Source: Armatimonadota bacterium | GTDB taxonomy: Bacteria; Sysuimicrobiota; Sysuimicrobiia; Sysuimicrobiales; Kaftiobacteriaceae | Assembly (NCBI GenBank): GCA_031081675.1 | Contig: JAVHLZ010000005.1 | Coordinates: 12,881 to 76,880, forward strand | Reading direction: 5' to 3' | DNA: 64,000 nucleotides | In this document: positions 1-64,000 of the stretch, in pieces | How positions within the stretch are numbered: the stretch's first letter is position 1 | How the letters are laid out: each line of letters opens with the position of its first letter | The notes under the pieces: generated by a model | Database searches by the model: none | What the model was told of the DNA's origin: nothing | Seen by the model: only the letters and a program-made list of their open reading frames with translations | Position numbers and translations under genes: made by a program

Positions 1-2
1 AG

Positions 3-92
3 GTCGAGCAGCGGCTTCCGGAGATCGTGGCCTCCTTGCTGGGCCTGCCGGGTCCTGCACAGGCATCCGCCGGCCCGAAGGAGCGGGGATGA
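3..92 (+). CDS. C-terminal end of an unidentified protein (5' truncated by the window)
   Basis: An open frame enters from the window edge and stops at a TGA at 90-92, giving about 29 residues rich in Leu, Pro and Ala and ending KERG. It is the only frame that runs in cleanly and ends just before the operator-like repeats. The fragment is too short to assign. DUF3307 genes often sit beside SatD-family genes, so a SatD-like protein is one possibility, but nothing visible in these residues proves it. Confidence 0.4.
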   Translation, partial: VEQRLPEIVASLLGLPGPAQASAGPKERG

Positions 93-113
93 CACGGCTA
101 CTGGCATCCACCG

Positions 114-208
114 GTCAATATAAGCGTATTGACACGTTTGCCGGTCAATAGGCACCGTGTCAATATGTACGTATTGACGTTGTGTGACGTCAATGCTTCC
201 GTATTGAC
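114..208. repeat. Array of GTCAATA / TATTGAC half-sites, operator-like
   Basis: Four GTCAATA-type half-sites start at 114, 144, 159 and 189 (the last reads GTCAATG). Three TATTGAC half-sites start at 127, 172 and 202. They form three inverted pairs GTCAATA-N6-TATTGAC (114-133, 159-178, 189-208) plus one lone half-site. All same-strand offsets are multiples of 15 bases (30, 15, 30 and 45, 30). The array fills the gap before the DUF3307 gene. It looks like a binding site for an oligomerising regulator. Several TATTGAC copies could also serve as -35 elements, but no convincing -10 was found with them. Confidence 0.6.
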
Positions 209-245
209 CGGTCGGGCAGGGAAGCTGGCGGATGGGACGGATAGC

Positions 246-972
246 GTGATCCTCACCAGACTGATCCTGGCCAGTCTTCTGGCGGATTTCGTCTTCCAGC
301 CGCCACGCCTGGTGTCCTGGAAGTCACGTGCATCCGCCGGTCTGCTGGTCCACGGGGTGATCCACCTCGCCCTCACGGCAGCGGTGGACGTGGGATACTG
401 GTCCGCCCGGTGCCTGGTCCTGGCGGCAACCCTGGCGATCGCGCACCCTGGCGGTGGATGCGGCGAAGATCCGGATGGACCGCGGTCACTCTGAGGGGTA
501 CTGGCCGGTGGCCACGTTCCTGGGCGACCAGGCCCTGCACCTGGCGGTCATGGTCCTCTGCGCTGCCGCGTTCGGGTACGATGGCATCGGCTGGGCCTGG
601 CCGGCTTTGGCGGCCAGCCTGGCGCCGGCGTCCGTCGTCGTCGCCATCGTATACGTGGCCACCCTGTTCGGGGGCGCCGTCCTCGTGCGGCTGGTGACGG
701 ACGTCTTCCGCCCTCCCGCCTCCGACGGCCGGAGGCTTCCCGCAGGCGCGGGGGCGTTCGTCGGTGTTGTCGAACGCCTGATGGTGACCACGCTGGTGGC
801 GCCGAACCAGTATGGAGCCGCAGGTTTTGTCCTGGCCGCCAAGTCCATCGCCCGCTACCGCAGGATCGAGGAAGAGAAGGAGTTCGGCGACTACTTCCTG
901 GTGGGGACCCTGACCAGCATGGCCCTGGCCATTTTGGCGGGGCTGGCGGTGCGGCGGGCCCTGGGGTGGTAA
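246..972 (+). pseudogene. DUF3307 family membrane protein, interrupted by a +1 frameshift
   Basis: The N-terminal half reads in one frame from GTG 246 with the DUF3307 hallmark LLADFVFQ followed by VHGVIHLAL. The C-terminal half reads one frame over, continuing LAVDAAKIRM and later FLGDQALHL to the stop at 970-972. The join is at CAC-C-CTG, in the CCC run at 446-448: removing one C gives a continuous product of about 241 residues, a normal length for the family, with several hydrophobic segments. Without the shift the upstream frame ends at 494. It may be a true mutation, an assembly error or, less likely, recoding. The stop lies 4 bases before the pyrimidine-nucleoside phosphorylase start, so it would head that operon. 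The function of DUF3307 is not established. Confidence 0.7.
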
Positions 973-976
973 GACG

Positions 977-2287
977 GTGGCGCGCGCCTACGAGCTCATC
1001 CAGAAAAAGCGCGACGGCGGGGAACTGACCCCCCAGGAGGTCGCCGACCTCCTGTCGGGCTACCTGTCCGGGCAGATCCCCGACTACCAGATGAGCGCTT
1101 TCCTGATGGCCGTGTACTTCCGGGGGATGACCGCCCGGGAGACGGCCGAGTTCACCCTGGCCATGGTCCGCTCGGGCCGCACCGTGGACCTCAGCGCCAT
1201 TCCCGGCGTGAAGGTGGACAAGCACAGCACGGGGGGCGTGGGCGACAAGACCTCCCTGGTCCTGATCCCCCTGGTGGCCGCGGCCGGCGCGCCCGTGGCC
1301 AAGCTGTCCGGGCGGGGGCTGGGCCACACCGGCGGCACCATCGACAAGCTGGAATCCATTCCGGGGTTCCGGACCGAGATGGACCTCCGGGAGTTCGTGG
1401 CCCAGGTCATCCGGATCGGCTGCGCCATCGTCGCCACCACCGCCGACCTGGTGCCCGCGGACAAGAAGCTGTACGCCCTCCGCGACGTCACCGCCACCGT
1501 GGACAGCATCCCGCTGATCGCCAGCAGCATCATGAGCAAGAAGATCGCCGGAGGCGCCGACGCCATCGTCCTGGACGTCAAGACCGGCAGCGGCGCTTTC
1601 ATGAAGACCCTGGACGGCGCCCGGCAGCTGGCCCGCGTCATGGTGGACATCGGCGCCCAGGTCGGCCGCCGGACGGTGGCGGTGATCAGCGACATGGACC
1701 AGCCCCTGGGCCGGGCGGTGGGCAACGCCCTCGAGGTGGAGGAAGCCCTGCAGACGTTGCGGGGAGACGGGCCGTCCGACCTGCGGGACCTGTGCCTGAC
1801 CCTGGGGGCCCACATGGTGGTCCTGGCCGGTCGGGCCTCCGCCCCCCCGCAGGCGCGGGAGATGCTGCAGCGGGCTCTGGACAGCGGGCAGGCGCTGGAG
1901 AGGTTTGCCCGGATGGTGTCCGCCCAGGGGGGCGACCCGCGGGTGGCCGACGACCCGTCCCTCCTGCCCCGGGCGCCGGTGGTCGTGCCTGTTCCCGCTC
2001 CTGCCGGCGGTGTGGTGGAGGCTGTGGACGCCCAGGCCATCGGGCTGGCGGCGATGGCCCTGGGGGCGGGCCGGGCCACCACCACCGATGTCATCGATCC
2101 CGCGGTGGGCATCGTCCTGGAGCGCAAGGTGGGACAGACGGTGGGGCGCGGTGACCCCCTGGCCAGGGTGCACGCCCGGGACCGCGCTCGCGCGGAGGAG
2201 GCCGTGGCGCGGGTGCAGCGCGCGTACCGGATCGGCCCGGCCGCGCCGCCCGCCCGCCCGCTGATCTGGGAGGTGGTGGGCGGGTGA
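977..2287 (+). CDS. pdp: Pyrimidine-nucleoside phosphorylase
   Basis: Phosphorolysis of uridine or thymidine to the free base and (deoxy)ribose-1-phosphate, a cytosolic pyrimidine salvage step. The 436-residue product has the usual family length and layout: helical N-terminal domain, then the phosphate-binding signature VDKHSTGGVGDKTSL near residues 80-94, the glycine-rich LSGRGLGHTGGTIDKLE that follows, and SSIMSKKIAGG in the middle. The GTG start lies directly after the DUF3307 stop, and the end overlaps the next gene by GTGA, so it is translationally coupled to the kinase-like gene. Assignment as Pdp rather than thymidine-specific DeoA is by overall resemblance; the two are hard to separate by eye. 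Confidence 0.93.
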   Translation: MARAYELIQKKRDGGELTPQEVADLLSGYLSGQIPDYQMSAFLMAVYFRGMTARETAEFTLAMVRSGRTVDLSAIPGVKVDKHSTGGVGDKTSLVLIPLVAAAGAPVAKLSGRGLGHTGGTIDKLESIPGFRTEMDLREFVAQVIRIGCAIVATTADLVPADKKLYALRDVTATVDSIPLIASSIMSKKIAGGADAIVLDVKTGSGAFMKTLDGARQLARVMVDIGAQVGRRTVAVISDMDQPLGRAVGNALEVEEALQTLRGDGPSDLRDLCLTLGAHMVVLAGRASAPPQAREMLQRALDSGQALERFARMVSAQGGDPRVADDPSLLPRAPVVVPVPAPAGGVVEAVDAQAIGLAAMALGAGRATTTDVIDPAVGIVLERKVGQTVGRGDPLARVHARDRARAEEAVARVQRAYRIGPAAPPARPLIWEVVGG

Positions 2288-2835
2288 TCGTGCGCATCCC
2301 CGACCCCTCCCTGGTGGTGCTGTGCGGGCCGGCCGCCAGCGGCAAGTCCACCTTTGCCCGCCGGCACTTTCTCCCCACGGCGGTGGTGTCCACGGACCGC
2401 TGTCGGGCCATGATCGCCGACGACGAGGCCAACATCCGCGTCTCCCGGGACGCGTTCGAGCTCTTCTTCCACATCATCGAGCTGCGCCTGCGCCACCGTC
2501 GCCTGGCGGTGGCCGACAGTACCGCCCTGCAGCCCGACGTGCGCCGGGCCCTGCGCCAGCTGGCCCGCCGCTACGAGGTGCCGGCGGTGGCCATCCTGTT
2601 CGACGTCCCGGAAGAGACGTGCGTGCGGTGGGATGCGTCCCGCCCTCGCCGGGTGGGACGCCCGGTGATCCACCGGCAGTGGGAGCGATTCCAGCAGGCG
2701 CTGCGCAGCGTGCCTGGCGAGGGGTTCGACCAGGTGGTGGTCCTGGGCGAAGACGACGTCCGCAGCTGTCGGGTGGAGCTGGTCCCGTCCGCCGCGCGCG
2801 CCCGCGAGGCAGCGCCGGAACCCGCCGACGGCTAG
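2284..2835 (+). CDS. Stand-alone P-loop kinase resembling the kinase domain of bacterial polynucleotide kinase (Pnkp)
   Basis: A 183-residue protein with a Walker A motif GPAASGKST at residues 15-23, then VVSTDRCRAMIADDE, the D-x-T/S element VADSTALQP, and the late arginine-rich RPRRVGRPVIHRQ. This pattern matches the N-terminal 5'-kinase domain of bacterial Pnkp. Full Pnkp is a kinase-phosphatase-ligase of roughly 850 residues; here the phosphatase and ligase domains are absent and the next gene is unrelated. It overlaps pdp by four bases. A small-molecule kinase of the same AAA_33 fold is the alternative, and coupling to a nucleoside phosphorylase would fit a nucleoside or nucleotide substrate. 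Substrate unknown. Confidence 0.7.
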   Translation: MIVRIPDPSLVVLCGPAASGKSTFARRHFLPTAVVSTDRCRAMIADDEANIRVSRDAFELFFHIIELRLRHRRLAVADSTALQPDVRRALRQLARRYEVPAVAILFDVPEETCVRWDASRPRRVGRPVIHRQWERFQQALRSVPGEGFDQVVVLGEDDVRSCRVELVPSAARAREAAPEPADG

Positions 2836-2888
2836 GTGGCCGGTCCGTGCGGATCCGAGGGCGGGCGTCCGGGGAGAGGAGGGGGACG

Positions 2889-3749
2889 ATGGAGATCCGA
2901 CGCGTCGGGGTGGTGGGATGCGGGGTGATGGGCGCCGGCATCGCGGAGGTGTGCGCCCGCGGCGGCTACGAGGTGACGGTGGTGGAGGTCACCGACGACC
3001 TGCTGGCCCGGGGGCTGCGGCGGGTCGAGGAGTCGATGAGGCGGGCGGTGGAGCGCGGGAAGATCACCGCGGACGAGATGGCGGCCGCCCGGGAGCGCAT
3101 CCGCGGCACCACCCGCCTGGAGGACCTGGCCGGCGCCGACCTGGTCATCGAGGCCGTGGTCGAGCGCATGGACGCCAAGAAGGAGGTCTTCGCCCGGCTG
3201 GACACGGTGTGTCCGCCGTACACCCTGTTCGCCAGCAACACCTCGTCCCTGTCGATCACCGAGCTGGCGTCGGCCACCGCGCGGGCTGACCGGGTCCTGG
3301 GGCTGCACTTCTTCAACCCCGTGCCCGTGATGAAGCTGGTGGAACTGATCCGGGGCCTGCAGACCTCGCCCCAGACGGCGGCCATCGGCCGCCGGTTTGC
3401 CGAGTCCCTGGGCAAGACCGTCGTGGAGTGTCGGGACAGCCCGGGGTTCATCGTCAACTTCCTGCTGGTGCCCTACCTGCTGGACGCGGTGCGGGCCCTG
3501 GAGCGGGGGATTGCCTCCCGGGACGACATCGACACGGCGGTGGTGCTGGGGCTGGCCCACCCCATGGGCCCTCTGCGGCTGCTGGACCATGTGGGCCTGG
3601 ATACCACCTACCACATCGCCGAGGCGATGTTTGCCGAGTTCAAGGATCCCCGCTATGCCGCTCCTCCGCTGCTCAAGCAGATGGTGGCGGCTGGCCGTCT
3701 GGGCCGAAAGTCCGGCAAAGGGTTTTACGACTACGAGGGGGGCGGCTGA
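2889..3749 (+). CDS. hbd: 3-hydroxybutyryl-CoA dehydrogenase
   Basis: NAD(P)-dependent oxidation of 3-hydroxybutyryl-CoA to acetoacetyl-CoA (or the reverse). The 286-residue product has the Rossmann dinucleotide motif GCGVMGAGIAE at residues 10-20, ASNTSSLSITEL near 115, the catalytic-histidine segment GLHFFNPVPVMKLVE near 138, DSPGFIVNFLL near 180 and the C-terminal dimerisation domain ending GRKSGKGFYDY. Start ATG 2889 has a strong GGGGAGAGGAGGGGG ribosome site. It ends the first plus-strand run and is convergent with the thiolase/DUF35 operon. With the acyl-CoA dehydrogenase, mutase and thiolases nearby it fits a butyryl-CoA oxidation route. Confidence 0.95.
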   Translation: MEIRRVGVVGCGVMGAGIAEVCARGGYEVTVVEVTDDLLARGLRRVEESMRRAVERGKITADEMAAARERIRGTTRLEDLAGADLVIEAVVERMDAKKEVFARLDTVCPPYTLFASNTSSLSITELASATARADRVLGLHFFNPVPVMKLVELIRGLQTSPQTAAIGRRFAESLGKTVVECRDSPGFIVNFLLVPYLLDAVRALERGIASRDDIDTAVVLGLAHPMGPLRLLDHVGLDTTYHIAEAMFAEFKDPRYAAPPLLKQMVAAGRLGRKSGKGFYDYEGGG

Positions 3750-3793
3750 CGGCCCATCGTCACCCCGGGGTGGTGCGGGCGTCCCCCACCGCC

Positions 3794-4615
3794 CTACGCC
3801 TGGGGCAGGGGACCGGCCGGCCCCAGGCGGTACAGGCGTCGGGTGAGGGGCGCCGCGGCGCGGGCGAACAGGGCAGCCGCCTGCGCCGCCAGCGCGTCCC
3901 GCTGCCGCGCCGGCGCCAGCAGGCAGGCGTGCTCGTGGGGGACGGCCAGCAGCGGGTCGTCCATCCCCGCGGGGACCAGCAGGTCGCCCACCAGCAGCCG
4001 GGCGGCGTCGTAGCCGTCCAGGGCCACGTAGTCGGTCCGGGGCCCGCCGATCTCCCGCAGGATGTGCCGGGTGCGCTCCCGCAGGTTGTCGCACGCCCGG
4101 GCGTGCAGTCCGTCCAGGCCCATGCCCCAGGCGCGCACCATGCCCTCGGTCACGTACGTCACCTGGTGGTAGCCTTCGATGACGTAGATCACCGCCACCT
4201 CGGCGTCCACGCTCCGCCGCGCCAGCCGCGTCTCCGGGGGGTAGTCGTCGGAGGGGGGGAGGCGGTCCTGCCGGCGCAGCAGGGGGAACAGGCGGCCCGC
4301 CACCAGCGCCCATGGGGGCGGGGCGACGGGGGGAATCCGGCGGCGCAGCGCGCGGGCCAGCGCGTCGGCCACGCGCGCCGCCGGCAGCCGCCGCAGGCAC
4401 GCGTCCAGGTAGGCCACCTGAAGGTCCACCTCCAGCTCGTAGCCCCAGACGCTGCAGATCATGCCCCGGTGGGTCTGGCGCCGGCAGGCGATGTCGGGGG
4501 TCTGGTCCAGGGCCGACCGCACCTCCGCCCGGAACCGCTCCCATCCCCGCCAGGCGGCAGTCGCCGCGGCGGCCGCCAGCAACGTCCCCGCCGCCCCCGC
4601 CAGCCAGCCGTCCAC
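3794..4615 (-). CDS. DUF1444 (YtpQ)-like protein with an N-terminal membrane anchor
   Basis: 273 residues. An N-terminal Ala/Leu-rich hydrophobic helix (about residues 4-22) is followed by a soluble region. Near residue 140 the sequence VAVIYVIEGYHQVTYVTEGMV and then HARACDNLRERT resemble the core of DUF1444/YtpQ proteins, in which a conserved acidic strand precedes a 'vteedl..w' element. It is the last gene of the minus-strand thiolase operon, 4 bases after the DUF35 stop. The job of the family is unknown, and the match is by pattern only, so this could also be a distinct hypothetical family. Confidence 0.5.
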   Translation of the reverse strand: MDGWLAGAAGTLLAAAAATAAWRGWERFRAEVRSALDQTPDIACRRQTHRGMICSVWGYELEVDLQVAYLDACLRRLPAARVADALARALRRRIPPVAPPPWALVAGRLFPLLRRQDRLPPSDDYPPETRLARRSVDAEVAVIYVIEGYHQVTYVTEGMVRAWGMGLDGLHARACDNLRERTRHILREIGGPRTDYVALDGYDAARLLVGDLLVPAGMDDPLLAVPHEHACLLAPARQRDALAAQAAALFARAAAPLTRRLYRLGPAGPLPQA

Positions 4616-4619
4616 GGCG

Positions 4620-5117
4620 TTACCCGCGCGGCGCGAACCCGACGATGTCGGCCAGGGTGCCAGTCCGGCGTCGCGGGGGGCGGAGTACGGCCCGCACGGG
4701 CATGTCGATGAAGACGTCGGAGGCCGACACCTGCACCAGCCGGCTCACCAAGCCGCCGTCGGTGCCGTCGATGCGGACCAGAGCCACCACCTCGGGGTGA
4801 GGCAGGCGATGGCCGTCGAGGTCGGCGTGGACGACGGCGAAGGTGTGCACCCGCCCCGTCGGCTCGACTTCGGACCAGGCCTGGGACAGATCGGAAAAGC
4901 AGCGCTCGCAGTACAGGCGGGGAGGCAGGTACGTCAGGCCGCACGCGGCGCACCGGGTGACGGCCAGCCGCCCCCGGTCCTTCAGGGTGGACAAGAACCG
5001 CTGTCCGGCCACCCCCGCGGTGTACCGGTAGCTGACCGGCATCGTCCCCGGCCACACCCGATAGCGCTCCGCGCCGGGGGAGCCGGCTGCCTGTCGGCGG
5101 CGCTCAGGGGCGGACAT
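4620..5117 (-). CDS. DUF35 Zn-ribbon/OB-fold acyl-CoA-associated protein (complete cysteine set)
   Basis: 165 residues: a rubredoxin-like Zn ribbon near residues 54-75 (CAACG ... CERC, all four cysteines present), then an OB-fold β-barrel. DUF35 proteins pair with thiolase-fold enzymes and form part of the acyl-CoA channel, as in archaeal thiolase-HMG-CoA synthase complexes, BbsA of toluene degradation and the DUF35 domain of ChsH2. Its start overlaps the upstream DUF35 gene by 14 bases, so the two should be made together. Two DUF35 and two thiolase-like genes in one operon suggest two pairs or one hetero-oligomer. Confidence 0.85.
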   Translation of the reverse strand: MSAPERRRQAAGSPGAERYRVWPGTMPVSYRYTAGVAGQRFLSTLKDRGRLAVTRCAACGLTYLPPRLYCERCFSDLSQAWSEVEPTGRVHTFAVVHADLDGHRLPHPEVVALVRIDGTDGGLVSRLVQVSASDVFIDMPVRAVLRPPRRRTGTLADIVGFAPRG

Positions 5118-5673
5118 GGCTTTTCACCGGGGCGAAGTGCAGGATGTCGGTGATGGCGCCGGTGCGCCGCGCGGCCGGCTTCCACACCGCCCGCACCGGC
5201 GTGCCCACCGCGATCTGGCGGCGGATCTCCTCCACCGTGCGTCCCCGCACACCCCCGATCAGGTGCAGGAATCCCCCGCGGGGGGAGGTGCCGTCAATCT
5301 CGATGACCGCCGGAATCTGCGGGCGGCGCAGCGGCTTCATGTCCCAGGTGATGTAGCAGATGGAGAAGGTGTTGATGGTCCCGGTGTCGGGCAACTCCAC
5401 CCACTCGTCCATGGGGCGGAAGTCCAGCTCGCAGAATACCCGGGGCGGGGTGACCGTGCGCCCGCACGCCCGGCAGCGGACCCCCAGGATCCGCCCGTCC
5501 CGCAGGCCCGCCAGAAAGCGCGAGATCGCCTCCCCCGCATCCCACGCGTACTCCAGGGCCGGCGTCCAGCTCGCCACCGACGCCCGCGCCATCTCCTCGT
5601 CGCTGAGGGGCGTGCCCCGGGGAGCGCGGGGAGGCGCCGCCGGCGTCTCGCGGGACAGGCGGGGCCGGGCCAT
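5104..5673 (-). CDS. DUF35 Zn-ribbon/OB-fold protein (fourth Zn ligand replaced)
   Basis: 189 residues, longer at the N-terminus than its neighbour (a Pro/Arg-rich lead of about 25 residues, then a helical segment). The Zn ribbon near residues 76-95 reads CRACG ... CELD, so the fourth cysteine is aspartate and metal binding may be altered. The OB-fold follows (TINTFSICYITW, VIEIDGTSPRGG). Start ATG at 5673 overlaps the stop of the preceding thiolase gene (TGATG), tight translational coupling. Probably a partner subunit of one or both thiolase-fold proteins. Confidence 0.82.
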   Translation of the reverse strand: MARPRLSRETPAAPPRAPRGTPLSDEEMARASVASWTPALEYAWDAGEAISRFLAGLRDGRILGVRCRACGRTVTPPRVFCELDFRPMDEWVELPDTGTINTFSICYITWDMKPLRRPQIPAVIEIDGTSPRGGFLHLIGGVRGRTVEEIRRQIAVGTPVRAVWKPAARRTGAITDILHFAPVKSHVRP

Positions 5674-6860
5674 CAGCGCACCCCCAGGACGACCACGGTG
5701 CCGATCTGCATCAAGTCCCCCCACGCCTGCGCCACCCCGCGCTCCGGGTTGCCGGGGACCTGCCGGGCGCCCGCCTCCTGGCGGAGCTGCCAGAACAGTT
5801 CGCAGACCTTCATCAGCCCCGCGGCAGCGATGGGGTTGCCCACACCCATCAGGCCCCCGGACGGGCAGGACGGCAGCTCGCCGGTGCGGTCGAAACGGCC
5901 GGCCGCCAGGTCCTCGGGGGCCTTGCCCCGGTCCGCCAGCAGAAGCCCCTCCAGGTGGTGCAGTTCCTTGTAGGCAAACGGGTCGTAGGGCTCGGCGATG
6001 TGGATCTGGCGGCGCGGTTCGGTGATCCCCGCCATCGCGTAGGCCATCCGGGCGGCCCGCTCCACGTAGCGGGGGTAGGCGAGGTCCCGGTTGCCCCAAT
6101 ACGACGTGTCCAGCGACCACCCCACGCCCTGGATCCACACCGGGCGGTCGGTCAGGCGCGGGGCCAGGTCCTCGGCGGCCAGGACCACCGCGGCGGCGCC
6201 GTCGCTGACCGGGCTGACCATCAGGCGGTGGACCGGCCACGCCACCACCTCCGAGGCCAGGACGTCCCGCACCGTCAGGTCCGCCGCCACCTGGGCGCAG
6301 GGGTGGGCCAGGGCGTTGCGCTTGTTCTTGACCGAGACCAGGGCGATGTCCTCGTTGCGGATGCCGTAGGCGGCCATGTAGCGCTGCTGCTCGAGGGCGA
6401 AGATCCACAGCAGGTTGGGACCCAGGGGGCGTTCCAGGATGTGGTCGAAGATGGTCAGGAAGGCCGCCTGGGGGTGGGGCTGGCAGCTGCTCATCTTCTC
6501 CTCGGCCACCACCAGCGCCAGGTCGCACAGGCCCGAGGCCACCAGCGACCAGCCGCTGATGATGCTGAAGACCCCGGATCCCCCGCCCACGTACGCGCGC
6601 AGGTAGGGCCTGCGGACCCCCCCGGCGCCGTCCAGCAGCCACTCGCCCTTCATGTGCACCCCGTCGAAGGCGTCGGGCGCCGTGGCCATCACCACGGCCT
6701 GGACGTCCCGGAGCCGGACGCCGGCCGACTCCAGAGCCTGCGAGGCGGCGTAGTAGGCCAGTTCCTTGCCGGTCTCCAGAGCGCGGCGCATGAACAGAGT
6801 CATACCCGCCCCCACCACCGCCACCCGCCGCCGCGGCCTGCGCCCCATGGTCCCGTCCAC
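5673..6860 (-). CDS. Thiolase-fold protein (SCP2/lipid-transfer type) lacking the canonical active-site cysteine
   Basis: About 395 residues with the SCP2-thiolase pattern: VAVVGAGMTLF at the N-terminus, EKMSS, SVKNKRNALAHP, VSDGAAAVVLA and CPSGGLMGVGNP. Where a catalytic thiolase has A-C-A-S-G this protein reads GGGSG, and the late GHP histidine is replaced in VGNPIAA. It is therefore unlikely to act by the normal Cys-His Claisen mechanism. Known Cys-less relatives include the retro-aldolase Ltp2, which works with a DUF35 partner. GTG 6860 is chosen because GGAGG lies 6 bases upstream; ATG 6848 is the alternative. Second gene of the operon. Confidence 0.8.
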   Translation of the reverse strand: MDGTMGRRPRRRVAVVGAGMTLFMRRALETGKELAYYAASQALESAGVRLRDVQAVVMATAPDAFDGVHMKGEWLLDGAGGVRRPYLRAYVGGGSGVFSIISGWSLVASGLCDLALVVAEEKMSSCQPHPQAAFLTIFDHILERPLGPNLLWIFALEQQRYMAAYGIRNEDIALVSVKNKRNALAHPCAQVAADLTVRDVLASEVVAWPVHRLMVSPVSDGAAAVVLAAEDLAPRLTDRPVWIQGVGWSLDTSYWGNRDLAYPRYVERAARMAYAMAGITEPRRQIHIAEPYDPFAYKELHHLEGLLLADRGKAPEDLAAGRFDRTGELPSCPSGGLMGVGNPIAAAGLMKVCELFWQLRQEAGARQVPGNPERGVAQAWGDLMQIGTVVVLGVR

Positions 6861-6877
6861 GCCCGACCTCCGTTCCC

Positions 6878-8026
6878 CTACGCCGCTCCCAGGACCAGCA
6901 CCCCGCCGCTCTGGGTGGGGATCCCCCGCCAGGAGACCACAAGCCCCACGGTGGCACCCGCCACCTGCACCGGTCCGGCCTCTCCCCGGATCTGGCGGAC
7001 GGCCTCGACCACCCGGTACAGGGCCGAGGCATCGTAGCAGTGTCCCAGGCCCAGGCTGCCCCCGGAGGGGTTGACCGGCAGCCGCCCCCCGCGGCGGGTC
7101 TCCCCCTCCAGCACCATCCGCGCCGCCTCTCCCGGGGCGGCCAGGCGGACGGCTTCCAGGTGCTGGAGCTCCTTGTAGGCGTAGGTGTCGTCCACTTCCG
7201 CGAAGCGGATCTCGCGGGCGGGGTCGGACATGCCCGCCATCCGGTAGGCCATCTCGGCAGCCAGCGCGGCGTAGGATGCCTGTGCCCAGCCGCGGGTGGC
7301 CAGCCAGGGCGTGTCCGAGGCCCACCCGATGCCGCGGATCCACACGGGGCGGGGGCTGTGGGCAGCCGCCTCGGCCGACGCCAGGACCAGGACCACCGCC
7401 CCGTCCGCCGCCGGGCTGATGTGCATCTCGCGCAGCGGCTCGCACACCGGCAGCGACGCCCGCACCGCCTCGGGGTCCAGCAGCGCGCCGAACGCCGCGG
7501 CGGGATGGGCCAGGGCGTGCCGCCGGTTCTTCACGACCACCATCGCCACGGCCTGCTCGGGGGTGCCGGTCTCGTGCAGGTAGCGGCGCATCTCCATTCC
7601 GGCCACGTAGTGGGGGCTGATGCCCGGGAGGCGCTCGTAGATGGGGTCCAGGGCCAGGGCCAGGACCTGCCCGGGACGGCGGACGTTGCTGGCCTTGGCG
7701 TGCGCCTCCACCACCACCCGGTCGGCGATCCCGCTGCGGATGAGGGCCACCGCCGCCGCCACTCCCCCCAGGCCGTCGGCGGCCACGGTGTGCACCGGGC
7801 GCAGCACCGCGCCGAGCTGGTCGGGGACGTACTCGTCGGTGATGCTGGTACCTTCGTGGAAGTCTTCGGCGACGCTGACGACGCTGTCGACGTCGGCGGC
7901 GGTCAGCCCGGCGTCGGCATACGCCCGGGAGGCCGCCTCAAAGACCATCTCGCGGTAGGACCGGTCCGCCGAGACGGGACGCGGCGGCGTGGCCCCCACG
8001 CCCACGATGGCCACGCGGTCGGTCAC
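6878..8026 (-). CDS. Second thiolase-fold protein lacking the active-site cysteine
   Basis: 382 residues, clearly paralogous to the next gene (VAIVGVGATP, VVKNRRHALAHP, AADGAVVLVLA, NPSGGSLGLGHC). The segment normally holding the nucleophilic cysteine reads VAADGLGG; no cysteine lies in the N-terminal half, and the GHP motif is GHC. It differs from its neighbour in which catalytic positions survive: this one keeps the late histidine, the other does not. A heteromeric complex with shared or remodelled active sites is plausible. GTG 8026 has an AGGA site 8 bases upstream. First gene of the minus-strand operon, divergent from the acyl-CoA dehydrogenase. Confidence 0.8.
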   Translation of the reverse strand: MTDRVAIVGVGATPPRPVSADRSYREMVFEAASRAYADAGLTAADVDSVVSVAEDFHEGTSITDEYVPDQLGAVLRPVHTVAADGLGGVAAAVALIRSGIADRVVVEAHAKASNVRRPGQVLALALDPIYERLPGISPHYVAGMEMRRYLHETGTPEQAVAMVVVKNRRHALAHPAAAFGALLDPEAVRASLPVCEPLREMHISPAADGAVVLVLASAEAAAHSPRPVWIRGIGWASDTPWLATRGWAQASYAALAAEMAYRMAGMSDPAREIRFAEVDDTYAYKELQHLEAVRLAAPGEAARMVLEGETRRGGRLPVNPSGGSLGLGHCYDASALYRVVEAVRQIRGEAGPVQVAGATVGLVVSWRGIPTQSGGVLVLGAA

Positions 8027-8091
8027 CGCCAGTCCTCCGCCACGGCGCCCACCGAGGGAGATTACCCGGCCGGCGGGCGCGACTCCTGCTC

Positions 8092-8138
8092 GGAAGGGAA
8101 GAGGGAAGAGGGAAGAAGGAAGAGGGAAAAGGGAAGGG
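8092..8138. repeat. 47-base uninterrupted purine tract of GGAAGAG-like units
   Basis: Between the divergent thiolase-like and acyl-CoA dehydrogenase genes the plus strand is pure A/G for 47 bases, built from imperfect GGGAAGA repeats with mirror symmetry. Such homopurine tracts can form triplex (H-DNA) and are prone to slippage. It covers the 154-base divergent promoter region, so length changes could affect both operons. No classical -10/-35 pair was found beside it. Confidence 0.75.
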
Positions 8139-8180
8139 CGGGTAGCGGAGGGAACGGTCCGTCGGCACACGAAGTAGGGG

Positions 8181-9341
8181 ATGGACCCTCCGCCTATGGA
8201 CTTCCGGCTGACCGACGAACACCGGATGGTCCAGGCTGCGGTGCGGGAGTTCGCCACCCGGGACGTCCTGCCCCGGGCCGCCGAGCTGGACCAGACCGGT
8301 GCATTTCCCGCCGACCTGATCCGCCGCGCCGCCAGCCTGGGTCTGATGGGCATGACCGTGCCGGAGGAGTACGGCGGCGCCGGGTTGGACGCCATCAGCT
8401 ACGTGATCGCCCAGGAAGAGCTGGCGCGGGCGTCCGCCGGCCTGCAGACCATCATCACCGTGAACAACTCCCTGGTGTGCGACCCCCTGGTCCGCTTTGG
8501 CACCGAGGAGCAGAAACGCCGGTACCTGCCGCGGCTGTGCTCGGGGGCGTCCCTGGGATGCTACTGCCTCACCGAGCCCGCGGCGGGTTCGGACGCCATG
8601 GCCCTGCAGACCACCGCCCGCCGCGACGGCGACACCTGGGTCCTGCGGGGCACCAAGGTGTTCGTCACCAACGGGGTGGAGGCCGACGTGTGCATCGTGT
8701 ACGCCCGCACCGGCCCCGAGCCGGGCGGGCGGGGCCTGTCGGCGTTCATCGTGGAGAAGGGCGCCCCGGGCATCGCCGTGGGCAAGGTGGAGAAGAAGCT
8801 GGGGATCACCTGCTCGTCCACGGCCGAGATCGTCCTGGACGACTGCCGGGTGCCCGCCGACAGCCTCCTGGGGGAGGTGGGGATGGGCGGGCGCATCGCC
8901 CTGAGCACCCTGGATGGGGGACGCCTGGGCATCGCCGCGCAGGCGGTGGGGATCGCCCGGGCCGCCCTGGAGGAAGCCACCGCCTACGCCGCCACCCGGC
9001 GCCAGTTCGGCCGACCCATCGCCGAGTTCCAGGCCATCCAGTTCGCGCTGGCCGACATGGCCACCCGCATCGAGGCCGCCCGGCTGCTCCTGTACCGGGC
9101 AGCCTACCTGCGCCAGCAGGGGCTCCGCCACACCCGGGAGGCCTCCATGGCCAAGCTGTACGCCTCGGAGACCGCCATGTGGGCGGCCCACCGGGCGGTC
9201 CAGATCTTCGGCGGGTACGGGTACGTGCGGGACTATCCGGTGGAGCGGTACTTCCGGGACGCCAAGATCACCGAGATCTACGAGGGGACGTCGGAGATCC
9301 AGCGGCTGGTGATTGCCCGCCACCTGCTGCAGAACCCGTAA
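8181..9341 (+). CDS. Acyl-CoA dehydrogenase (short-chain/butyryl type)
   Basis: FAD-dependent α,β-dehydrogenation of an acyl-CoA, passing electrons to the ETF encoded directly downstream. 386 residues (381 if the ATG at 8196 is used, which gives the typical MDFRLTDEH start). Family segments include CYCLTEPAAGSDA, TKVFVTNG, GRIALSTLDGGRLGIAAQAVGIA and the C-terminal catalytic-glutamate element EIYEGTSEIQR. It precedes etfB by 18 bases. In this setting butyryl-CoA or 2-methyl-branched short acyl-CoA is the likely substrate; chain-length preference cannot be read with certainty. Confidence 0.93.
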   Translation: MDPPPMDFRLTDEHRMVQAAVREFATRDVLPRAAELDQTGAFPADLIRRAASLGLMGMTVPEEYGGAGLDAISYVIAQEELARASAGLQTIITVNNSLVCDPLVRFGTEEQKRRYLPRLCSGASLGCYCLTEPAAGSDAMALQTTARRDGDTWVLRGTKVFVTNGVEADVCIVYARTGPEPGGRGLSAFIVEKGAPGIAVGKVEKKLGITCSSTAEIVLDDCRVPADSLLGEVGMGGRIALSTLDGGRLGIAAQAVGIARAALEEATAYAATRRQFGRPIAEFQAIQFALADMATRIEAARLLLYRAAYLRQQGLRHTREASMAKLYASETAMWAAHRAVQIFGGYGYVRDYPVERYFRDAKITEIYEGTSEIQRLVIARHLLQNP

Positions 9342-9359
9342 GGGAGGGGGAGGCCCGCC

Positions 9360-10136
9360 GTGCGCGTCGTCGTCTGCATCAAGCAGGTGCCGGACACCGA
9401 GGCGCCCATCCGCATCCGCCCCGACGGTGCCGGGATCGACGAGTCGGGGCTGTCTTTCGTGATGAACTACTACGACGAGCACGCCACCGAGGCCGGCCTG
9501 CGGCTGCGGGAGCAGTTCGGAGGCACCGTGACCCTGGTGAGCGTGGGACCCGAGCGGGCCCGGGACGCCCTGCGCACGGGGCTGGCCATGGGCGCCGACG
9601 AGGCCATCCTGGTCTGCGATCCGCGCCTGGACGCGGCCGACCACCTGGGGGTGGCGCGGGTGCTGGCGGCAGTGATCCGCACCCTTTCCTGGGATGTGGT
9701 GATCTGCGGCAAGATCAGCACCGACGACAACGCCGGGATCGTGGGGCCCGCCCTGGCCGAGTACCTGGGGGTCCCCCAGGCGACGGCCATCGCCCGCCTG
9801 GAGGTGGATGCCTCGGGCTCCCGGGCGGAGGTCCACCGCGAGGTGGAAGGAGGCGTGGAGGTCCTGGAGGTGCCGCTGCCGGCGGTCCTGACGGTGGAGC
9901 GCAGCCTCAACGAGCCGCGCTATCCGTCGCTGCCGGGCATCATGAAGGCCAAGCGCACCCCCATCCGCACCCTGACCCTGGCAGACCTGGGCCTGGACGC
10001 GCCGGCCGCCCGGACAGTCCTGACCCGCCTGGAGCCCCCGCCGGCCCGCCGGGCGGGGCGGATCCTCCAGGGTGAGCCTGACGAGGTCGTGCGGGAGATC
10101 GTGCGGTTCCTGCGGGAGCAGGCGAAAGTCCTCTGA
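9360..10136 (+). CDS. etfB: Electron transfer flavoprotein, beta subunit
   Basis: 258 residues starting GTG 9360, with the opening MRVVVCIKQVPDTEAPIR, the mid-protein VICGKISTDDN and the conserved RYPSLPGIMKAK near residue 190 that contacts the α subunit. It carries electrons from the adjacent acyl-CoA dehydrogenase to the membrane quinone pool through an ETF dehydrogenase not seen here. A GGAGGGGGAGG site precedes the start. Ten bases separate it from etfA. Confidence 0.95.
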   Translation: MRVVVCIKQVPDTEAPIRIRPDGAGIDESGLSFVMNYYDEHATEAGLRLREQFGGTVTLVSVGPERARDALRTGLAMGADEAILVCDPRLDAADHLGVARVLAAVIRTLSWDVVICGKISTDDNAGIVGPALAEYLGVPQATAIARLEVDASGSRAEVHREVEGGVEVLEVPLPAVLTVERSLNEPRYPSLPGIMKAKRTPIRTLTLADLGLDAPAARTVLTRLEPPPARRAGRILQGEPDEVVREIVRFLREQAKVL

Positions 10137-10146
10137 GGAGGGGGCC

Positions 10147-11136
10147 ATGGGTGCGGACGTGTGGGTACTGGTCGAGCACAGCCAGGGGCGGCCCACGCGC
10201 CTCAGCCTGGAACTGCTGACCTGTGGCCGCGGGCTGGCGCGGGAGACGGGAGGGCGCCTGGTGGCCGTGGTACCCGGGCACAGGGTGGAAGATGCGTCGC
10301 GGGTGGTGGCCGAGCGGGGCGCCGATCTGGTCCTGAGCGCCGACCACCCCGTGCTGGAGCCCTACACCACCGACGCCTACGCCGCGGTGCTGGCCGAGGC
10401 GGTGCGGGAACAGGATCCCGCCGTCCTCCTGGTGGGCAGCACGGCCCAGGGCCGGGACCTGGCCCCCCGGCTGGCGGCGCGGGTGCAGGCGGGCGTCGTC
10501 ACCGACTGCACGTCGGTGGCCGTGCGGGATGGCGCCCTGGTGGCCACCCGTCCCATGTACACCCGCAAGGCCATCGCGACGGTGCGGGTGGAGGGGGCCG
10601 GACCGCGGATTGCCGTGGTCCTGCCGGCGATGTACCCGGTGGCACCGCCCGCGGACCGGCCCGGCGAGGTGCGCCCCTGGCCCGTGCGCCTGGAGGCATC
10701 GTCCCTGCGGACCCGGGTGAAGGAGATCCGCGCCCTCAGCAGGGACACGGTGCCGCTGGCGGAAGCGGACGTGGTGGTCAGCGGGGGCCGCGGCATGCGG
10801 GGGCCGGAGAACTTTGCCCTGCTGGAGGCCCTGGCCCGCGAGCTGGGAGGGGCGGTGGGGTCGTCGCGGCCCCCGGTGGACTCGGGATGGGTGCCCCACG
10901 ACTACGAGATCGGGCAGACGGGCAAGACCGTGAGCCCCCAGGTGTACATCGCCTGCGGCATCTCGGGAGCCCCCCAGCACCTGGCGGGGATGTCCGGGTC
11001 GAAGTTCATCATCGCCATCAACAAGGACCCCAACGCGCCCATCTTCCAGGTGGCGGACCTGGGCGTGGTGGGCGACCTGTTTGACATCGTCCCCCGGCTC
11101 ACCGAGGCCGTGCGGGCCGCCAAGGCGTCGGCCTGA
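10147..11136 (+). CDS. etfA: Electron transfer flavoprotein, alpha subunit
   Basis: 329 residues. The C-terminal FAD-binding half is typical: [34 protein letters not shown], then [13 protein letters not shown] and [13 protein letters not shown] 10147 follows TGAGGAGGGGGCC, an excellent ribosome site that overlaps the etfB stop. It forms the FAD-carrying heterodimer with EtfB. No extra ferredoxin domain is present, so the classical, non-bifurcating role is the simpler reading, though bifurcation cannot be ruled out by eye. Confidence 0.95.
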
Positions 11137-11180
11137 CCGGCGTCCGCGCCGGCCTCACGCCGGGGACGGAGGTGGTGGCT

Positions 11181-12860
11181 GTGTCGACATCCGAGGAGAT
11201 CGCCCGGCTGGCCCGGGAGCGCCGGCGGTGGGAGGAGACTACCCTGGCCGAGTCCCTGGCGCGGCAGCCCGAGCGGCCGGTGCGCTTTGCCACCCTGTCG
11301 GAGGCCGAGGTGGCCCGCCTGTACACGCCCGAGGACCTGCCGGGTTTCGACTACCTGCGCGACCTGGGCTTTCCCGGGGAATATCCGTTTACCCGCGGCA
11401 TCCATCCCACCATGTACCGGGGCCGGCTGTGGACCATGCGCCAGTTCGCCGGATTCGGGTCGGCCGAGGACAGCAACCGGCGCTTCCACTATCTGCTGGC
11501 CCAGGGCCAGACCGGCCTGTCGGTGGCGTTTGACATGCCCACCCTGATGGGCTACGACTCCGACCATCCCCGGGCTCGGGGGGAGGTGGGCCGGGAAGGG
11601 GTGGCGGTGGACACGGTGCTGGACATGGAGATCCTGCTCCGGGATCTGCCCCTGGACCGGGTCACCACCTCCATGACCATCAACGCGCCGGCCAACGTGC
11701 TGCTGGCCATGTACATCGTGGCCGCCGAGCGGGCGGGGTACCGGTGGGACCAGCTGGGTGGGACCACCCAGACCGATATCCTCAAGGAGTTCATCGCCCA
11801 GAAGGAGTGGATCGTGCCCCCCCGGCCGTCGATGCGGCTGATCCAGGACATGCTGGTGTTCGGCACCCGCCACCTGCCCCGGTGGAACGTGCTGAGCATC
11901 AGCGGCTACCACATGCGGGAGGCCGGCGCCACCGCCGTGCAGGAGCTGGCGTTCACCCTGGCCGACGGCATCGCCTACGTGCAGGCCGGCATCGAAGCGG
12001 GGCTGGACGTGGACGCCTTCGCGCCGCGGCTGTCGTTCTTCTTCGACTGCCACAACGACTTCTTCGAGGAGATCGCCAAGTTCCGGGCTGCCCGGCGCCT
12101 GTGGGCGCGGATCATGCGGGAGCGCTTCCGGGCCCGCCACCCGCGCTCGTGGTGGCTGCGCTTCCACACCCAGACCGCCGGGGTGTCGCTGACGGCCCAG
12201 CAGCCCCTGAACAACATCGTGCGGGTGGCCCTGCAGGCGCTGGCGGCGGTCCTGGGCGGCACCCAGTCCCTGCACACGAACTCCATGGACGAGACCTATG
12301 CGCTGCCCACCGAGGAGGCGGTGACGGTGGCCTTGCGCACCCAGCAGATCATCGCCTACGAGAGCGGCGTCACCCACACGGTGGATCCCCTGGGCGGGTC
12401 CTACTATGTGGAGGCCCTCACCAACCGCATGGAGGCCGAGGCCGAGGCCTACATCCGCACCATCGACGAGATGGGCGGGATGGTGCGCGCGGTGGAGCTG
12501 GGCTTCCCCCAGCGGGAAATCGCCGAGGCCAGCTACCGCTACCAGCAGCAGCTGGAGCGCAAGGAGCGCATCATCGTCGGGGTGAACGAGTTCGTGGTGC
12601 CGGAGGAGCGGCCCATTCCCATCCTGCGGATCGACCCCGAGGTGGAGCGCCGGCAGATCGAGCGCCTCCGCCGGGTCCGGGCCGAGAGGGACGCCCGGCG
12701 GGCCCGCGCGGCCCTGGACGCCCTGGCGCGGGCGGCGGAGGGGTCGGGGAACACCATGGAGGCCGTGGTGGAGTGCGTCCGGGCCCACTGCACCCTGGGG
12801 GAGATCTGCGACGTCTTCCGGGCCGTGTACGGGGAGTACAGGGAGCCGGCGATCATCTAG
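11181..12860 (+). CDS. icmA: B12-dependent acyl-CoA mutase large subunit, predicted isobutyryl-CoA mutase (IcmA)
   Basis: 559 residues covering only the TIM-barrel substrate domain of the methylmalonyl-CoA mutase family ([42 protein letters not shown]). The catalytic histidine is present in SISGYHM at residue 244. The residues that set substrate choice read Phe89 (MRQFAGFG) and Gln207 (EFIAQKE). In this family Tyr/Arg marks methylmalonyl-CoA mutase, Phe/Gln isobutyryl-CoA mutase and Ile/Gln 2-hydroxyisobutyryl-CoA mutase. It should therefore interconvert isobutyryl-CoA and n-butyryl-CoA. GTG 11181 lies 8 bases after GGAGG; GTG 11172 is the alternative. The cobalamin subunit is the next gene. 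Confidence 0.85.
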
Positions 12861-12888
12861 GACCCGGACGCGATCAGCCGTCAGCGAT

Positions 12889-12927
12889 CGGGATCGGGGA
12901 TCGGCCGGGCCCCGATCCCGGATCCCG
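12889..12927. promoter_or_regulatory. 16-bp near-perfect hairpin between icmA and icmB
   Basis: CGGGATCGGGGATCGG (12889-12904) pairs with CCGATCCCGGATCCCG (12912-12927) with one mismatch and a 7-base loop. There is no T-tract after it, so a simple intrinsic terminator is unlikely. TAAGAT at 12931-12936, just after the stem, could be a weak -10 for icmB. The hairpin may act as an mRNA-processing or stability element that sets the ratio of the two mutase chains. Confidence 0.6.
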
Positions 12928-12946
12928 TAGTAAGATAGAGGGTGCC

Positions 12947-13360
12947 ATGGCGGCATCCACCGTGAGGATCCTCATCGCCAAGCCGGGCCTGGACGGGCAC
13001 GACCGCGGGGCGAAGGTGGTGGCCCGGGCGTTGCGGGACGCCGGGTACGAGGTGATCTACACCGGGCTGCACCAGACCCCGGAGATGATCGTCAACGCCG
13101 CCATCCAGGAGGACGTGGACGCCATCGGGTTGTCCATCCTGTCCGGCGCCCACATGACCCTGCTGCCCCGGGTGGTGGAGCTGCTCCGGGAGCGGGGAGC
13201 CGACGACATCGTCGTGTTCGCCGGCGGGATCATCCCGGAGGAGGACATCCCCGCGCTGCGGGCGGCGGGCATCCGCGAGGTGTTCCTGCCCGGCACGTCC
13301 CTGCAGTCCATCGTCCAGTGGGTGGCCACCCACGTCCGGCCCCGCGGCGTGGCCGCCTGA
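12947..13360 (+). CDS. icmB: Cobalamin-binding small subunit of the acyl-CoA mutase (IcmB-like)
   Basis: 137 residues, a complete B12-binding domain with the base-off/His-on ligand in LDGHDRG (His18), the SILSGAH loop near residue 64 and the [10 protein letters not shown] glycine turn near residue 91. It pairs with the large subunit encoded 86 bases upstream; in many mutases this domain is fused to the C-terminus. No MeaB-type GTPase chaperone is in the window. Specificity resides in the large chain, so the icmB name follows from that call. Confidence 0.9.
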
Positions 13361-13363
13361 GCG

Positions 13364-14158
13364 GTGCGCACGGGACCCCTGCAGGAGGGCGAGCCGGTCC
13401 TGCTGGTGGACCGCAAGGCGCGCCGGTACCTCATCACCCTGCGCCGGGGCGCCACCTCGGACCTGCGCGGGGGAAAACTGCACCACGATCACCTCATCGG
13501 CACCTCCGAGGGCCGCGTGGTGCGCTCGACCCGGGGAGAGGCGTTCCTGCTGGTGCGTCCCACCCTGGCCGAGTTCGTCCTGGAGATGCCCCGGGGCGCC
13601 CAGATCATCTACCCCAAGGACCTCAGCGCGATCCTCCTGGCGGCCGACATCTACCCCGGAGCGTCGGTCCTGGAGGCGGGCACCGGCTCCGGCGCCCTGA
13701 CCATGACGCTGCTGCGGGCCGTGGGGCCGGCAGGCCGGGTGTATTCCTACGAGGTGCGCCCTGAGTTTGCCCGCCGGGCCGCCCAGAACATCGCCGCCTA
13801 CCTCGGTCCGCAGGACCACCTGGTGCTGCGGCAGCAGGACGTGTACGCGGGCATCCCCGACGCGCCGCTGGACCGCGTGATCCTGGACGTGCCCGAGCCC
13901 TGGCGGGTGGTGCCCCACGCCGCCGCCGCGCTGCGGCCGGGAGGCATCCTGGTCTCCTACGTTCCCACGGTTCCCCAGACGGCGCGCACGGTGGACGAGC
14001 TACAGCGCTGCGGCCAGTTCGCGCTGATCGAGACCTTCGAGACCCTGGTGCGGCCCTGGGAGATCGCCGGCCCCAGCGTGCGCCCGGCCCACCGCATGGT
14101 GGCCCACACGGCCTTCATCACCACCGCCCGACGGGTCCTGGAACCTCTGTCTGTCTAG
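13364..14158 (+). CDS. trmI: tRNA (adenine-58-N1)-methyltransferase TrmI
   Basis: 264 residues. The N-terminal β-barrel-like part (RRGATSDLRGGKLHHDHLIG) is followed by the SAM-binding motif VLEAGTGSGALTM near residue 101 and the catalytic-region DVPEPWRVV near residue 176, all typical of the TrmI/Trm61 family that makes m1A58 in the T-loop. GTG start 4 bases after icmB. TrmI is common in thermophiles, Actinobacteria and several deep-branching bacteria. It probably rides in the operon without a metabolic link. Confidence 0.88.
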   Translation: MRTGPLQEGEPVLLVDRKARRYLITLRRGATSDLRGGKLHHDHLIGTSEGRVVRSTRGEAFLLVRPTLAEFVLEMPRGAQIIYPKDLSAILLAADIYPGASVLEAGTGSGALTMTLLRAVGPAGRVYSYEVRPEFARRAAQNIAAYLGPQDHLVLRQQDVYAGIPDAPLDRVILDVPEPWRVVPHAAAALRPGGILVSYVPTVPQTARTVDELQRCGQFALIETFETLVRPWEIAGPSVRPAHRMVAHTAFITTARRVLEPLSV

Positions 14159-14183
14159 ACCTCCGCCGCCGTCCGTCCCCGGC

Positions 14184-15965
14184 TCAGCGCAGGGGCCAGG
14201 CCAGCGGGATGACCGCCAGGCTCACCACCGTCAGCACCGCCGCGAGGGGCAGCCCCACCCTCAGGTAGTCGGCCATGCGGTAGCCGCCCGGGCCCATGAC
14301 CATCAGGTTCACGGGGTTGCCCAGGGGTGTGACGGTGGTGCCGGTCCCCGCGATGACCGCCATGGCGAGGGCATGGGGGGAGAGCGCGAGCGCCCCCGCC
14401 ACCTGCAGCGCCACCGGGACCAGGACCGCGGTGGCCGCCACGCTGGGCATCACCTGGTTGAGGATCACCGACACGACCACGACCGTCGCCAGAGCCGCCA
14501 GCGCGCCGCCTCCGGCCACCCCCAGGGCTGCCCCGGCCAGCGCGCGGGCGGCTCCGGTCGCCTGCAGGGCCGTGCCCACGGGCAGCAGCGCCCCGGTGAA
14601 GACCACCACGCGCCAGTCCACCGCCTGCAGGAGGTCGTCGGCGGACAGGCAGCCGCTCAGCACGATGAGGGCGGCCGCCAGCCAGGTGGCCACCACGATG
14701 GGCAGGCCGGCCGTCGCCGCCACCGCGAGGACCGCCAGAGACGCCAGCGCCCACGGCGCCCGGTCCGGGCGGACGTCGGCCCTCTGGGAGCCCAGGACCA
14801 GGAAGTCGGGATCGCGGCGCAGCTGGGCGATCCGGTCCCGCCGGCCCTGGACCAGCAGCGCGTCGCCGACGCGGAGGGGACGGTCCGCCAGGCCGCTGCG
14901 CCGGGGCCGGCCCTCCTGCCAGACGGCCACCACCGTCAGGCCGTACCGCTCCCGGAAACCGACCTCGCGCACCGTCCGCCCCTCCAGCGCGGACCGCGGG
15001 GCCAGGACCAGCTCGGCCAGCTGCGCGTCCGCCCCGTCCAGGGCGCCTTCGGGCAGGTCGTCCAGCACCTCCAGGCCGGCGGCCCGGAGGGCGTCGGTCT
15101 GGCTCGGATCGTCCAGCCGGCCGGCCACCACCAGGATGTCGCCCGCCTCCAGCCGCTCATCCCGGGAGGGAGCGGCGATCCGCCGACCGCCCCTGACGAT
15201 CGCCAGGACCGTCAGCCCCATGCGGCGACCCAGATCGCTGTCGCCCAGGGTGCGGCCGACCAGGGGTGAGGCAGGCGAGATGCGCAGGGCGTGCAGCCGC
15301 TCCGCCAGCCTGTAGACGTCGGCCAGCCGGGCTTCCTCCCCGGGCGAGGGCCCGCGATCCGGCAGCCAGCGCCGCCCCACCAGGGCCAGATAGGCCACAC
15401 CGGTGACCAGAAACGCCGTGCCCAGCGGAAGGAACTCGAACAGCCCCAGGGGGCGGTGCCCCGCGTCGGACAGCAGCTGGCTGGCCAGCAGGTTGCTGGG
15501 TCCGGAAATGAGGGTGAGGTTGCCGCCCAGGCGCGTGCCCAGGGCCAGGGGCAGCAGCAGCCGCGAGGGGCTGATGCCGGCCTGCCGGGCCGCCGCCACA
15601 GCTGCCGGCAGCAGGACGGCCATCGCGCCGACGCTGTTCATGACGCCCGACAGCAGGCCCGCCGCTCCGCAGAACAGCAGGATCAGGCGGACCTCGTGGT
15701 TGCCGGTGGCCCGCAGGATCCCCCGGGCGAGGGCGGAGGCGACGCCGGCCCTCTCCAGGCCGGCGCTGATGACGTACACTGCCGCGATCGCGGCCAGCGC
15801 CGGAGATCCGAACCCCGCCATCGCCGCCGGCACGTCGAGGACGCCGCCGAGGACGAGCAGCAGGGTCGCGGCCAGCGCCACCACCTCCGGTGGCCACCGC
15901 CCCCAGATCAGGACGGCCGCGGCGCCGGTCAGGATGGCCAGGGTGAGGACGGCGGAGACGGGCAC
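14184..15965 (-). CDS. SLC13-family membrane permease with two TrkA-C regulatory domains
   Basis: 593 residues. An N-terminal block of hydrophobic helices (residues 1-195) includes the family segment GTRLGGNLTLISGPSNLLA. Two tandem TrkA-C (RCK-C) domains follow at about 220-290 and 305-380, then a second helical block with GTGTTVTPLGNPVNLMVMGPGGY. Family members move dicarboxylates, sulfate or similar anions, usually with Na+. GTG 15965 lies 3 bases after the thiolase stop, so it is co-transcribed with atoB; an organic-acid substrate is a reasonable guess. Confidence 0.85.
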   Translation of the reverse strand: MPVSAVLTLAILTGAAAVLIWGRWPPEVVALAATLLLVLGGVLDVPAAMAGFGSPALAAIAAVYVISAGLERAGVASALARGILRATGNHEVRLILLFCGAAGLLSGVMNSVGAMAVLLPAAVAAARQAGISPSRLLLPLALGTRLGGNLTLISGPSNLLASQLLSDAGHRPLGLFEFLPLGTAFLVTGVAYLALVGRRWLPDRGPSPGEEARLADVYRLAERLHALRISPASPLVGRTLGDSDLGRRMGLTVLAIVRGGRRIAAPSRDERLEAGDILVVAGRLDDPSQTDALRAAGLEVLDDLPEGALDGADAQLAELVLAPRSALEGRTVREVGFRERYGLTVVAVWQEGRPRRSGLADRPLRVGDALLVQGRRDRIAQLRRDPDFLVLGSQRADVRPDRAPWALASLAVLAVAATAGLPIVVATWLAAALIVLSGCLSADDLLQAVDWRVVVFTGALLPVGTALQATGAARALAGAALGVAGGGALAALATVVVVSVILNQVMPSVAATAVLVPVALQVAGALALSPHALAMAVIAGTGTTVTPLGNPVNLMVMGPGGYRMADYLRVGLPLAAVLTVVSLAVIPLAWPLR

Positions 15966-15968
15966 AGG

Positions 15969-17144
15969 CTACAGGGCTTCCACGGCCACCGCGACGGCTT
16001 CGCCTCCGGCCAGGCAGACGGCGGCCACGCCCCGGCGCGCTCCGTGGCGGGGCAGGGCGTGCAGCAACGTGGTGAGGATGCGGGCGCCGCTGCACCCGAT
16101 GGGGTGCCCCAGGGCCACCGCCCCGCCGTGCACGTTCACCCGGTCCAGGGACAGTCCCAGGTCGCGGCAGACGCCGAGGACGACGGCGGCGAAGGCTTCG
16201 TTGATCTCGAACAGGTCCACATCCTCCAGACGCCAGCCCACCTTGTCCAGCAGGAGGCGGATGGCGCGGGCGGGGGCGATGGTGAACCACTCGGGTTCCA
16301 GGGCGGCGGTGGCCTGCCCCACCACGCGCGCCAGGGGCTGGACGTCCATGCGCCGGGCGGCGTCCGCGGAGGCCAGGACCACCGCCGCGGCGCCGTCGCT
16401 GATGCTGCTGGCGTTGGCCGCCGTGACGGTGCCCCCCTCCTCGAAGGCCGGCCGGAGGGCGGGGATCCGCGCGAAGTCTACCCGCCGGGGCTCCTCGTCC
16501 TCGGCCACGAGCCGGGTGCCGCCGTCGGAGGGCACCGGGACCGGGGCGATCTCGGCGGCGAACAGGCCGGTGTCCAGGGCTTCCAGGGCCCGGGTATAAC
16601 TGCGGCGGGCGAAGTCGTCCTGCTCCTCCCGGCTGATCCGGTATTCCCGCGCCAGCAGTTCGGCGCAGTTGCCCATGTGCAGGCGCCGGTAGGCGTCCAC
16701 CAGCCCGTCCTGGAGGAGGGCATCCACCAGGGTTGCGTCGCCCAGGCGCAGTCCCGTCCGGGCGCGGGGCAGGAGGTAGGGGACGGCGCTCATGTTCTCC
16801 ATGCCGCCCGCCACGACCACCTGCGCGTCGCCGGCGGCGATCGCCTGGGCGCCCAGCATCACCGCCTTCAGGCCCGAGCCGCACATCTTGTTGACGGTGG
16901 TCGCGGGCACCGAGGAGGGCAGGCCGGCGTACAGGGCCGCCTGCCGGGCCGGAGCCTGGCCCACGCCGGAGGTCAGGACCTGGCCCATGATCACCTCGTC
17001 CACCCTCTCGGGCGCCACCCGGGCCCGACGCAGGGCCTCGGCGATGGCCACCGCCCCCAGCCGCGGGGCCGGCACCGCCGCCAGTCCGCCCAGGAACCTC
17101 CCGATGGGGGTGCGCGCTGCGCTGAGGATCACGATGTCGCCCAT
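15969..17144 (-). CDS. atoB: Acetyl-CoA acetyltransferase (thiolase)
   Basis: 391 residues with an intact thiolase active site: nucleophile Cys88 in NKMCGSG, NEAFAAVV, and HGGAVALGHPIGCSG with the catalytic histidine. The second cysteine lies in VCLAGGEA, a slight variant of the usual CxGGG. It condenses two acetyl-CoA to acetoacetyl-CoA or cleaves the latter. This is the only thiolase in the window with a normal catalytic set, so it is the one expected to complete butyrate-type oxidation. Followed directly by the permease; divergent from lysA. Confidence 0.95.
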   Translation of the reverse strand: MGDIVILSAARTPIGRFLGGLAAVPAPRLGAVAIAEALRRARVAPERVDEVIMGQVLTSGVGQAPARQAALYAGLPSSVPATTVNKMCGSGLKAVMLGAQAIAAGDAQVVVAGGMENMSAVPYLLPRARTGLRLGDATLVDALLQDGLVDAYRRLHMGNCAELLAREYRISREEQDDFARRSYTRALEALDTGLFAAEIAPVPVPSDGGTRLVAEDEEPRRVDFARIPALRPAFEEGGTVTAANASSISDGAAAVVLASADAARRMDVQPLARVVGQATAALEPEWFTIAPARAIRLLLDKVGWRLEDVDLFEINEAFAAVVLGVCRDLGLSLDRVNVHGGAVALGHPIGCSGARILTTLLHALPRHGARRGVAAVCLAGGEAVAVAVEAL

Positions 17145-17235
17145 GGATGGTCACTCCCGGCCCGTCGTTCGCATCCAGTCTACCCCCGCCGGATGCGGCG
17201 GGGCAACGCGGGATCTTCCCCCGCCGCCGGATTCT

Positions 17236-17245
17236 GTGCTAGACT
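17236..17245 (+). promoter_or_regulatory. Probable extended -10 element of lysA
   Basis: TGTGCTAGACT carries TAGACT (17240-17245) with an upstream TG. It is nearly the same as the lexA -10 (TGTGCTAGAAT). The -35 is weak (TTCCCC at 17216). Transcription would start near 17252, 28 bases before the ATG. Confidence 0.45.
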
Positions 17246-17279
17246 CGCAGCAACATTTCGCGTGACTCCGGTGAACGTC

Positions 17280-18593
17280 ATGCGCTCGGTCACCGTCGGC
17301 CCCCACGGGTATTCGGTCAACGGCCGCGGCCATCTGGAGATCGGCGGGGTGGACGCCCTGGACCTGGCCCGGCAGTTCGGCACGCCCCTGCACGTGCTGG
17401 ACGAGGACCGGCTGCGGGACAACTGCCGCCGGTACCGGTCCGCCCTGGCCCGGTCGTACGGCGAAGGCCGGGTGGTGTATGCCAGCAAGGCCTGCTGCAT
17501 CCTGGCCACCTGCCAGATCGCCGTCCAGGAGGGACTGGGGGTGGACGTGGCCTCGGGGGGCGAGCTGCACACCGCGCTGCGGGCCGGCGTGCCGCCCGCG
17601 GACGTGGTGTTCCACGGCAGCAACAAGACGGCCCAGGAGGTGGCCGAGGGCCTGCGGGCGGGCGTGGGCCGTTTTGTGGTGGACAACGACCACGAGCTGG
17701 ACCTGCTGGAGGAGCTCGCCGCCCGCCTGGACACCACGGCCGACGTCCTGCTGCGGGTGACGCCGGGAGTCGAGCCGCACACCCACCGGGCCATCCGCAC
17801 CGGAGGGGTGGACAGCAAGTTCGGATTCCCCCTGGCCACCGGATCGGCCCATCGGGCGGTGGCGCGGGTGCTGCGCAGTGCCCGCCTGCGCTTGTGGGGA
17901 GTGCACACCCACATCGGGTCGCAGATCGCCGACCTGGAGCCGTTCTGCGCGGCGGCCGAGGCCGTGGTGGAGTTCGCCGCGGAGGTGCGGGAGGCGCACG
18001 GCGCGGTGGTGGAAGAGGTGAACATGGGCGGCGGGCTGGCCATCCGCTACCTGTCCTCCGACAGCCCCCCGTCCATCGAGGCGTACGTGGACGCGGTGGC
18101 GGGCGCCGTGGGTTCGGCCGCCCGCCGGCGCGGGCTGCCCCGGCCCCGGCTGTACCTGGAGCCCGGGCGCTCCATCGTGGGCGACGCGGGGGTCACCCTG
18201 TACACCGTGGGCGCCGTCAAGGTCATCCCCGGGGTGCGCACCTACGTGTCGGTGGACGGCGGGATGTACGAGAACCCCCGTCCGGCGCTGTACGGCGCCC
18301 GCTACGAGGCGGTGGTGGCGGACCGGCCCCTGGCCCCTGCCGCGCAGACGGTCTCCCTGGCCGGCCGGTGCTGCGAGTCGGGGGACGTGCTCATCTGGGA
18401 GGCCGCCCTGCCCCCGGTGCGCAGCGGAGACGTGGTGGCGGTCTTCTCCACCGGCGCGTACACCTACTCCATGGCCAGCAACTACAACCGCTTCCCCCGC
18501 CCGGCGGTGGTCCTGGCCGGAGACGGCCGGGCGCGGGTGGTGGTCGAGCGCGAGTCCTACGACGACCTGATCCGCAAGGACGTTCCCCTCTGA
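17280..18593 (+). CDS. lysA: Diaminopimelate decarboxylase
   Basis: PLP-dependent last step of lysine synthesis (meso-DAP to L-lysine). 437 residues from ATG 17280, with the PLP lysine in VYASKACC (Lys70), GVHTHIGSQI, VNMGGGLAI, the phosphate-binding EPGRSIV, and the inter-subunit CCESGD. GTG codons at 17262 and 17271 are alternative starts; none has a clear ribosome site. Together with LL-diaminopimelate aminotransferase at the far end of the window it implies the DapL route to DAP and lysine. Confidence 0.95.
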   Translation: MRSVTVGPHGYSVNGRGHLEIGGVDALDLARQFGTPLHVLDEDRLRDNCRRYRSALARSYGEGRVVYASKACCILATCQIAVQEGLGVDVASGGELHTALRAGVPPADVVFHGSNKTAQEVAEGLRAGVGRFVVDNDHELDLLEELAARLDTTADVLLRVTPGVEPHTHRAIRTGGVDSKFGFPLATGSAHRAVARVLRSARLRLWGVHTHIGSQIADLEPFCAAAEAVVEFAAEVREAHGAVVEEVNMGGGLAIRYLSSDSPPSIEAYVDAVAGAVGSAARRRGLPRPRLYLEPGRSIVGDAGVTLYTVGAVKVIPGVRTYVSVDGGMYENPRPALYGARYEAVVADRPLAPAAQTVSLAGRCCESGDVLIWEAALPPVRSGDVVAVFSTGAYTYSMASNYNRFPRPAVVLAGDGRARVVVERESYDDLIRKDVPL

Positions 18594-18658
18594 TCCGCGA
18601 ACTTCCCTGGGTGTGCGGCGCGCGGCGGGTGCGGTGAGGTCCGGGGAGGAGACCGGGC

Positions 18659-19282
18659 GTGTGGGGTGATCCTGCCGGGCTCCTGGTGGTGGCCGTGGCG
18701 CTGGTGGTCGCCGCCACGGTGCATGAGTACGCCCACGCCTACGTGGCCGACCGGCGCGGGGACCCGACCCCGCGCCGGCAGGGTCGCCTGACCCTGAACC
18801 CCCTGGCCCACCTGGACCCGGTGGGATCCCTGCTGATTCTTGTGGCGGGATTCGGGTGGGCGCGTCCGGTGCCCGTCACCCCGGCCCTGCTGTCCCGTCC
18901 CCGGCGGGATCTGATGCTCGTGGCCGCCGCCGGCCCGCTGGCCAATCTGACGGTGCTGTTCGCGCTGGGGGCGCCGTACAAGCTGGGCGTGCTGGAGGCC
19001 GCCCCGTGGGCGGACGCGCTGTCCCTGCAGAGGGTGCTGGCCGTGTCCCTCAGGGTCAACGCCATGCTGGCCACGTTCAACCTGATGCCCATCCCGCCGC
19101 TGGACGGATCCCGGATCCTGGAGGGCCTGCTGCCGCCGAGGATGGTCCCCGCATACGCCCGGCTGCGGCCGTACGGGACGTGGGTCCTCCTGGCGCTGGT
19201 CTTCAGCCGGGCCCTGTCGGCGACCCTGGTGCCCCCCATGCGCTGGCTGACGGTCCAGGCCACAGGGTCGGCGCTGTTCTGA
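18659..19282 (+). CDS. Site-2 protease family (M50) membrane metalloprotease
   Basis: 207 residues with about five hydrophobic segments. The zinc motif is HEYAHA (residues 20-25) in the first long helix, followed by NPLAHLDPVGS and the third zinc-ligand segment NLMPIPPLDGSRIL near residue 140. This matches the compact YwhC/FtsH-independent M50 family often found next to scpA. GTG start with an upstream GGGGAGGAG. Substrate unknown. Confidence 0.9.
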   Translation: MWGDPAGLLVVAVALVVAATVHEYAHAYVADRRGDPTPRRQGRLTLNPLAHLDPVGSLLILVAGFGWARPVPVTPALLSRPRRDLMLVAAAGPLANLTVLFALGAPYKLGVLEAAPWADALSLQRVLAVSLRVNAMLATFNLMPIPPLDGSRILEGLLPPRMVPAYARLRPYGTWVLLALVFSRALSATLVPPMRWLTVQATGSALF

Positions 19283-19306
19283 GCAGCAGAGGGGGAGGGA
19301 CGGGCC

Positions 19307-20020
19307 ATCCGGTACACGGTGAAGACGCCGCAGTTTGAGGGCCCGCTGGACCTGCTGCTGAGCCTGGCCCAGCAGGGACAGGTGGATCTCCGGGACGTGG
19401 AGGTCGGGCGCCTGGCCGAGGAATACCTGGCCGCCACCGCCTCGGGGGTGGACCTGGAGGAGGCCACCGAGGTGCTGTGGACGCTGGCGGCTCTGGTCGA
19501 ACTGAAGTCGCGGCAGATGCTGCCCCGGCCGGCTCCGCCCGACGACGAGGCCGTCGCCGCCGAGGAGCCGTCGGACCTGCAGGAGCGGCTGGACGAACAC
19601 CTGCGGGAGTACCGGGCCTTCAAGGAGGCGGCCACCGCCCTGCGGGCCCTGGAGGACTACCAGGCGCGGGTGTTCGCGCGGTCCCGGGCCGAGGACCCGG
19701 CGGCGGTTCTGCTGGAGGGGGTCACCCTGGACGACCTGTTCCGGGCCTTCCAGCAGGTTCTGCAGCGGGCGGCCCGCCCGGTGCGCGAGGTGGCGGGGGA
19801 GGAAGTCCGGGTGGCCGACCGCATGGCCGCGATTGTGGCCCTGCTGGAGGCGCATCCTAAGGGTGTGGAGTTCGACGCGCTGTTCAGCGGCGCGGTGACC
19901 GCCCTGGTGGTGATCGTCACATTCCTGGCCCTGCTGGAGCTCATCCGCACCCGACAGGTCCGCGTGCGGCAGGAGGAACGGTTCGGGCCCATCCGGCTGT
20001 ACCGGGCATCCGCGCCATGA
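19307..20020 (+). CDS. scpA: Segregation and condensation protein A (possible ATC start)
   Basis: Kleisin subunit of the SMC-ScpA-ScpB condensin. Hallmark FEGPLDLLLSLAQQGQ sits at the N-terminus and a winged-helix (RVRQEERFGPIRLYR) at the C-terminus; about 237 residues. ScpA proteins normally begin a few residues before the Y-x-V-K strand. Here that places the start at an ATC codon (19307) 6 bases after a perfect AGAGGGGGAGGGA ribosome site. The first canonical start is GTG 19319, with poor spacing and loss of the conserved Tyr. Overlaps scpB by four bases. Confidence 0.9.
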   Translation: MRYTVKTPQFEGPLDLLLSLAQQGQVDLRDVEVGRLAEEYLAATASGVDLEEATEVLWTLAALVELKSRQMLPRPAPPDDEAVAAEEPSDLQERLDEHLREYRAFKEAATALRALEDYQARVFARSRAEDPAAVLLEGVTLDDLFRAFQQVLQRAARPVREVAGEEVRVADRMAAIVALLEAHPKGVEFDALFSGAVTALVVIVTFLALLELIRTRQVRVRQEERFGPIRLYRASAP

Positions 20021-20613
20021 CGCTGCCCGACGGACTGGCCCCGCCCCCCGACGATCTGGACCTGGACGAGCTCAAACGGGCGGCGGAGTGCATCCTGCTG
20101 GTGAGCGGGGGGCCGGTCACGGTCGAGCAGCTCAGCGAGGTCCTGCAGGCACCCGTGCAGACGGTGCACGCGCTGCTGTGGGAGCTGCAGCAGGACTACC
20201 GGGGACGCGGGCTGCAGGTGCAGGCCGTCGCGGGAGGGTTCCAGCTCTGTACCCGGCCGGAGCTGGCGGGCTACGTCCAGCGCTACCTGGGGCTCGACTT
20301 CCGGCAGCCGCTGTCCCAGGCCGCCCTGGAAACCCTGGCCATCGTGGCATACCGCCAGCCGGTCACCCGGGCGGAGATCGAGGCGATCCGCGGAGTGCGG
20401 TCGGATCACGTGCTGGAGCGGCTGCTGGAGCGCCGCCTGATCCGCGAGGTGGGGCGCAAGCAGGCGGTGGGGCGCCCGATCCTGTACGGGACCACCGAGG
20501 GGTTCCTGCGCTACTTCGGTCTGGGCAGCCTGGACGACCTTCCGCCCCTGGGAGATCATGACCTCCGCGCGGCCCTGGACGGACTCTCCGCCGCCTCCGG
20601 CCGGGACGACTGA
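20017..20613 (+). CDS. scpB: Segregation and condensation protein B
   Basis: 198 residues: two winged-helix domains, with the family signature QAALETLAIVAYRQPVTRAEIEAIRGV near residue 110 and GRPILYGTTEGFLRYFGL before the acidic tail. Partner of ScpA in the condensin complex that organises replicated chromosomes. Starts inside the scpA stop (ATGA), and its end overlaps the next gene by 56 bases. Confidence 0.95.
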   Translation: MTLPDGLAPPPDDLDLDELKRAAECILLVSGGPVTVEQLSEVLQAPVQTVHALLWELQQDYRGRGLQVQAVAGGFQLCTRPELAGYVQRYLGLDFRQPLSQAALETLAIVAYRQPVTRAEIEAIRGVRSDHVLERLLERRLIREVGRKQAVGRPILYGTTEGFLRYFGLGSLDDLPPLGDHDLRAALDGLSAASGRDD

Positions 20614-21424
20614 GGCGTTTCGCCCGCCCCGCGCCGGGATCCTGGCCGCGCTCGTGGCAGCCGCCGCCGCGGTTCCCGCCCCGGCAATTCAGGCGGCCGC
20701 CGCGGCGCTCGTGGACGCAGACAGCGGCGAGGTCCTCTATGCCCACCACCCCGACCGCCGCTGGCCGCCCGCCAGCACCACCAAGATACTGACCGCCCTC
20801 CTGGCGGCCGAGGTGCTCGGAGACGACGCCGTGGTGACCATCAGCCCCCGGGCCGGGAGGGAACAGGTGGGAGCGAGGGTGGGCCTGCGGGCCGGTCAGC
20901 GGTGGCGGGTCCGGGACCTGCTGGCCGCCCTGCTGCTGATCTCCGCCAACGACGCCGCCGTGGCCCTGGCGGAAGGAGCGGACGGGTCGGTGGAGGCGTT
21001 TGTCGCCCGCATGAATGCCCGGGCGCGGCAGTGGGGCCTGACCGGCTCCCACTTCGTGACACCGCACGGGTGGCCCCGGCCCGGCCACTACAGCACGGCC
21101 AGGGATCTGGCGATCCTGGCGAGGCGCCTGCTGGAGAACGAGCGGCTGGCGGCCGTGGTGCGGGCCCGCACTCTCGTCCTCGCGCGCCCCGAGGGAACGA
21201 CCCAGACGCTGGTCAACACCAACCGGCTGCTGTGGCTGTACCCGGGTGCCGATGGGGTGAAGACAGGGTGGGTGGCGGAGTCCGGCCCCTGCCTGGTCGG
21301 GTCGGCGAGGCGGGGCGGCCGGCGGCTGGTGGTGGTGCTGCTGAACGCGACCCCGCTGTACGAGCAGGCGATGGCGCTGCTGGACTACGGGTTCGCCCGC
21401 ACCCCGAGCGGCCGAGGGCGATGA
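20558..21424 (+). CDS. dacF: D-alanyl-D-alanine carboxypeptidase (DacF-type, S11 family)
   Basis: Trims the terminal D-Ala from peptidoglycan stem peptides outside the cytoplasmic membrane. 288 residues: a cytoplasmic lead of about 25 residues, a hydrophobic Ala/Leu signal ending VPAPAIQAAAA, then the penicillin-binding motifs STTK (SxxK), SAND (SxN) and KTG. It lacks the long C-terminal β domain of many homologues. The 56-base overlap with scpB makes the exact start uncertain; the family often follows scpB. Confidence 0.92.
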   Translation: MTSARPWTDSPPPPAGTTEAFRPPRAGILAALVAAAAAVPAPAIQAAAAALVDADSGEVLYAHHPDRRWPPASTTKILTALLAAEVLGDDAVVTISPRAGREQVGARVGLRAGQRWRVRDLLAALLLISANDAAVALAEGADGSVEAFVARMNARARQWGLTGSHFVTPHGWPRPGHYSTARDLAILARRLLENERLAAVVRARTLVLARPEGTTQTLVNTNRLLWLYPGADGVKTGWVAESGPCLVGSARRGGRRLVVVLLNATPLYEQAMALLDYGFARTPSGRGR

Positions 21425-21813
21425 AGCGCCTGTACCGGTCGCGCACCGACCGCTGGATTGCCGGCGTCTGCGGAGGTCTGGCCGCCTACCTGGACGTGGA
21501 CGTCTCCGCCGTGCGCCTGGCATTCGTCCTGCTGGCCTTCTGGAACGGTCTGGGCGTGATCCTGTACCTGCTGCTGGTTCTGCTGGTGCCCGACGAACCG
21601 ATCCCCGAGGTGGTCACGGGAGTCGTCCCGCCGGCGGAGGACGAATCTCAGCGGCGGGTGCGCACCCTGGGAGCCCTGCTGGTCCTGGTGGGCGCCTACC
21701 TGCTGGCCCAGCAGACCCCCCTCTTTGCCGTCCTGTTCCGCCAGCCCTGGGCCGGGGTGGTACTGGTGGCGGGGGGACTGCTGGTCCTGCTGTTCTGGCC
21801 GCGGCGGCGCTGA
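21421..21813 (+). CDS. PspC domain membrane protein with a LiaF-like transmembrane tail
   Basis: 130 residues. The PspC core is clear (LYRSRTDRWIAGVCGGLAAYL, then a hydrophobic helix ending LLVLLVPDEP). After a short acidic linker come two more hydrophobic helices and a WPRRR end. PspC proteins are involved in envelope-stress sensing. Starts ATGA over the dacF stop, so it belongs to the scpA-scpB-dacF run. Confidence 0.9.
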   Translation: MKRLYRSRTDRWIAGVCGGLAAYLDVDVSAVRLAFVLLAFWNGLGVILYLLLVLLVPDEPIPEVVTGVVPPAEDESQRRVRTLGALLVLVGAYLLAQQTPLFAVLFRQPWAGVVLVAGGLLVLLFWPRRR

Positions 21814-21834
21814 CCCCGGGGGGAGGGCCGGGAG

Positions 21835-22176
21835 TCAGCCGATGCGGGCGCCCACCTCGGCGGGGCGGTCGGGCTGGAGCAGCACGATGCGTCCGCCGTG
21901 CTCGACCACGCCGAGGGTGAGGACCTCGGAGATGAAGTCGGCCACCTGTTTGGGCGGGAGATTGACCACGCAGATCACCTGGCGACCCACCAGATCCTCC
22001 GGCCGGTAGTACGGGCGGATGGCGGCCGACGACCGCCGGACGCCGTAGGGGCCGAAGTCGATGGTCAGGCGGTAGGAGGGCTTGCGGGCCCTGGGGAACT
22101 CCTCCACCGAGCGGATGAGGCCCACCCGCATCTCCACCTTTTCGAAATCCTCCCAGCTGATGCGCGCCATGGCCAC
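21835..22176 (-). CDS. csaA: CsaA-type tRNA-binding domain protein
   Basis: 113 residues: one EMAP/tRNA-binding OB-fold with the opening ISWEDFEKVEMRVG and the core VNLPPKQVADFISEVLTLGV. CsaA is a small dimeric protein-export-related chaperone that binds tRNA. The start may be ATG 22176 or ATG 22170. Single gene, convergent with the PspC run and divergent from cmk. Confidence 0.88.
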   Translation of the reverse strand: MAMARISWEDFEKVEMRVGLIRSVEEFPRARKPSYRLTIDFGPYGVRRSSAAIRPYYRPEDLVGRQVICVVNLPPKQVADFISEVLTLGVVEHGGRIVLLQPDRPAEVGARIG

Positions 22177-22299
22177 CTCCCCGGGCAGGGGCGGCCGCCG
22201 AGGCGCGGCCGCCGCAGGTCGCGTGCGCCGACGTGGCTGTTCGCCGCCCTCGGGCGCCCCTCATGCCGGCGGCAGATGTGCCGGGGGCGGCCCCCCGGC

Positions 22300-22980
22300 A
22301 TGAGCGCCCGGCGCCGACCGATCGTCGCCATCGATGGCCCGGTGGGGGCGGGCAAGACCACCGTGGCGCGGGCGGTGGCCCGCGCGCTGGGATTCCGCCA
22401 CGTGGACACCGGGGCCATGTACCGGTCGGTGGCGTGGGCCGCCCTCAGCCGGGGCGTGGACCTGTCCGACGAGGCGGCCCTCACGGCCCTCGCCCGGTCC
22501 CTGGAGATCCGCCTGGAGGACACCCCCGACGGGCAGCGGGTCTGGGTGGACGGGCGGGACGTCACCGAGGCGATCCGCGACCCGGCGGTGAGCGAGGCGG
22601 CGTCGGTGGTGAGCACCTACCCGGGAGTGCGGGAGGCCATGGTGGCCGCCCAGCGGCGCCTGGGCGCCGACGGCGGAGTGGTCGTGGAGGGCCGCGACAT
22701 CGGGACGGTGGTGTTCCCGGACGCCGAGGTCAAGGTCTTTCTCACCGCGTCGGTGGAGGAGCGGGCCCGCCGCCGGTACCGGGAACTGCGCGCCCGGGGC
22801 GTGGCGATCAGCCTGGACGAGGTCCGCCGGGCCGAGGAGGAGCGGGACCGGCGCGACCGCACCCGGTCTCACTCTCCCCTGCAGCCGGCCCCCGACGCCG
22901 TCGTGATGGACACCACCGGCGTCCCGGTGGACGAGGTGGTCGGATCCATCCTCGCGCTGTGCCGACGCGCCGTGCCGTGA
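22300..22980 (+). CDS. cmk: Cytidylate kinase
   Basis: Phosphorylates CMP and dCMP. 226 residues with IAIDGP-type P-loop VAIDGPVGAGKTTVAR at residues 8-23, the HVDTGAMYRSVAW motif, VVEGRDIGTVVFPDA and the C-terminal arginine-rich lid. ATG 22300 has no strong ribosome site. Overlaps plsC by GTGA; cmk-plsC-ispH-der is a common order in Gram-positive-like genomes, here broken by a lipid kinase on the other strand. Confidence 0.95.
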   Translation: MSARRRPIVAIDGPVGAGKTTVARAVARALGFRHVDTGAMYRSVAWAALSRGVDLSDEAALTALARSLEIRLEDTPDGQRVWVDGRDVTEAIRDPAVSEAASVVSTYPGVREAMVAAQRRLGADGGVVVEGRDIGTVVFPDAEVKVFLTASVEERARRRYRELRARGVAISLDEVRRAEEERDRRDRTRSHSPLQPAPDAVVMDTTGVPVDEVVGSILALCRRAVP

Positions 22981-23612
22981 GCGCCACTGTGCTGTACCGC
23001 CTGAGCTGGATCGCGTTCGCGCTCCTGTTCCGCCTGTTGGGCATCCGCCGGCGGGTAGAGGGACGCGAGTACGAACCCCGGCCGCCGTACCTGATCGTGG
23101 CCAACCACGCCAGCGAGGCCGACATCCCCCTGGTGGGCCTGTCCCTGCGCGCGCGGGTCGCGTTCATGGCCAAGGACGAGCTGCGCCGCCTGCCTCCGGT
23201 GGCGTGGTGGGTGCGCGGATGCGGGAGCTTTTTCGTGCGCCGGGGCGTCCCCGACCGGGACGCGGTGCGGGAGGCCCTGCGAATGCTGCGGCGCGGGTGG
23301 GCGGTGTGCATGTTCGCCGAGGGCACCCGCAGCCGGGACGGGCGGCTGGGGCCGTTCCACGAAGGGGCCGCCTATGTGGCGCTCAAGGCCGGCGTTCCCG
23401 TGCTGCCCGTGGCCATCGCGGGCAGCCATCGGGTGCGGGTCGCGGGCTGGCGGCTGCCCCGCAACGTCGACGCGACCATCCGGATCGGTCCACCCCTGGT
23501 CCCGCGGGCGGAGGGGGCTGTCCGGGAAGCGGTGGCGGAGTGGACGGCGCGCCTGCGGGAGGCGGTGCGGGCGTTGTTGCCGCCCGACCAGCAGCCCCTG
23601 GACGCGCCATGA
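22977..23612 (+). CDS. plsC: 1-acylglycerol-3-phosphate acyltransferase (PlsC family)
   Basis: Adds the second acyl chain to lysophosphatidic acid at the membrane. 211 residues with an N-terminal hydrophobic segment, the catalytic NHASEAD (HX4D), FVRRG, and FAEGTRSRDGRLGPFHEGA, then VLPVAIAGS. GTG start overlapping the cmk stop. With plsX and plsY elsewhere in the window, the PlsX/PlsY/PlsC phosphatidic-acid route is complete. Confidence 0.92.
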   Translation: MSATVLYRLSWIAFALLFRLLGIRRRVEGREYEPRPPYLIVANHASEADIPLVGLSLRARVAFMAKDELRRLPPVAWWVRGCGSFFVRRGVPDRDAVREALRMLRRGWAVCMFAEGTRSRDGRLGPFHEGAAYVALKAGVPVLPVAIAGSHRVRVAGWRLPRNVDATIRIGPPLVPRAEGAVREAVAEWTARLREAVRALLPPDQQPLDAP

Positions 23613-23643
23613 CCTGCCCGGATCCGGGGGGCGCGCAGCGCGG

Positions 23644-24570
23644 TCAGGGGGCGTCGCCAGCGGAGGGCGCCGGCACCAGGACATCCAGGGCCTGCGGGAT
23701 GACGCGGAACGACGCCGGCACCGTCCCCACCACTTCGCCGTCGGCGTGGATGGCCAGCGGGGTGGCGCTGTCCACCTGTACCGTCCGGGCGGTGGTGTGG
23801 GCCACCTTGGGGTGCAGCAGGTGGCGCCCCGAGAAGACCGAGGGCAGGACCCGCAGGGTCTGCAGGGGCGTGAGGTCGGTGGCGTAGACGACGGCCAGCA
23901 GGCCGTCATCGATGCGGGCGTGGGGGGCCATGTACATGCCGCCGCCGTACCAGTTGGTGTTGGCCGCCGCCAGCAGATAGAGCCGGACGCGCCGGGAGGA
24001 GCCGTCCACGACCAGCGTGACCTCCACCGGGCGGTAGGTCGCCAGGGTGATCAGAATGCCGGCCACGTACACGGCCGTCCCGCGGATCCACCGGGGCCAC
24101 CGGTTGACCCGCCGCGCCACCTCGGCGTCGAATCCCACGCCCGAGATGGTGGCGTAGTACCTGCCGTTGACCTCGCCCACGTCCACCCGTCTCCGCACGG
24201 CTCCCACCAGAGCCCGGGCGGCCGCGATCGGGGAGAGGGGGATGCCCAGGCTGCGGGCAAAGTCGTTGGCGGTGCCCTCGGGAATCAGGGCCAGGGGGGG
24301 AGGGGAATCGGCGCGCAGCAGCCCGTTGATCACCCAGTGGCTGGTGCCGTCGCCCCCCACGGCCACCACCACGTCCCAGGCGCCGCCGGCCGCCCGGGCC
24401 CGCGCCTCGGCCTCCTGGGGCGAGCCGGTGACGACCTCCTCCAGCGTCCATCCGGCCTGCTGCAGGACCGTGCGGACCCGAGGCCAGGTGCGGCGGGCCC
24501 GGCCCCGGGCCGCGAACGGGTTGATCACGACCAGGGCCCGGCCGGACCCTGCAGGCGGGCGGGACGACAC
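23644..24570 (-). CDS. Diacylglycerol kinase family lipid kinase (YegS/DgkB-like)
   Basis: 308 residues. LVVINPFAARGRA near residue 12, the nucleotide-binding VAVGGDGTSHWVINGL near residue 68 and IPEGTANDFARSLG mark the DAGK catalytic domain, with VGFDAEVARRV and IDDGLL in the second half. Likely phosphorylates diacylglycerol or a related lipid at the membrane. GTG 24570; a short palindrome and a TATACG box lie directly upstream on this strand. Confidence 0.9.
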   Translation of the reverse strand: MSSRPPAGSGRALVVINPFAARGRARRTWPRVRTVLQQAGWTLEEVVTGSPQEAEARARAAGGAWDVVVAVGGDGTSHWVINGLLRADSPPPLALIPEGTANDFARSLGIPLSPIAAARALVGAVRRRVDVGEVNGRYYATISGVGFDAEVARRVNRWPRWIRGTAVYVAGILITLATYRPVEVTLVVDGSSRRVRLYLLAAANTNWYGGGMYMAPHARIDDGLLAVVYATDLTPLQTLRVLPSVFSGRHLLHPKVAHTTARTVQVDSATPLAIHADGEVVGTVPASFRVIPQALDVLVPAPSAGDAP

Positions 24571-24574
24571 GCAT

Positions 24575-24586
24575 GCCGTATACGGC
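24575..24586. promoter_or_regulatory. Perfect 12-base palindrome GCCGTATACGGC upstream of the lipid kinase
   Basis: Perfect dyad 5 bases before the minus-strand start. It contains TATACG on the minus strand, which would put a transcription start on or next to the GTG. It could be an operator or simply a -10 region; no matching -35 was seen. Confidence 0.35.
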
Positions 24587-24615
24587 GCCCGCCTGCGGTC
24601 CTCCTGTCCCCGGCG

Positions 24616-24643
24616 TTGACACCCCCCCGCCCCGGTGTATGCT
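24616..24643 (+). promoter_or_regulatory. Promoter of ispH, TTGACA-N16-TATGCT
   Basis: TTGACA (24616-24621), a 16-base spacer and TATGCT (24638-24643). The predicted start site, 7 bases on, falls at about 24650-24651, the A of the ispH ATG, so the mRNA should be leaderless. No ribosome site is present before this ATG, which agrees. Confidence 0.75.
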
Positions 24644-24650
24644 AGGGGCG

Positions 24651-25514
24651 ATGGAGATCGTGGTGGCCAGGCACATGGGGTTCTGCGGCGGCGTGCGCCG
24701 GGCGGTGGAGATGGCCCGAGCCACCGCAGAATCCGCCACCGGGCCCGTGTTCACCTGGGGTCCGCTGATCCACAATCCCCAGGTCGTCTCCCGCCTGCGC
24801 CAGGAAGGTGTGGAGGTGGCCACCGCGCTGGAGCAGCTGTCCGGCGAGGCGTTCGTCGTCTCCGCCTACGGGGTGGAGCAGGCCGTTCTCGGTGCCGCCC
24901 GGGCGCGGGGGATGCGCATCGTGGACGCCACGTGTCCGGTCGTCATCCGGGCGCACTCGCTGGCCGTGCGGCTGGTGGAGGAAGGCTACCAGCTCATCGT
25001 GGTGGGCGACCACGGCCACCCGGAGATGGTCACCCTCAAGGAGGCGCTGGGCGACCGGGTGACGGTCGTGCACACCCGGGAGGAGGCTGCCCGGGTGCCG
25101 CTGCGCGGCAAGGTGGCGGTCATGTCGCAGACCACCCAGGCCCGGGAGAACTTCCGCCAGATCGTGGGAGACCTCAGCCTGCGCGCCCGGGAACTGCGGG
25201 TTGTCAACACCCTCTGCCCGGCCATCACCGTCCGGCAGGAAGAGGCCGAGCGCCTGGTGGAGGAGGTGGACGCCCTGGTGGTGGTGGGAGGCCACCACAG
25301 CGCCAACACCACCCGCCTGTGGGAGATCGGGCAGGCTCACGGCCGGCCGACCTATCACATCGAGGTGGCCGACGAGCTCCGCCCCGAGTGGTTTGCCGGC
25401 GTCCGGCGGGTGGGGGTGATGTCGGGAGCCAGCACGCCGGAGTGGATCATCTCCGAGGTGCTGGCGCGGCTGGAGGAGATTGCTGCCCGCCTGCCCGCGC
25501 CCGCGGCGACCTGA
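24651..25514 (+). CDS. ispH: 4-hydroxy-3-methylbut-2-enyl diphosphate reductase
   Basis: Last step of the non-mevalonate isoprenoid pathway, making IPP and DMAPP. 287 residues with the three [4Fe-4S]-ligand cysteines at about 12 (GFCGGV), 95 (DATCPVV) and 189 (NTLCPAI), plus HNPQVV, DHGHPE, TTQA and the C-terminal SGASTPEWII. Starts at the transcription start of a consensus promoter, with no leader. This implies the MEP route in the organism. Confidence 0.96.
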   Translation: MEIVVARHMGFCGGVRRAVEMARATAESATGPVFTWGPLIHNPQVVSRLRQEGVEVATALEQLSGEAFVVSAYGVEQAVLGAARARGMRIVDATCPVVIRAHSLAVRLVEEGYQLIVVGDHGHPEMVTLKEALGDRVTVVHTREEAARVPLRGKVAVMSQTTQARENFRQIVGDLSLRARELRVVNTLCPAITVRQEEAERLVEEVDALVVVGGHHSANTTRLWEIGQAHGRPTYHIEVADELRPEWFAGVRRVGVMSGASTPEWIISEVLARLEEIAARLPAPAAT

Positions 25515-25579
25515 CACCCCGGGGGCGCCGTGGAGGGTGAGCCGCGGGCGGGACCGTCAGCCGGTCCTCCGGATCCCGC

Positions 25580-26908
25580 ATGCCCGTGCCGGTCGTGGTG
25601 ATCGTCGGCCGCCCCAATGTGGGCAAGTCGGCCCTCTTCAACCGCCTGGTGGGCCGGCGGGCGGCCATCGTCGAAGACATCCCCGGCATCACCCGGGACC
25701 GCCTGTACGGCCGGGTTGTCTGGCGCGGCCGGGAGTTTGAGGTGGTCGACACCGGGGGCCTCATCTCCCACCCCACCGAGCCCCTTCAGGAGCAGGTTCA
25801 GCGCCAGGTCGCCCGGGCGCTGGAGGAGGCCGATCTGGTCCTGTTGGTGGTGGACGTCCGCTCCGGCGTCCTCCCCGAGGACCGGGAGATCGCCCAGCGC
25901 CTGCGGGAGAGCCGCCGGCCCGTGCTGCTGGTCGCCAACAAGGCCGACCGGCCGGGCCATCCCGGGATCTACGAGATGTACGAACTGGGGGTGGGAGACC
26001 CCGTGCCGGTGTCCGCCCTGCACGGCCTGGGGATCTCCGACCTGCTGGACCGGGTGGCGGAGATGCTGCCGGCGGGCGAGCCGGAGGAGGCGGGTCCGGC
26101 CATCCCGGTGGCGGTGGTCGGCCGTCCGAATGTGGGCAAGTCCTCCCTGGTCAACGCGATCCTGGGGGAGGACCGGGTCATCGTGGACGCCGCTCCCGGC
26201 ACCACGCGGGACGCCGTGGACACCGTGTTCCGGTGGGGAGATCGCCGGGTCGTGCTCATCGATACCGCCGGGCTGCGGCGGCGGGCCCGGGTCAGCGATG
26301 TGGTGGAGCGCTACAGCGTGACGCGCACCCTGGCCGCGGTGGACCGGGCTCACGTTGTCGTCCTGGTCCTGGACGCCACCCAGCCCCCGGCCGACCAGGA
26401 CCAGGAGATCGCCCGGCTGACCGTGGAGCGCGGCCGGGCGCTGGTTCTGGCGGTGACCAAGTGGGACCTGGTCAGCCCGTCTCCCGAGCCCCGGGAGGCG
26501 ATCCTGGCGCCGGTGCGGGCCGCGATGCGGTTTGTGTCCTACGCGCCCGTGGTGGTGACCTCGGCGGTGCGCCGGTGGGGGATCGCTGCGCTGGTGGAGC
26601 GGGTGGGGGAGGCGGCGGATGCCCACGCCCGCAGGGTGCCCACGGGGCCCCTCAACCGGGTGCTCATGGAGGCCGAAGAGGCCCATCCGCCTCCCGCCGA
26701 CGGCGCCGGGCGCCAGCTGAAGATCTACTATGCGACGCAGCCCGCCGTCCGCCCGCCCACCATCGTCCTGTTCGTCAACGACCCCGACCTGGTGACCGAG
26801 GACTACCGCCGGTACCTGGACGCCCGGCTGAGGGCGGCGTTTGACTTCCGGGGTACGCCCCTGCGCCTGGTGTTCCGGGCCCGGGAGCGGGCGACGGCGC
26901 GCCGATGA
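25580..26908 (+). CDS. der: Ribosome biogenesis GTPase Der (EngA)
   Basis: Tandem-GTPase factor for 50S subunit assembly. 442 residues: first G domain with GRPNVGKSALFNRL (residues 9-22) and DTGG, NKAD; second with GRPNVGKSSLVNAI near residue 180, DTAG and TKWD; then the KH-like C-terminal domain (KIYYATQPAVRPPT). ATG start without an obvious ribosome site. Overlaps plsY by four bases. Confidence 0.96.
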   Translation: MPVPVVVIVGRPNVGKSALFNRLVGRRAAIVEDIPGITRDRLYGRVVWRGREFEVVDTGGLISHPTEPLQEQVQRQVARALEEADLVLLVVDVRSGVLPEDREIAQRLRESRRPVLLVANKADRPGHPGIYEMYELGVGDPVPVSALHGLGISDLLDRVAEMLPAGEPEEAGPAIPVAVVGRPNVGKSSLVNAILGEDRVIVDAAPGTTRDAVDTVFRWGDRRVVLIDTAGLRRRARVSDVVERYSVTRTLAAVDRAHVVVLVLDATQPPADQDQEIARLTVERGRALVLAVTKWDLVSPSPEPREAILAPVRAAMRFVSYAPVVVTSAVRRWGIAALVERVGEAADAHARRVPTGPLNRVLMEAEEAHPPPADGAGRQLKIYYATQPAVRPPTIVLFVNDPDLVTEDYRRYLDARLRAAFDFRGTPLRLVFRARERATARR

Positions 26909-27513
26909 TCGGGGCGGCGGTGGTGCTGCTGGGGTATGTGGTGGGGGCAGTCCCCACCGGCCTCCTGGTGGTGCGGGCGCTGACGGGGGCCGACGTCCGC
27001 CGATCCGGCAGCGGCAACATCGGAACCGTGAACGTCCTGCGGGTGGCCGGCCCGGCGGCCGGCGCCCTGGTTCTGGCCGCGGACGTGGCCAAGGGGGCGC
27101 TGGTCGTCCTGGCGGCCCGCGCGGCCGGACAGCCGGCACCGGTGCAGGCGGCGGCGGGCGTGGCCGCGGTGGTCGGCCACGACTGGTCGATCTTCCTGCG
27201 CCTGGGCGGGGGCAAAGGCGTGGCGACCTCTGTGGGGGTCCTTCTGGCCCTTTCGCCCGTGGCGGCGGCGGTGGCCGCGGGGGTGTGGGCGGCGGTGGTG
27301 GCCGCCACCCGCTACGCGTCTGCCGGTTCCCTGCTGGCCCTGGCCGCGGCGTCGGTCACCCTGCTGGCCCGCCGCGAGCCGCCCGCCCACCTGGCCGCGG
27401 GGGTCCTCCTGGCAGTCCTGGCTCTGTGGCGCCACCGGTCCAACCTCGCGCGCCTGCGGGCGGGAACCGAACTGACCCTGACCGGCCGGCCGCCGACTGG
27501 CGGGCGCGCGTGA
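26905..27513 (+). CDS. plsY: Glycerol-3-phosphate acyltransferase PlsY
   Basis: Integral membrane enzyme that transfers acyl from acyl-phosphate (made by PlsX) to glycerol-3-phosphate. 202 residues, five or more hydrophobic helices and the conserved loops VRRSGSGNIGTVNVLR, VVGHDWSIFLRLGGGKGVATS and WRHRSNLARLRAGTE. The usual motif has N-P-G-A after GSGNIG-T; here it is GSGNIGTVN. Begins in the der stop (ATGA), a frequent neighbour of der. Confidence 0.94.
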   Translation: MIGAAVVLLGYVVGAVPTGLLVVRALTGADVRRSGSGNIGTVNVLRVAGPAAGALVLAADVAKGALVVLAARAAGQPAPVQAAAGVAAVVGHDWSIFLRLGGGKGVATSVGVLLALSPVAAAVAAGVWAAVVAATRYASAGSLLALAAASVTLLARREPPAHLAAGVLLAVLALWRHRSNLARLRAGTELTLTGRPPTGGRA

Positions 27514-27539
27514 GGGGCATAGGTGAGGATGTGAGCGAG

Positions 27540-28133
27540 ATGACGATTCCCGACCTGCGGGTGCAACTGCTGGCCCTGGCGGCTCTGTTGCTGCTGGTGG
27601 CCGTGTTCGTGCTGCGCCGGATTCTGCTCCGGCGCACGTCCGACCGCGCGCTGCGCGACCCCCTCACCGGCGCCTACACGGCGGACTTCATGCGGGAGGT
27701 GTACCAGGCCGAACTCCTCCGCGCGGAGCGCACCGGGGTCCCCTTCTCGGTGGCCCTGGTGGCGCTGCGGGACGAGGATGGCCCGGCCCGCCCGCTGCCC
27801 GCCGACGCCGAGGTGGCGGCGGCCCGGTGGCTGCGGGAGAACCTGCGCGGCAGCGACTACATCGGCCGGGTGGCCGCCGGCCGGTTCGCTGTCGTCCTGC
27901 CGGAAACGTGGGAAGAGGACGCCCGCATCGTCCTGGCCCGCATCGACCGGTCGTTCCGGCATCGCCCCCGGGGCGGCCCGGACCGGTGGTTGACGTGCCG
28001 GGTGGGGATGGCCACCTGGACTCCCGAGGAACCGGAGGCGTGGGAGAAGGCCGAGCGGGCCCTGGAAGGTGCCCTGCGGGCGGCCCGGCTGCCCTCCGGA
28101 TCGCTGGCGCCCACCCACCTTCCTCCGTCCTGA
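27540..28133 (+). CDS. Membrane-anchored, degenerate GGDEF-domain protein
   Basis: 197 residues: one N-terminal transmembrane helix (about 8-27), then a GGDEF-like fold beginning RDPLTGAYTADFM, a usual GGDEF-domain opening. The signature loop where GG(D/E)EF is expected reads AAGRFAVVLP, so the metal and catalytic acidic residues are missing and diguanylate cyclase activity is unlikely. It may bind nucleotide or act as a scaffold. AGGTGAGG lies before ATG 27540; GTG 27531 is the alternative. Last gene before the tRNA. Confidence 0.8.
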   Translation: MTIPDLRVQLLALAALLLLVAVFVLRRILLRRTSDRALRDPLTGAYTADFMREVYQAELLRAERTGVPFSVALVALRDEDGPARPLPADAEVAAARWLRENLRGSDYIGRVAAGRFAVVLPETWEEDARIVLARIDRSFRHRPRGGPDRWLTCRVGMATWTPEEPEAWEKAERALEGALRAARLPSGSLAPTHLPPS

Positions 28134-28164
28134 TCCGCCCATTCCCCGGCCCGGCCGACCCGGC

Positions 28165-28170
28165 TATAAT
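28165..28170 (+). promoter_or_regulatory. -10 element (TATAAT) of the tRNA-Pro gene
   Basis: Perfect TATAAT ending 9 bases before the mature tRNA 5' end; start site near 28177. The -35 is poor (TTCCCC at 28142 with a 17-base spacer). Confidence 0.6.
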
Positions 28171-28179
28171 CAATCCTGT

Positions 28180-28255
28180 CGGGCCGTGGCGCAGATGGTA
28201 GCGCGCTTCCTTGGGGTGGAAGAGGTCGCCGGTTCAAGTCCGGCCGGCCCGACCA
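28180..28255 (+). tRNA. tRNA-Pro (anticodon GGG), CCA encoded
   Basis: Full cloverleaf: acceptor CGGGCCG (28180-28186) pairs with CGGCCCG (28245-28251), D-arm GCGC...GCGC, anticodon stem CTTCC/GGAAG with loop TTGGGGT, giving anticodon GGG, and T-arm GCCGG-TTCAAGT-CCGGC. Discriminator A and a genomically encoded CCA complete the 76 bases. It reads CCC/CCU proline codons, heavily used in this GC-rich genome. Confidence 0.95.
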
Positions 28256-28265
28256 GCGCGTGGTT

Positions 28266-29447
28266 ATGCCGTTGCCGCGGCTGCGTCCGGCTGAGGCGTA
28301 TCCCGTCCGCATCCACGGCCGCCCTCTGATCTGCCTGCGGGACCTCGACGGCGTCCTCGACGAGCCGGTCTTCCTGCCGCCCCGGGCCTTTCTCATCGCC
28401 TCCCTGCTGGACGGGCGTGCCGATGTGGTGGACGTGCAGGCGGCGTTCGCCCGCCACACCGGCGGCGAGCTCCTGCTGTCCGACGAGGTGGTCCGGGTGG
28501 TGGAGGAGCTGGACCGGCTGGGCCTGCTGGACTCCGAAGGCTTCCGCCGCCGCCGCCAGGACCTGGAAGCCCGGTTCCGGGCATCGGCGGTGCGCCCGGC
28601 GCACTTTGCCGGCCGATCGTATCCGGCCGACCCGCAGGCCCTGCGGGCGGAGCTGGACGGCTACCTGGCCGCGGTGCGCGCGGATGAGCTGGCGCATGTG
28701 GTGGCCCGGGGTGTCATCGCCCCCCACATCGACTTCAGCCGCGGCGGGTGGTGCTACGGGCGGGCACACCGGGCCCTGGCCGCCGCTTCCCCCCGGCGGG
28801 TGCTGATCCTGGGGGTGGCCCACGGCGGGGGGACGTCTCCATTCATCCTGACCCGCAAGGCCTTCCAGACGCCCCTCGGGACGGTGCCGGTGGACCGGGA
28901 CCTGGCCGACCTGCTGGAAGACCGTCTGGGGGACCTCTGCGCCGGCGAGTTTGCCCACCGGGCGGAGCACTCCATCGAGTTCCAGGTGGTGTTCCTGCAG
29001 CACCTGTTCCCGGATCCGCCCGCCATCGTGCCGGTCCTGTGCGCCCTGGGGACGGACGTCTCCTCCCCCCGCGCGCTGGACGCGGTGGAGGGTTTTGTCG
29101 GCGCCGTCCGCGAGGCGATGCGGGCCCGGGACCTGGCGATCCTCGCCAGCGTGGACTTCAGCCACGTGGGCCCCCGCTTCGGGGATCCCGAGCCCGCGGA
29201 CCACGCCCTGGCCGTCCGGACCGCAGCCGCAGACCGCGTGGTGCTGGGGGCCATCTGCGCCGGAGACGCCGACGCCTTCTGGGCGGAGGTCTCCCGCGAC
29301 GGGAACCCCCGCCGGGTGGATGCGGTCTGGCCGGTCTACCTCGCCCTGCGCCTGCTGTCTCCCTGCCGCGGACGGGTCCTGGGGTACGGGCAGGCCCCCG
29401 ACCCTGCCGGCGGCCTGGTGACCTTCGCCAGCATCGCCCTGATCTAA
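28266..29447 (+). CDS. MEMO1-family protein (AmmeMemoRadiSam system protein B)
   Basis: 393 residues. The C-terminal 270 residues are the MEMO fold related to class III extradiol dioxygenases: AGRSYPADPQALR, VIAPHIDFSRGGW, ILGVAHGGG, HRAEHSIEFQVVFLQH and SVDFSHVGPRFGD. The N-terminal 100 residues form a separate helical domain seen in longer bacterial members. Often encoded with a radical-SAM and an AMMECR1 gene; neither is in the window. Function unknown. GTG 28260 is an alternative start, only 5 bases after the tRNA CCA end. Confidence 0.88.
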   Translation: MPLPRLRPAEAYPVRIHGRPLICLRDLDGVLDEPVFLPPRAFLIASLLDGRADVVDVQAAFARHTGGELLLSDEVVRVVEELDRLGLLDSEGFRRRRQDLEARFRASAVRPAHFAGRSYPADPQALRAELDGYLAAVRADELAHVVARGVIAPHIDFSRGGWCYGRAHRALAAASPRRVLILGVAHGGGTSPFILTRKAFQTPLGTVPVDRDLADLLEDRLGDLCAGEFAHRAEHSIEFQVVFLQHLFPDPPAIVPVLCALGTDVSSPRALDAVEGFVGAVREAMRARDLAILASVDFSHVGPRFGDPEPADHALAVRTAAADRVVLGAICAGDADAFWAEVSRDGNPRRVDAVWPVYLALRLLSPCRGRVLGYGQAPDPAGGLVTFASIALI

Positions 29448-29610
29448 ATCCGGCATCGCCGGGGGCCGCGTGCCGGGCGACACGACCCTGGCCGACCCGT
29501 TGGTGGCGGCCCTCCCGCAGCGCGACGAGGAGGAGGTGGGGTCCGGGGCCGCCAACATTCATAAGGCTACGGCCGACACGGAACGGCCGCGACGGCAGGA
29601 GGTGGCAGGC

Positions 29611-31080
29611 ATGGCAGAGGACCGGCAGGACCGGTGGGTCCGCGTCGCCGACAACCGGTGGCGGCGGATGTCCCGCCGGGAGTTCCTCAAGCTCACCGCG
29701 GCGGGGGCCGCGGGGGCGGGACTGGCTGCCAGCGGATTCGGATCCCTGCTGACCACCATCGTCCGGGCCCAGCAGCGGGAGCTGCGGATCCTGACCTGGA
29801 GCCACTTCGTCCCGGCGTTCGACGAGTGGTTCGACCCCTGGGCCCAGCGGTGGGGACAGAGCAAGGGCATCCGGGTGACGGTGGACCACGTCTCCTTTGC
29901 GGACATCGTCCCCCGGGCGAACGCCGAGGTGGCCGCCCAGCAGGGCCACGACCTGTTCTTCTTCCTGTCCCCGCCGTCGGCATTCGAGCAGCAGGTCCTG
30001 GACCTCACCGACCTCAACCAGGAAGCCGAGCGCCGCTACGGGCCCATGGTGCCCCTGGTGCGCAAGAGCGTCTACAACGCCAACACCCGCAAGTACTTCG
30101 GCTTCTCGGACAACTGGGTGCCCGATCCGGGCGACTACCTCAAGAGCGTGTGGACCGCGGTGGGGTTTCCCAACGGACCGTCCACGTGGGACGACCTGAT
30201 CACCGCCGGGCGGGAGATCAAGCGGCGGTTTCCGGAAATCCAGATCCCCATCGGCATCGGGTTCTCCCAGGACATCGACTCCAACATGGCCACCCACGCC
30301 ATCCTGTGGTCGTTCGGGGCCTCGGAGCAGGACGCCAACGAGAACGTGGTCCTCAACTCCGAGGAGACGGTGCGGGCGGTGGAGTTCGGGGTGCGGCTGT
30401 TCCGGGAGGTGATGAACCCGGCGGTGCTCAGCTGGAACGCCGCCAGCAACAACCAGGCGCTCAACGCCCGGCAGACCGCCTACATCCTCAACTCCATCTC
30501 GGCCTACCGCACCGCCCAGGACAACCGGCTGCCGGTGGCGGACGACATCCACTTCGTGCCCGCCCTGCGGGGCCCCCGGGCCCGGTGGGCCAGCGAGCAC
30601 GTCATGGGGGTGTGGGTCATCTGGCGGTTTGCCCGCAACCCCGACAACGCCAAGGCGTTCCTGCTGGACCTGGTGGACAACTACCGGGAGGCGGTGCTCA
30701 ACAGCAAGCTGTACAACTTCCCGTCCTTCATGGGCTCGGTGGCGGCCCGCAGCGTGCCGGTGGCCCAGAAGCCCGACGAGGGGCGCAAGTGGGTGCGCGC
30801 CGCGGTCCTCAACGACCCGTTTGGCAGCACCCCGCGCAACAAGCTGGCGGTCCTGGCCGACGCCGAGCAGTGGTCCACCAACCCCGGACACCCGGGGCCG
30901 GCCAACCCGGCGATCGGGGAGATCTTCGACACCTACCTCATCCCGGACATGTTCGCCAAGGCCGCGACCGGACAGATGACGCCCAAGCAGGCGGTGGAGG
31001 AGACCCACCGCCGGGTGAAGGACATCTTCGCCAAGTGGCGCCGGCTGGGCCTGGTGGGAGGAGGCAGCGGAGACCGGTAG
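29611..31080 (+). CDS. Extracellular substrate-binding protein (family 1, sugar type), Tat-exported
   Basis: 489 residues. A twin-arginine signal MSRREFLKLTAAGAAGAG begins at residue 20, and the mature start is probably near VRAQQ (about residue 54). The body has the family-1 solute-binding pattern (RILTWSHFVPAFDEW, PSTWDDLITAGREIKRRFPEI, WASEHVMGVWVIWRFA). ATG 29611 is chosen because AGGAGGT lies 7 bases upstream; the open frame extends further 5' without support. First gene of an ABC importer operon with two permeases and a MalK-like ATPase. Substrate probably an oligosaccharide or polyol, not determined. Confidence 0.9.
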   Translation: MAEDRQDRWVRVADNRWRRMSRREFLKLTAAGAAGAGLAASGFGSLLTTIVRAQQRELRILTWSHFVPAFDEWFDPWAQRWGQSKGIRVTVDHVSFADIVPRANAEVAAQQGHDLFFFLSPPSAFEQQVLDLTDLNQEAERRYGPMVPLVRKSVYNANTRKYFGFSDNWVPDPGDYLKSVWTAVGFPNGPSTWDDLITAGREIKRRFPEIQIPIGIGFSQDIDSNMATHAILWSFGASEQDANENVVLNSEETVRAVEFGVRLFREVMNPAVLSWNAASNNQALNARQTAYILNSISAYRTAQDNRLPVADDIHFVPALRGPRARWASEHVMGVWVIWRFARNPDNAKAFLLDLVDNYREAVLNSKLYNFPSFMGSVAARSVPVAQKPDEGRKWVRAAVLNDPFGSTPRNKLAVLADAEQWSTNPGHPGPANPAIGEIFDTYLIPDMFAKAATGQMTPKQAVEETHRRVKDIFAKWRRLGLVGGGSGDR

Positions 31081-31115
31081 GGAGTGACAGGCTCGTCCGC
31101 GGGCGGCGGGGGGAT

Positions 31116-31146
31116 GCGGGAGCGCCCGGTCGGGGCGCACTCCCGC
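31116..31146 (+). promoter_or_regulatory. Intercistronic hairpin after the binding-protein gene
   Basis: GCGGGAG-CGCCC (31116-31127), loop GGTCG, then GGGCG-CA-CTCCCGC (31133-31146): 12 base pairs with a two-base bulge. Without a T-tract it resembles the mRNA-stabilising hairpins that often let a binding protein be made in excess over its membrane partners. Confidence 0.55.
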
Positions 31147-31179
31147 GTTCCCCCGCCCCCGTCCCTCCGGGGAGGAACG

Positions 31180-32220
31180 ATGATGGGCTACGTGGAGACG
31201 CGCAACCTGCACAAGCACTTCGGCGAGGTCCGCGCCGTGGACGGTGTGGACCTGGCCGTCCGGGAAGGGGAACTGCTGGTCCTGCTGGGGCCCTCGGGAT
31301 GCGGGAAGACCACCCTGATGCGGATGATCGCGGGGCTGGAGCAGCCCACCGCGGGGGAGATCTACATCGCCGGCGAGCGGGTGGACGCCGATGTCCCCCC
31401 CCGGGCCCGGGGGGTGGCCATGGTGTTCCAGAGCTACGCCCTGTACCCCCACAAGACCGCCTACGGCAACATCGCCTTCCCCCTGGAAGCCCTGGGCCAC
31501 CCGCCCGCGGCCATCGGCGACGCGGTGCGCAAGGCCGCCGGCATGTTCGGCATCGGCCACCTGCTGGGCCGCCGGCCGCGGCAGCTCTCGGGCGGGGAGC
31601 GCCAGCGGGTGGCCCTGGCCCGGGCGGTGGTGCGTTCCCCCCGGGTCTTTCTGTTCGACGAACCGCTCAGTAACCTGGACGCCAAGCTGCGGGCCGTCGC
31701 CCGCTTCGAGCTCAAGCAGTTCCAGCGCCAGATCGGGACCACCACCATCTATGTGACCCACGACCAGGTGGAAGCCATGGGGCTGGGCGACCGCATCGCG
31801 GTCATGGACCGTGGCAAAGTCCGCCAGGTGGGGACCCCCCGGGAGGTCTACGACAACCCGGCCGACACCTTCGTGGCCACCTTCCTGGGGTCGCCGCCCA
31901 TGAACCTGGTCGAGTGGGGCACCGACACGCTGTTGGGCTTCCGCCCCGAATCGTTCCAGCCGCGGGCGGTCTTCGGTCCCGACGAGGACGTGCTCTCCCT
32001 GCGCCTGCGGGTGCGGGAGGTGGAGCATCTGGGCGCCAGCCGCCTGGTGTACGGGACGCTGGAGGAGCGCGCCCGGTCGGACCAGCCGGTGATCGCCGAC
32101 CTGCCGGTGACGGTGACGACCCCCATCGCCGAGGGGGAGGTCTACGAGTTCGCCGTCCGCCGCGCCGCCCTGCGGTACTTCGACGCCCGCACCGGGCTGC
32201 GTCGCCATGGCCCTGCGTAG
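31180..32220 (+). CDS. ABC transporter ATP-binding protein (MalK/UgpC family)
   Basis: 346 residues. Walker A GPSGCGKTT near residue 38, Q-loop VFQSYALYPHKTAYGNIAFP, signature LSGGERQRVALARA, Walker B VFLFDEPLSNLDAKLR, H-loop VTHDQVEAM; then a C-terminal TOBE/OB regulatory domain (GFRPESF). Energises the importer formed with the next two permeases. ATG 31180 after GGGGAGGAACG; ATG 31183 also possible. Confidence 0.94.
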   Translation: MMGYVETRNLHKHFGEVRAVDGVDLAVREGELLVLLGPSGCGKTTLMRMIAGLEQPTAGEIYIAGERVDADVPPRARGVAMVFQSYALYPHKTAYGNIAFPLEALGHPPAAIGDAVRKAAGMFGIGHLLGRRPRQLSGGERQRVALARAVVRSPRVFLFDEPLSNLDAKLRAVARFELKQFQRQIGTTTIYVTHDQVEAMGLGDRIAVMDRGKVRQVGTPREVYDNPADTFVATFLGSPPMNLVEWGTDTLLGFRPESFQPRAVFGPDEDVLSLRLRVREVEHLGASRLVYGTLEERARSDQPVIADLPVTVTTPIAEGEVYEFAVRRAALRYFDARTGLRRHGPA

Positions 32221-32230
32221 GGAGGCCGCG

Positions 32231-33145
32231 GTGCCCCCGGCGGCGGTGGCCGTCCGCCGCCGGACGGCGGGAGACCGGGAGGACCTGCTGGCCCGGCTGA
32301 TGCTGGCGCCGGCCCTGGTGTACGTGGTCCTCCTGGTGGGCGCGCCCCTGATCCTGGCCGTGCTGCTGAGCTTCACCTCGGCCACGGCGGGCAGCCTGAC
32401 CTTCACCTGGGTGGGGCTGCGCAACTTCTCCCAGCTGGTCCGGGACAGCCAGTTCCAGCTGGCCCTGCGCAACACCGTGGTGTTCACCCTGGTCTCCCAG
32501 GCCCTGGTGATCGTCCTGGCGGTGACCGCCGCCCACGTGCTGGAGGCGGCATTTGTGGGCCGCCGGGTGGTGCGCTTTCTGCTCCTGCTGCCCTGGGCGG
32601 CCCCCGTCTCCCTGGCGGCTATGGCCTGGACGTGGATCTTCGACTCCACCTTCAGCGTCATCAACTGGACCCTGAAGGTGGCCGGGCTGCTCCGCGGCTG
32701 GCTGTACTGGTTCGGGGATCCCACCCTGGCCATGATCGCCATCATCACGGTGCACGTCTGGCGCATGTTCCCCTTCGCCACCGTGGTGGTGCTGGCCGGG
32801 ATGAGCGCCATCCCCCAGGATGTCCGGGAGGCGGCCGTCATCGACGGGGCCGGGTTCTTCCGGCGCCTGGTCCAGGTCCAGCTGCCGTTGCTGCTGCCCA
32901 TCGTGACCGTGTCGGTCCTGTTCGGTGTGGTGTTCACCTCCACCGATCTGGGCGTGGTGTGGCTGCTGACCCGGGGAGGTCCCTACAACAGCACCCACGT
33001 CCTGTCCACCCTGGCCTTCCAGCGGGGAATCCTGGGCGCCAGCCTGGGACAGGGGGCGGCCGTGGCGCTGTTCCTGCTGCCGGTGCTGGTGGTGGTGGCG
33101 GCGGCGATGCTGCGGGTGGCCCGCCGGGCGGAGGTGGGAGGATGA
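32231..33145 (+). CDS. Sugar-type ABC transporter permease (MalF/UgpA-like)
   Basis: 304 residues, six predicted membrane helices, with the cytoplasmic EAA loop VREAAVIDGAGFFRRLVQVQLPLLLP near residue 200 that docks on the ATPase. GTG 32231 follows GGGAGG by 5 bases; an ATG at 32207 would overlap the ATPase gene. Ends over the start of the second permease. Confidence 0.92.
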   Translation: MPPAAVAVRRRTAGDREDLLARLMLAPALVYVVLLVGAPLILAVLLSFTSATAGSLTFTWVGLRNFSQLVRDSQFQLALRNTVVFTLVSQALVIVLAVTAAHVLEAAFVGRRVVRFLLLLPWAAPVSLAAMAWTWIFDSTFSVINWTLKVAGLLRGWLYWFGDPTLAMIAIITVHVWRMFPFATVVVLAGMSAIPQDVREAAVIDGAGFFRRLVQVQLPLLLPIVTVSVLFGVVFTSTDLGVVWLLTRGGPYNSTHVLSTLAFQRGILGASLGQGAAVALFLLPVLVVVAAAMLRVARRAEVGG

Positions 33146-34011
33146 GGGCGCGTCGCCGGCGCGTGCTGCGGGTGGTCCAGCGGGTGGCCCTGTACGGGGC
33201 GGCGCTGGCCTTCACGGTGTTTGCCGTTTTCCCCTTCTACTGGATGCTCCTGACGGCGTTCAAGACCAACCGCGACCTCTACGTGGGCGCCACCGACCTC
33301 TCCCACATCCCCTGGATCTTCAACGAGCGCCCGACCCTGGACCACATCCGGCTGCTGCTCGCCCAGACGCCGTACCTGATCTGGGTCAAGAACACGGCCC
33401 TGGTGGGGGGCCTGGTGGTGGCCATCACCCTGGTGACCGCCGTGCCGGCCGGCTACAGCCTGGCCCGGCTGTCGGGGCGGTGGGGGGAGCGGCTGGGGAT
33501 TGCCATCTTCCTCACCTACCTGATCCCGCCCACCCTGCTGTTCATCCCCTTCAGCCGGGTGATCGCGGTGCTGGGGCTGCAGAACTCCCTGTGGGCCCTG
33601 GTCCTGGTGTATCCCACCTTCACCATCCCCTTCTGTACCTGGCTGATGATGGGGTTCTTCCGGTCGGTGCCGCGGGACATCGAGGAGCAGGGGATGGTGG
33701 ACGGCTACAGCCGGGCGGGCGTGATCCGGCGGGTGGTTCTCCCCCTGGCGGTGTCGGGCATCCTGACGGTGATCATCTTCGCCTTCACCCTGGTGATGCA
33801 GGACTTCGTCTACGCGCTGACCTTCATCAGTTCCGTGGGCCGCATGACCGTCAGCCTGGGCGTGCCCGTGGCCCTGGTGCGGGGCGACGTCTTCTACTGG
33901 GGATCGCTGATGGCGGCCTGCCTGATCACCAGCGTGCCCCTGGCGGTGATCTACAACCTGTTCATCGACCGCTTCATCGCCGGCCTGACCGCCGGCGCCC
34001 TCAAGGGATAA
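33142..34011 (+). CDS. Sugar-type ABC transporter permease (MalG/UgpE-like)
   Basis: 289 residues, six membrane helices, opening FPFYWMLLTAFKTN and an EAA-type loop IEEQGMVDGYSRAGVIRRVVLPLA near residue 190. In this copy the usual E-A-A reads E-Q-G-M. ATGA overlap with the first permease. Completes the importer operon; the next gene has its own promoter. Confidence 0.92.
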   Translation: MRARRRRVLRVVQRVALYGAALAFTVFAVFPFYWMLLTAFKTNRDLYVGATDLSHIPWIFNERPTLDHIRLLLAQTPYLIWVKNTALVGGLVVAITLVTAVPAGYSLARLSGRWGERLGIAIFLTYLIPPTLLFIPFSRVIAVLGLQNSLWALVLVYPTFTIPFCTWLMMGFFRSVPRDIEEQGMVDGYSRAGVIRRVVLPLAVSGILTVIIFAFTLVMQDFVYALTFISSVGRMTVSLGVPVALVRGDVFYWGSLMAACLITSVPLAVIYNLFIDRFIAGLTAGALKG

Positions 34012-34089
34012 CCCGCGGGGCGGCCGCCCGCCCGCCCGGACGCCCCGGCACGCGGCGGGATGGCCCGGCGGGACGGCAGCGTGCGGGGT

Positions 34090-34118
34090 TTGACAGCGGC
34101 GGCCGCCGCGGGTATAGT
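34090..34118 (+). promoter_or_regulatory. Consensus promoter TTGACA-N17-TATAGT
   Basis: TTGACA (34090-34095), 17 bases, TATAGT (34113-34118). One of the best σ70-type matches in the window. Start site near 34125, only 11-14 bases before the SRPBCC gene start. Confidence 0.8.
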
Positions 34119-34138
34119 ACGTCGGAGCGCGCGGGGTG

Positions 34139-34621
34139 ATGGCGGTGGCGCAGGTGACGGCCACGACGGTGATCCGGGCTCCCCTGCCCGACGTGTACCG
34201 CCAGGCCCAGGACGTGGAGGCGTTCCCGTCCTTCATGCCCGACCTGCAGTCGGTGCGGGTCCTGGAGCGGGACGGGCCCCGGACGGTGACCGAATGGGTG
34301 GGGACGGTTCAGGGCCGGCGGGTGCGGTGGGTGGAAGAGGATACCTGGGATGACGACGCCCACCGGTGCACCTTCCGCCAGCGGGAAGGGGATTTCACGC
34401 GCTATGAGGGCGTGTGGACGTTCGCGGCCGTGCCCGAGGGCACGCAGACCACGCTGACGGTGGACTTCGAACTGGACCTCCCCCTGGCCGGCCCGCTGCT
34501 GTCCACTCTGCTGCGGGTGCTGGTGCGGAAAAACGTGGAGAGCATGCTGGAGGCCCTCCGGCTCCGCCTGGAAGGAGGCGCCCGCGGGGCGCCCACATCA
34601 CGCTCCCCGGGAGGTGGATGA
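34139..34621 (+). CDS. SRPBCC-fold protein (COQ10/polyketide-cyclase type)
   Basis: 160 residues. The N-terminus VTATTVIRAPLPDVYRQAQDVEAFPSFM is the β1-helix pattern of START/SRPBCC ligand-binding domains related to COQ10 and ribosome-associated RatA-like proteins; a Gly/Arg-rich tail follows. Such proteins bind hydrophobic ligands. GTG 34136 directly before ATG 34139 is an alternative start. It shares a strong promoter with the tiny membrane protein that follows. Confidence 0.85.
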   Translation: MAVAQVTATTVIRAPLPDVYRQAQDVEAFPSFMPDLQSVRVLERDGPRTVTEWVGTVQGRRVRWVEEDTWDDDAHRCTFRQREGDFTRYEGVWTFAAVPEGTQTTLTVDFELDLPLAGPLLSTLLRVLVRKNVESMLEALRLRLEGGARGAPTSRSPGGG

Positions 34622-34761
34622 TGCGCGCTGGGATGGACCGACTGGCCGCGGCTGTCCGCGCTCGCCTGCGCGACGAGCGCGGGCAGGACGTGATCGTCGT
34701 CCTGCTGATCATCTTCCTCATCTGGCTGCTGGTCACCGGCCGGCAGGTCGTCGTCCGGTAG
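34621..34761 (+). CDS. 46-residue single-pass membrane protein
   Basis: An Arg-rich N-terminal part (RLAAAVRARLRDERGQD) precedes one hydrophobic helix of about 18 residues (VIVVLLIIFLIWLLV) and a short basic tail. GGGAGGTGG provides a good ribosome site before ATG 34621; its first base is the last of the SRPBCC stop. A perfect terminator follows 9 bases after its stop, which supports it as a real gene. No family recognised; orientation is probably N-in. Confidence 0.7.
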   Translation: MRAGMDRLAAAVRARLRDERGQDVIVVLLIIFLIWLLVTGRQVVVR

Positions 34762-34769
34762 CGGCGCCC

Positions 34770-34800
34770 AGGCCTTAGGGAGCGGCCCTCCCTAAGGCCT
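34770..34800 (+). terminator. Intrinsic terminator-like hairpin, 13-bp perfect stem
   Basis: AGGCCTTAGGGAG (34770-34782), loop CGGCC, CTCCCTAAGGCCT (34788-34800). The T-run is short (TTGC), and the symmetric stem could act in both directions. It closes the SRPBCC/small membrane protein unit. Confidence 0.8.
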
Positions 34801-34874
34801 TTGCGTGCCCGCGGGCGGGCAGAATGTCCGGGGGAGAAGCCGACGGACTCACGGCGGACACTATAGGAGATACG

Positions 34875-35993
34875 ATGCAGCCATCATCGACGCGCGCCCG
34901 GACCATCCCGCTGGCCCGCCCGCTGATCTCCGAGGAGGATCGCCGTCGGGTCCTGGAGGTGCTGGAGTCGGGTCAGCTGGTGGCCGGACGCCAGGTGGCC
35001 GAATTCGAGCAGGCCTTCGCCCGCTACCTGGGGGTCCGGGAGGCGGTGGCCACCTCCTCGGGCACGGCGGCCCTGCAGGTGGCGCTGCAGGCGTGCGGCA
35101 TCGGCCCGGGGGACGTGGTGGTCACCACCCCCTTCACCTTTGCCGCCACCAGCAACGCCGTCCTGCACGCGGGCGCCCGGCCCGTGTTCGCGGACGTGGA
35201 CGCTTGCACGGGCAACCTGGACCCTCAGGCCGTGGAGGAGGCGGTGCGACGCCACCGGGCCCGGGCCATCCTGTGCGTGCACCTGTACGGGATGCCCTGC
35301 GAGATGGACGCCCTGGTGGAGGTCGCCGCCCGCCATGGCGCCCTGCTGGTGGAGGACTGCGCCCAGGCCCACGGGGCCCGCTACCGGGGACGCCCGGTGG
35401 GAACCTTTGGGGCCGCGGCGATCTTCAGTTTCTACCCCAGCAAGAACATGACCACCGGCGAGGGCGGGATGGTGGTGACCGACGACCCCCGGGTGGCCGC
35501 CCGGGCGCGGCTGCTGGTCAACGTGGGCCAGCGGCCCGGACACGACTACGTCTACGAGGAAGTCGGGCACAACTTCCGCATGACCGACATCGCCGCCGCG
35601 CTGGGCATCGGGCAGCTGCAGCACCTGGACGCGTGGAACGCGCGCCGCCGGGAGCACGCCCGCCGCTACACGGCCGCGTTTGCGTCCCTGGAATGGGTGG
35701 TGCCTCCCCCGGAGCCGCCGGAGGTCGTGCCCGCGTATAACACCTACACGGTGCGCGTGCCGCGCGACCGCCCGCGCCTGATGGACGCCCTGCGGGCGGC
35801 CCAGATTGCCTGCCGGGTCTACTACCCGTCGCTGATCCCCCACTCGCCGGCCTACCGGCGGCTGGGACTGGGCGGGGAGTTCCCCGCGGCCGAGCGGCTG
35901 ACGGGCGAGGTGCTGTCGCTGCCGGTGCACCCGGCACTGGAGCCCGACGATGTGGAGCGGGTCATCGCGGTGGTGACCGGGGTGCGGCCGTGA
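34875..35993 (+). CDS. DegT/DnrJ/EryC1-family sugar aminotransferase
   Basis: PLP-dependent transamination of a nucleotide keto-sugar. 372 residues with TSSGTAALQVALQA near residue 56, the aspartate segment VEDCAQAHGARY and the PLP lysine in FYPSKNMTTGEGG near residue 195, plus HNFRMTDIAAALG. ATG 34875 after AGGAGATACG. The oxidoreductase gene follows by 13 bases. The pair resembles the WbpE-WbpB logic of 3-amino sugar synthesis, but no glycosyltransferase or acetyltransferase is adjacent, so the sugar is unknown. Confidence 0.92.
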   Translation: MQPSSTRARTIPLARPLISEEDRRRVLEVLESGQLVAGRQVAEFEQAFARYLGVREAVATSSGTAALQVALQACGIGPGDVVVTTPFTFAATSNAVLHAGARPVFADVDACTGNLDPQAVEEAVRRHRARAILCVHLYGMPCEMDALVEVAARHGALLVEDCAQAHGARYRGRPVGTFGAAAIFSFYPSKNMTTGEGGMVVTDDPRVAARARLLVNVGQRPGHDYVYEEVGHNFRMTDIAAALGIGQLQHLDAWNARRREHARRYTAAFASLEWVVPPPEPPEVVPAYNTYTVRVPRDRPRLMDALRAAQIACRVYYPSLIPHSPAYRRLGLGGEFPAAERLTGEVLSLPVHPALEPDDVERVIAVVTGVRP

Positions 35994-36006
35994 GGAGGGA
36001 CCGGGC

Positions 36007-36942
36007 GTGAGCCGTCGGATTCGGGTGGCCGTGGTGGGGCTGGGCCAGTGGGGACGCCACCACGCCCGCATCTACGCCGGGCTGCCCGAGGCGGAGCTGG
36101 CGGCCGTGGTGGACGTGAACGCTGGGGAGATGCGCGCCGTGGCCCAGCGCTACCGCACGGCCGGCTACACCGACTATCGCGACGTCCTGGGCCGGGTGGA
36201 CGCCGTCAGCGTGGTGGTGCCCACCCACCTCCACTACGAGGTGGCGCGGGCGTTTCTGGAGTCGGGCGCCCACGTCCTCGTCGAGAAGCCCATGACCGGC
36301 ACCCTCCCGGAGGCCACCGCGCTGGTGGATCTGGCCCGGCGCACGGGGCGCCTTCTGGCCGTGGGCCACGTGGAACGCTTCAAGCCCGCGGTCCGCCGCC
36401 TGGCCGACCTGGCGCGGGAGCCGCTGTTCATCCAGGCCCGGCGGGTCCGCCCCTACGATCGGTCCCGGACCATGGACGTGGGCGTGGTCATGGACCTGAT
36501 GATTCACGACATCGACATCGCCCTGGCGCTGGCCGGCAGCCGCCCCGTGCAGCTGGGCGGCCTGGCCGTGCGGGTGCACAACAGCCACGAAGACCTGGCG
36601 GTGGCCCACCTGACCCTGGCCTCAGGCTGCCGGGTGTGGTTGATGGCCAGCCGGGTCTCGGCCCACAAGGCGTCCGAGATCGAGGTGGTCACCCCCGACC
36701 GGGTGGTGCGCCTGGACTACCTGCGGCAGCGCCTGTCCGTGCACCGGTTCACCGGCGAGGTGGAGGAGCACGAGGAGCTGCACGGGGAGGAGCCGCTGCG
36801 CGCGGAGCTGGCGCACTTTGTGGCGTGCGTGGCGGGCCGGGAGCAGCCTCTGGTCACCGGCGAAGACGGCCGGCAGGCCCTGGAGGTGGCGCTGGCGCTG
36901 CTGGCCCAGATGACCACCGTGACCGCCCCCGTCCGGGTGTAG
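36007..36942 (+). CDS. Gfo/Idh/MocA family NAD(P)-dependent oxidoreductase
   Basis: 311 residues. N-terminal Rossmann fold with VAVVGLGQWGRHHARI, then the family's HVLVEKPMTGT near residue 90 and the catalytic-domain VVMDLMIHDIDIALAL near residue 163. Starts GTG 36007 after GAGGAGG. Likely oxidises a nucleotide sugar, or myo-inositol-like polyol, for the preceding aminotransferase. Substrate not readable. Confidence 0.9.
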   Translation: MSRRIRVAVVGLGQWGRHHARIYAGLPEAELAAVVDVNAGEMRAVAQRYRTAGYTDYRDVLGRVDAVSVVVPTHLHYEVARAFLESGAHVLVEKPMTGTLPEATALVDLARRTGRLLAVGHVERFKPAVRRLADLAREPLFIQARRVRPYDRSRTMDVGVVMDLMIHDIDIALALAGSRPVQLGGLAVRVHNSHEDLAVAHLTLASGCRVWLMASRVSAHKASEIEVVTPDRVVRLDYLRQRLSVHRFTGEVEEHEELHGEEPLRAELAHFVACVAGREQPLVTGEDGRQALEVALALLAQMTTVTAPVRV

Positions 36943-36983
36943 GCCGGGCGGTCCCGGCCTGCCGGCCCGCGTCGCCCACATCC

Positions 36984-37376
36984 GTGACCTGGCACACCGT
37001 TTCCGTCCGATCCCGCCGCCGGGTGGAGGTCATCGACATCACCGAGGCCGTGGCCGCGGCGTGCGGCGCCGGGGCGTCGGGTCTGGCCGTGGTGGTCTGC
37101 CCGCACACCACCGCGGCCGTCTGCGTGAACGAGGCCGAACCGCACCTGCTGGCCGACCTGGAGCGATGGCTGGAGCGGATGGTGCCCGCCGCAGCCGAGT
37201 ACGCCCACAACCGCATCGACGACAACGCCGACGCACACCTGCGGGCCCTCCTGCTGGGCCACTGCGTGTGTGTGCCGGTGGACGGCGGGCTGCAGCTGGG
37301 GCGCTGGCAGCGCATCCTGTTCGTGGAACTGGACGGGCCTCGGCAGCGGCAGGTGCGGGTTGCCGTGGTGGGGTGA
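36984..37376 (+). CDS. YjbQ/UPF0047 family protein (secondary thiamine-phosphate synthase type)
   Basis: 130 residues with the family histidine cluster CPHTTAAVCVNE near residue 36, the NRIDDNADAHLRALLLG segment and GGLQLGRWQRILFVELDGPR at the end. Relatives have weak thiamine-phosphate synthase activity that can rescue thiE mutants. Its position a few kb before ThiT and thiamine pyrophosphokinase may be meaningful. GTG 36984; in the family the start is normally close to this point. Confidence 0.88.
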   Translation: MTWHTVSVRSRRRVEVIDITEAVAAACGAGASGLAVVVCPHTTAAVCVNEAEPHLLADLERWLERMVPAAAEYAHNRIDDNADAHLRALLLGHCVCVPVDGGLQLGRWQRILFVELDGPRQRQVRVAVVG

Positions 37377-37410
37377 TCGGGCGCCGGGGCGTCGGGCAGG
37401 GACATGGCCC

Positions 37411-37650
37411 CTACGGATGGACCACCACGCAGGTCACCACCCGGCGCACGCCCTCGATCCGCTGGACCGCCGCGGCCACCGCAGGGAACCCCCGGGTCTC
37501 CTCCTGTTCGGCCACCGCGATCACGTCGAACTCTCCCATGGTGACGTGGGCCTCCACCACGCCGGGGACGGTGCGGACCTGGCGGGCCACCGCCGCGGGG
37601 GTGCTGCGGTCCAGGGCGATGAGCAGGAAGGCGACTTCGGCCACGGCCAC
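37411..37650 (-). CDS. Lrp/AsnC ligand-binding (RAM) domain protein without a DNA-binding domain
   Basis: About 79 residues forming one α/β RAM domain: AEVAFLLIALD, PGVVEAHVTMGEFDVIAVAE and VRRVVTCVVV. The helix-turn-helix of full Lrp/AsnC regulators is absent, as in the stand-alone 'SAM/demethylmenaquinone' type AsnC-like proteins. Start GTG 37650 or 37644, both without a clear ribosome site. Divergent from the FMN-riboswitch unit: its start lies about 36 bases from that promoter's -35. Confidence 0.7.
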   Translation of the reverse strand: MAVAEVAFLLIALDRSTPAAVARQVRTVPGVVEAHVTMGEFDVIAVAEQEETRGFPAVAAAVQRIEGVRRVVTCVVVHP

Positions 37651-37685
37651 TGTGTTCGGACGGCGCGGGGACCTCTCCTGCGCCG

Positions 37686-37714
37686 TTGACACCCCGGCCG
37701 CGGGGGAGTAGCAT
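37686..37714 (+). promoter_or_regulatory. Promoter TTGACA-N17-TAGCAT for the FMN-riboswitch transcript
   Basis: TTGACA (37686-37691), 17-base spacer, TAGCAT (37709-37714). Start site near 37721, 14 bases before the first aptamer helix. The same TAGCAT -10 is used before the TPP riboswitch. Confidence 0.8.
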
Positions 37715-37734
37715 GGGCGCGGAAGCACCGAAGT

Positions 37735-37895
37735 CCCGCAGCCTTACGGGGCAGGGTGACTCCGCGGTCGGCCTGGCCGGCGGCGGGGAATTCCCGATCG
37801 GCGGTGACAGCCCGTGAGGCGCGGCTCCGGCCGCGCCGTGGCCCGGTGAAATTCCGGGGCCGACGGTACAGTCCGTATGAGGTGAAGGCTGCGGG
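37735..37895 (+). promoter_or_regulatory. FMN riboswitch (RFN element)
   Basis: P1 is CCCGCAGCC (37735-37743) with GGCTGCGGG (37887-37895). Inside are the conserved RFN segments GGGGCAGGGTGA, TTCCCGATCGGCGGTGACAG, CCGGTGAAATTCCGGGGC and CGACGGTACAGTCCG in the right order. The variable arm between 37821 and 37841 is a GC hairpin. It controls the RibU-like transporter downstream: with FMN bound the terminator at 37918 should form and switch it off. Confidence 0.95.
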
Positions 37896-37917
37896 ATCCG
37901 GCGCCTGAGTGCCCCCA

Positions 37918-37944
37918 GGACGCCCGCGTTCGGGGCGTCCTTTT
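37918..37944 (+). terminator. Riboswitch expression-platform terminator
   Basis: GGACGCCC (37918-37925) pairs with GGGCGTCC (37933-37940), followed by TTTTGATTT. It stands 22 bases after the FMN aptamer and before the ribosome site (37963-37970). Confidence 0.88.
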
Positions 37945-37976
37945 GATTTGGGCGCCATACCAGGGAGGGGAAAAAG

Positions 37977-38492
37977 ATGTCCACCCGCCAGATTGCGCGT
38001 GGGGCGCTGCTCATTGCCCTGGTGGCGGCCGCGACGCTGGCCGTCCGCATCCCCGTGCCCGCCACGCAGGGCTACATCAACCTGGGAGACTCCATGGTGT
38101 ACGTGTCGGCCCTGCTGTTCGGACCGCTGGCGGGGGCGCTGGCCGGCGGGGTGGGCTCGGCGCTGGCCGACGTGATCGGAGGCTACGTCCGCTTCGCCCC
38201 CTTCACGCTGGTCATCAAGGGCCTGGAAGGCCTGGTGGTGGGCTGGCTGGCCCGGCGTCTGGCGGGCCGGCTGGCGTCCGCCGCCGACCTGGCCGGCGCC
38301 GCGGCCGCCGTGGTGGCGGGCGGGACGCTGATGGTCGCGGGGTATTTCGTGACGGAGGCGTATGTGATGGGCCTGGGCTCCGCTGCCGCCGCCGCGGAGG
38401 TCCCGGGCAACGTCTTCCAGGTGGTCGGCGGTCTGGTGGCGGCCCTGCCGGTGTCGGTGGCCCTGCGCCGGCTGGTCACCTCCACGCCCTGA
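37977..38492 (+). CDS. ECF transporter S component, probable riboflavin transporter (RibU-like)
   Basis: 171 residues, five or six hydrophobic helices, with the ECF S-component features ALLIALVAAATLAVRIPVPA and GYINLGDSMVYVSALLFGP. Riboflavin specificity is inferred mainly from the FMN riboswitch directly upstream. It would use a shared energising module (EcfA/EcfT) encoded elsewhere. ATG 37977 after GGGAGGGGAAAAAG. The next gene begins 11 bases downstream, so the riboswitch probably controls both. Confidence 0.85.
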   Translation: MSTRQIARGALLIALVAAATLAVRIPVPATQGYINLGDSMVYVSALLFGPLAGALAGGVGSALADVIGGYVRFAPFTLVIKGLEGLVVGWLARRLAGRLASAADLAGAAAAVVAGGTLMVAGYFVTEAYVMGLGSAAAAAEVPGNVFQVVGGLVAALPVSVALRRLVTSTP

Positions 38493-38503
38493 GACCCCTC
38501 GGG

Positions 38504-39547
38504 ATGGCACCTCCACCTCCGGACGACGCCCGGCGGGAGTCGGGCGCCGCCCCGCTGCGGCCGGGCAAGATCCCTCCCGACCTGCTGCAACGGGTGGTCT
38601 TCGCCCACCTGGGCGCCCGCCGGCCCGAGGTTCTGGTGCGGGCCGGCATCGGCCGCGACTGCGCCGCGGTGGATCTCGGCGAGGCGGCCTGCGTGGTGAC
38701 CTGCGATCCCATCACCGCCGCCTCCCATCACCTGGGCCGGCTGGCGGTGCACGTGGCCTGCAACGACCTCGCCACCACCGGAGCCGAGCCGGTGGCCCTG
38801 CTGCTGACCCTGCTCCTGCGCGAGGGGACCACGCCCGAGGATCTGGAGGCCATCGTCGCCGAGGCCGGCCGGACGGCGGCGACTCTCGGGGTGGAGATCG
38901 TCGGGGGCCACACCGAGGTGACACCCGGCATCGACCGCACCCTGGCCGTGGTCACCGCACTCGGCCGGGCCCCACGCGGGGCGGTGCTGGCAGCAGGGGC
39001 CCGGCCGCACGACGCGGTCATCCTGACCAAAGGCGCCGCCATCGAGGGGACCGCCATCCTCGCCGCGGACCTGGCCGAGCGCCTGCGCCCGGTCCTGGGC
39101 GAGGAGGGTCTGGCCCGGGCCCGAGCGTTCATCGAGCGCATCAGTGTGGTGCCCGAGGGCCTCATCGCCGCGCGCGCCGGAGCCTCCGCCCTGCACGACG
39201 TGACCGAAGGCGGAGTGCTGGCGGGCGCGTGGGAGCTGGCCGAGGCCAGCGGGCGGGGGATCGTCCTGCGGGCGGATGACGTGCCGGTCCTGCCGGAGAC
39301 CCAGGCCATCTGCCACGCCCTGGATCTCGACCCCCTGGCGCTGATCGGCAGCGGGGCGATGCTCATCTGCACCTCCGACCCCCGCGGGATGCTCCGCGCC
39401 CTGGCCGAGGAGGGCATCCCCGCCGCCGAGGTGGGGGTCATCACCGACGGTGATCGGGTGGTGGTGCGCGGCGGCCGCGCCCGGCCCCTGGTGCCTCCCG
39501 AGCGCGATGAGATCTACAGGGTCTTTGAACCTCCTGCGGGGGCCTGA
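38504..39547 (+). CDS. AIR synthase/HypE/ThiL-fold protein
   Basis: 347 residues of the PurM-like ATP-binding superfamily: KIPPDLLQRVV at the start, then AGIGRDCAAVDLG, VVTCDPITAASHHLG, ACNDLATTGAEPVALLL, IVGGHTEVTPG and ALHDVTEGGVLAG. The DPIT and GGHTEVT patterns fit the 'AIR synthase-related/hydrogenase maturation' branch rather than classical ThiL. No hydrogenase genes are present. It sits between the RibU-like transporter and the TPP-riboswitch unit, so a vitamin-related kinase role is possible but unproven. Confidence 0.8.
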   Translation: MAPPPPDDARRESGAAPLRPGKIPPDLLQRVVFAHLGARRPEVLVRAGIGRDCAAVDLGEAACVVTCDPITAASHHLGRLAVHVACNDLATTGAEPVALLLTLLLREGTTPEDLEAIVAEAGRTAATLGVEIVGGHTEVTPGIDRTLAVVTALGRAPRGAVLAAGARPHDAVILTKGAAIEGTAILAADLAERLRPVLGEEGLARARAFIERISVVPEGLIAARAGASALHDVTEGGVLAGAWELAEASGRGIVLRADDVPVLPETQAICHALDLDPLALIGSGAMLICTSDPRGMLRALAEEGIPAAEVGVITDGDRVVVRGGRARPLVPPERDEIYRVFEPPAGA

Positions 39548-39554
39548 GCCGCCC

Positions 39555-39583
39555 TTGCGCCGGACGGCCGGGCCGTCTAGCAT
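39555..39583 (+). promoter_or_regulatory. Promoter TTGCGC-N17-TAGCAT for the TPP-riboswitch transcript
   Basis: TTGCGC (39555-39560), 17-base spacer, TAGCAT (39578-39583), start near 39590. The -10 is identical to that of the FMN-riboswitch promoter. Confidence 0.65.
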
Positions 39584-39603
39584 GGACTGCGGAACCACAT
39601 AGT

Positions 39604-39740
39604 CTTGGGGGAGCTCGGGGGTAACCGGGCTGAGAGTACGCCCTGCCGGGTCCGCGCCGGCCGACGACGGTGCGGGACCGGCCCCGGCGTTGACCCGTCG
39701 GACCCGATCCAGGTAATACTGGCGTGGGGACACAGGGAGA
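39604..39740 (+). promoter_or_regulatory. TPP riboswitch (THI element)
   Basis: The conserved THI-box blocks are present in order: GGGGGAGCTCGGGG, GGGCTGAGAGTACGCCCT, a long variable GC arm, then TGACCCGTCGGACCCGATCC and GGTAATACTGGCGTGGGGA. Boundaries are approximate. It controls thiT and thiN through the hairpin at 39746. Confidence 0.95.
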
Positions 39741-39745
39741 ACGGG

Positions 39746-39779
39746 CCGCCAGCCTGGTTCGGCTGGCGGTTATCGTTTT
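39746..39779 (+). terminator. Expression-platform terminator of the TPP riboswitch
   Basis: CCGCCAGCC (39746-39754) pairs with GGCTGGCGG (39761-39769), loop TGGTTC, followed by TTATCGTTTT. It ends about 30 bases before the thiT start, between aptamer and ribosome site. Confidence 0.87.
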
Positions 39780-39809
39780 CCGGGCTCCCCCGGCGGGGAG
39801 GGAGAGGTC

Positions 39810-40349
39810 ATGACAGGGAGTCGCACGTGGTCGCCCCGGCTGGTGGCGGAGATGGGAATCGCCGTCGCCCTGGCTGCGGTTCTGCACCTGGTGAAGCTGT
39901 GGGAGATGCCCCAGGGGGGATCGATCACTCTGGGGACGATGGTGCCCCTGTTCCTCATCTCGCTGCGGCGTGGCCCGGTGGTGGGTGCCGTGACCGGTGC
40001 CGTCTACGGGCTGCTGGAGGGGTGGATCATCAGCGGCGGGCGGTTCTTCTACCATCCCGTGCAGGTGATCCTGGACTACCCGCTGGCGTTCGGCGTGCTG
40101 GCCCTGGCCGGGTTCTTCCCCCGCTACCCCGCCTTCGGGGTGACGCTGGGCGCCCTGGCGCGCTACGCGTCCCACGTGGTCTCGGGGGTCGTCTTCTTCG
40201 CCCAGTACGCTCCGCAGGGGCAGCCGGTGTGGCTGTACTCGCTGGGGTACAACGCCACCTACCTGGGGCCGGACTTCGCCGTGGCCATCCTGCTCACCCT
40301 GCTGGTCTGGGAGCGCCTGTCCCGGCTGTCCCCGCAGGCGGCAGCCTGA
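39810..40349 (+). CDS. thiT: Energy-coupled thiamine transporter ThiT
   Basis: 179 residues, six hydrophobic helices with the ThiT pattern: AEMGIAVALAAVLHLVKLWEMPQGGSITLG near the N-terminus, GAVYGLLEGWI, DYPLAFGVLALAG, and SLGYNATYLGPDFAVA at the end. ECF S component for thiamine; the TPP riboswitch upstream agrees. ATG 39810 follows GGGAGGGAGAGG. Confidence 0.95.
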   Translation: MTGSRTWSPRLVAEMGIAVALAAVLHLVKLWEMPQGGSITLGTMVPLFLISLRRGPVVGAVTGAVYGLLEGWIISGGRFFYHPVQVILDYPLAFGVLALAGFFPRYPAFGVTLGALARYASHVVSGVVFFAQYAPQGQPVWLYSLGYNATYLGPDFAVAILLTLLVWERLSRLSPQAAA

Positions 40350-40362
40350 GGCGCCCCCGGTC

Positions 40363-41100
40363 GTGCGGCGACGTGCCGGAGACCCCGTCGAACGCGCGCC
40401 GCGTTCCCGCGCCCGCCGTCCCGCGTATGCGGTGGTGGTGGCCGGCGGGCCGGACGGCCCGGCCTGGTGGCCCTCCCTGGTCGACCGCGCAGATCTGGTC
40501 ATCTGCGCCGATGGGGGGGTGGACGCGGCGCGCGCGCGGGGCCGCGTGCCCCACCTCGTGATCGGAGACTTCGACTCGGCGTCCTCCGGGGCCCTGGCCT
40601 GGGCCCGCCGCCGGGGAGCGCGTCTGGTGCGGTATCCGCGGGACAAGGACGCCACCGACACCGAGCTGGCCCTGGCGCATGCCCTGGCGGCGGGGGCGCG
40701 GCGAGTGGACATCCTCGGCGCGCTGGACGGCCGGGTGGATCACGCGCTGGCCAACGTGGGCCTGCTCCTGGTGGCCGCCCGCCGCCGCTGTCGCGCCCGA
40801 CTGGTGCGGGAGCGGACGGAGGTGTTCCTGGCCCGGGGCGCCACCCCGATCCCCGGGCGGGCCGGCGACCTCGTGTCGCTGCTCCCGCTGTTCGGCCCCG
40901 CGTCGGGAATCACCACCCGCGGCCTGCGGTACGGATTGCGGGGCGGCCGCCTGTCTGCCGGGTCCACGCGGGGAGTCAGCAACGTGGTGGTGCGGCCCCC
41001 GGCCGCGGTGACGGTGCGGCGGGGACGGCTGCTGGTGGTCGTCACGCACCGGCGCCGGCCGGCGGATGCCGGGAGGGCGTCTGCGGGCTCCCGTGTATAA
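40363..41100 (+). CDS. thiN: Thiamine pyrophosphokinase
   Basis: Transfers pyrophosphate from ATP to thiamine, making the coenzyme from imported thiamine. 245 residues: VVVAGGPDG, DLVICADGGVDAA, PHLVIGDFDS, the YPRDKDATDTELAL motif near residue 90 and GALDGRVDHALANV; the C-terminal β-domain ends in GVSNVVV. GTG 40363 after the thiT stop, under the same riboswitch. Its product would feed back on the riboswitch. Confidence 0.94.
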   Translation: MRRRAGDPVERAPRSRARRPAYAVVVAGGPDGPAWWPSLVDRADLVICADGGVDAARARGRVPHLVIGDFDSASSGALAWARRRGARLVRYPRDKDATDTELALAHALAAGARRVDILGALDGRVDHALANVGLLLVAARRRCRARLVRERTEVFLARGATPIPGRAGDLVSLLPLFGPASGITTRGLRYGLRGGRLSAGSTRGVSNVVVRPPAAVTVRRGRLLVVVTHRRRPADAGRASAGSRV

Positions 41101-41101
41101 T
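41096..41101 (+). promoter_or_regulatory. -10 element TATAAT before hslO
   Basis: Perfect TATAAT whose predicted start site (near 41108) is about 3 bases before the hslO ATG, so the transcript is leaderless or nearly so. No good -35 was found. It overlaps the thiN stop. Confidence 0.55.
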
Positions 41102-41110
41102 GAGGGCACG

Positions 41111-42052
41111 ATGGCCGCCGCGCGGCAGACCGACTACTGGATCCGCTCGGTGACCGACGACGGCAGCGTGCGCGCCATGGCGGCGGTCACCACCGCCACC
41201 GTGGAAACCGCCCGCCGCCGCCACGGCACCGCCCCCACAGCCACGGCCGCCCTGGGGCGCGCCCTCACCGCCGCCGGGCTGCTGGGGGTCGCCCTGCGGA
41301 CCGGCCAGACCGTGATGGTGCGCATCCTGGGGGACGGCCCCCTGGGCGGGGTCCTGGCGGCGGGCGACTGGGCGGGCGCCGTGCGGGGGTACGTGGGCAA
41401 TCCGGACGTGCACCTGCCCCTGACCCCCACCGGCAAGCTGGACGTGGGCGGAGCGGTGGGGCGGGGAACCCTGCACGTCACCCTGGACCTCGGCCTGCGG
41501 ATGCCCTACCACGGCAGCGTGCCGCTGGTCTCCGGGGAGATCGCCGAGGACCTGGCGTCCTACCTGGTCATCTCGCACCAGATCCCGTCAGTGGTCGCCC
41601 TGGGGGTGATGGTCTCACCCACGGGGCGGGTGGTGGCCGCCGGCGGCCTGATCGTCCAGGTCCTGCCCGGCGCCGACGACCGGGTGATCTCCTACCTGGA
41701 AGAGCGGGCGCGCGTCCTGCCGGCGGTGACGTCCATGATCTCCCGGGGGCGCACGCCGGAGGAGATGGTGCGGGTGGCCCTGGGCGACCTGGCCGCCCGG
41801 GTGGTGGAGCGGGGCGTGGTGCGCTTCAGGTGCCGGTGCTCCCGGGCGCGGGTGCGCCACGTTCTGGCCAGCCTCGCTCCCGACGACCTGCGCGACCTTG
41901 TGGCCGAGCGGGGTCACGTGGAGGTGCGGTGCCACTTCTGCGGAGCCCGCTACCTGTTCGACGAGGACGATGTGGAGGACCTGATCCGGCTCCGGCCCGG
42001 CGCCCCGCCCCGGGCCGGAGCCGACCTGCCTGACCGCCGGGCGGCGGAATGA
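41111..42052 (+). CDS. hslO: Redox-regulated chaperone Hsp33
   Basis: 313 residues. N-terminal substrate-binding domain (DGSVRAMAAVTTATVETAR, ALGRALTAAGLLG) and the C-terminal zinc/redox switch with CRC near residue 240 and CHFCG near residue 277, the four cysteines that release zinc on oxidation. ATG 41111 is taken rather than the longer open frame because family members begin here and a TATAAT lies just upstream. Convergent with rpmB. Confidence 0.95.
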   Translation: MAAARQTDYWIRSVTDDGSVRAMAAVTTATVETARRRHGTAPTATAALGRALTAAGLLGVALRTGQTVMVRILGDGPLGGVLAAGDWAGAVRGYVGNPDVHLPLTPTGKLDVGGAVGRGTLHVTLDLGLRMPYHGSVPLVSGEIAEDLASYLVISHQIPSVVALGVMVSPTGRVVAAGGLIVQVLPGADDRVISYLEERARVLPAVTSMISRGRTPEEMVRVALGDLAARVVERGVVRFRCRCSRARVRHVLASLAPDDLRDLVAERGHVEVRCHFCGARYLFDEDDVEDLIRLRPGAPPRAGADLPDRRAAE

Positions 42053-42105
42053 ACCGAGCTTCCGCTGGCCGGGAAGACGACTCCGGGCGGCGTCGGCAGG
42101 GCGCT

Positions 42106-42324
42106 CTAGGCTGGCGGGGTGCTCTGCCGTCCCTGGGGAGGCCGGCGGACCCGCCCGGAGGCCAGGCAGGTGGTGCAGACCCGCAGGCGGCGGGGCGTGC
42201 CGTCGACCAGCACGCGCACCCGCTGCAGGTTTGGCGCGAATACCCGCCGGGTCCGGTGCTCGGAGTGACTGACCGAGTGGCCGAATGCCGGTCGCTTCCC
42301 GCAGATGGCGCACTGCCGGGCCAT
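42106..42324 (-). CDS. rpmB: 50S ribosomal protein L28
   Basis: 72 residues: [34 protein letters not shown] and a second cysteine pair CTTC, so this is the zinc-binding (C+) form. Start ATG 42324 after GGAGGGATCT. Encoded alone on the minus strand between hslO and recG; rpmB beside recG in opposite orientation is seen in many Gram-positive-type genomes. Confidence 0.94.
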
Positions 42325-42433
42325 AGATCCCTCCACCAGGACGCGCCCGGAGGCCGGGCCTCCGGGCCGAGGGGGATTGTACCACGTCCCCCGGGGCAAG
42401 GAAACCCCGGGAGGGCGTAGAACACAGCGGCGA

Positions 42434-44542
42434 ATGGTTGCGATGCGCCCGCCTGCCGCCGCGGATCCGCCCTCACCTGCGGTGTCTCCTTCCCGCCTGG
42501 ATGCGCCGGCCCAATACATCAAGGGTGTCGGCCCCGCCCGCGCCGCCCTGCTGGCCCGACGGGGGCTGCGGACGGTCGAGGACGTCCTGTTCCACCGGCC
42601 CCACCGGTACGAGGACCGCAGCCGTCTGGCGCGCATCGCCGACCTCATCCCCGGTCAGCGCCAGACCACCCAGGGGGTGGTGCTGGCGCTGAGTGAGAAG
42701 CGGCGCGGTACCTACCAGTTCATGGCCGCCCTCGCCGACGACACGGGGGTGCTGCGGGCCATCTGGTTCGGCCAGCGCCACCTGCGGCGGACGATCCGAC
42801 GGGGAATGCGTGTGATCGTCTACGGCCGCGTGGAGCGGGCGGGCGGCCTCCAGATGGTGGTGGACGACTTCGAGGTCCTCACCGGCGACGAGGAGGACAC
42901 GCTGCACACCGGCCGGATCGTGCCCGTGCACCCCGCCACCGAGGGCCTGAGCCCGCGAGCCCTCCGGACCATCGTGGACCGCGCCCTGGCTCAGTATCTG
43001 GACGACGTGCCCGAGCTGGTGCCCGAGGAGATCCGCCGGCGCCTCGGACTGCCGGACCGCCGCTGGGCGGTGCGCGCGCTGCACTTTCCCGCCTCCCTGG
43101 CCGACGCCGAGGCGGCGCGCCGGCGTCTCGCGTTTGACGAGCTGCTGGTTCTGCAGCTGGGGGTGTTGCTGCGGCGGCGGGCGCGGCGGGGGGCGGATGC
43201 GAAAGCGCGCTACGCCGACCCGGGCCTGCTGGACCGCTTTGTGGCCGCCCTCCCGTTTCCCCTCACGGCCGCCCAGCGCCGCGCCATCGAGGAGATCGCC
43301 GCCGACCTGCGCCGGCCCGTGCCGATGCACCGGCTGCTGCAGGGGGACGTGGGGTCCGGCAAGACCGTGGTGGCCGCCGCGGCCCTGTGGCTGTGCGCCG
43401 CCGGAGGTTTCCAGGGCGCGCTGATGGCTCCCACCGAGATCCTGGCCGAGCAGCACTTCCGGACCCTGCGGAGGCTGCTGGACCCCCTGGGGGTGCGGGT
43501 CGTCCTGGTCACCGGCGCCGCCTCGGGCCGGGAGCGGGCCGCCGTGCGCGAGCTGCTGGCCCGCGGAGACGCCCAGGTGGCCGTGGGCACCCACGCCCTC
43601 CTGGAGGAGGACGTGGTCTTCGCCCGCCTGGCGCTGGTGGTGGTGGACGAGCAGCACAAGTTCGGCGTGGCCCAGCGGGCGGCGCTGCGGGGCAAGGGGC
43701 CGGCGGTGGACGTCCTGGTGATGACCGCCACCCCGATTCCGCGGACCCTGTCCCTGACCGTCTACGGGGACCTGGACGTCTCGATCCTCGACGAACTCCC
43801 GCCCGGGCGCGGGGAGGTGCGCACCTACGTGCGCGGGCCGGACAGGCGGGCCCAGGTGTATGCCTGGGTGCGCGACCAGGTCCGGGCCGGCCGCCAGGCC
43901 TACGTGGTCTGCCCCCTGATCGAGGAGTCCGACAGCCTGCAGGCCGAGGCGGCGGTGCGCCTGGCCGCCCGGCTGCAGCAGGAGGTGTTCACCGACCGGG
44001 TGGTGGGCGTGCTGCACGGCCGGATGCGTCCGGAGGAGAAGGAGGAGGTGATGGACCGGTTCCGCCGGGGCGAGGTGGCGGTGCTGGTCGCCACCCCGGT
44101 GATCGAGGTGGGGGTGGACGTGCCCCGGGCCACCATCATGGTCGTGGAGGACGCCGACCGCTTCGGGCTGGCTCAACTGCACCAGTTGCGGGGCCGGGTG
44201 GGCCGGGGCGGCGAGACGTCCTACTGCATTCTGCTGGCCGGTTCCCCCTCGCCGGCGGCGGCAGCGCGGCTGCAGATCATGGAGCAGACGCGGGACGGCT
44301 TCGAGATCGCCCGCCGGGACCTGGAACTGCGGGGGCCCGGGGAGGTGCTGGGGACCCGCCAGCACGGGCTGCCCGATCTGAAGATGGCCGACCTGCTCAC
44401 CGACGAGGACATCCTGGAAATGGCGCGCGCGGAGGCCCAGGCGATCCTGCAGGCCGATCCCGACCTCCAGGCCCCCGCCCACGCCGCGCTGGCCGAGCAG
44501 GTACGTCGGATGTGTGCGGCAGCCCCCGCAGGAGTGGAGTAG
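42434..44542 (+). CDS. recG: ATP-dependent DNA helicase RecG
   Basis: Branch-migrating helicase that remodels stalled forks and recombination intermediates. 702 residues: wedge/OB domain ([28 protein letters not shown]), Walker [14 protein letters not shown] near residue 305, DEQHKFG (Walker B), TATPIPRTL, and C-terminal helicase motifs [10 protein letters not shown] and [15 protein letters not shown]. Start ATG 42434 or 42443; neither has a strong ribosome site. Followed by rsmD after 3 bases. Confidence 0.95.
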
Positions 44543-44545
44543 TCG

Positions 44546-45124
44546 GTGGGTGGCCCGGGCGGCCGCTCCCGCCGGGGTGCCGCGCGCTCTGCCGTGCGCC
44601 CGACCCTGGCCCGGGTGCGGGACGCGCTGTTCAACGCCCTGGCCCCGCTCCTGCCCGGCGCCCGGGTGCTGGACCTGTATGCCGGCAGCGGTGCGCTGGG
44701 CCTGGGGGCGTTGAGCCGCGGGGCGTCCCGGGCGGTCCTGGTGGAGCGTGACCGCCGCCTGGCGGCCCGGCTGCGGCGGCGGATCCGCCAGGAAGGGTGG
44801 CAGTCGCGGGCGGAGGTGTGGCAGGCCGACGCGGTGGCGGCCGTCCGCCGTCTGGGCGACCGCGGCGAACGGTTCGAGGTGGTGGTGATGGACCCGCCCT
44901 ACGGCCGCGGCCTGCTGCAGCCGACGCTCCAGGCGGTGGCGGAGGCGGGGATCCTGGCGCCGGGCGGCGTGGTGGTGGCCGAAGGCCACTGGCGGGACCG
45001 GCCGGCCGAGGTGCGCGGCCTGCGGTGCACCCGGGAGGCCCGGTACGGGGAGACCCGGGTCTGGTACTTCCGGCAGGCGGAGGGTGGCGGCGATGACGGT
45101 GGCGGTGTATCCGGGAAGCTTTGA
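44546..45124 (+). CDS. rsmD: 16S rRNA (guanine-966-N2)-methyltransferase RsmD
   Basis: 192 residues. VRPTLARVRDALFNAL, the SAM motif VLDLYAGSGALGLGALSRG near residue 41 and the catalytic VMDPPYGRG near residue 114. The N-terminus is a little shorter than usual. GTG start. Its end overlaps coaD by 32 bases, the standard rsmD-coaD pair. Confidence 0.93.
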   Translation: MGGPGGRSRRGAARSAVRPTLARVRDALFNALAPLLPGARVLDLYAGSGALGLGALSRGASRAVLVERDRRLAARLRRRIRQEGWQSRAEVWQADAVAAVRRLGDRGERFEVVVMDPPYGRGLLQPTLQAVAEAGILAPGGVVVAEGHWRDRPAEVRGLRCTREARYGETRVWYFRQAEGGGDDGGGVSGKL

Positions 45125-45611
45125 TCCCGTCCACAACGGTCACCTGGACGTGATTGCCCGCGCGGCACGGGTGTTCGACCAGGTGGTGGTGGCGGTGGCC
45201 CACAGTGCCGACAAGGCTCCGCTGTTCCCGGTGGCCGAGCGGGTGGAGATGCTGCGGGCGGCCACCGCCCACCTTCCCAACGTGCGGGTGGACAGCTTCG
45301 AGGGGCTGACGGTGGCCTTCGCCCGCACCGTGGGCGCCCACGTGCTGGTGAAGGGTCTGCGGGCGGTGGTGGACTTCGAGTACGAACTCAAGCAGGCGGC
45401 GATGAATCAGCGCCTGGCGCCGGAGCTGGACACCGTGTTCTTCATGACGGCGCCACCCTATTACTTTCTCAGCTCCACCCTCATCCGGGAGGTGGCGCGG
45501 CTGGGCGGCGCCGTGAGCGGGCTCGTGCCCCCCGCTGTGGAGGACCGCCTGCGGGCCCGATTCGGCCGCCGCGGAGCCGGCGAGGGCTTATTGAAAGAGC
45601 CGGGCGGGTAG
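45093..45611 (+). CDS. coaD: Phosphopantetheine adenylyltransferase
   Basis: Fourth step of coenzyme A synthesis. 172 residues with the nucleotidyltransferase motif YPGSFDPVHNGHLDVI at residues 6-21, VKGLRAVVDFEYE near residue 88 and FLSSTLIREVARLGG. ATG 45093 lies 8 bases after GGAGGG; GTG 45084 is an alternative. Its stop lies inside the promoter of the following operon. Confidence 0.95.
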   Translation: MTVAVYPGSFDPVHNGHLDVIARAARVFDQVVVAVAHSADKAPLFPVAERVEMLRAATAHLPNVRVDSFEGLTVAFARTVGAHVLVKGLRAVVDFEYELKQAAMNQRLAPELDTVFFMTAPPYYFLSSTLIREVARLGGAVSGLVPPAVEDRLRARFGRRGAGEGLLKEPGG

Positions 45612-45620
45612 GCCTATACT
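45591..45620 (+). promoter_or_regulatory. Promoter TTGAAA-N18-TATACT of the DUF177-rpmF-fatty-acid operon
   Basis: TTGAAA (45591-45596), 18-base spacer, TATACT (45615-45620). The coaD stop codon lies in the spacer. Start near 45627, leaving a short leader that contains a strong hairpin. Confidence 0.7.
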
Positions 45621-45636
45621 TCAAAGAGTCTTCGTC

Positions 45637-45658
45637 CCGCCCGCCACGAGGCGGGCGG
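45637..45658 (+). promoter_or_regulatory. Leader hairpin abutting the DUF177 start codon
   Basis: CCGCCCGCC (45637-45645), loop ACGA, GGCGGGCGG (45650-45658): 9 perfect base pairs ending 6 bases before the ATG. The right arm holds the only purine-rich stretch that could be a ribosome site, so folding would hide it. Candidate translational control of the operon; no T-tract. Confidence 0.55.
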
Positions 45659-45664
45659 CGTGGC

Positions 45665-46150
45665 ATGCGCGTCAACGTCGCAGAGCTGGAGCGGGGGCAG
45701 GTCCTGCGGGCGGCGTTCCACGAACGGGTGGACAGCCGCGCCGACGACGTGGTGTTCGACGAGCCCGTGGTGGGCGAGGTGGAGGTGGAGCGCACCTCGC
45801 GCACGGTGCACTTGCGCGGAGAGGTGCGCACCACCGCCCCGATGGTGTGCGGCCGGTGCCTGACGACCTTCCGGTCCGAGCTGCGGGCGACGGTGGACGA
45901 GGAGTTCCTGATCGGAGGCACCGTGCGCACCGGCGGGGAGCTGGGGCCGGAGGACTTCCAGTTCCCCCTGGGTCCGGACATGATCCTGGACGTGACCGAT
46001 GTGGTGCGCCAGTACCTGCTGCTGGCGTTGCCCATGGTGCCGCTGTGCCGCCCCGACTGTCGCGGGCTGTGCCCGCGCTGCGGGGCCAATCGGAATGAGG
46101 GGACCTGCGGGTGCGCGCCGGAGGCGGATGACGTGGTCCTGCCGCCCTGA
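45665..46150 (+). CDS. DUF177 (YceD) protein
   Basis: 161 residues. Family pattern: VCGRCLTTF near residue 61, EEFLIGG, DVTDVVRQYLLLALPMVPLCRPDCRGLCPRCG and a final CGC, giving seven cysteines. DUF177 is the usual partner of rpmF; plant and bacterial homologues are involved in 23S rRNA processing or accumulation. First gene of the L32/fatty-acid operon. Confidence 0.9.
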   Translation: MRVNVAELERGQVLRAAFHERVDSRADDVVFDEPVVGEVEVERTSRTVHLRGEVRTTAPMVCGRCLTTFRSELRATVDEEFLIGGTVRTGGELGPEDFQFPLGPDMILDVTDVVRQYLLLALPMVPLCRPDCRGLCPRCGANRNEGTCGCAPEADDVVLPP

Positions 46151-46190
46151 CGCGCGCCGGCGGGTCAGCGACGCGAGGGGAGGAACAGCC

Positions 46191-46382
46191 GTGGGGATTC
46201 AGAAACGACGCCGGTCCCGGATGCACGGGCGGCAGCGGCGGGCGCACTGGACAGTGCGCGCCGTCAGCCTGGTGCCGTGCCCCACATGCCGCCAGCCGAT
46301 GCGTCCGCACCGGGTCTGCCCGTCGTGCGGCACCTACGCCGGGCGGCAGGTGCGCCCCGTCCGGGAAGCGGAGGCGGAGTAG
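46191..46382 (+). CDS. rpmF: 50S ribosomal protein L32
   Basis: 63 residues. QKRRRSRMHGRQRRAHW, then CPTC and HRVCPSCGTYAGR, the zinc-binding form. GTG 46191 after GAGGGGAGGAACAGCC. Between DUF177 and plsX as in most bacteria. Confidence 0.94.
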   Translation: MGIQKRRRSRMHGRQRRAHWTVRAVSLVPCPTCRQPMRPHRVCPSCGTYAGRQVRPVREAEAE

Positions 46383-46383
46383 G

Positions 46384-47454
46384 GTGCCCGGGGCCGGATC
46401 CCCCGTGCGGATCGCGGTGGACGCCATGGGGGGCGACCATGCGCCGGCGGCCGCGGTCGCCGGCGCGGTGGCGGCCTGCCGCGACCTCGGGGTGGAGGTC
46501 ACGCTGGTGGGACCCCAGGCGGTGGTGGAGGCGGAACTGGCGCGGCACCGGCCGCTGCCGCCCGGGGTGCACGTCGTGGACGCCCCCGAAGTGGTGGAAA
46601 TGCATGAGTCCCCGGCGCTGGCGGTCCGGCGCAAGCGGCGGTCGTCCATCGTGGTGGCGGTAGAGCAGGTGCGCGAGGGGTACGCGGACGGGATGGTCAG
46701 CGCCGGCCACACCGGCGCCGTCATGGGGGCGGCCCTGCTGCGCCTGGGGCGGGTCCCGGGGGTGGACCGGCCAGCCCTCGCCGCGGTCCTGCCCACCCTG
46801 GCCGCTCACCCGGTGGTCCTCCTGGACGTGGGCGCGAATGTGGACTGCCGGCCGCACCACCTGGTGCAGTTCGCGCTGATGGGCAGCGTGTACGCCCGGC
46901 AGGTCCTGGGCGTGGGCGAGCCGCGGGTGGGCGTGCTCAGCAACGGCACCGAGGAGAGCAAGGGATCCGAGCTCACCCTGCGGACGGCGTCCCTGCTGCG
47001 GGCGTCCGGGCTGCCCTTTGTGGGCAACGTGGAATCCCGCGACGTCTTGTCGGGCGTGGCCCACGTGGTGGTCTGCGACGGTTTTGTGGGCAACGTGGTC
47101 CTGAAGTTCGGCGAGGGTCTGGCCCTGGCCATCCGCGACATCGTCAAGGCCGAGCTGCGCGGCCTGCGGGGCGCGCTCCTGCGAGCCTACCTGGCCCCCC
47201 TGGCGGGCCGGGTGCGGCGCATGTACCGGCGCATCGACTACCGGGAGTACGGCGGCGCGCCGCTGCTGGGCATCGCCGGTGTGTGCATCGTCGCCCACGG
47301 CAGCAGCAACGCCCGCGCCATCCGCAATGCCATCCGGGTGGCGGCCGAGGCGGTGGCGTCGCGGGTCACCGACACCCTGCAGGCCCAGCTGCCCCAGCTG
47401 ATGGCGCCGGTGTCGCCGCCGGGCGGGGACGGCGCGCGCTCGCGCGACTCGTAG
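46384..47454 (+). CDS. plsX: Phosphate acyltransferase PlsX
   Basis: Converts acyl-ACP to acyl-phosphate, the substrate of PlsY. 356 residues: VRIAVDAMGGDHAP at the start, SAGHTGAVMGAAL near residue 103, LLDVGANVDCRP, NGTEESKGSEL and VCDGFVGNVVLKFGEGL. GTG 46384, one base after the rpmF stop. Confidence 0.95.
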   Translation: MPGAGSPVRIAVDAMGGDHAPAAAVAGAVAACRDLGVEVTLVGPQAVVEAELARHRPLPPGVHVVDAPEVVEMHESPALAVRRKRRSSIVVAVEQVREGYADGMVSAGHTGAVMGAALLRLGRVPGVDRPALAAVLPTLAAHPVVLLDVGANVDCRPHHLVQFALMGSVYARQVLGVGEPRVGVLSNGTEESKGSELTLRTASLLRASGLPFVGNVESRDVLSGVAHVVVCDGFVGNVVLKFGEGLALAIRDIVKAELRGLRGALLRAYLAPLAGRVRRMYRRIDYREYGGAPLLGIAGVCIVAHGSSNARAIRNAIRVAAEAVASRVTDTLQAQLPQLMAPVSPPGGDGARSRDS

Positions 47455-47462
47455 GAGGCTCC

Positions 47463-48464
47463 ATGCGCGGATCCACCATCACCGGTATCGGCCGCTACGT
47501 TCCCGCCCGGGTCCTGACCAACAAGGACCTGGAGGCCATGGTGGACACCACCGACGAGTGGATCGTCACCCGGACCGGGATCCGGGAGCGCCGCATCGCG
47601 GCCCCCGAGGAGGCCACCTCCGACCTGGCCCTGGAGGCGTCCCGGGAGGCGCTGGCCGCGGCCGGGGTGCGGCCCGAGCAGGTGGACCTGATCATCGTCG
47701 GCACGGCCACGCCCGACATGCTGTTTCCCGCCACCGCCTGCATCCTCCAGGATCGCCTGGGGGCGCGCCGGGCCGGAGCCTTTGACCTGTCGGCGGCCTG
47801 CAGCAGCTGGGTGTACGCGGCGGCGGTGGCCCACGGATACATCGCCAGCGGGCTGGCCGACACCGTGCTGGTGGTCGGGTCGGAGACCCTCTCCAAGATC
47901 ACCAACTGGAAGGACCGGAACACCTGCGTCCTGTTCGGCGACTCGGCCGGGGCGGTGGTGATGCAGCCCTGTCCGCCGGGGCAGGGGTTTCTGTCCTTCT
48001 ACCTGGGCGCCGACGGCTCCGGAGGGCCGCTGATCCAGCTGCCGGCCGGCGGGTCCCGCATCCCCAGCAGTTTCGAGTCGGTGGAGCGCAACCTGCACTA
48101 CCTGCAGATGAACGGCCGGGAGGTGTTCAAGTTTGCCGTCCGCTGCATCCCCCGGGCGATTGAGGAGGCGGTGCAGCGGGCGGGCCTGCGGCTGGAGGAC
48201 GTGACCTGGTTCATTCCCCACCAGGCCAACATCCGGATCATCGACGCCGCCGCCGAGCGCCTGGGCCAGCCCCGGGAGAAGTTCTTCATCAACGTCGATC
48301 GCTACGGCAATACCTCCTCGGCCTCGGTGCCGGTGGCCCTCTATGAGGCCGTGCGGGAGGGGCGGATCCGGCCCGGCGACGTGGCGGTCCTGGTGGCGTT
48401 CGGGGGCGGCCTGACCTGGGCGTCGTGCGCGCTGCGGTGGACGATGGGGGCGGCCCGGGGGTAG
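47463..48464 (+). CDS. fabH: 3-oxoacyl-ACP synthase III
   Basis: Starts fatty-acid chains by condensing an acyl-CoA with malonyl-ACP. 333 residues with catalytic Cys113 (DLSAACSSW), His in WFIPHQANIRII and Asn in RYGNTSSASVP. The usual glycine after AACS is serine here. In a genome with an isobutyryl/butyryl-CoA mutase, branched or butyryl primers are possible. ATG 47463 after GTAGGAGGCTCC. Confidence 0.95.
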   Translation: MRGSTITGIGRYVPARVLTNKDLEAMVDTTDEWIVTRTGIRERRIAAPEEATSDLALEASREALAAAGVRPEQVDLIIVGTATPDMLFPATACILQDRLGARRAGAFDLSAACSSWVYAAAVAHGYIASGLADTVLVVGSETLSKITNWKDRNTCVLFGDSAGAVVMQPCPPGQGFLSFYLGADGSGGPLIQLPAGGSRIPSSFESVERNLHYLQMNGREVFKFAVRCIPRAIEEAVQRAGLRLEDVTWFIPHQANIRIIDAAAERLGQPREKFFINVDRYGNTSSASVPVALYEAVREGRIRPGDVAVLVAFGGGLTWASCALRWTMGAARG

Positions 48465-48481
48465 GCCGGATCGGCGCGCCG

Positions 48482-49441
48482 ATGATCGCATTCGTCTTTC
48501 CGGGTCAGGGTGCCCAGTACGCCGGCATGGGACGGGCGATGGCCGACGCCTTTCCCGAAGCCCGCGAGATCTTCGCCCGCGCCGACGCCGTCCTGGGCTT
48601 TGACCTGTCGCGCCTGTGCTGGGAGGGTCCGGAGGAGGACCTGGGCCTGACCCCCAACACCCAGCCGGCCATCCTGGCGACCAGCCTGGCGTGCCTGGCC
48701 GTCCTGCAGGCCCGGGGGATCAGGCCCCAGGCCGCGGCGGGCCTCAGCCTGGGGGAGTACGCCGCCCTGGTGTCCGCCGGCGTCCTGGATCCCGAGGACG
48801 CCCTGCGGGTGGTCCGGCTGCGGGGGATCTTCATGCAGGAGGCGGCTGCGGGGCGGCAGACGGCCATGGCCGCCATCCTGGGACTGGACCCGGCGGCGGT
48901 GGAGCGGGTGTGCGCTGAGGCCTCGGTGCGCGGGGTGGTGGAGCCGGCCAACTTCAACAGCCCCGGGCAGGTGGTCATCGCCGGCGATGACCAGGCCGTG
49001 GAGGAGGGGATCGCCCGGGCCCGGGCGGCCGGCGCCCGGCGGGCGGTACGGCTGGCCGTCAGCGCGCCGTTCCATACCAGCCTGATGCGGCCGGCGGCCC
49101 ACCGGCTGGCCGAGGTCCTGGCGGGCATCCCTCTGCGGGATCCCCGCATCCTGGTGGTGAGCAACGTGACGGCGGCGCCCGTCCGGCGGGCCGAGGAGAT
49201 CCGCCGCCTGCTGGTGGAGCAGGTGGCGTCCCCCGTGCGGTGGGAGATGTCGGTGCGGACCCTGGCCCACGCGGGGGTGACCACTTTCGTGGAAGTCGGG
49301 CCGGGCACGAGCCTGTCGGGCATGGTGCGGAAGACGGTTCCCCACGCCCGGACCCTGCACGTGGAAGATCCGGCCTCCCTGGAGGAGGCGCTCGCGGCCC
49401 TGGCCCGGGAGCCGGCGGCCGAGGGAGGCCCTCATGGGTAG
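48482..49441 (+). CDS. fabD: Malonyl-CoA:ACP transacylase
   Basis: 319 residues. FVFPGQGAQYAGMG at the start, catalytic Ser89 in GLSLGEYAAL, the histidine segment SAPFHTSLMRPA and EVGPGTSLSG near the C-terminus. The motif has Leu where many enzymes have His (GHSxG), a variant known from Clostridium-like FabD. ATG 48482; overlaps fabG by 8 bases. Confidence 0.95.
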   Translation: MIAFVFPGQGAQYAGMGRAMADAFPEAREIFARADAVLGFDLSRLCWEGPEEDLGLTPNTQPAILATSLACLAVLQARGIRPQAAAGLSLGEYAALVSAGVLDPEDALRVVRLRGIFMQEAAAGRQTAMAAILGLDPAAVERVCAEASVRGVVEPANFNSPGQVVIAGDDQAVEEGIARARAAGARRAVRLAVSAPFHTSLMRPAAHRLAEVLAGIPLRDPRILVVSNVTAAPVRRAEEIRRLLVEQVASPVRWEMSVRTLAHAGVTTFVEVGPGTSLSGMVRKTVPHARTLHVEDPASLEEALAALAREPAAEGGPHG

Positions 49442-50183
49442 GCTGGACGGGCGGGTGGCCATCGTCACCGGCGCGTCGGGCGGCATCGGGCGGGCCATCG
49501 CCCTGGCGCTGGCCGAGGCGGGGGCGGCGGTGGTGGTGCACTACGCCACCCGCCGGGGCAGCGCCGAGGCCGTGCGGGAGGCGATCGTCTCCCGGGGCGG
49601 GCGCGCGGTGGTGGTGCAGGCCGACGTCGCCACGGCGGAAGGCGCGCGGGCGGTGGTGGCCGCGGCCCTGCGGGAGTTCGGCCGGGTGGACATCCTGGTC
49701 AACAACGCCGGCGCTCTGCGGGATACCCTGGTCCTGCGGATGAGCGAGGAGGACTGGCGCTCGGTCCTGGACGTCAACCTCACCGGGGCGTTCTTGTGCA
49801 CCAAGGCCGTGCTGCGGGAGTTCGTTCGCCAGCACCGGGGGCGGATCATCAACATCGCCTCGGTGGTCGCCGAGGTGGGCAATCCCGGGCAGGCCAACTA
49901 CGTGGCGGCCAAGGCCGGCCTCATCGGCCTGACCAAGGCCGTGGCCCGGGAGGTGGCCTCCCGGGGCATCACGGTAAACGCCGTGGCCCCCGGGTACATC
50001 CAGGCGGGGATGACCGAATCCCTGCGCGAGGAGCAGATGGCGGCCCTCCTGGAGCAGGTTCCCCTGGGGAGGGCAGGGAAACCTGAGGAAGTGGCCGCGG
50101 CTGTGGTCTTTCTGGCCTCGGACGACGCCGCCTACATCACCGGCCAGGTCCTCAACGTGGACGGGGGGCTGGTCATGCGGTGA
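49434..50183 (+). CDS. fabG: 3-oxoacyl-ACP reductase
   Basis: NADPH-dependent reductase of the elongation cycle. 249 residues with the cofactor motif TGASGGIGRAIA at residues 12-23, NNAG, the catalytic Ser (NIASVVAEVG), YVAAKAG (Tyr152, Lys156) and the C-terminal YITGQVLNVDGG. A GGGAGG ribosome site lies inside fabD. Confidence 0.95.
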   Translation: MGRLDGRVAIVTGASGGIGRAIALALAEAGAAVVVHYATRRGSAEAVREAIVSRGGRAVVVQADVATAEGARAVVAAALREFGRVDILVNNAGALRDTLVLRMSEEDWRSVLDVNLTGAFLCTKAVLREFVRQHRGRIINIASVVAEVGNPGQANYVAAKAGLIGLTKAVAREVASRGITVNAVAPGYIQAGMTESLREEQMAALLEQVPLGRAGKPEEVAAAVVFLASDDAAYITGQVLNVDGGLVMR

Positions 50184-50220
50184 CCCGCGGCCTGGGGCTG
50201 GCGGGGCCGACCGGGGCAGG

Positions 50221-50226
50221 TACACT
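50221..50226 (+). promoter_or_regulatory. Possible internal promoter (-10 TACACT) for acpP
   Basis: TACACT in the 63-base gap before acpP; start near 50233. The -35 region (CTGGCG at 50198) is weak. An extra promoter would fit the high demand for acyl carrier protein. Confidence 0.4.
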
Positions 50227-50246
50227 AGATGGGGGTGGGGCATCCG

Positions 50247-50498
50247 ATGGCAACGGTGTTTGAGCGCGTCAAGAACATCGTGGTGGAGCAGCTGGGCGTG
50301 TCGGCCGACGAGGTGTCCCCCGAGTCGTCGTTCGTCGACGACCTGGGGGCGGACTCCCTGGACGTGGTGGAGCTGGTGATGGCCCTGGAAGAGGAGTTCG
50401 GGGTGGAGATCCCCGACGAGGAGGCCGAGAAGATCGCCACCGTGGGGGAGGCCGTCAAGTACATCGAGGCCCACCTGAGCGAGCACGCCACCGAGTAG
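50247..50498 (+). CDS. acpP: Acyl carrier protein
   Basis: 83 acidic residues with the phosphopantetheine site Ser37 in [22 protein letters not shown] and the family end [15 protein letters not shown] 50247 follows GGGGGTGGGG; ATG 50229 is in frame but has no support from family length. Carries growing acyl chains for the flanking Fab enzymes. Confidence 0.96.
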
Positions 50499-50516
50499 GC
50501 TGGCGGGGAGCGGGGG

Positions 50517-51764
50517 ATGGCCCAGAGGCGGGTGGTGGTGACCGGGGTGGGGGTGGTGACCCCCATCGGCATCGGGAAGGAGGCCTTCTGGGCGTCGCTG
50601 GTGGCCGGGCGCAGCGGCGTGCGCCGCATCAGCCGGTTCGACCCGTCGGCGTTCGACACCCAGATCGCCGCCGAAGTCCTGGACTTCGACCCCACCGCCT
50701 TCATGGACCGCAAGGACGTCCGCCGCAACGACCGCTTCGTCCAGTTTGCCTATGCCGCGGCGCGGATGGCTCTGGACGACGCGGGATTCACCATCACCCC
50801 CCGCAATGCCGGCGAGGTGGGGGTCCTCATCGGGTCGGGCATCGGCGGGGCGGAGACGTGGGAAAACCAGCACCAGACCCTGCTGGAGCGCGGGCCCGGC
50901 CGGGTGAGCCCCTTCTTCATCCCCATGATCATCATCAACATGGCCTCGGGGATCGTGAGCATCCTCACCGGCGCCCGGGGACCCAATAGCGCGGTGGTCA
51001 CCGCCTGCGCCACCGGCGGCCACGCCATCGGGGACGCGATGCGCATCATCCAGCGGGGCGAGGCGACGGCGATGCTGGCCGGGGGGACGGAGGCGGCCAT
51101 CACCCCCCTCAGCGTCGCCGGCTTCTGCTCCATGAAGGCGATGTCCACCCGCAACGACGAGCCCCACCGGGCCTGCCGCCCCTTCGACGCCGGGAGGGAC
51201 GGGTTTGTGATGGGGGAGGGGGCGGGGGTGGTCCTGCTGGAGGACCTGGGGCACGCCCTGCGGCGGGAGGCCCGCATCTACTGCGAACTGGTGGGGTACG
51301 GGATGAGCGCCGACGCCTACCACATCACCCAGCCGGATCCGGAGGCCGAGGGCGCGACCCGCAGCATGGCCAACGCCCTCCGGGATGCCGGCATCGATCC
51401 CGCAGAGGTGGACTACATCAACGCCCACGGCACCAGCACCCCTTACAACGACCGCACCGAGACCCTGGCCATCAAGCGGGTGCTGGGTCCCCACGCCCGG
51501 CGGGTGGCGGTGAGTTCCACCAAGTCCATGACGGGTCACCTGCTGGGCGCCGCGGGAGGTGTGGAGCTGATCGCGTGCGCGCTGGCCATCGAGCGCCAGA
51601 TCCTGCCGCCCACCATCAACTACGAGGTGCCGGATCCGGACTGCGACCTGGACTACGTGCCCAACCGGGCGCGGCCCGCCGAGGTGCGGGTGGCCATGTC
51701 CAATGCGTTCGGGTTCGGCGGGCACAACGCCACCCTGGTGGTCCGTCGGTATGACGGGCGCTGA
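50517..51764 (+). CDS. fabF: 3-oxoacyl-ACP synthase II
   Basis: Chain-elongating condensing enzyme. 415 residues: [15 protein letters not shown], the catalytic-cysteine segment [16 protein letters not shown] near residue 163, [14 protein letters not shown] with the first histidine and [18 protein letters not shown] with the lysine and second histidine, ending [21 protein letters not shown] site before ATG 50517. Overlaps rnc by 14 bases. Confidence 0.96.
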
Positions 51765-52614
51765 GCACACGGCCGCGCCGACGCCCACCGCCGTGCCCCC
51801 CGATCGGGACGCCCGGCTGGCCGAGCTGGAGGCCCGGCTGGACGTACGCTTCCGGGACCGGCGGTTGCTGGACCTGGCCCTGCGCCACGGGTCGTACGGT
51901 CCCGTGGTGCCCGGCGAGCCCCGGCAGAGCTACGAGCGGCTCGAGCTGCTGGGCGACGCGGTCCTCAACCTGGTGGTCTGCGACCACCTCTACCACCGCT
52001 ATCCGGAAGCCTCCGAGGGGGACCTGGCCAAGCTGCGGGCCCGCATCGTCAGCGAGCCGTGGCTGGCCCGCGTCGCCTCGTCCCTGGACCTGGGCCGGTA
52101 CATCCTGCTGGGCAAGGGAGAGGAAAAGGCCGGCGGGCGTGCCCGGCCGGCCCTGCTGGCCGACGTGCTGGAGGCGATCCTGGGCGCCGTGTACGTGGAC
52201 TCGGGCTACGGGGTGGCTCACGCCGTGGCCACCCGGCTGCTGCAGGACGCCTTCGACGCCCTGGAGGAGCCCAGCGAAGACTACAAGAGCGAGCTGCAGG
52301 AGTTGCTGCAGCAGCGCGAGCGCCGCATCCCCCGCTACCGCATCCGGGGCCAGGAAGGCCCGGACCACGCCCGGGTCTTTGTGGCCACGGTGGAGGCCGG
52401 TGGGCGCATCCTGGGCGAGGGACGCGGCCCCAGCAAGAAACAGGCGGAGCAGGCGGCGGCCCGGGACGCCCTCCGCCGCCTGACGCTGCGGGAGCGAACT
52501 CCCGAGCCCGCGGAGGAGGTCCCGGCCGCCCCGGCCGGCGACCAGGCACCGGCCGGGGCGGTCTCCGGGGGCCGCCGCCGGCGGCGGCGCCGCCACGGAC
52601 GGGGGCACCGATGA
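51751..52614 (+). CDS. rnc: Ribonuclease III
   Basis: 287 residues. Catalytic domain with [16 protein letters not shown] near residue 70 and [18 protein letters not shown] near residue 133, dsRNA-binding domain ([21 protein letters not shown] ... [16 protein letters not shown]), then a Pro/Ala-rich linker and a highly basic Arg tail. Processes rRNA and structured mRNAs; a candidate processor of the hairpins in this window. acpP-fabF-rnc order is conserved widely. Confidence 0.94.
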
Positions 52615-53120
52615 GACAGCTGTGGGCGCCGTGGCGGGTGGAGTATATCCGACAGGGAACGCCGGGAGCGTGCATCTTCTGCGCGGCGGCCGAAGGATCC
52701 GACGATCGCGCGGCGCTGGTGGTGGCCCGGGGGCGGCGCTGCTTCGTGCTGCTGAACCGCTTTCCCTACAACAGCGGCCACGTGATGGTGGTGCCCTACC
52801 GCCACTGCAGCCGGCTGGCGGACCTGGAGGATGCCGAGGCGACTGAACTGATCCGGTATACCGACTACTCCGTCCGGGCCGCCGAGCGCGCCCTGCGCCC
52901 GGAGGGGTACAACATCGGCCTGAACCTGGGCCGGGCCGCCGGGGCGGGCATCGAGGACCACCTGCACGTGCACGTGGTGCCGCGGTGGGTGGGCGACACC
53001 AACTTCATGCCCGTCCTGGGCGATGTGAAGGTGATTCCCGAGCACCTGGAGGACACCCGCCGCCGCCTGGCCGAGGCGTTTGCCGCCGTGCTGCGGGAAG
53101 CCGGGGAGGGTGAACGGTGA
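52611..53120 (+). CDS. HIT family nucleotide hydrolase/transferase (AP4A phosphorylase-like)
   Basis: 169 residues. [13 protein letters not shown] is the typical opening of the actinobacterial/Thermotoga Ap4A phosphorylase-like HIT group; C-x2-C (CIFCAA) follows and the histidine triad is HLHVHVVPRW near residue 121. Starts at the end of rnc (ATGA) and ends over the next start (GTGA). Dinucleotide-polyphosphate substrate is likely. Confidence 0.9.
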   Translation: MRQLWAPWRVEYIRQGTPGACIFCAAAEGSDDRAALVVARGRRCFVLLNRFPYNSGHVMVVPYRHCSRLADLEDAEATELIRYTDYSVRAAERALRPEGYNIGLNLGRAAGAGIEDHLHVHVVPRWVGDTNFMPVLGDVKVIPEHLEDTRRRLAEAFAAVLREAGEGER

Positions 53121-54403
53121 GGACCGTCGCCGCATTCATGGCCCGCGCCGTGATCACCGCCTCGCCCGAGGAGACGGTCGCGGCGGTCGCCCGGCGGCTG
53201 GCGGAGCACCGGATCGGCGGCGCGCCGGTGGTGGATCCGGAGGGCCGGATCGTGGGCATCGTCACCCTCCGGGACCTGGTGGGCCAGCCTCCCTACCGGC
53301 CGGTTCGCGAGGTGATGACCCGCCAGGTGATTACCGTCTCGCCGGGGGAGCGGATTACCGACGCCTACGACCTGATGAAGCGCCACGGGGTGGGGCGGCT
53401 GCCGGTGGTGGACGAAGCCGGGCGGGTGGTGGGGGTGGTGACCCGGGGAGACCTGCTCCACGAGCTGGGCCGCCTCACCGACCCCCTCACGGGCCTGCCC
53501 TGGTCTGGCACCCTGCGCCAGCAGGCGGCCGACCTGCTGAAGGCCGGACGGGAGATCACCGTGCTGTTCATCGACCTGGACGACTTCGGCCTGGTGAACA
53601 AACTGTACGGGCACGTGGTCGGAGACCGGGTGATCCAGGCGGTGGCGGCCCTGGTGCGAGATCATACCGATCCCGCCCGGGACAGCGTCTGCCGGTACGC
53701 CGGCGACGAGTTTGCCATCGTCTCCACCCGCAGTGCCGCCGAGGCCACCGCCCTGGCCCGCCGCCTGCGGGAGGCGATTGTCGAGCTGGACGTGCCGGGA
53801 GCGCCCCCGGGCAGCATCAGCGCGTCGGTGGGAATCGCCGGGGGCAAGCGCACCGCCGAGCGGCACGACATCCACTACGAAGCCACCGTGGACGACCTGC
53901 TCACGCTGGCCAGCCGGGCGTCCACCCTGGCCAAGCGCACCGAAGAGCGCATCCTCCACGGGGCGCAGATTCCCCCGGCCGCCCCGCATCCGGGGCCGGG
54001 TCCGACGCGGCGGGCGGCGATCCGGCGGATCGACCTGGGGGTGGAGGAGGGGCGGGGGACCGCCACGGTGGAGCTGGAGTGGGATGGCCACCGCGCCACC
54101 GGGCAGGCCGCCGGGCCCGCCCTGGGCACCGCCGGCCTGCGCCTGCTGGTGGACGCCACGGTGACGGCCGCCCGGCAGTGGCTGCCTCCGCAGTGGGAGG
54201 TGGCGGTGGAGGAGATCTCCCGCACGCCGCTGGACCAGGGCGAGGCGGTGCACATCCTGCTGGTGGCCGCACGCCCGGGCGGCGGTCCCCACTACCTGCT
54301 AGGTTCCGCGCTGTTCACCGCCGACCCGCACGAGGCCGTGGTCCGGGCCACCATGAAGGCCGTCAACCGCATCCTGGCCCAGGCCCGCCGGATCGAAGGG
54401 TAG
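53117..54403 (+). CDS. CBS-CBS-GGDEF protein with an unassigned C-terminal domain
   Basis: 428 residues. A CBS pair (about 8-120: MARAVITASPEETVAAVARRL, MTRQVITVSPGERITDAYDLM) is joined to a GGDEF domain (about 122-290: LTDPLTGLPW, FIDLDDFGLVNKLYGHVVGDRVI). The active loop reads YAGDEFAIV, so the catalytic acidic residues are present with one Gly changed to Ala. The last 120 residues form an α/β domain I do not recognise (TATVELEWDGHRATGQAAGP ... AVVRATMKAVNRIL). Adenine nucleotides sensed by the CBS pair may control c-di-GMP synthesis. GTG overlap with the HIT gene. Confidence 0.88.
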   Translation: MRTVAAFMARAVITASPEETVAAVARRLAEHRIGGAPVVDPEGRIVGIVTLRDLVGQPPYRPVREVMTRQVITVSPGERITDAYDLMKRHGVGRLPVVDEAGRVVGVVTRGDLLHELGRLTDPLTGLPWSGTLRQQAADLLKAGREITVLFIDLDDFGLVNKLYGHVVGDRVIQAVAALVRDHTDPARDSVCRYAGDEFAIVSTRSAAEATALARRLREAIVELDVPGAPPGSISASVGIAGGKRTAERHDIHYEATVDDLLTLASRASTLAKRTEERILHGAQIPPAAPHPGPGPTRRAAIRRIDLGVEEGRGTATVELEWDGHRATGQAAGPALGTAGLRLLVDATVTAARQWLPPQWEVAVEEISRTPLDQGEAVHILLVAARPGGGPHYLLGSALFTADPHEAVVRATMKAVNRILAQARRIEG

Positions 54404-54573
54404 GGGGCCTGCACTCGGGGCGGTACGCGGGAGACCGACGAGGTCCGTCTGCAGGTGGCGCGGTGGGTCGCCCCGCGATCCGCGCCCGCGGGCGCTCGCC
54501 CCACGCGGACGGCGCCAGGCGCGCGGGTGCGACGGCGGCGGGCGGCGGATGATCGCTGGGTACGGGAGGGTGG
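54404..54573. other. 170-base intergenic gap without recognised features
   Basis: Between the CBS-GGDEF gene and dinB. Very GC-rich with CGCG-type runs. No promoter pair, terminator or conserved RNA was identified. It separates the rnc operon from the next unit. Confidence 0.5.
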
Positions 54574-55119
54574 ATGCGCGTGGGAACTGCTGGCCTGACC
54601 GACCGCGCCGGATTTCACCCGGCGCACCTGTATGCCTACCTGGAAGCGGCGAGGGCCCGACTGCTGCAGTGGGTGGGCGGGCTCACCGACGAGCAATACG
54701 CCCGGGAGTTCCCGTTCGGCCACCGTTCCATCCGGGCGACCCTGGTGCACACGGCCTCCGCCGAGTGGACCTACGGGCGCCGCCTGCGCGGGGAGGTGGT
54801 GCCCCCGCCTGAGGAGCGGCCGTTCGCCCGGTTCGCCCGGACCGGGGTGCAGCCCCTGGCGGCGGCGTGGGCGGAGCTGGCGGCGCAGACCCGGCAGACC
54901 CTGGCGGCCATCACCGACTGGACCGCGCCGGTGGAGTACGCGGGCCTGGACGGGGTCCGCATCCGCACCACCACCGGAGGGATCGCCGCCCAGCTGCTGT
55001 TCCACGAGGTGCACCACCGGGCGCAGGTGATGGCCATGCTGCGCCAGTGCGGCGTATCCGCCCAGAACCTGGACTACTCGATCCTGATGTTCGAGCGCCT
55101 GCCGTCCTCGGAGGGCTGA
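54574..55119 (+). CDS. DinB family protein
   Basis: 181 residues, four-helix-bundle metalloenzyme-like fold: FHPAHLYAYLEAARARLLQWV, SIRATLVHTASAEWTYGRRL with the first histidine, and LLFHEVHHRAQVMAML with the His pair typical of DinB/YfiT metal sites. Usually involved in thiol-dependent detoxification or of unknown function. ATG 54574 after GGGAGGGTGG. Confidence 0.87.
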   Translation: MRVGTAGLTDRAGFHPAHLYAYLEAARARLLQWVGGLTDEQYAREFPFGHRSIRATLVHTASAEWTYGRRLRGEVVPPPEERPFARFARTGVQPLAAAWAELAAQTRQTLAAITDWTAPVEYAGLDGVRIRTTTGGIAAQLLFHEVHHRAQVMAMLRQCGVSAQNLDYSILMFERLPSSEG

Positions 55120-55139
55120 CGGCCGCCCGGAGGTCTCTG

Positions 55140-55355
55140 ATGCGCGGACGCCGCAGCGGTGCCGATGTGGCCAGCCGGCCATTGATGCCAGGCGCCCGGG
55201 TGCGTGTTCTGGCCGAGCCCGGCCATCCCCAGGGCACGGTGGTGCGGGTCCTGCCGCTCTACGGCGTGGTCACCGTGGCATTGGATTCGCCCAGGGCCGA
55301 GCGGATGTACCCCGCAGATCAGGTGGAGGTGCTGGAGGTCTCTCCCACCGCCTGA
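55140..55355 (+). CDS. Small KOW-like protein of unknown function
   Basis: 71 residues. A central β-rich part, PGARVRVLAEPGHPQGTVVRVL and YGVVTVALD, resembles a KOW/SH3-like barrel, ending MYPADQVEVLE. GGAGGTCTCTG is a good ribosome site 5 bases before ATG 55140, and it follows dinB closely. No family identified. Confidence 0.6.
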   Translation: MRGRRSGADVASRPLMPGARVRVLAEPGHPQGTVVRVLPLYGVVTVALDSPRAERMYPADQVEVLEVSPTA

Positions 55356-55415
55356 GGGACGGCTCGGTGGCGTCCTCTGCCGGCGCTCCGGGCGAGAGGT
55401 CGACAGCGGGAGACC

Positions 55416-55445
55416 TTGACGGCTCGTGGCGGCGCCGCTCATAGT
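55416..55445 (+). promoter_or_regulatory. Possible promoter TTGACG-N18-CATAGT
   Basis: TTGACG (55416-55421), 18-base spacer, CATAGT (55440-55445). It would start a leader RNA near 55452 that includes the tandem repeat and the terminator hairpin before the HAD phosphatase gene. Confidence 0.5.
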
Positions 55446-55473
55446 AGTGGTGAGCACCGTAGTGGTGAGCACC
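55445..55473 (+). repeat. Tandem 15-base repeat TAGTGGTGAGCACC
   Basis: Two exact 14-base copies (55445-55458 and 55460-55473), offset by 15 bases. Each holds the short inverted repeat GGTG-AG-CACC. They lie at the predicted transcription start, so they may be operator half-sites or small RNA stems. Confidence 0.6.
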
Positions 55474-55500
55474 CCGACGGGGGCGGGAGAGACCAGAGAG

Positions 55501-55542
55501 AACCCGCTCGGGCCTGCGAGGGCCGGGTGGGTTTTTGGTTTT
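55501..55542 (+). terminator. Attenuator-like intrinsic terminator in the HAD-glpD leader
   Basis: AACCCGCTC (55501-55509) pairs with GGGTGGGTT-type bases at 55525-55533, and GGCC/GGCC extends the stem around a 6-base loop. TTTTTGGTTTT follows. As it is downstream of a plausible promoter and 68 bases before the HAD start, it may be a regulated attenuator rather than the end of the upstream genes. Confidence 0.65.
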
Positions 55543-55609
55543 GCGGGATTTCTTCCGGGAGGCGTCGCCTCCCCGTGGTGATTCGGGGTCCGTCGGGGGA
55601 AGGGGACAG

Positions 55610-56455
55610 ATGATCCGCCGGCGCCCCCAGCGTGTCTACCGGGGGTACGCCGTAGACCTGGACGCGACGGTGTACCTGGGAGACACCCTGCTGCCCGGCG
55701 CGGACCGCGCAGTGGACACGCTGCGGCGGAGCGGGGCCCGGGTGGTGTTTCTGTCCAACAATCCTCTGTACACCCGGGAGGACCATGCGGCCAAGCTCAC
55801 GCGCCTGGGCATCCCTACACCGCCCGAGGATGTGATCAACTCCTCCGCTGTCCTGGCCCGATACCTGGCGTCCACCGCGCCCGGGGCGCGCCTCTTTGTC
55901 ATCGGCGAGGAGTCGGTGAAAAGCGAGCTCGCAGCCGCGGGCCTGCGGCTGGTGGAGCGGCCCGAGGATGTGGACTACGTGGTCGCGTGTTTCGACCGGA
56001 CCTTCGATTATCGCAAACTCCGGGCGGGGTTTGCCGCCCTGCGCCGGGGCGCCCGCTTTGTGGCCACCAACCTCGACCCGTACTGCCCCACGCCCGATGG
56101 AGGCCTGCCCGACGCAGGAGCGGTGGTGGCGGCTCTGGAGGCCGCCACCGGCCGGCGCGTGGAGGAGGTGGCGGGCAAGCCCTCGCCCATCATGGCCCGG
56201 GTCCTCCTGGAACGCCTGGGCACCCCGGTGGAGGACACGCTGGTGGTGGGTGACCGGCTGGAGACGGACGTGGTCCTGGGCAAGAAGATGGGGTGCGCCA
56301 CCGCGGTGGTGCTGACCGGTGCCACCACCCCGGAGATGGTGGAGCGTTGTCCAGAGCCGCCGGACTTCGTCCTGGCCACTCTGGCGGAGGTGGTCCCCGA
56401 CGGTGTCGCGCCCGGGAGGCAGGGGGACGACCGGGGGAGCCCTCCGGTCGGCTGA
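55610..56455 (+). CDS. HAD-IIA family sugar-phosphate/glycerol-phosphate phosphatase (NagD/PGP-like)
   Basis: 281 residues. HAD motif I AVDLDATVYLG (first Asp nucleophile, the second Asp of DxD kept as DLDAT), LSNNPLYTR (motif II), the C2a cap, and GKPSPIMARVLLERLG plus VVGDRLETDVVLGKKMG (motifs III-IV). Relatives hydrolyse 2-phosphoglycolate, glycerol-3-phosphate or p-nitrophenyl phosphate. ATG 55610 after GGGGGAAGGGG. The glpD-like gene downstream suggests glycerol-phosphate metabolism. Confidence 0.88.
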   Translation: MIRRRPQRVYRGYAVDLDATVYLGDTLLPGADRAVDTLRRSGARVVFLSNNPLYTREDHAAKLTRLGIPTPPEDVINSSAVLARYLASTAPGARLFVIGEESVKSELAAAGLRLVERPEDVDYVVACFDRTFDYRKLRAGFAALRRGARFVATNLDPYCPTPDGGLPDAGAVVAALEAATGRRVEEVAGKPSPIMARVLLERLGTPVEDTLVVGDRLETDVVLGKKMGCATAVVLTGATTPEMVERCPEPPDFVLATLAEVVPDGVAPGRQGDDRGSPPVG

Positions 56456-56559
56456 GCGGTCTCAGGCGGCGGGGAGGGAGACCGGGCCGGGGCTGCACCG
56501 CCCCTTCCGGGGGACTGTTGAACGTGTCTTCACCTGACGGGAGGACTGAGGAGCGGTCG

Positions 56560-58236
56560 GTGTCGCGACAGGAGGCCCTGGACGCGCTGGGGCGGGGCGT
56601 GGACGTGCTGGTGGTGGGCGGAGGGATTACCGGGGCCGGAGTGGCCCTGGACGCAGCCAGCCGCGGCTACCGGGTGGGCCTCGTGGAGCGGCGGGATTTC
56701 GCCTCCGGGACCAGCAGCCGATCCACGCGGCTCGTGCACGGCGGCATCCGTTACCTGCCCCAAGGGCACGTGGGGCTCGTGCGAGAGGCGTTGCGGGAGC
56801 GGCGCCTGCTGTTCCGGCTGGCCCCGCACCTCGTCCGGCCCGTGGGGTTCGTGGTCCCGCTGTACCGGGGGAGCCGCAGGCCCCTGGGGATGCGCCTTCC
56901 GGGCTGGCTGGAGGGGTGCGCGCCGCTCGGCGTCCGGGTGGCGCTGGCTGCATACGACCTGTTCAGCCGCGACCCGCGCCTGCGCCACCGCGTCCTCGCC
57001 GCAGCCGAGGTGGCGGAGCTGGTGCCGGATCTGCGGACCGCGGGGCTGCGGGCCGCGTTCCTGTACTGGGACGGACGTACCGACGACGTGCGCCTGACGC
57101 ACGCGGTGCTGGCCACAGCCCGCGCCCTGGGCGCGTGGACTGTGAACTATGCGGAAGTGGTGGGGTTCGAGCGCGCGGGGGGCCGCATCCGCGCGGCGGG
57201 GGTGGTGGACCGCCTGACGGGTCGCACACTGGAGGTGCCCGCCCGGTGGGTGGTCAATGCCACGGGGATCTGGGCGGAGCGGGTGGCGGCTTTGGACGGA
57301 CATGTGCCCTTCCGCATCCGCCACAGCAAGGGTGTCCACCTGGTCCTGGCCCCCGACGCGGTGCGAGCCCGGGCGGCCCTGGTGATCCCCGAGACGGACG
57401 ACGGGCGGCTGGCCTTCCTGGTGCCGTGGGGAGGACGGTTTGTGCTGGGCACCACCGATACGCCGTACGAGGCAGACCTCGACAGCCCGCAGGTGACCCC
57501 CGACGAGGTCGCGTACCTGCTCGAACACGCCAGCCGATACCTGCGGGCGCCCGTGGGGGTCCAGCGCGCGACCGCGGCGTACGCGGGGATCCGCCCGCTG
57601 GTGGGCCGGCCGGACGGGTCCACCGCAACCCTTTCCCGCGACCACCTGGTGGTGGTCTCGCCCGTGGGGCTGGTGACGGTCGCCGGCGGGAAGCTGACCA
57701 CTTATCGGCAGATGGCGCAGGACGCGGTGGACGCGCTGGTCCGACTGGAGGGGAGGTGGCGGCCGTGTCGGACGCACACCATCCCCCTGGTGGGAGCCGA
57801 AATGCCGGAGGCGGCGGCCGAACTGGATCGCAGCGGTCTGGAAGACGACCAGCGCCAGCACCTGCTGTTCGCCTACGGCGGGCTCGTCGCGGCGATCCTG
57901 CGGCTGGCCCGGGAGGATCCCCGCCTGGGATCCCGGCTGGCGTCCGGGCTGCCGCACATCGCGGCCGAGGTGGTTTACGCGTGCCGCAGCGAGTACGCCC
58001 TGAGCCTGGTGGACTGTCTGTACCTGCGGACGCGGCTCGCCGTGCTGGATACGGAGGCTGCGGACCGCGCCGCGCCCTCCGTCGCGAACCTCATGGCCCG
58101 GGAACTGGGGTGGAGCCCGGGCGAGGTGGCCCGACAGCTGGAGGAGTACCGGGCCAGGAGGGCGAGGGAGGAAGCCTGGCGGCCGTCCAGGCCGGGCGGC
58201 GCTGCCGCGCAGGCTTCGCCGCCCCCGGGGCGATGA
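56560..58236 (+). CDS. glpD: Glycerol-3-phosphate dehydrogenase (FAD, GlpD-like)
   Basis: Oxidises sn-glycerol-3-phosphate to DHAP at the membrane, electrons going to quinone. 558 residues: FAD motif VLVVGGGITGAGVALDAASRG, SSRSTRLVHGGIRYL, the substrate-region VIPETDDGRLAFLVPWGGRFVLGTTDT, AGIRPLVG, and VTVAGGKLTTYRQMA, then the C-terminal helical cap. GTG 56560 has GAGGAG 7 bases upstream; GTG 56524 is in frame. The stop is followed by an AT-rich stretch. Confidence 0.93.
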   Translation: MSRQEALDALGRGVDVLVVGGGITGAGVALDAASRGYRVGLVERRDFASGTSSRSTRLVHGGIRYLPQGHVGLVREALRERRLLFRLAPHLVRPVGFVVPLYRGSRRPLGMRLPGWLEGCAPLGVRVALAAYDLFSRDPRLRHRVLAAAEVAELVPDLRTAGLRAAFLYWDGRTDDVRLTHAVLATARALGAWTVNYAEVVGFERAGGRIRAAGVVDRLTGRTLEVPARWVVNATGIWAERVAALDGHVPFRIRHSKGVHLVLAPDAVRARAALVIPETDDGRLAFLVPWGGRFVLGTTDTPYEADLDSPQVTPDEVAYLLEHASRYLRAPVGVQRATAAYAGIRPLVGRPDGSTATLSRDHLVVVSPVGLVTVAGGKLTTYRQMAQDAVDALVRLEGRWRPCRTHTIPLVGAEMPEAAAELDRSGLEDDQRQHLLFAYGGLVAAILRLAREDPRLGSRLASGLPHIAAEVVYACRSEYALSLVDCLYLRTRLAVLDTEAADRAAPSVANLMARELGWSPGEVARQLEEYRARRAREEAWRPSRPGGAAAQASPPPGR

Positions 58237-58237
58237 A

Positions 58238-58268
58238 AGTGACTAGTTAACATAACAGACATTATCGG
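58238..58268. other. AT-rich island between glpD and lexA
   Basis: AGTGACTAGTTAACATAACA and the bases after it (to about 58268) are roughly 65% A+T in a 70% G+C setting and contain ACTAGT and GTTAAC palindromes. No -35/-10 order or terminator fits it. It may be a recombination scar or an uncharacterised protein site. Confidence 0.4.
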
Positions 58269-58304
58269 AACTTCCCGGTCCCGGGGTCACGCCCTCGCCG
58301 GTGC

Positions 58305-58318
58305 CGAACAGGTGTTTG
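58305..58318. promoter_or_regulatory. LexA (SOS) box CGAACAGGTGTTTG
   Basis: Exact match to the Gram-positive consensus CGAACRNRYGTTYG. It overlaps the -35 of the lexA promoter, so LexA binding should block RNA polymerase and give autoregulation. Confidence 0.92.
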
Positions 58319-58344
58319 CCAATGGACTGCTCCTGTGCTAGAAT
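58316..58344 (+). promoter_or_regulatory. lexA promoter TTGCCA-N17-TAGAAT
   Basis: TTGCCA (58316-58321), 17 bases, extended -10 TGCTAGAAT with TAGAAT at 58339-58344. Start near 58351, 50 bases before the ATG. The SOS box covers the -35. Confidence 0.85.
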
Positions 58345-58400
58345 CACCCTCGCCGGAGGGTGCCGGGACCGGACCGCCCACCCCCGGGCGGGTGTGCACG

Positions 58401-59015
58401 ATGAGCAAAGGCCTGACGCGTCGCCAGCGGGAAATCCTCGCCTTCGTCCAGCGCTACACCGACGCACACGGTTACCCCCCGTCGGTCCGCGAGATCGGAC
58501 AGGCGCTGGGGCTGACCAGCAGCTCGACGGTGCACAGCCACCTGTCGGCCCTGGAAAAGAAAGGCTACATCCGCCGGGATCCCAGCAAGCCCCGGGCCCT
58601 GGAGATCCTGCGGGATGAACGTGAAGTACCGGCCAAGAAGGTCGTCCCCGTGCCGGTGGTCGGGCGCGTGACCGCCGGCGAGCCGATCCTGGCCCAGCAG
58701 AACATCGAAGACTACCTGCCTCTGCCCGCGGATCTGCTGGGCGGCGCCGAAGGGTTTCTCCTGCACGTGCGCGGGGACAGCATGATCGGCGCCGGGATCT
58801 ACGACGGGGACCTGCTGCTGGTGCGGCGGCAGTCCACCGCGCGCAACGGCGACATCGTGGTTGCCCGCCTGGAGGACGAGGCCACCGTCAAGCGCTTCTA
58901 CCGCGAGGCCGACCGCATCCGCCTGCAGCCGGAGAATCCCGCCCTGGAGCCCATCTACACCCGCGATGTGGTCATCGAGGGCGTGGCCGTCGCCCTGATC
59001 CGCCGCCTGGCCTGA
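58401..59015 (+). CDS. lexA: LexA repressor
   Basis: 204 residues. N-terminal winged helix ([29 protein letters not shown]), cleavage bond Ala92-Gly93 in GRVTAGEPI, catalytic Ser127 (RGDSMIG) and Lys164 (EATVKRFY). Represses the SOS regulon and undergoes RecA-stimulated self-cleavage. ATG 58401 gives the standard length; the upstream extension of the frame overlaps the promoter. Confidence 0.96.
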
Positions 59016-59043
59016 CCCGGGCGGTCGGCACGCCCGCGGGGAC

Positions 59044-60351
59044 CTACGGGGGCTGCGGGCCGTTCAGCCGGGCGCGCAGCTGCTGGGCCTGCACCCGGGG
59101 CAGTTCGGCCTCCACCGCGATGCCCGACGCCCCGTACTCCTGGTGGAGGATCCGCCCCTGGCTGAACAGCGCCGCCAGGGTCCCCGCCCGCTCGTACGGC
59201 ACCACCAGCCGGACCCGCTCGAGGGGCTCGGGCAGCTTCCGGGCGATCACCCGCAGGAGGTTGAGCAGGCCCACCCGGTGCAGGGCCGAAATCGGCACTC
59301 CCTCCCCGACCTCGGCGGCAATCTCCCGCGCCCGGGCTGGTGGCAGACGGTCCACCTTGTTGATCGCGTGCACCGTCGGCTTGCTGGCGGCGCCCAGGTC
59401 GGCCAGGACCGCCCGGACGGCCGCCACCTGGCAGCGCCAGTCGGGGTGGCTGCCATCCACCACGTGCACCAGGAGGTCCGCCTCGGTCACCTCCTCGAGC
59501 GTGGCCCGGAAGGCGGCCACCAGCTGGTGGGGCAGCCGGGAGATGAAGCCGACGGTGTCCACCAGCAGCACCGGGCGGCCGTTGGGCAGGGTCACCCGGC
59601 GGACGGTCGGGTCCAGGGTGGCAAACAGCTTGTCCTCGGTGAACACGCCGGCGTCGGTCAGCGCGTTCAGCAGGGTGGACTTGCCGGCGTTGGTGTAGCC
59701 CACCAGGGCCACCACCGGAAACTGGGCCTGGCGGCGTGCCCGGCGCTGCAGAGCGCGGTGGCGGCTGATCTCGGCGATCTCCCGGCGCAGGTCGGTGACG
59801 CGCCGGCGGATCCGGCGGCGGTCCACCTCCAGCTTGGTTTCCCCGGGGCCCCGGGTGCCGATGCCTCCCCCCAGCCGGGACAGCCACACACCCCGCCCCG
59901 TCAGCCGCGGCAGGAGGTAGATCATCTGGGCGAGTTCCACCTGCAGGCGGCCTTCCCGGGTCCGGGCCCGGCGGGCGAAGATGTCCAGGACCAGCGCCGT
60001 CCGATCCACGACCTTGGTCTGCAGCCGACGCTCCAGGTTGCGTTGCTGGGCGGGGGTGAGCTCGTCGTCAACGATCACCAGGTCGGCATCCAGCTCGTAG
60101 ATGGCCCGCGCCAGTTCCTCCACCTTGCCGGCGCCGAGGAAGGTGGCGGGATCGGGGGCGGAGCGCTTCTGCACCACGGTGCCCACCACCACCGCTCCGG
60201 CCGAGGTGGCCAGGCGACGAAGCTCCTCCAGGTCGCCCGCCTCGCCGGACCGAGGCCGGGTCAGAGCCACCAGGATGGCCCGCTCGGGCTGCCCGGGGCG
60301 CGGCAGGCGGGCGGGAACGGTGACACCGGCTAGCGGGCGTCCGCTGACGAT
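59044..60351 (-). CDS. hflX: GTPase HflX (possible ATC start)
   Basis: Ribosome-splitting/rescue GTPase. About 435 residues: N-terminal domain (SAPDPATFLGAGKVEELA, VDRTALVLDIFARRARTREGRLQ), linker GGGIGTRGPGETKLE, and the G domain with VGYTNAGKSTLLNAL, DTVGFI and NKVD. No ATG, GTG or TTG occurs between the end of dapL and the first conserved strand (RAILVAL). An ATC at 60351-60349 lies 5 bases after GGAGGGAGGGAG. A GTG inside that strand would remove conserved residues. Overlaps dapL by 22 bases. Confidence 0.92.
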   Translation of the reverse strand: MVSGRPLAGVTVPARLPRPGQPERAILVALTRPRSGEAGDLEELRRLATSAGAVVVGTVVQKRSAPDPATFLGAGKVEELARAIYELDADLVIVDDELTPAQQRNLERRLQTKVVDRTALVLDIFARRARTREGRLQVELAQMIYLLPRLTGRGVWLSRLGGGIGTRGPGETKLEVDRRRIRRRVTDLRREIAEISRHRALQRRARRQAQFPVVALVGYTNAGKSTLLNALTDAGVFTEDKLFATLDPTVRRVTLPNGRPVLLVDTVGFISRLPHQLVAAFRATLEEVTEADLLVHVVDGSHPDWRCQVAAVRAVLADLGAASKPTVHAINKVDRLPPARAREIAAEVGEGVPISALHRVGLLNLLRVIARKLPEPLERVRLVVPYERAGTLAALFSQGRILHQEYGASGIAVEAELPRVQAQQLRARLNGPQPP

Positions 60352-61529
60352 ACGGTCTCCCTCCCTCCAGGCCCGAAGGCCTCCGCCAGCCGCCGCAGGG
60401 CCTCGTCCAGGCGGTCGTCGGGCACCGTCAGCGACAGGCGCACGTAGCCTTCCCCCTGCTGCCCGTACCCTACCCCGGGCGTGACCACGACGCCGGTCCG
60501 GTCCAAGACCGTGGCGGCGAACTCCGCCGAGGGCCGGCCGTCGGGGGTGGGCAGCCACGCGTAAAACGTCGCCCGCAGGTCCGGGGCGCGCCAGCCCAGC
60601 CGGCGCAGGGTCGCCCGCAGGCGGTCGCGCCGGCCCTGGTACACCCGCAGCCGCTCCCGCAGGGCGTCCTCGGGACCGTCCAGGGCGGCCACGGCGGCGT
60701 GCAGGACGGCCCGGAAGACACCCGAGTCCACATTGGTCTTCAGCCGGGCCAGAGCCTCCACGGCCTGCGCGTGGCCCACGACAAATCCCACCCGCCAGCC
60801 GGTCATGCAGTAGGTCTTGGACAGCGAGTGGAACTCGACCGCCACCTCCTTCGCCCCGGGGACTTCCAGGATGCTGGGCGGGCGGTAGCCATCGTAGGCG
60901 ATCTCCGAGTAGGAGTTGTCGTGCGCCAGCAGCAGGGCGTGTCGCCGGGCAAACGCCACCGCCTCCTCGAAGAACTCCCGGGTCGCCACCGCCCCCGTGG
61001 GGTTGTTGGGGTAGTTCAGGAACATCAGCCGCGCCCGGGCCAGCACATCCGCCGGCACGCGGTCCAGGTCGGGCAGAAAGCCCCGTTCGGGCCGCAGGGG
61101 GAGCGGGTAGGGCACGCCGTCGGCCAGGATGGTGGCAGCCCGGTACACCGGATAGCCGGGGTCGGGCACCAGGGCCACGTCGCCGGGATCGAGGATCGCC
61201 CACGGAAGGTGGGCGATGCCCTCCTTGGACCCGATCAGCGCCAGCACCTCCCGCTGGGGATCCAGGGCGACGCCGAACCGCCGGGCGTACCAGCGCGCCA
61301 CCGCCGCGCGGAACTCGGCCGTCCCCCCGTAGGGCGGATACCGGTGGTTGCGGGGATCGCTGGCGCCCTCCATCAGGGCGTCCACGATGTGAGACGGGGT
61401 CGGCAGGTCAGGATCTCCGACCCCGAGGTTGATGACGTCCACCCCCCGCCGGGCCAGCTCCTCCTGACGGCGGTCCAGGTCCGCGAACAGGTAGGCGCCG
61501 ATCTGCTCCAGTCGTCGTGCGACCTGCAT
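60330..61529 (-). CDS. dapL: LL-diaminopimelate aminotransferase
   Basis: Converts tetrahydrodipicolinate to LL-DAP in one step. 399 residues, fold-type I: LGVGDPDLPTP, PPYGGTAEFRAAVARWY, SKEGIAHLPWAILDPGD, FLNYPNNPTGA, and the PLP lysine in HSLSKTYCMTGWRVGF. ATG 61529 after GGGAGGGGAGA. A generic class I/II aminotransferase is the alternative; presence of lysA supports the DAP role. Followed by hflX, preceded by miaA. Confidence 0.85.
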   Translation of the reverse strand: MQVARRLEQIGAYLFADLDRRQEELARRGVDVINLGVGDPDLPTPSHIVDALMEGASDPRNHRYPPYGGTAEFRAAVARWYARRFGVALDPQREVLALIGSKEGIAHLPWAILDPGDVALVPDPGYPVYRAATILADGVPYPLPLRPERGFLPDLDRVPADVLARARLMFLNYPNNPTGAVATREFFEEAVAFARRHALLLAHDNSYSEIAYDGYRPPSILEVPGAKEVAVEFHSLSKTYCMTGWRVGFVVGHAQAVEALARLKTNVDSGVFRAVLHAAVAALDGPEDALRERLRVYQGRRDRLRATLRRLGWRAPDLRATFYAWLPTPDGRPSAEFAATVLDRTGVVVTPGVGYGQQGEGYVRLSLTVPDDRLDEALRRLAEAFGPGGRETVSSADAR

Positions 61530-61575
61530 TCTCCCCTCCCGGGTCACGTCGTCCGGGCAGCAGCCCGCTCCGGCT

Positions 61576-62520
61576 TCACTGTAGCATGGCGGCCACGGCC
61601 TCGGCCACCTGCGCCGGGGTCAGCTCGTCCACGTCCAGCCAGCGGATGCGGGGGTCGCGGCGGAACCAGATCCATTGCCGGCGAGCATAGCGGCGGGTAT
61701 TGCGCACCAGGCGCGCCACCGCCTCGGCCAGGGTGCACTCCCCGCGCAGGTAGGCGGCGATCTCCTTGTAGCCCAGCCCCTGCATGGCCGGCAGGCGGGG
61801 GTCGTAGCCCCGCTCCAGCAGGACGCGCACCTCGTCCACCAGGCCGCGCTCCAGCTGCTCGCGCACCCGGGCCTCGATGCGGCGGTACAGGGCTGCGCGG
61901 TCCATGGTCAGGCCGATCTGGACCGCCGCCCCCACCGGATCGGCCCGCTGGAGCTCGGAGATCGGCCGGCCGGTGTGGGCGTAGACCTCCAGGGCCCGGA
62001 CCAGCCGGCGCACGTTGCGGGGGTGGATGCGCGCGGCGGCCACGGGGTCCACCTCCCGCAGGCGCGCGTGCAGGATGCCCGGCTGCCTGCGCTCGTCGTC
62101 CTCCAGGCGCGCCCGCAGGTCCGGGTCCGGAGGCACCGGGGGGATGGTGAAGCCATCCACCACGGCCCGGATGTACAGTCCCGTACCGCCCACCAGCAGC
62201 GGCACGCGCCCCCGGCTGCGGATCGCCTCCAGGGCGGCGGCGGCCAGCGTCCGGTAGGTGGCCAGGGTCACGGTCTGGTCGGGGTCCGCCACATCCAGCA
62301 GGTGGTGCGGGACCCGCCGGCGCTGCTCGGGGGTGGGCTTGGCGGTGCCGATGTCCATTCCCCGGTACAGCGTCCGGGAGTCGGCGCAGACGATCTCCCC
62401 GCCGATGCGCAAGGCCAGTTCCACGGCCGCGGCGGTCTTGCCCACCGCCGTGGGGCCGCAGAGCACCACCAGGGGTGGGACGCTTCCTCCCGCAGAGGTG
62501 TCTAGCGGCGCAGGAACCAC
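61576..62520 (-). CDS. miaA: tRNA dimethylallyltransferase MiaA
   Basis: Adds the isopentenyl group to A37 of UNN-reading tRNAs, using DMAPP from the IspH pathway. About 314 residues: VVLCGPTAVGKTAAAVELA, the DSRTLYRGMDIGTAKPT substrate loop (Thr where Gln is usual), LVGGTGLYIRAV and QGLGYKEIAAYLRGE. The start is uncertain: GTG 62520 overlaps the mutL end by 19 bases, while a good GGGAGGAA at about 62485 has no canonical start codon at proper distance. mutL-miaA order is common. Confidence 0.93.
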   Translation of the reverse strand: MVPAPLDTSAGGSVPPLVVLCGPTAVGKTAAAVELALRIGGEIVCADSRTLYRGMDIGTAKPTPEQRRRVPHHLLDVADPDQTVTLATYRTLAAAALEAIRSRGRVPLLVGGTGLYIRAVVDGFTIPPVPPDPDLRARLEDDERRQPGILHARLREVDPVAAARIHPRNVRRLVRALEVYAHTGRPISELQRADPVGAAVQIGLTMDRAALYRRIEARVREQLERGLVDEVRVLLERGYDPRLPAMQGLGYKEIAAYLRGECTLAEAVARLVRNTRRYARRQWIWFRRDPRIRWLDVDELTPAQVAEAVAAMLQ

Positions 62521-64000
62521 GACTCCAGCCGGGCGCGGGGAACCATGATGAGGGTGGGCCGGCCGTGGAAGCAGGTGAATGGATCGCGGGTGCGGGCCAG
62601 GTCCGCCAGCAGGGACGCCATCTCCTCGACGGACAGGGCATCTCCCGCCCGCACCGCCGACCGGCAGGCGGTGGCGATGGTCAGCCGTTCCAGGATGTCC
62701 TCCCCCGCCCGCAGGCGGTCCCCCGCTCCCACCTCGGCGAGGAGATCGGCCAGCAGGCGTCCGGGGGCCAGACGGGCGGCGATCGCGGGGACGGCCCGGA
62801 CCAGGACCGTCGCTTCCCCGAACTCGTCCAGGACCCATCCCATCCCGGCCAGGGCGTCGGCACAGGCTCTGAGCAGGGCCGCCTGCTCGGGGCGCAGTTC
62901 CACCACCGCCGGGGGGACGATCCCCTGGCCGGTGGCCATCCCGGCACGGCGCCGGTCCAGCAGGCGCTCGTAGAGGACGCGCTCGTGGGCGGCGTGCTGG
63001 TCGACGATCACCAAGCCCTCGGGGCCTTCCGCCAGCAGGTAGGTGCGGTGCAGCTGTCCCACCAGGCGCAGCGCCGGCAGGCGCCCGGCGGCGGGAATCT
63101 CCACCGCCGGGGTGACGGCGGCCGTCCCGGCCGCGATCGGGAGATCCCCGGGCTCGGCCACGGCGCCGGGAACGTCCCATCCCCGCGAGCCCACCGCCGG
63201 GATGAGGATCTGCGTCCGCAGTGCCCCCTGCACCGCCCGGAAGGCGGCGGCGCACACCGCGCGCTCGTCGGCAAAGCGCACCTCTGCCTTGCGGGGGTGG
63301 ACGTTCACGTCCACCCGCTCGGGGGGCACGTCCACGAACAGGACGAACGGCGGGTGGCGGCCGGCGGGGACCAGCTGGCGGTAGGCCTCCTCCACCGCGG
63401 CGGTCAGCGCCCGGCTGTGGACGGGGCGCCGGTTGACGTACAGGTACTGCAGACGCCGCGTCCCCTGCGCCATCTCGGGCCTGCCGGCCCATCCCCACAC
63501 CCGCAGCCCGCCTCCCTCCTCCGCCACCGCCACCATGCCCCCGGCCTCCTGGGCGCCCACCACGGCCGCCAGGCGGTCGGCCGGGCTGGCCGGGGGGAAG
63601 CGGCGGACCTCGGCGCCGGCGTGGATCAGGCGGAAGCCCACCTGGGGGCACGCGAGGGCCAGGCGGTCCACCGCCTCCACGATGAGCGCGAACTCCCGGG
63701 CGGGAGAGCGGAGGAACTTGCGCCGCGCCGGGGTGTTGTAGAACAGGTGGCGGACGGTGACCACGGTCCCGGCCGGCGCGCTCGCCGGTTCGTCGGCCTC
63801 GATCTCCCCTCCCCGCACCCGCAGCCGCCGGCCCAGGGTCCCTCCCGGGGGCGCGCTCACGATCTCCAGCAGCGAGACGGCGGCGATGCTGGGCAGAGCC
63901 TCCCCCCGAAACCCGAACGACCGGATGGCGGCCAGGTCGTCGGCGGAGGAGATCTTGCTGGTCGCAAACCGGCGGACCGCCAGCGGGACATCGTCGGGGT
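62502..64000 (-). CDS. mutL: DNA mismatch repair protein MutL (5' end beyond the window)
   Basis: About 499 residues of the C-terminal part are present. At the window edge are ATPase-domain motifs TSKISSADDL and FGFRGEALPSIAA, then LFYNTPARRKFL and the VDVNVHPRKAEVRF segment. The C-terminal domain carries DQHAAHERVLYE, the DQHA(X)2E(X)4E endonuclease motif, plus ACRSAVR and CFHGRPT metal-site segments. It should nick DNA itself, as in bacteria without MutH. The N-terminal about 60-70 residues lie outside. Confidence 0.96.
   Translation of the reverse strand, partial: PDDVPLAVRRFATSKISSADDLAAIRSFGFRGEALPSIAAVSLLEIVSAPPGGTLGRRLRVRGGEIEADEPASAPAGTVVTVRHLFYNTPARRKFLRSPAREFALIVEAVDRLALACPQVGFRLIHAGAEVRRFPPASPADRLAAVVGAQEAGGMVAVAEEGGGLRVWGWAGRPEMAQGTRRLQYLYVNRRPVHSRALTAAVEEAYRQLVPAGRHPPFVLFVDVPPERVDVNVHPRKAEVRFADERAVCAAAFRAVQGALRTQILIPAVGSRGWDVPGAVAEPGDLPIAAGTAAVTPAVEIPAAGRLPALRLVGQLHRTYLLAEGPEGLVIVDQHAAHERVLYERLLDRRRAGMATGQGIVPPAVVELRPEQAALLRACADALAGMGWVLDEFGEATVLVRAVPAIAARLAPGRLLADLLAEVGAGDRLRAGEDILERLTIATACRSAVRAGDALSVEEMASLLADLARTRDPFTCFHGRPTLIMVPRARLESWFLRR

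What the first reader, a model, noticed from the sequence alone, without database searches (positions are those of the whole stretch)
114..208. 15-base-phased array of inverted half-sites before a DUF3307 gene
Seven GTCAATA/TATTGAC half-sites in 95 bases, with every same-strand spacing a multiple of 15 and three identical N6-spaced dyads. Such phasing is not expected by chance in a 70% GC setting and suggests cooperative binding of a regulator on a repeated face of the helix. DUF3307 has no known function, so its regulator and inducer could reveal it.
Basis: seen in the sequence. Interest (0 to 1): 0.7.

Follow-up and report, generated by a model that had tools for sequence, protein, structure and literature searches.

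The report
Operator array of a SatD-family regulator
The repeated sequence is most likely a row of landing sites for SatD, an unstudied DNA-binding protein encoded by the gene just before it; most SatD genes examined, from several bacterial phyla, have their own differently worded row with the same 27-30-base spacing beside the same partner gene of unknown function.

Summary
In detail: six exact GTCAATA half-sites and one near-copy at 114-208 (0.6 expected in 64 kb); the dyad occurs nowhere else in the genome. The gene ending at 90-92 encodes a SatD-family protein (PF16264): cyclase/GGDEF-like domain plus C-terminal HTH. A relative in another genus has the same words and geometry between satD and DUF3307; two of that relative's congeners have other words in nearly the same geometry. 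In 146 SatD loci from several phyla, 92 carry a dyad array (z>=3), 90 of them with period 27-30 bp or twice that, though 16-60 was allowed; controls: 3 of 126 at the laxer z>=2.5. One recognition-helix residue tracks one operator base (K/R with C 30/30, Q with G 19/19 among loci with a C/G consensus; seven changes each on the tree), but a second helix class does not follow the rule. Best explanation: SatD binds this array and controls DUF3307, probably as a nucleotide-responsive repressor. Binding is strongly inferred, not measured; repression, ligand and DUF3307 function are not shown. The 'same helix face' idea fails. I found no paper describing this.

The parts
3..92 (+). C-terminal end of satD (…VEQRLPEIVASLLGLPGPAQASAGPKERG, stop 90-92); the whole gene is L004:12069-12773, upstream of the window
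   Evidence: PF16264, 78.9 bits, E 5.6e-22
114..133 (.). dyad A, GTCAATA-N6-TATTGAC, exact
144..150 (+). lone half-site GTCAATA, 10 bp after dyad A and 15 bp before dyad B; probably half of a decayed dyad
   Evidence: decay is inference
159..178 (.). dyad B, exact
189..208 (.). dyad C, GTCAATG-N6-TATTGAC, one mismatch; centre 30 bp after dyad B
246..972 (+). DUF3307 gene (GTG start, 37 bp after the array), reading frame broken by one extra base in the CCC run at 446-448
977..2287 (+). pyrimidine nucleoside phosphorylase, probably downstream of the same control
   Evidence: Glycos_transf_3, Glycos_trans_3N, PYNP_C

Best explanation
The array is the operator of the neighbouring SatD-family protein. 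SatD's C-terminal helix-turn-helix recognises the half-site GTCAATA; two HTHs sit on each 20-bp dyad, and dyads recur every 30 bp so that several SatD dimers can bind side by side, perhaps touching through their cyclase-like N-terminal domains. The array serves this locus alone: the DUF3307 gene and perhaps the phosphorylase behind it. The most likely sign is repression, changed by a nucleotide bound (or made) in the N-terminal domain. Shown by sequence comparison: the SatD-array pairing, the family-wide geometry, the residue-base covariation, the absence of other sites. Inferred: actual binding, stoichiometry and contacts, repression, nucleotide ligand.
For: satD ends 21 bp before the array. 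The dyad occurs nowhere else in the genome, and in 43 genomes of the order (<=1 mismatch) only at satD/DUF3307 of G000 and G003. G003 has the same words with the same 6/10-bp spacers there; G006/G008 have another word at period 29 and a different recognition helix. First set: z>3 in 36 of 146 flanks, 0 of 139 control windows. Free-period test, both sets: 92 of 146 loci at z>=3, 90 with period 27-30 or 56-58; controls 3 of 126 at z>=2.5. Second set: 64 of 70 at z>=2.5 in the period 27-30 test. Covariation: K/R with C 30/30, Q with G 19/19, 7 changes each on an N-domain tree. Near-sister pair (55% identical): QQAVSK with TACAACC in G570, QQAVSQ with TACAAGC in G674. In five genomes or records 9 of 9 exact TTAGCC dyads lie at satD. 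Vibrio lentus and Sphingomonas insulae plasmids also show K with C. DUF3307 directly downstream of satD in 59/76 and 63/70 loci. HTH families match the SatD C-terminus. Repression: a sigma-70-like -10 lies in or near 23 of 111 arrays, 6.7 expected.
Against: No binding experiment. No sigma-70-like promoter was found in window 1-300, so a repression geometry is not visible here. In the pre-stated hold-out test many K/R loci with a differently built helix (IWKR, IYRR) gave A, not C, at the tested position, although K never gave G and Q never gave C; the 30/30 and 19/19 counts leave out loci with an A or T consensus. Only 4 independent pairs lie on well supported branches, too few for a significant sign test. 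About a third of the loci did not reach z>=3, and most DUF3307-less SatD paralogues show no array. The window's DUF3307 is frameshifted, so the locus may be decaying.
Confidence: 0.82

Rival explanations
1. SatD binds the array but acts as an activator or as a structural, array-coating protein, not as a repressor.
For: No sigma-70-like promoter overlaps the window's array; most arrays (88 of 111) show no such promoter; the repeated geometry would suit polymer-like binding.
Against: In several GC-rich loci a TTGACA-N17 promoter has its -10 near a dyad centre (L034, L037, L084, L085), the usual place for a repressor.
Confidence: 0.25
2. Another, unlinked regulator binds the array and SatD is only a neighbour.
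For: No direct binding data; unlinked regulators were not tested.
Against: Dyad words change between lineages together with a residue of the SatD recognition helix; arrays lie beside satD in several phyla and the words occur nowhere else in the genomes tested.
Confidence: 0.08
3. The repeats are a recombination, replication or mobile-element feature (Xer-type sites, iterons, REP-like repeats) and not an operator.
For: A tyrosine recombinase gene (XerD-like by my reading of the ORF) lies upstream in L004; SatD pairs also occur on plasmids; the assembly branches just before the array.
Against: One array per locus, always beside satD, with words that follow the SatD helix rather than a recombinase; no copies elsewhere in the genome.
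Confidence: 0.04

Closest known systems
GGDEF-like plus HTH regulators of the CdaR/PucR type (Rv2242, PDB 9f80)
   Same: Cyclase/GGDEF-like domain joined to a C-terminal HTH; best whole-length fold match of the SatD model (E 7.5e-4)
   Different: TM-score only 0.31; only 5 of 67 SatD match GGDEF_2 weakly; SatD keeps both metal aspartates and has its own periodic arrays. That Rv2242 is of CdaR/PucR type is from my own knowledge.
Class III nucleotide cyclases and mCpol (Ma1120; Panoptes OptS)
   Same: Same core fold; both metal-binding aspartates align with Ma1120 and are invariant in SatD
   Different: Sequence match below significance (E 0.16); SatD adds an HTH; no activity shown
Locally encoded HTH autoregulators with several operators (lambda CI/Cro type; from general knowledge)
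   Same: Regulator gene beside a small set of dyads, probably cooperative binding
   Different: Unrelated protein; dyads at a 27-30-bp period kept across phyla while the words change

Membership tests
SatD family (PF16264) | Match above the gathering score | tested here: met
   78.9 bits against 29, E 5.6e-22
DUF3307 (PF11750) | Match above the gathering score with an intact frame | tested here: inconclusive
   33.6 bits against 23 for the first part; frame broken at 446-448, both parts match a DUF3307 model built here
SatD locus with periodic array (defined here) | Dyads at 27-30 bp period beside satD, DUF3307 directly downstream | tested here: met
   Window z=9.0 at period 30; DUF3307 downstream
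CdaR/PucR regulators | Pfam GGDEF_2 and PucR-type HTH | tested here: not met
   Neither listed for window SatD at E<=10; 5 of 67 SatD match GGDEF_2 weakly
Class III nucleotide cyclase | Two metal-binding aspartates | tested here: met
   Invariant in the SatD alignment and aligned with Ma1120
Class III nucleotide cyclase | Significant match to the cyclase family | tested here: not met
   No Guanylate_cyc match for window SatD; best profile match E 0.16
Class III nucleotide cyclase | Catalytic activity | not testable with these tools
   Needs an enzyme assay

The most novel reading that the evidence does not exclude
SatD-DUF3307 is a mobile cyclic-nucleotide signalling module: SatD senses or makes a nucleotide signal and binds its own array, and DUF3307 is the membrane effector or receptor, perhaps in stress response or phage defence. 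Hints: invariant metal aspartates; DUF3307 genes without satD follow genes for a class III cyclase, cyclic-nucleotide-binding or HD_5-domain proteins in 6 of 9 loci scanned (no control rate measured, loci not chosen at random); one plasmid copy lies beside a Pycsar-type effector and cyclase.
Probability: 0.22. Interest if true: 0.88.

Novelty: new variant of a known kind. Interest (0 to 1): 0.76.

Why it matters
SatD and DUF3307 are widespread families without a known function; the full-text library gave one passing paper for each name and none for the Pfam accessions. The array gives SatD a testable role (binding DNA at its own locus), a target gene, and a residue-to-base rule that, within one helix class, predicts operator letters from the protein. 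Because the spacing stays while the words change across phyla, the family is a natural series for studying how a regulator and its operator change together.

Tried and rejected
A 15-bp unit on one helix face: rejected, the unit is 30 bp and neither is a whole number of turns. One genome-contig scan with the SatD alignment: only three records of the window's own family. PDB sequence search with the single window protein: nothing. Phylum of G176: no new SatD. Sigma-70 promoter in window 1-300: none. DUF3307 fold search: no match (best E 1.0). PADLOC: no useful match. The residue rule as a universal code: rejected, IWKR/IYRR helices do not follow it at the tested position. The dyad axis is ambiguous for some arrays (TATCGG also read as CCGATA). 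A first exact 5-mer scan was less sensitive and was replaced by the two-unit dyad test; I report both. The residue rule was noticed by eye on the first set, so only the second set is a test of it. Array tests were run with several settings; all show the same 27-30 bp period.

Full report
What is in the sequence. Six exact GTCAATA/TATTGAC half-sites occur in 95 bp and nowhere else in the 64-kb window, where 0.61 are expected; a seventh has one mismatch. They form dyads at 114-133, 159-178 and 189-208 (the last with one mismatch) and a single half-site at 144-150. With up to two mismatches the dyad has no other match in the 2.29-Mb genome. The unit is a 20-bp dyad repeated at 30 bp, with a 15-bp shift between 144 and 159. 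The array is 44% GC in a 73% GC window.

Surroundings. The window starts right after a 100-N scaffold gap, and the two contig ends share exactly 99 bp, so window 1-99 stands twice in the scaffold. The gene before the array is satD (PF16264, E 5.6e-22); read from the sequence, its GTG start overlaps the stop of the gene before it, which I read as a purine nucleoside phosphorylase. After the array come DUF3307, with its frame broken at 446-448, and a pyrimidine nucleoside phosphorylase.

Relatives in the same family. In 43 genomes of the order the GTCAATA dyad (one mismatch allowed) is found only in this genome and in G003, in both only at satD/DUF3307. G003 belongs to another genus and shows the same words with the same 6/10-bp spacers. 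G006 and G008, of the same genus as G003, have another word, GTCA[TG]ACC, at period 29 in the same place, and their recognition helix differs: KQSVSKSLR in place of KQAVSLGLR.

Family-wide survey. I collected 76 SatD loci and then 70 more from the phylum of G245 and one genome of the phylum of G116. A two-unit dyad test against dinucleotide shuffles gave z>3 in 36 of 146 flanks of the first set and in 0 of 139 control windows. With the period free between 16 and 60, 42 of 76 and 50 of 70 loci reached z>=3. Their periods were 27-30 in 33 and 45 loci and 56-58, twice the unit, in 7 and 5; two first-set loci had 37 and 42. In a period 27-30 test, control loci reached the laxer z>=2.5 in 2 of 61 and 1 of 65, against 64 of 70 for the true flanks of the second set. 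DUF3307 lies directly downstream of satD in 59 of 76 and 63 of 70 loci.

Residue-base covariation. In the first set, the residue after AVS in the recognition helix went with the base 4 or 5 positions from the dyad axis: K/R with C in 20 of 20 and Q with G in 14 of 14 loci that have a C or G consensus; five further K or Q loci have A or T. The window and G003 have L193 and T. I wrote the rule down before fetching the second set. There K never gave G and Q never gave C, but many K/R proteins with another kind of helix (IWKR, IYRR) gave A, so the rule holds for one helix class and not for all. Combined, loci with a C or G consensus are 30 of 30 and 19 of 19, with seven changes of each trait on a tree of the N-terminal domain alone. 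Seven independent pairs exist on the best tree and four on well supported branches; in those four no pair disagrees, but four cannot give a significant sign test. The Fisher values (7e-10; 5e-14) ignore relatedness and are not probabilities of chance.

Protein. The AlphaFold2 model of window SatD is confident (pLDDT 93). Fold matches are Rv2242, class III cyclases, GGDEF proteins and mCpol, with modest TM-scores. Two aspartates that align with the metal-binding pair of a cyclase are invariant in SatD. DUF3307 is predicted all-helical with invariant His, Asp and Gln and has no fold match in the PDB.

Mechanism. That SatD binds the array is the conclusion that best fits all of this; it is not measured. 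Repression is suggested because sigma-70-like promoters lie in or near arrays more often than in shuffles (23 of 111 against 6.7; mononucleotide shuffles, so a rough control), but none is seen in the window. Control by a nucleotide rests on the fold and on conserved residues alone.

Literature. DUF3307 and 'SatD family' each appear in one paper, and PF16264 and PF11750 in none; I did not open those papers. Subscription papers are not covered, among them the older work on the streptococcal sat operon, which I know only from memory.

Limits. Thresholds, axis rule and residue position were all set on the first set; the second set alone tests them. Loci of one phylum are related, so counts of loci are not counts of independent events. 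Arrays of about a third of the loci were not detected at z>=3, by weak sequence, missing flank or true absence.

Noticed in passing
window 441-455: The DUF3307 frame is broken by one extra base in a CCC run at 446-448; relatives read straight through. Assembly error or real pseudogene, not decided.
   Followed up: partly
L004:12682-12979: Two contig ends overlap by exactly 99 bp around a 100-N gap; the assembly breaks 15 bp before the array, which may mean strain variation at the array.
   Followed up: partly
L005, L007, L010, L016, L018, L022: DUF3307 genes without an adjacent satD follow genes for HD_5-domain, cyclic-nucleotide-binding, CRP-type or class III cyclase proteins (6 of 9 scanned); no control rate measured.
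   Followed up: partly
L178 (Sphingomonas insulae plasmid): SatD-DUF3307, with a TCAACC-N6-GGTTGA array between them, lies beside a Pycsar-type effector, a cyclase and a TIR protein.
   Followed up: no
L053, L054, L069, L071, L073-L075, L078-L081: SatD paralogues without DUF3307; an opposite-strand membrane-protein gene follows in the two read (L053, L054); only 2 of 11 reach z>=2.5 for an array.
   Followed up: no
window 2284-2835: AAA_33 kinase-like gene directly after the pyrimidine nucleoside phosphorylase.
   Followed up: no

Follow-up and report, generated by a model that had tools for sequence, protein, structure and literature searches.

Several described enzymes combine the thiolase fold with a DUF35 subunit. 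In the retro-aldolase Ltp2-ChsH2(DUF35) (6ok1), Gly takes the place of the nucleophilic Cys of thiolases and a Tyr stands in a YDxF motif, with a separate DUF35 partner. The bile-acid aldolase Sal-Shy(DUF35) (9myr) likewise has Gly at the Cys site and a catalytic Tyr (YDxY in Sal); this Tyr is essential, the Gly is stated to exclude thiolysis, and the role of the equivalent Tyr in Sal and Ltp2 has been described (PMC12329534). A thiolase fold and a DUF35 subunit are also combined in the benzoylsuccinyl-CoA thiolase BbsAB (7pxp), while the multicomponent acyltransferase PhlACB (5m3k) joins a DUF35 protein to two thiolase-superfamily proteins, one of them inactive. Ltp3 and Ltp4 of Rhodococcus are reported to be two thiolase-like aldol-lyases, each of them essential for C24-branched sterol side chains (cited in PMC6273163). 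DUF35 proteins have furthermore been proposed as acyl-CoA carriers (SSO2064 paper).

In the window (the whole stretch of 64,000 nucleotides that was analysed), the genes thl2, thl1, dufB and dufA, whose extents, gaps and starts were checked, occupy 4620-8026 on the minus strand (Table 1). thl2 and thl1 are separated by a 29 bp gap, thl1 and dufB overlap by 1 bp and dufB and dufA by 14 bp; a fifth gene follows dufA after 4 bp. The earlier note had placed the system at 3794-8026, which holds for the four genes only: the fifth gene (3794-4615), with a weak match to the hypothetical family PRK13668 (E 1.6e-4), is present in near relatives only and was rejected as a member since it was not found beyond them. 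Thl1 matches Pfam Thiolase_N and Thiolase_C_1, Thl2 matches Thiolase_C_1, and in both DufA and DufB the zinc ribbon and the OB domain score above the gathering score of Pfam. Thl1 scores 637 bits against NCBIfam PRK06065, over the curated cut-off of 455, and Thl2 is nearest to PRK06066 with 418 bits, under the curated cut-off of 516, which is passed in 2 of 12 other genomes. For each family one control genome exceeds the cut-off, for PRK06065 that of Sulfolobus acidocaldarius. Both families carry the name "thiolase domain-containing protein" with no attached function, and no paper naming them was found in the literature searched. The set is a widespread NCBIfam pair and is not unique to this genome, as the earlier note had implied it to be.

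Table 1. Positions of the genes and active-site residues discussed in the text, numbered from the first letter of the window.
Feature	Position	Strand	Remarks
3-hydroxyacyl-CoA dehydrogenase	2880-3749	plus	Pfam 3HCDH
fifth gene	3794-4615	minus	273 aa; outside the set
dufA	4620-5117	minus	165 aa; DUF35 with four Zn cysteines (Pfam)
dufB	5104-5673	minus	189 aa; DUF35 (zf-ChsH2 and OB_ChsH2_C; Pfam)
DufB Asp84	5422-5424	minus	replaces fourth Zn cysteine
thl1	5673-6848	minus	391 aa; Cys-less thiolase-fold protein
Thl1 Asn338 (GNP)	5835-5837	minus	GHP His site; equivalent to TcLtp2 Tyr344, CtSal Gln352
Thl1 Tyr288 (YDPF)	5985-5987	minus	HDxF His site; equivalent to TcLtp2 Tyr294, CtSal Tyr302
Thl1 Gly89	6582-6584	minus	site of thiolase nucleophilic Cys
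thl2	6878-8026	minus	382 aa; GTG start; Cys-less thiolase-fold protein
Thl2 Asp279	7190-7192	minus	HDxF His site
Thl2 Asp84	7775-7777	minus	acidic residue at, or at most 2 residues from, Cys position
acyl-CoA dehydrogenase	8181-9341	plus	divergent from thl2; Pfam and NCBIfam; neighbour kept in relatives
electron-transfer flavoprotein beta	9360-10136	plus	
electron-transfer flavoprotein alpha	10147-11136	plus	
acyl-CoA mutase large subunit	11172-12860	plus	isobutyryl-CoA-mutase-type residues F92/A119/Q210
mutase B12-binding small subunit	12947-13360	plus	open frame; conserved beside large subunit
canonical Cys/His thiolase, AtoB type	15969-17144	minus	PF02803 match; motifs CGSG, NEAF, GHP, CLAGGEAV

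A survey of other genomes, as the earlier note had called for, found the order thl2-thl1-dufB-dufA complete in 75 of 80 loci, the remaining five ending at contig edges, and dufB and dufA adjoin in every untruncated locus. The range of the set takes in Sulfolobus-type archaea as well as many bacteria, and Thl1 was found in 39 of 200 Thermoproteota genomes. Conservation across phyla rules out chance: Thl1, the most strongly conserved of the four proteins, retains 66-88% identity between phyla, and Thl2 diverges faster. Moreover, Thl1 and DufB are naturally fused in four actinobacterial loci (L071, L075, L082, L111); DufB therefore pairs with Thl1, which bears out the expected pairing of a thiolase-like with a DUF35 subunit, and by elimination DufA would pair with Thl2. 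The closest solved structure to DufA is SSO2064 of Sulfolobus solfataricus (3irb, 83 bits). The loss of a Zn ligand noticed earlier is real in DufB of the window, which has CxxC...CxxD instead of four Cys, but it is no functional hallmark: position 84 is Asp in 8 and Cys in 68 of 77 sequences, and the Asp is confined to near relatives.

The thiolase fold of both large proteins was supported by Foldseek (TM 0.79-0.92 to 6et9/6esq). The AF2 model of Thl2 has a mean pLDDT of 87 and the archaeal thiolase 7yvy as its best PDB match, while that of Thl1 is weak in the active-site loops 290-295 and 331-339, where its geometry is too uncertain to be read. A C88S variant of a PhlC homologue appears among the structure matches. 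In the alignment the nucleophilic Cys is missing at its site in all 163 Thl1 and Thl2 sequences, as the earlier note had claimed for the two proteins of the window. The Cys/His/His of thiolases is replaced in Thl1 by Gly89/Tyr288/Asn338, each invariant in 85 of 85 orthologues, Gly89 aligning with the Cys of 7yvy, 6esq and BbsB and with the Gly of Ltp2 and Sal. Thl1, Ltp2 and Sal have in common a Gly at the Cys site and a Tyr in YDxF; no Cys thiolase of the alignment has this pair, nor does Thl2, so that the parallel with Ltp2/ChsH2 drawn in the earlier note proved apt for Thl1. The general acid of Ltp2 and Sal is absent from Thl1, Tyr344 of Ltp2 corresponding to Asn338 and Cys304 of Sal to Pro290. 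Y288, D289, N338, E295, H297, H298 and E116/E117/K118 are kept in nearly all 85 Thl1 sequences. In Thl2, residue 84 is Asp in 69 and Glu in 9 of 78 sequences, the register near the Cys site being open to a shift of up to two residues; the HDxF His site is Asp in 69 of 78, and E54, D55, D64, E65, H109, K111 and D208 are invariant or nearly so. Late motifs had been singled out in both proteins: the GNP of Thl1 is a lasting feature, and the GHC of Thl2, real in this genome, was discarded as a defining motif, the GHP position varying from one orthologue to another (H 36, Y 16, N 11 of 78). The exchange of the HDxF His in both proteins is the more telling change and had been overlooked. In the tree, Thl1 and Thl2 form two sister clades (100/100 each) outside the Ltp2/Sal/4u4e clade (100/99).

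We take a mutase with Phe and Gln in place of MCM Tyr89 and Arg207, and without the HCM Asp117, to be an isobutyryl-CoA mutase. The mutase of the window has F92/A119/Q210, as against I/D/Q in 4r3u and Y/A/R in 2xij. Mutases of the F/A/Q and not the Y/A/R type adjoin the set in Acidobacteriota (L050), in Bdellovibrionota (L098), in the window's own class and in archaea (L066, L088, L104, L107, L117, L118), and of 20 core-bearing genomes with no mutase in the fetched locus, 17 proved to encode one of the F/A/Q type. The suggested link with isobutyryl-CoA mutase thus stands: mutase and set adjoin in several phyla and occur together in most of the tested genomes that bear the core. As a strict partner the mutase was ruled out, both by the complete genome behind L092, which has the set and no mutase match, and by relatives with an F/A/Q mutase but without the set. 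In archaeal loci, ACADs, CoA ligases and IorAB-type oxidoreductases adjoin the set, ACADs also lying upstream of thl2, and in Bathyarchaeia mevalonate-type genes (for an HMG-CoA-synthase-like protein, a Cys thiolase and DUF35) are its neighbours. A census of neighbours showed genes that vary by phylum with no single enzyme constant, and the set has no recurring gene for a hydratase or for the handling of an aldehyde or ketone. At 8 kb from the set there is a canonical thiolase, and another is found inside the L098 operon. The genome of the window has two, by which the set was ruled out as the organism's only thiolase; together with the one of the L098 operon, they mean that thiolysis is already covered.

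We tentatively propose, with somewhat less than even confidence, that the set encodes a DUF35-dependent aldolase-type C-C lyase/ligase for short branched acyl-CoAs, a prediction as to both activity and substrate. The four products would form one hetero-oligomeric enzyme, Thl1-DufB and Thl2-DufA being joined as a thiolase-type heterodimer to which the usual covalent thiolysis route would be closed. Thl1 is likely the catalytic subunit and would work as the DUF35-dependent retro-aldolases Ltp2 and Sal do: Tyr288 would accept a proton from the beta-hydroxyl, Gly89, in the place of the thiolase Cys, would offer space as well as a backbone NH, a 3-hydroxyacyl-CoA would be split at its alpha-beta C-C bond, and the acyl-CoA enolate would be protonated by a residue other than those used by Ltp2 and Sal. 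The aldol direction may be possible too. Probably the enzyme would act on a short branched acyl-CoA that has a connection to isobutyryl-CoA; candidate reactions, none of them preferred, are 3-hydroxyisobutyryl-CoA to propionyl-CoA and formaldehyde, 2-methyl-3-hydroxybutyryl-CoA to propionyl-CoA and acetaldehyde, and 3-hydroxyisovaleryl-CoA to acetyl-CoA and acetone. That the set represents a widespread class of C-C lyases/ligases, with two Cys-less subunits of thiolase fold, that use a new acid-base pair in an aldol reaction on short branched acyl-CoAs related to isobutyryl-CoA, seems to us rather less likely than not. Against the aldolase reading speak the loss of the Ltp2/Sal acid, the place of Thl1 outside the Ltp2/Sal clade, the non-obligatory mutase link, the lack of a recurring hydratase or aldehyde/ketone-handling gene in the set and the weak active-site loops of the Thl1 model.

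The loss of all three canonical catalytic positions in Thl1 would also suit pseudoenzymes that hold or channel CoA intermediates for a nearby mutase, dehydrogenase or ligase, a part that DUF35 plays in the complex of thiolase with HMG-CoA synthase; the proposed carrier role of DUF35 and the want of a constant neighbouring enzyme agree with such a scaffold, but invariant polar replacements are unlike a degenerate one, as is the strong conservation of Thl1, and we consider it unlikely. Alternatively Thl2 may be the chemical subunit, with D/E84 and Asp279-Asp280 as a new acid-base centre for hydration, decarboxylation or isomerisation of CoA thioesters and Thl1 as partner or next step. The acidic residue in 78 of 78 sequences, the further invariant or nearly invariant residues of Thl2 and a set without a hydratase gene argue for this, yet the uncertain register, the freely varying GHP position and the faster divergence, as expected for a supporting subunit, leave it decidedly unlikely. 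Aldolase-type residues leave the direction unfixed, and the same chemistry might serve an anabolic ligase that joins mutase-supplied isobutyryl-CoA or propionyl-CoA to an aldehyde or ketone to give a branched precursor; the mevalonate-type neighbours in Bathyarchaeia fit such a role, but oxidative neighbours (ACAD, Etf, HBD, CoA ligases, IorAB) dominate and make it quite improbable. The thiolase fold and the beta-oxidation genes nearby would be expected of an unusual thiolase (retro-Claisen) or condensing enzyme without the usual Cys for branched acyl-CoA beta-oxidation; this we hold to be highly improbable, given the absence of a nucleophile-site Cys throughout, the loss of the HDxF and GHP His in Thl1 and the canonical thiolases in the same genome and operon.

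Databases label proteins of the Thl1 and Thl2 type thiolases, and annotation-based fatty-acid pathways may assign the thiolytic step to them; their active sites rule out an ordinary thiolase. In archaeal fatty-acid clusters, thiolase-like genes are as a rule annotated as beta-oxidation thiolases. If the aldolase reading is true, aldol chemistry that depends on DUF35, which is known in steroid degradation, would reach central short-chain acyl-CoA metabolism of Bacteria and Archaea, and the wider lyase/ligase class, if real, would imply an undescribed branched-acid pathway in many uncultured organisms, among them Chloroflexota, Acidobacteriota and Bathyarchaeia. Sulfolobus acidocaldarius, whose genome was the control above the Thl1 family cut-off, is genetically tractable, so that the reading is directly testable there.

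Among the known systems, Ltp2-ChsH2 differs from the set in its single thiolase-like subunit, as against two here, in a DUF35 domain that belongs to the hydratase chain and in His296 of YDHF where Thl1 has Pro290. Sal, of the same separate clade as Ltp2, has an amide (Gln352) at the GHP position that resembles the Asn of Thl1, but it requires the Cys of YDCY, and Sal-Shy is set apart by its C3H1 zinc finger and steroid substrates. BbsAB had been cited as a Cys-less parallel, which does not apply: BbsB keeps the Cys, the HDxF His (HDAF) and the GHP His and is a true thiolase, whereas Thl1 and Thl2 do not keep them. The active thiolase-superfamily subunit of PhlACB is PhlC, which uses a Cys, and the complex has only one DUF35 protein; neither large subunit of the set has the Cys. 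ST0096 of Sulfolobus tokodaii (4yzo), among the closest solved structures, is a Cys-less thiolase fold that retains both active-site His residues, unlike Thl1. Ltp3 and Ltp4 act in steroid degradation and are likened to Thl1 and Thl2 from their description.

The earlier note had singled out two thiolase-fold proteins without the nucleophilic Cys (Thl1, Thl2), encoded with two DUF35 proteins (DufB, DufA), and this observation is upheld, more strongly than a reader of the sequence alone could know. A scan of GTDB genomes yielded 317 relatives, from which 80 loci were kept (L numbers denote loci from other genomes), spanning CSP1-3/Armatimonadota, Chloroflexota, Acidobacteriota, Planctomycetota, Deltaproteobacteria, Krumholzibacteriota, Actinobacteria, Symbiobacterium, Bathyarchaeota and others. 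The full set in the order thl2-thl1-dufB-dufA was kept in 75 loci; in the remaining five the sequence stops just past thl1 or dufB. Thl1 scored above the cut-off in 17 of 41 genomes of the window's order and its surroundings, with the second protein adjoining, and was found in 39 of 200 Thermoproteota genomes; Sulfolobus acidocaldarius was the single control genome above the Thl1 family cut-off. The four-gene set is ancient, strict in order and uncharacterised.

Genes of the four-gene set and its surroundings in the window
Feature	Position	Strand	Remark
3-hydroxyacyl-CoA dehydrogenase	2880-3749		
Fifth gene	4615-3794	minus	273 aa; 4 bp past dufA; weak match to PRK13668 (hypothetical)
thl2, thl1, dufB, dufA	8026-4620	minus	382, 391, 189, 165 aa; spacing 29, -1, -14 bp
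Acyl-CoA dehydrogenase (ACAD), EtfB, EtfA, acyl-CoA mutase large and small subunits	8181-13360	plus	divergent from thl2
EtfB/EtfA of this block	9360-11136	plus	
Mutase of this block	11172-12860	plus	
Canonical thiolase	15969-17144		

The fifth gene was left out of the system because it matches only a hypothetical family, weakly, and is restricted to near relatives. In four Chloroflexota loci (L067, L069, L070, L092), a gene for a predicted secreted protein of ~850 aa follows dufA within 2 kb.

Thl1 matched NCBIfam PRK06065 at 637 bits (cut-off 455) and Thl2 matched PRK06066 at 418 bits, under the cut-off of 516; both families are labelled solely "thiolase domain-containing protein". DufA and DufB alike passed the Pfam zf-ChsH2 and OB_ChsH2_C scores, and the best match of the DufA profile was SSO2064 of Sulfolobus solfataricus (3irb, 83 bits). 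Foldseek returned the thiolase fold for both Thl2 (AF2 model, pLDDT 87) and Thl1 (pLDDT 69; loops 290-295 and 331-339 below 50). In a maximum-likelihood tree of 58 proteins, rooted at the midpoint only, Thl1 and Thl2 each formed one group (100/100) and were each other's nearest (97/94); Ltp2/Sal/4u4e (100/99) and the Cys thiolases (95/77) stood separately. Since the tree sets Ltp2/Sal/4u4e apart, Thl1 lies outside that group, yet appears to resemble it in working mode. Thl1 and DufB form a single fused protein in four actinobacterial loci (L071, L075, L082, L111), with DufA unfused, and Thl2 likewise where the contig extends that far; this marks DufB as the partner of Thl1 and leaves DufA as the probable partner of Thl2.

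The solved protein closest to the window mutase is 2-hydroxyisobutyryl-CoA mutase (620 bits); human or Propionibacterium methylmalonyl-CoA mutase scored lower, about 490-515 bits. The substrate positions of the window mutase align as Phe/Ala/Gln, the isobutyryl-CoA mutase pattern, which recurs in set-adjoining mutases of Acidobacteriota, Bdellovibrionota and archaea. Such a mutase is encoded elsewhere in 17 of 20 core-bearing genomes with none in the fetched locus; among the mutase matches read, the L075 and L094 genomes had the methylmalonyl type only, and a mutase was sought and not found in the complete core-bearing genome of L092. The mutase 10 kb from the set in L070 is of methylmalonyl type, and some genomes of the window's order encode the mutase but lack the set. 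The L098 operon runs canonical thiolase-HBD-ECH-ACAD-mutase subunits-thl2-thl1-dufB-dufA, and archaeal sets adjoin ACADs, acetate/propionate-type CoA ligases and indolepyruvate-type oxidoreductases. Taken together, mutase residues, mutase co-occurrence, the L098 operon and the archaeal neighbours point to short, probably branched, acyl-CoA metabolism rather than to one specific substrate. EtfB/EtfA of the conserved block (also in L023, L024, L028, L033, L038) stand at about 65-75% identity in some relatives and 37-47% in others at the same site, as if the pair had been swapped in situ in some.

In a single alignment with solved relatives, the positions of the thiolase Cys, HDxF His and GHP His read C/H/H in acetoacetyl-CoA thiolases, SCP2 thiolase and BbsB, the thiolase subunit of BbsAB, whereas Thl1 has G/Y/N (Gly89, Tyr288 and Asn338, invariant among 85 Thl1 proteins). 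Among 78 Thl2 proteins, Asp or Glu always lies at, or within two residues of, the Cys site; 69 have Asp in place of the HDxF His, and the position of the GHP His varies freely across the group. The Cys-to-Asp substitution of the window's DufB occurs in 8 of 77 DufB proteins. A second, diverged thl2-thl1-dufB (L096:5815-8630, minus strand), divergent from the ordinary set of a Dehalococcoidia genome, encodes proteins with 35-37% identity to those of the window; its Thl1-like protein likewise has the Gly, Tyr (YNAF) and Asn.

Judged by these residues, thiolysis by the set would be ruled out, and the best-supported reading, somewhat short of an even chance, is an aldolase-type activity. It is preferred because, of three features diagnostic of Sal/Ltp2, Thl1 shows two, and because its residues exclude thiolysis; it stays a candidate because the general acid is missing and the substrate unnamed. 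Compared with Thl1, the DUF35-dependent retro-aldolases Ltp2 and Sal read G/Y/Y and G/Y/Q, and 4u4e reads G/Y/H; the general acids Tyr344 of Ltp2 and Cys304 of Sal differ from the Thl1 residues aligned with them, Asn338 and Pro290, respectively. In Sal, Tyr302 is essential and the Gly is stated to rule out thiolysis (PMC12329534); both this Tyr and this Gly are present in Thl1.
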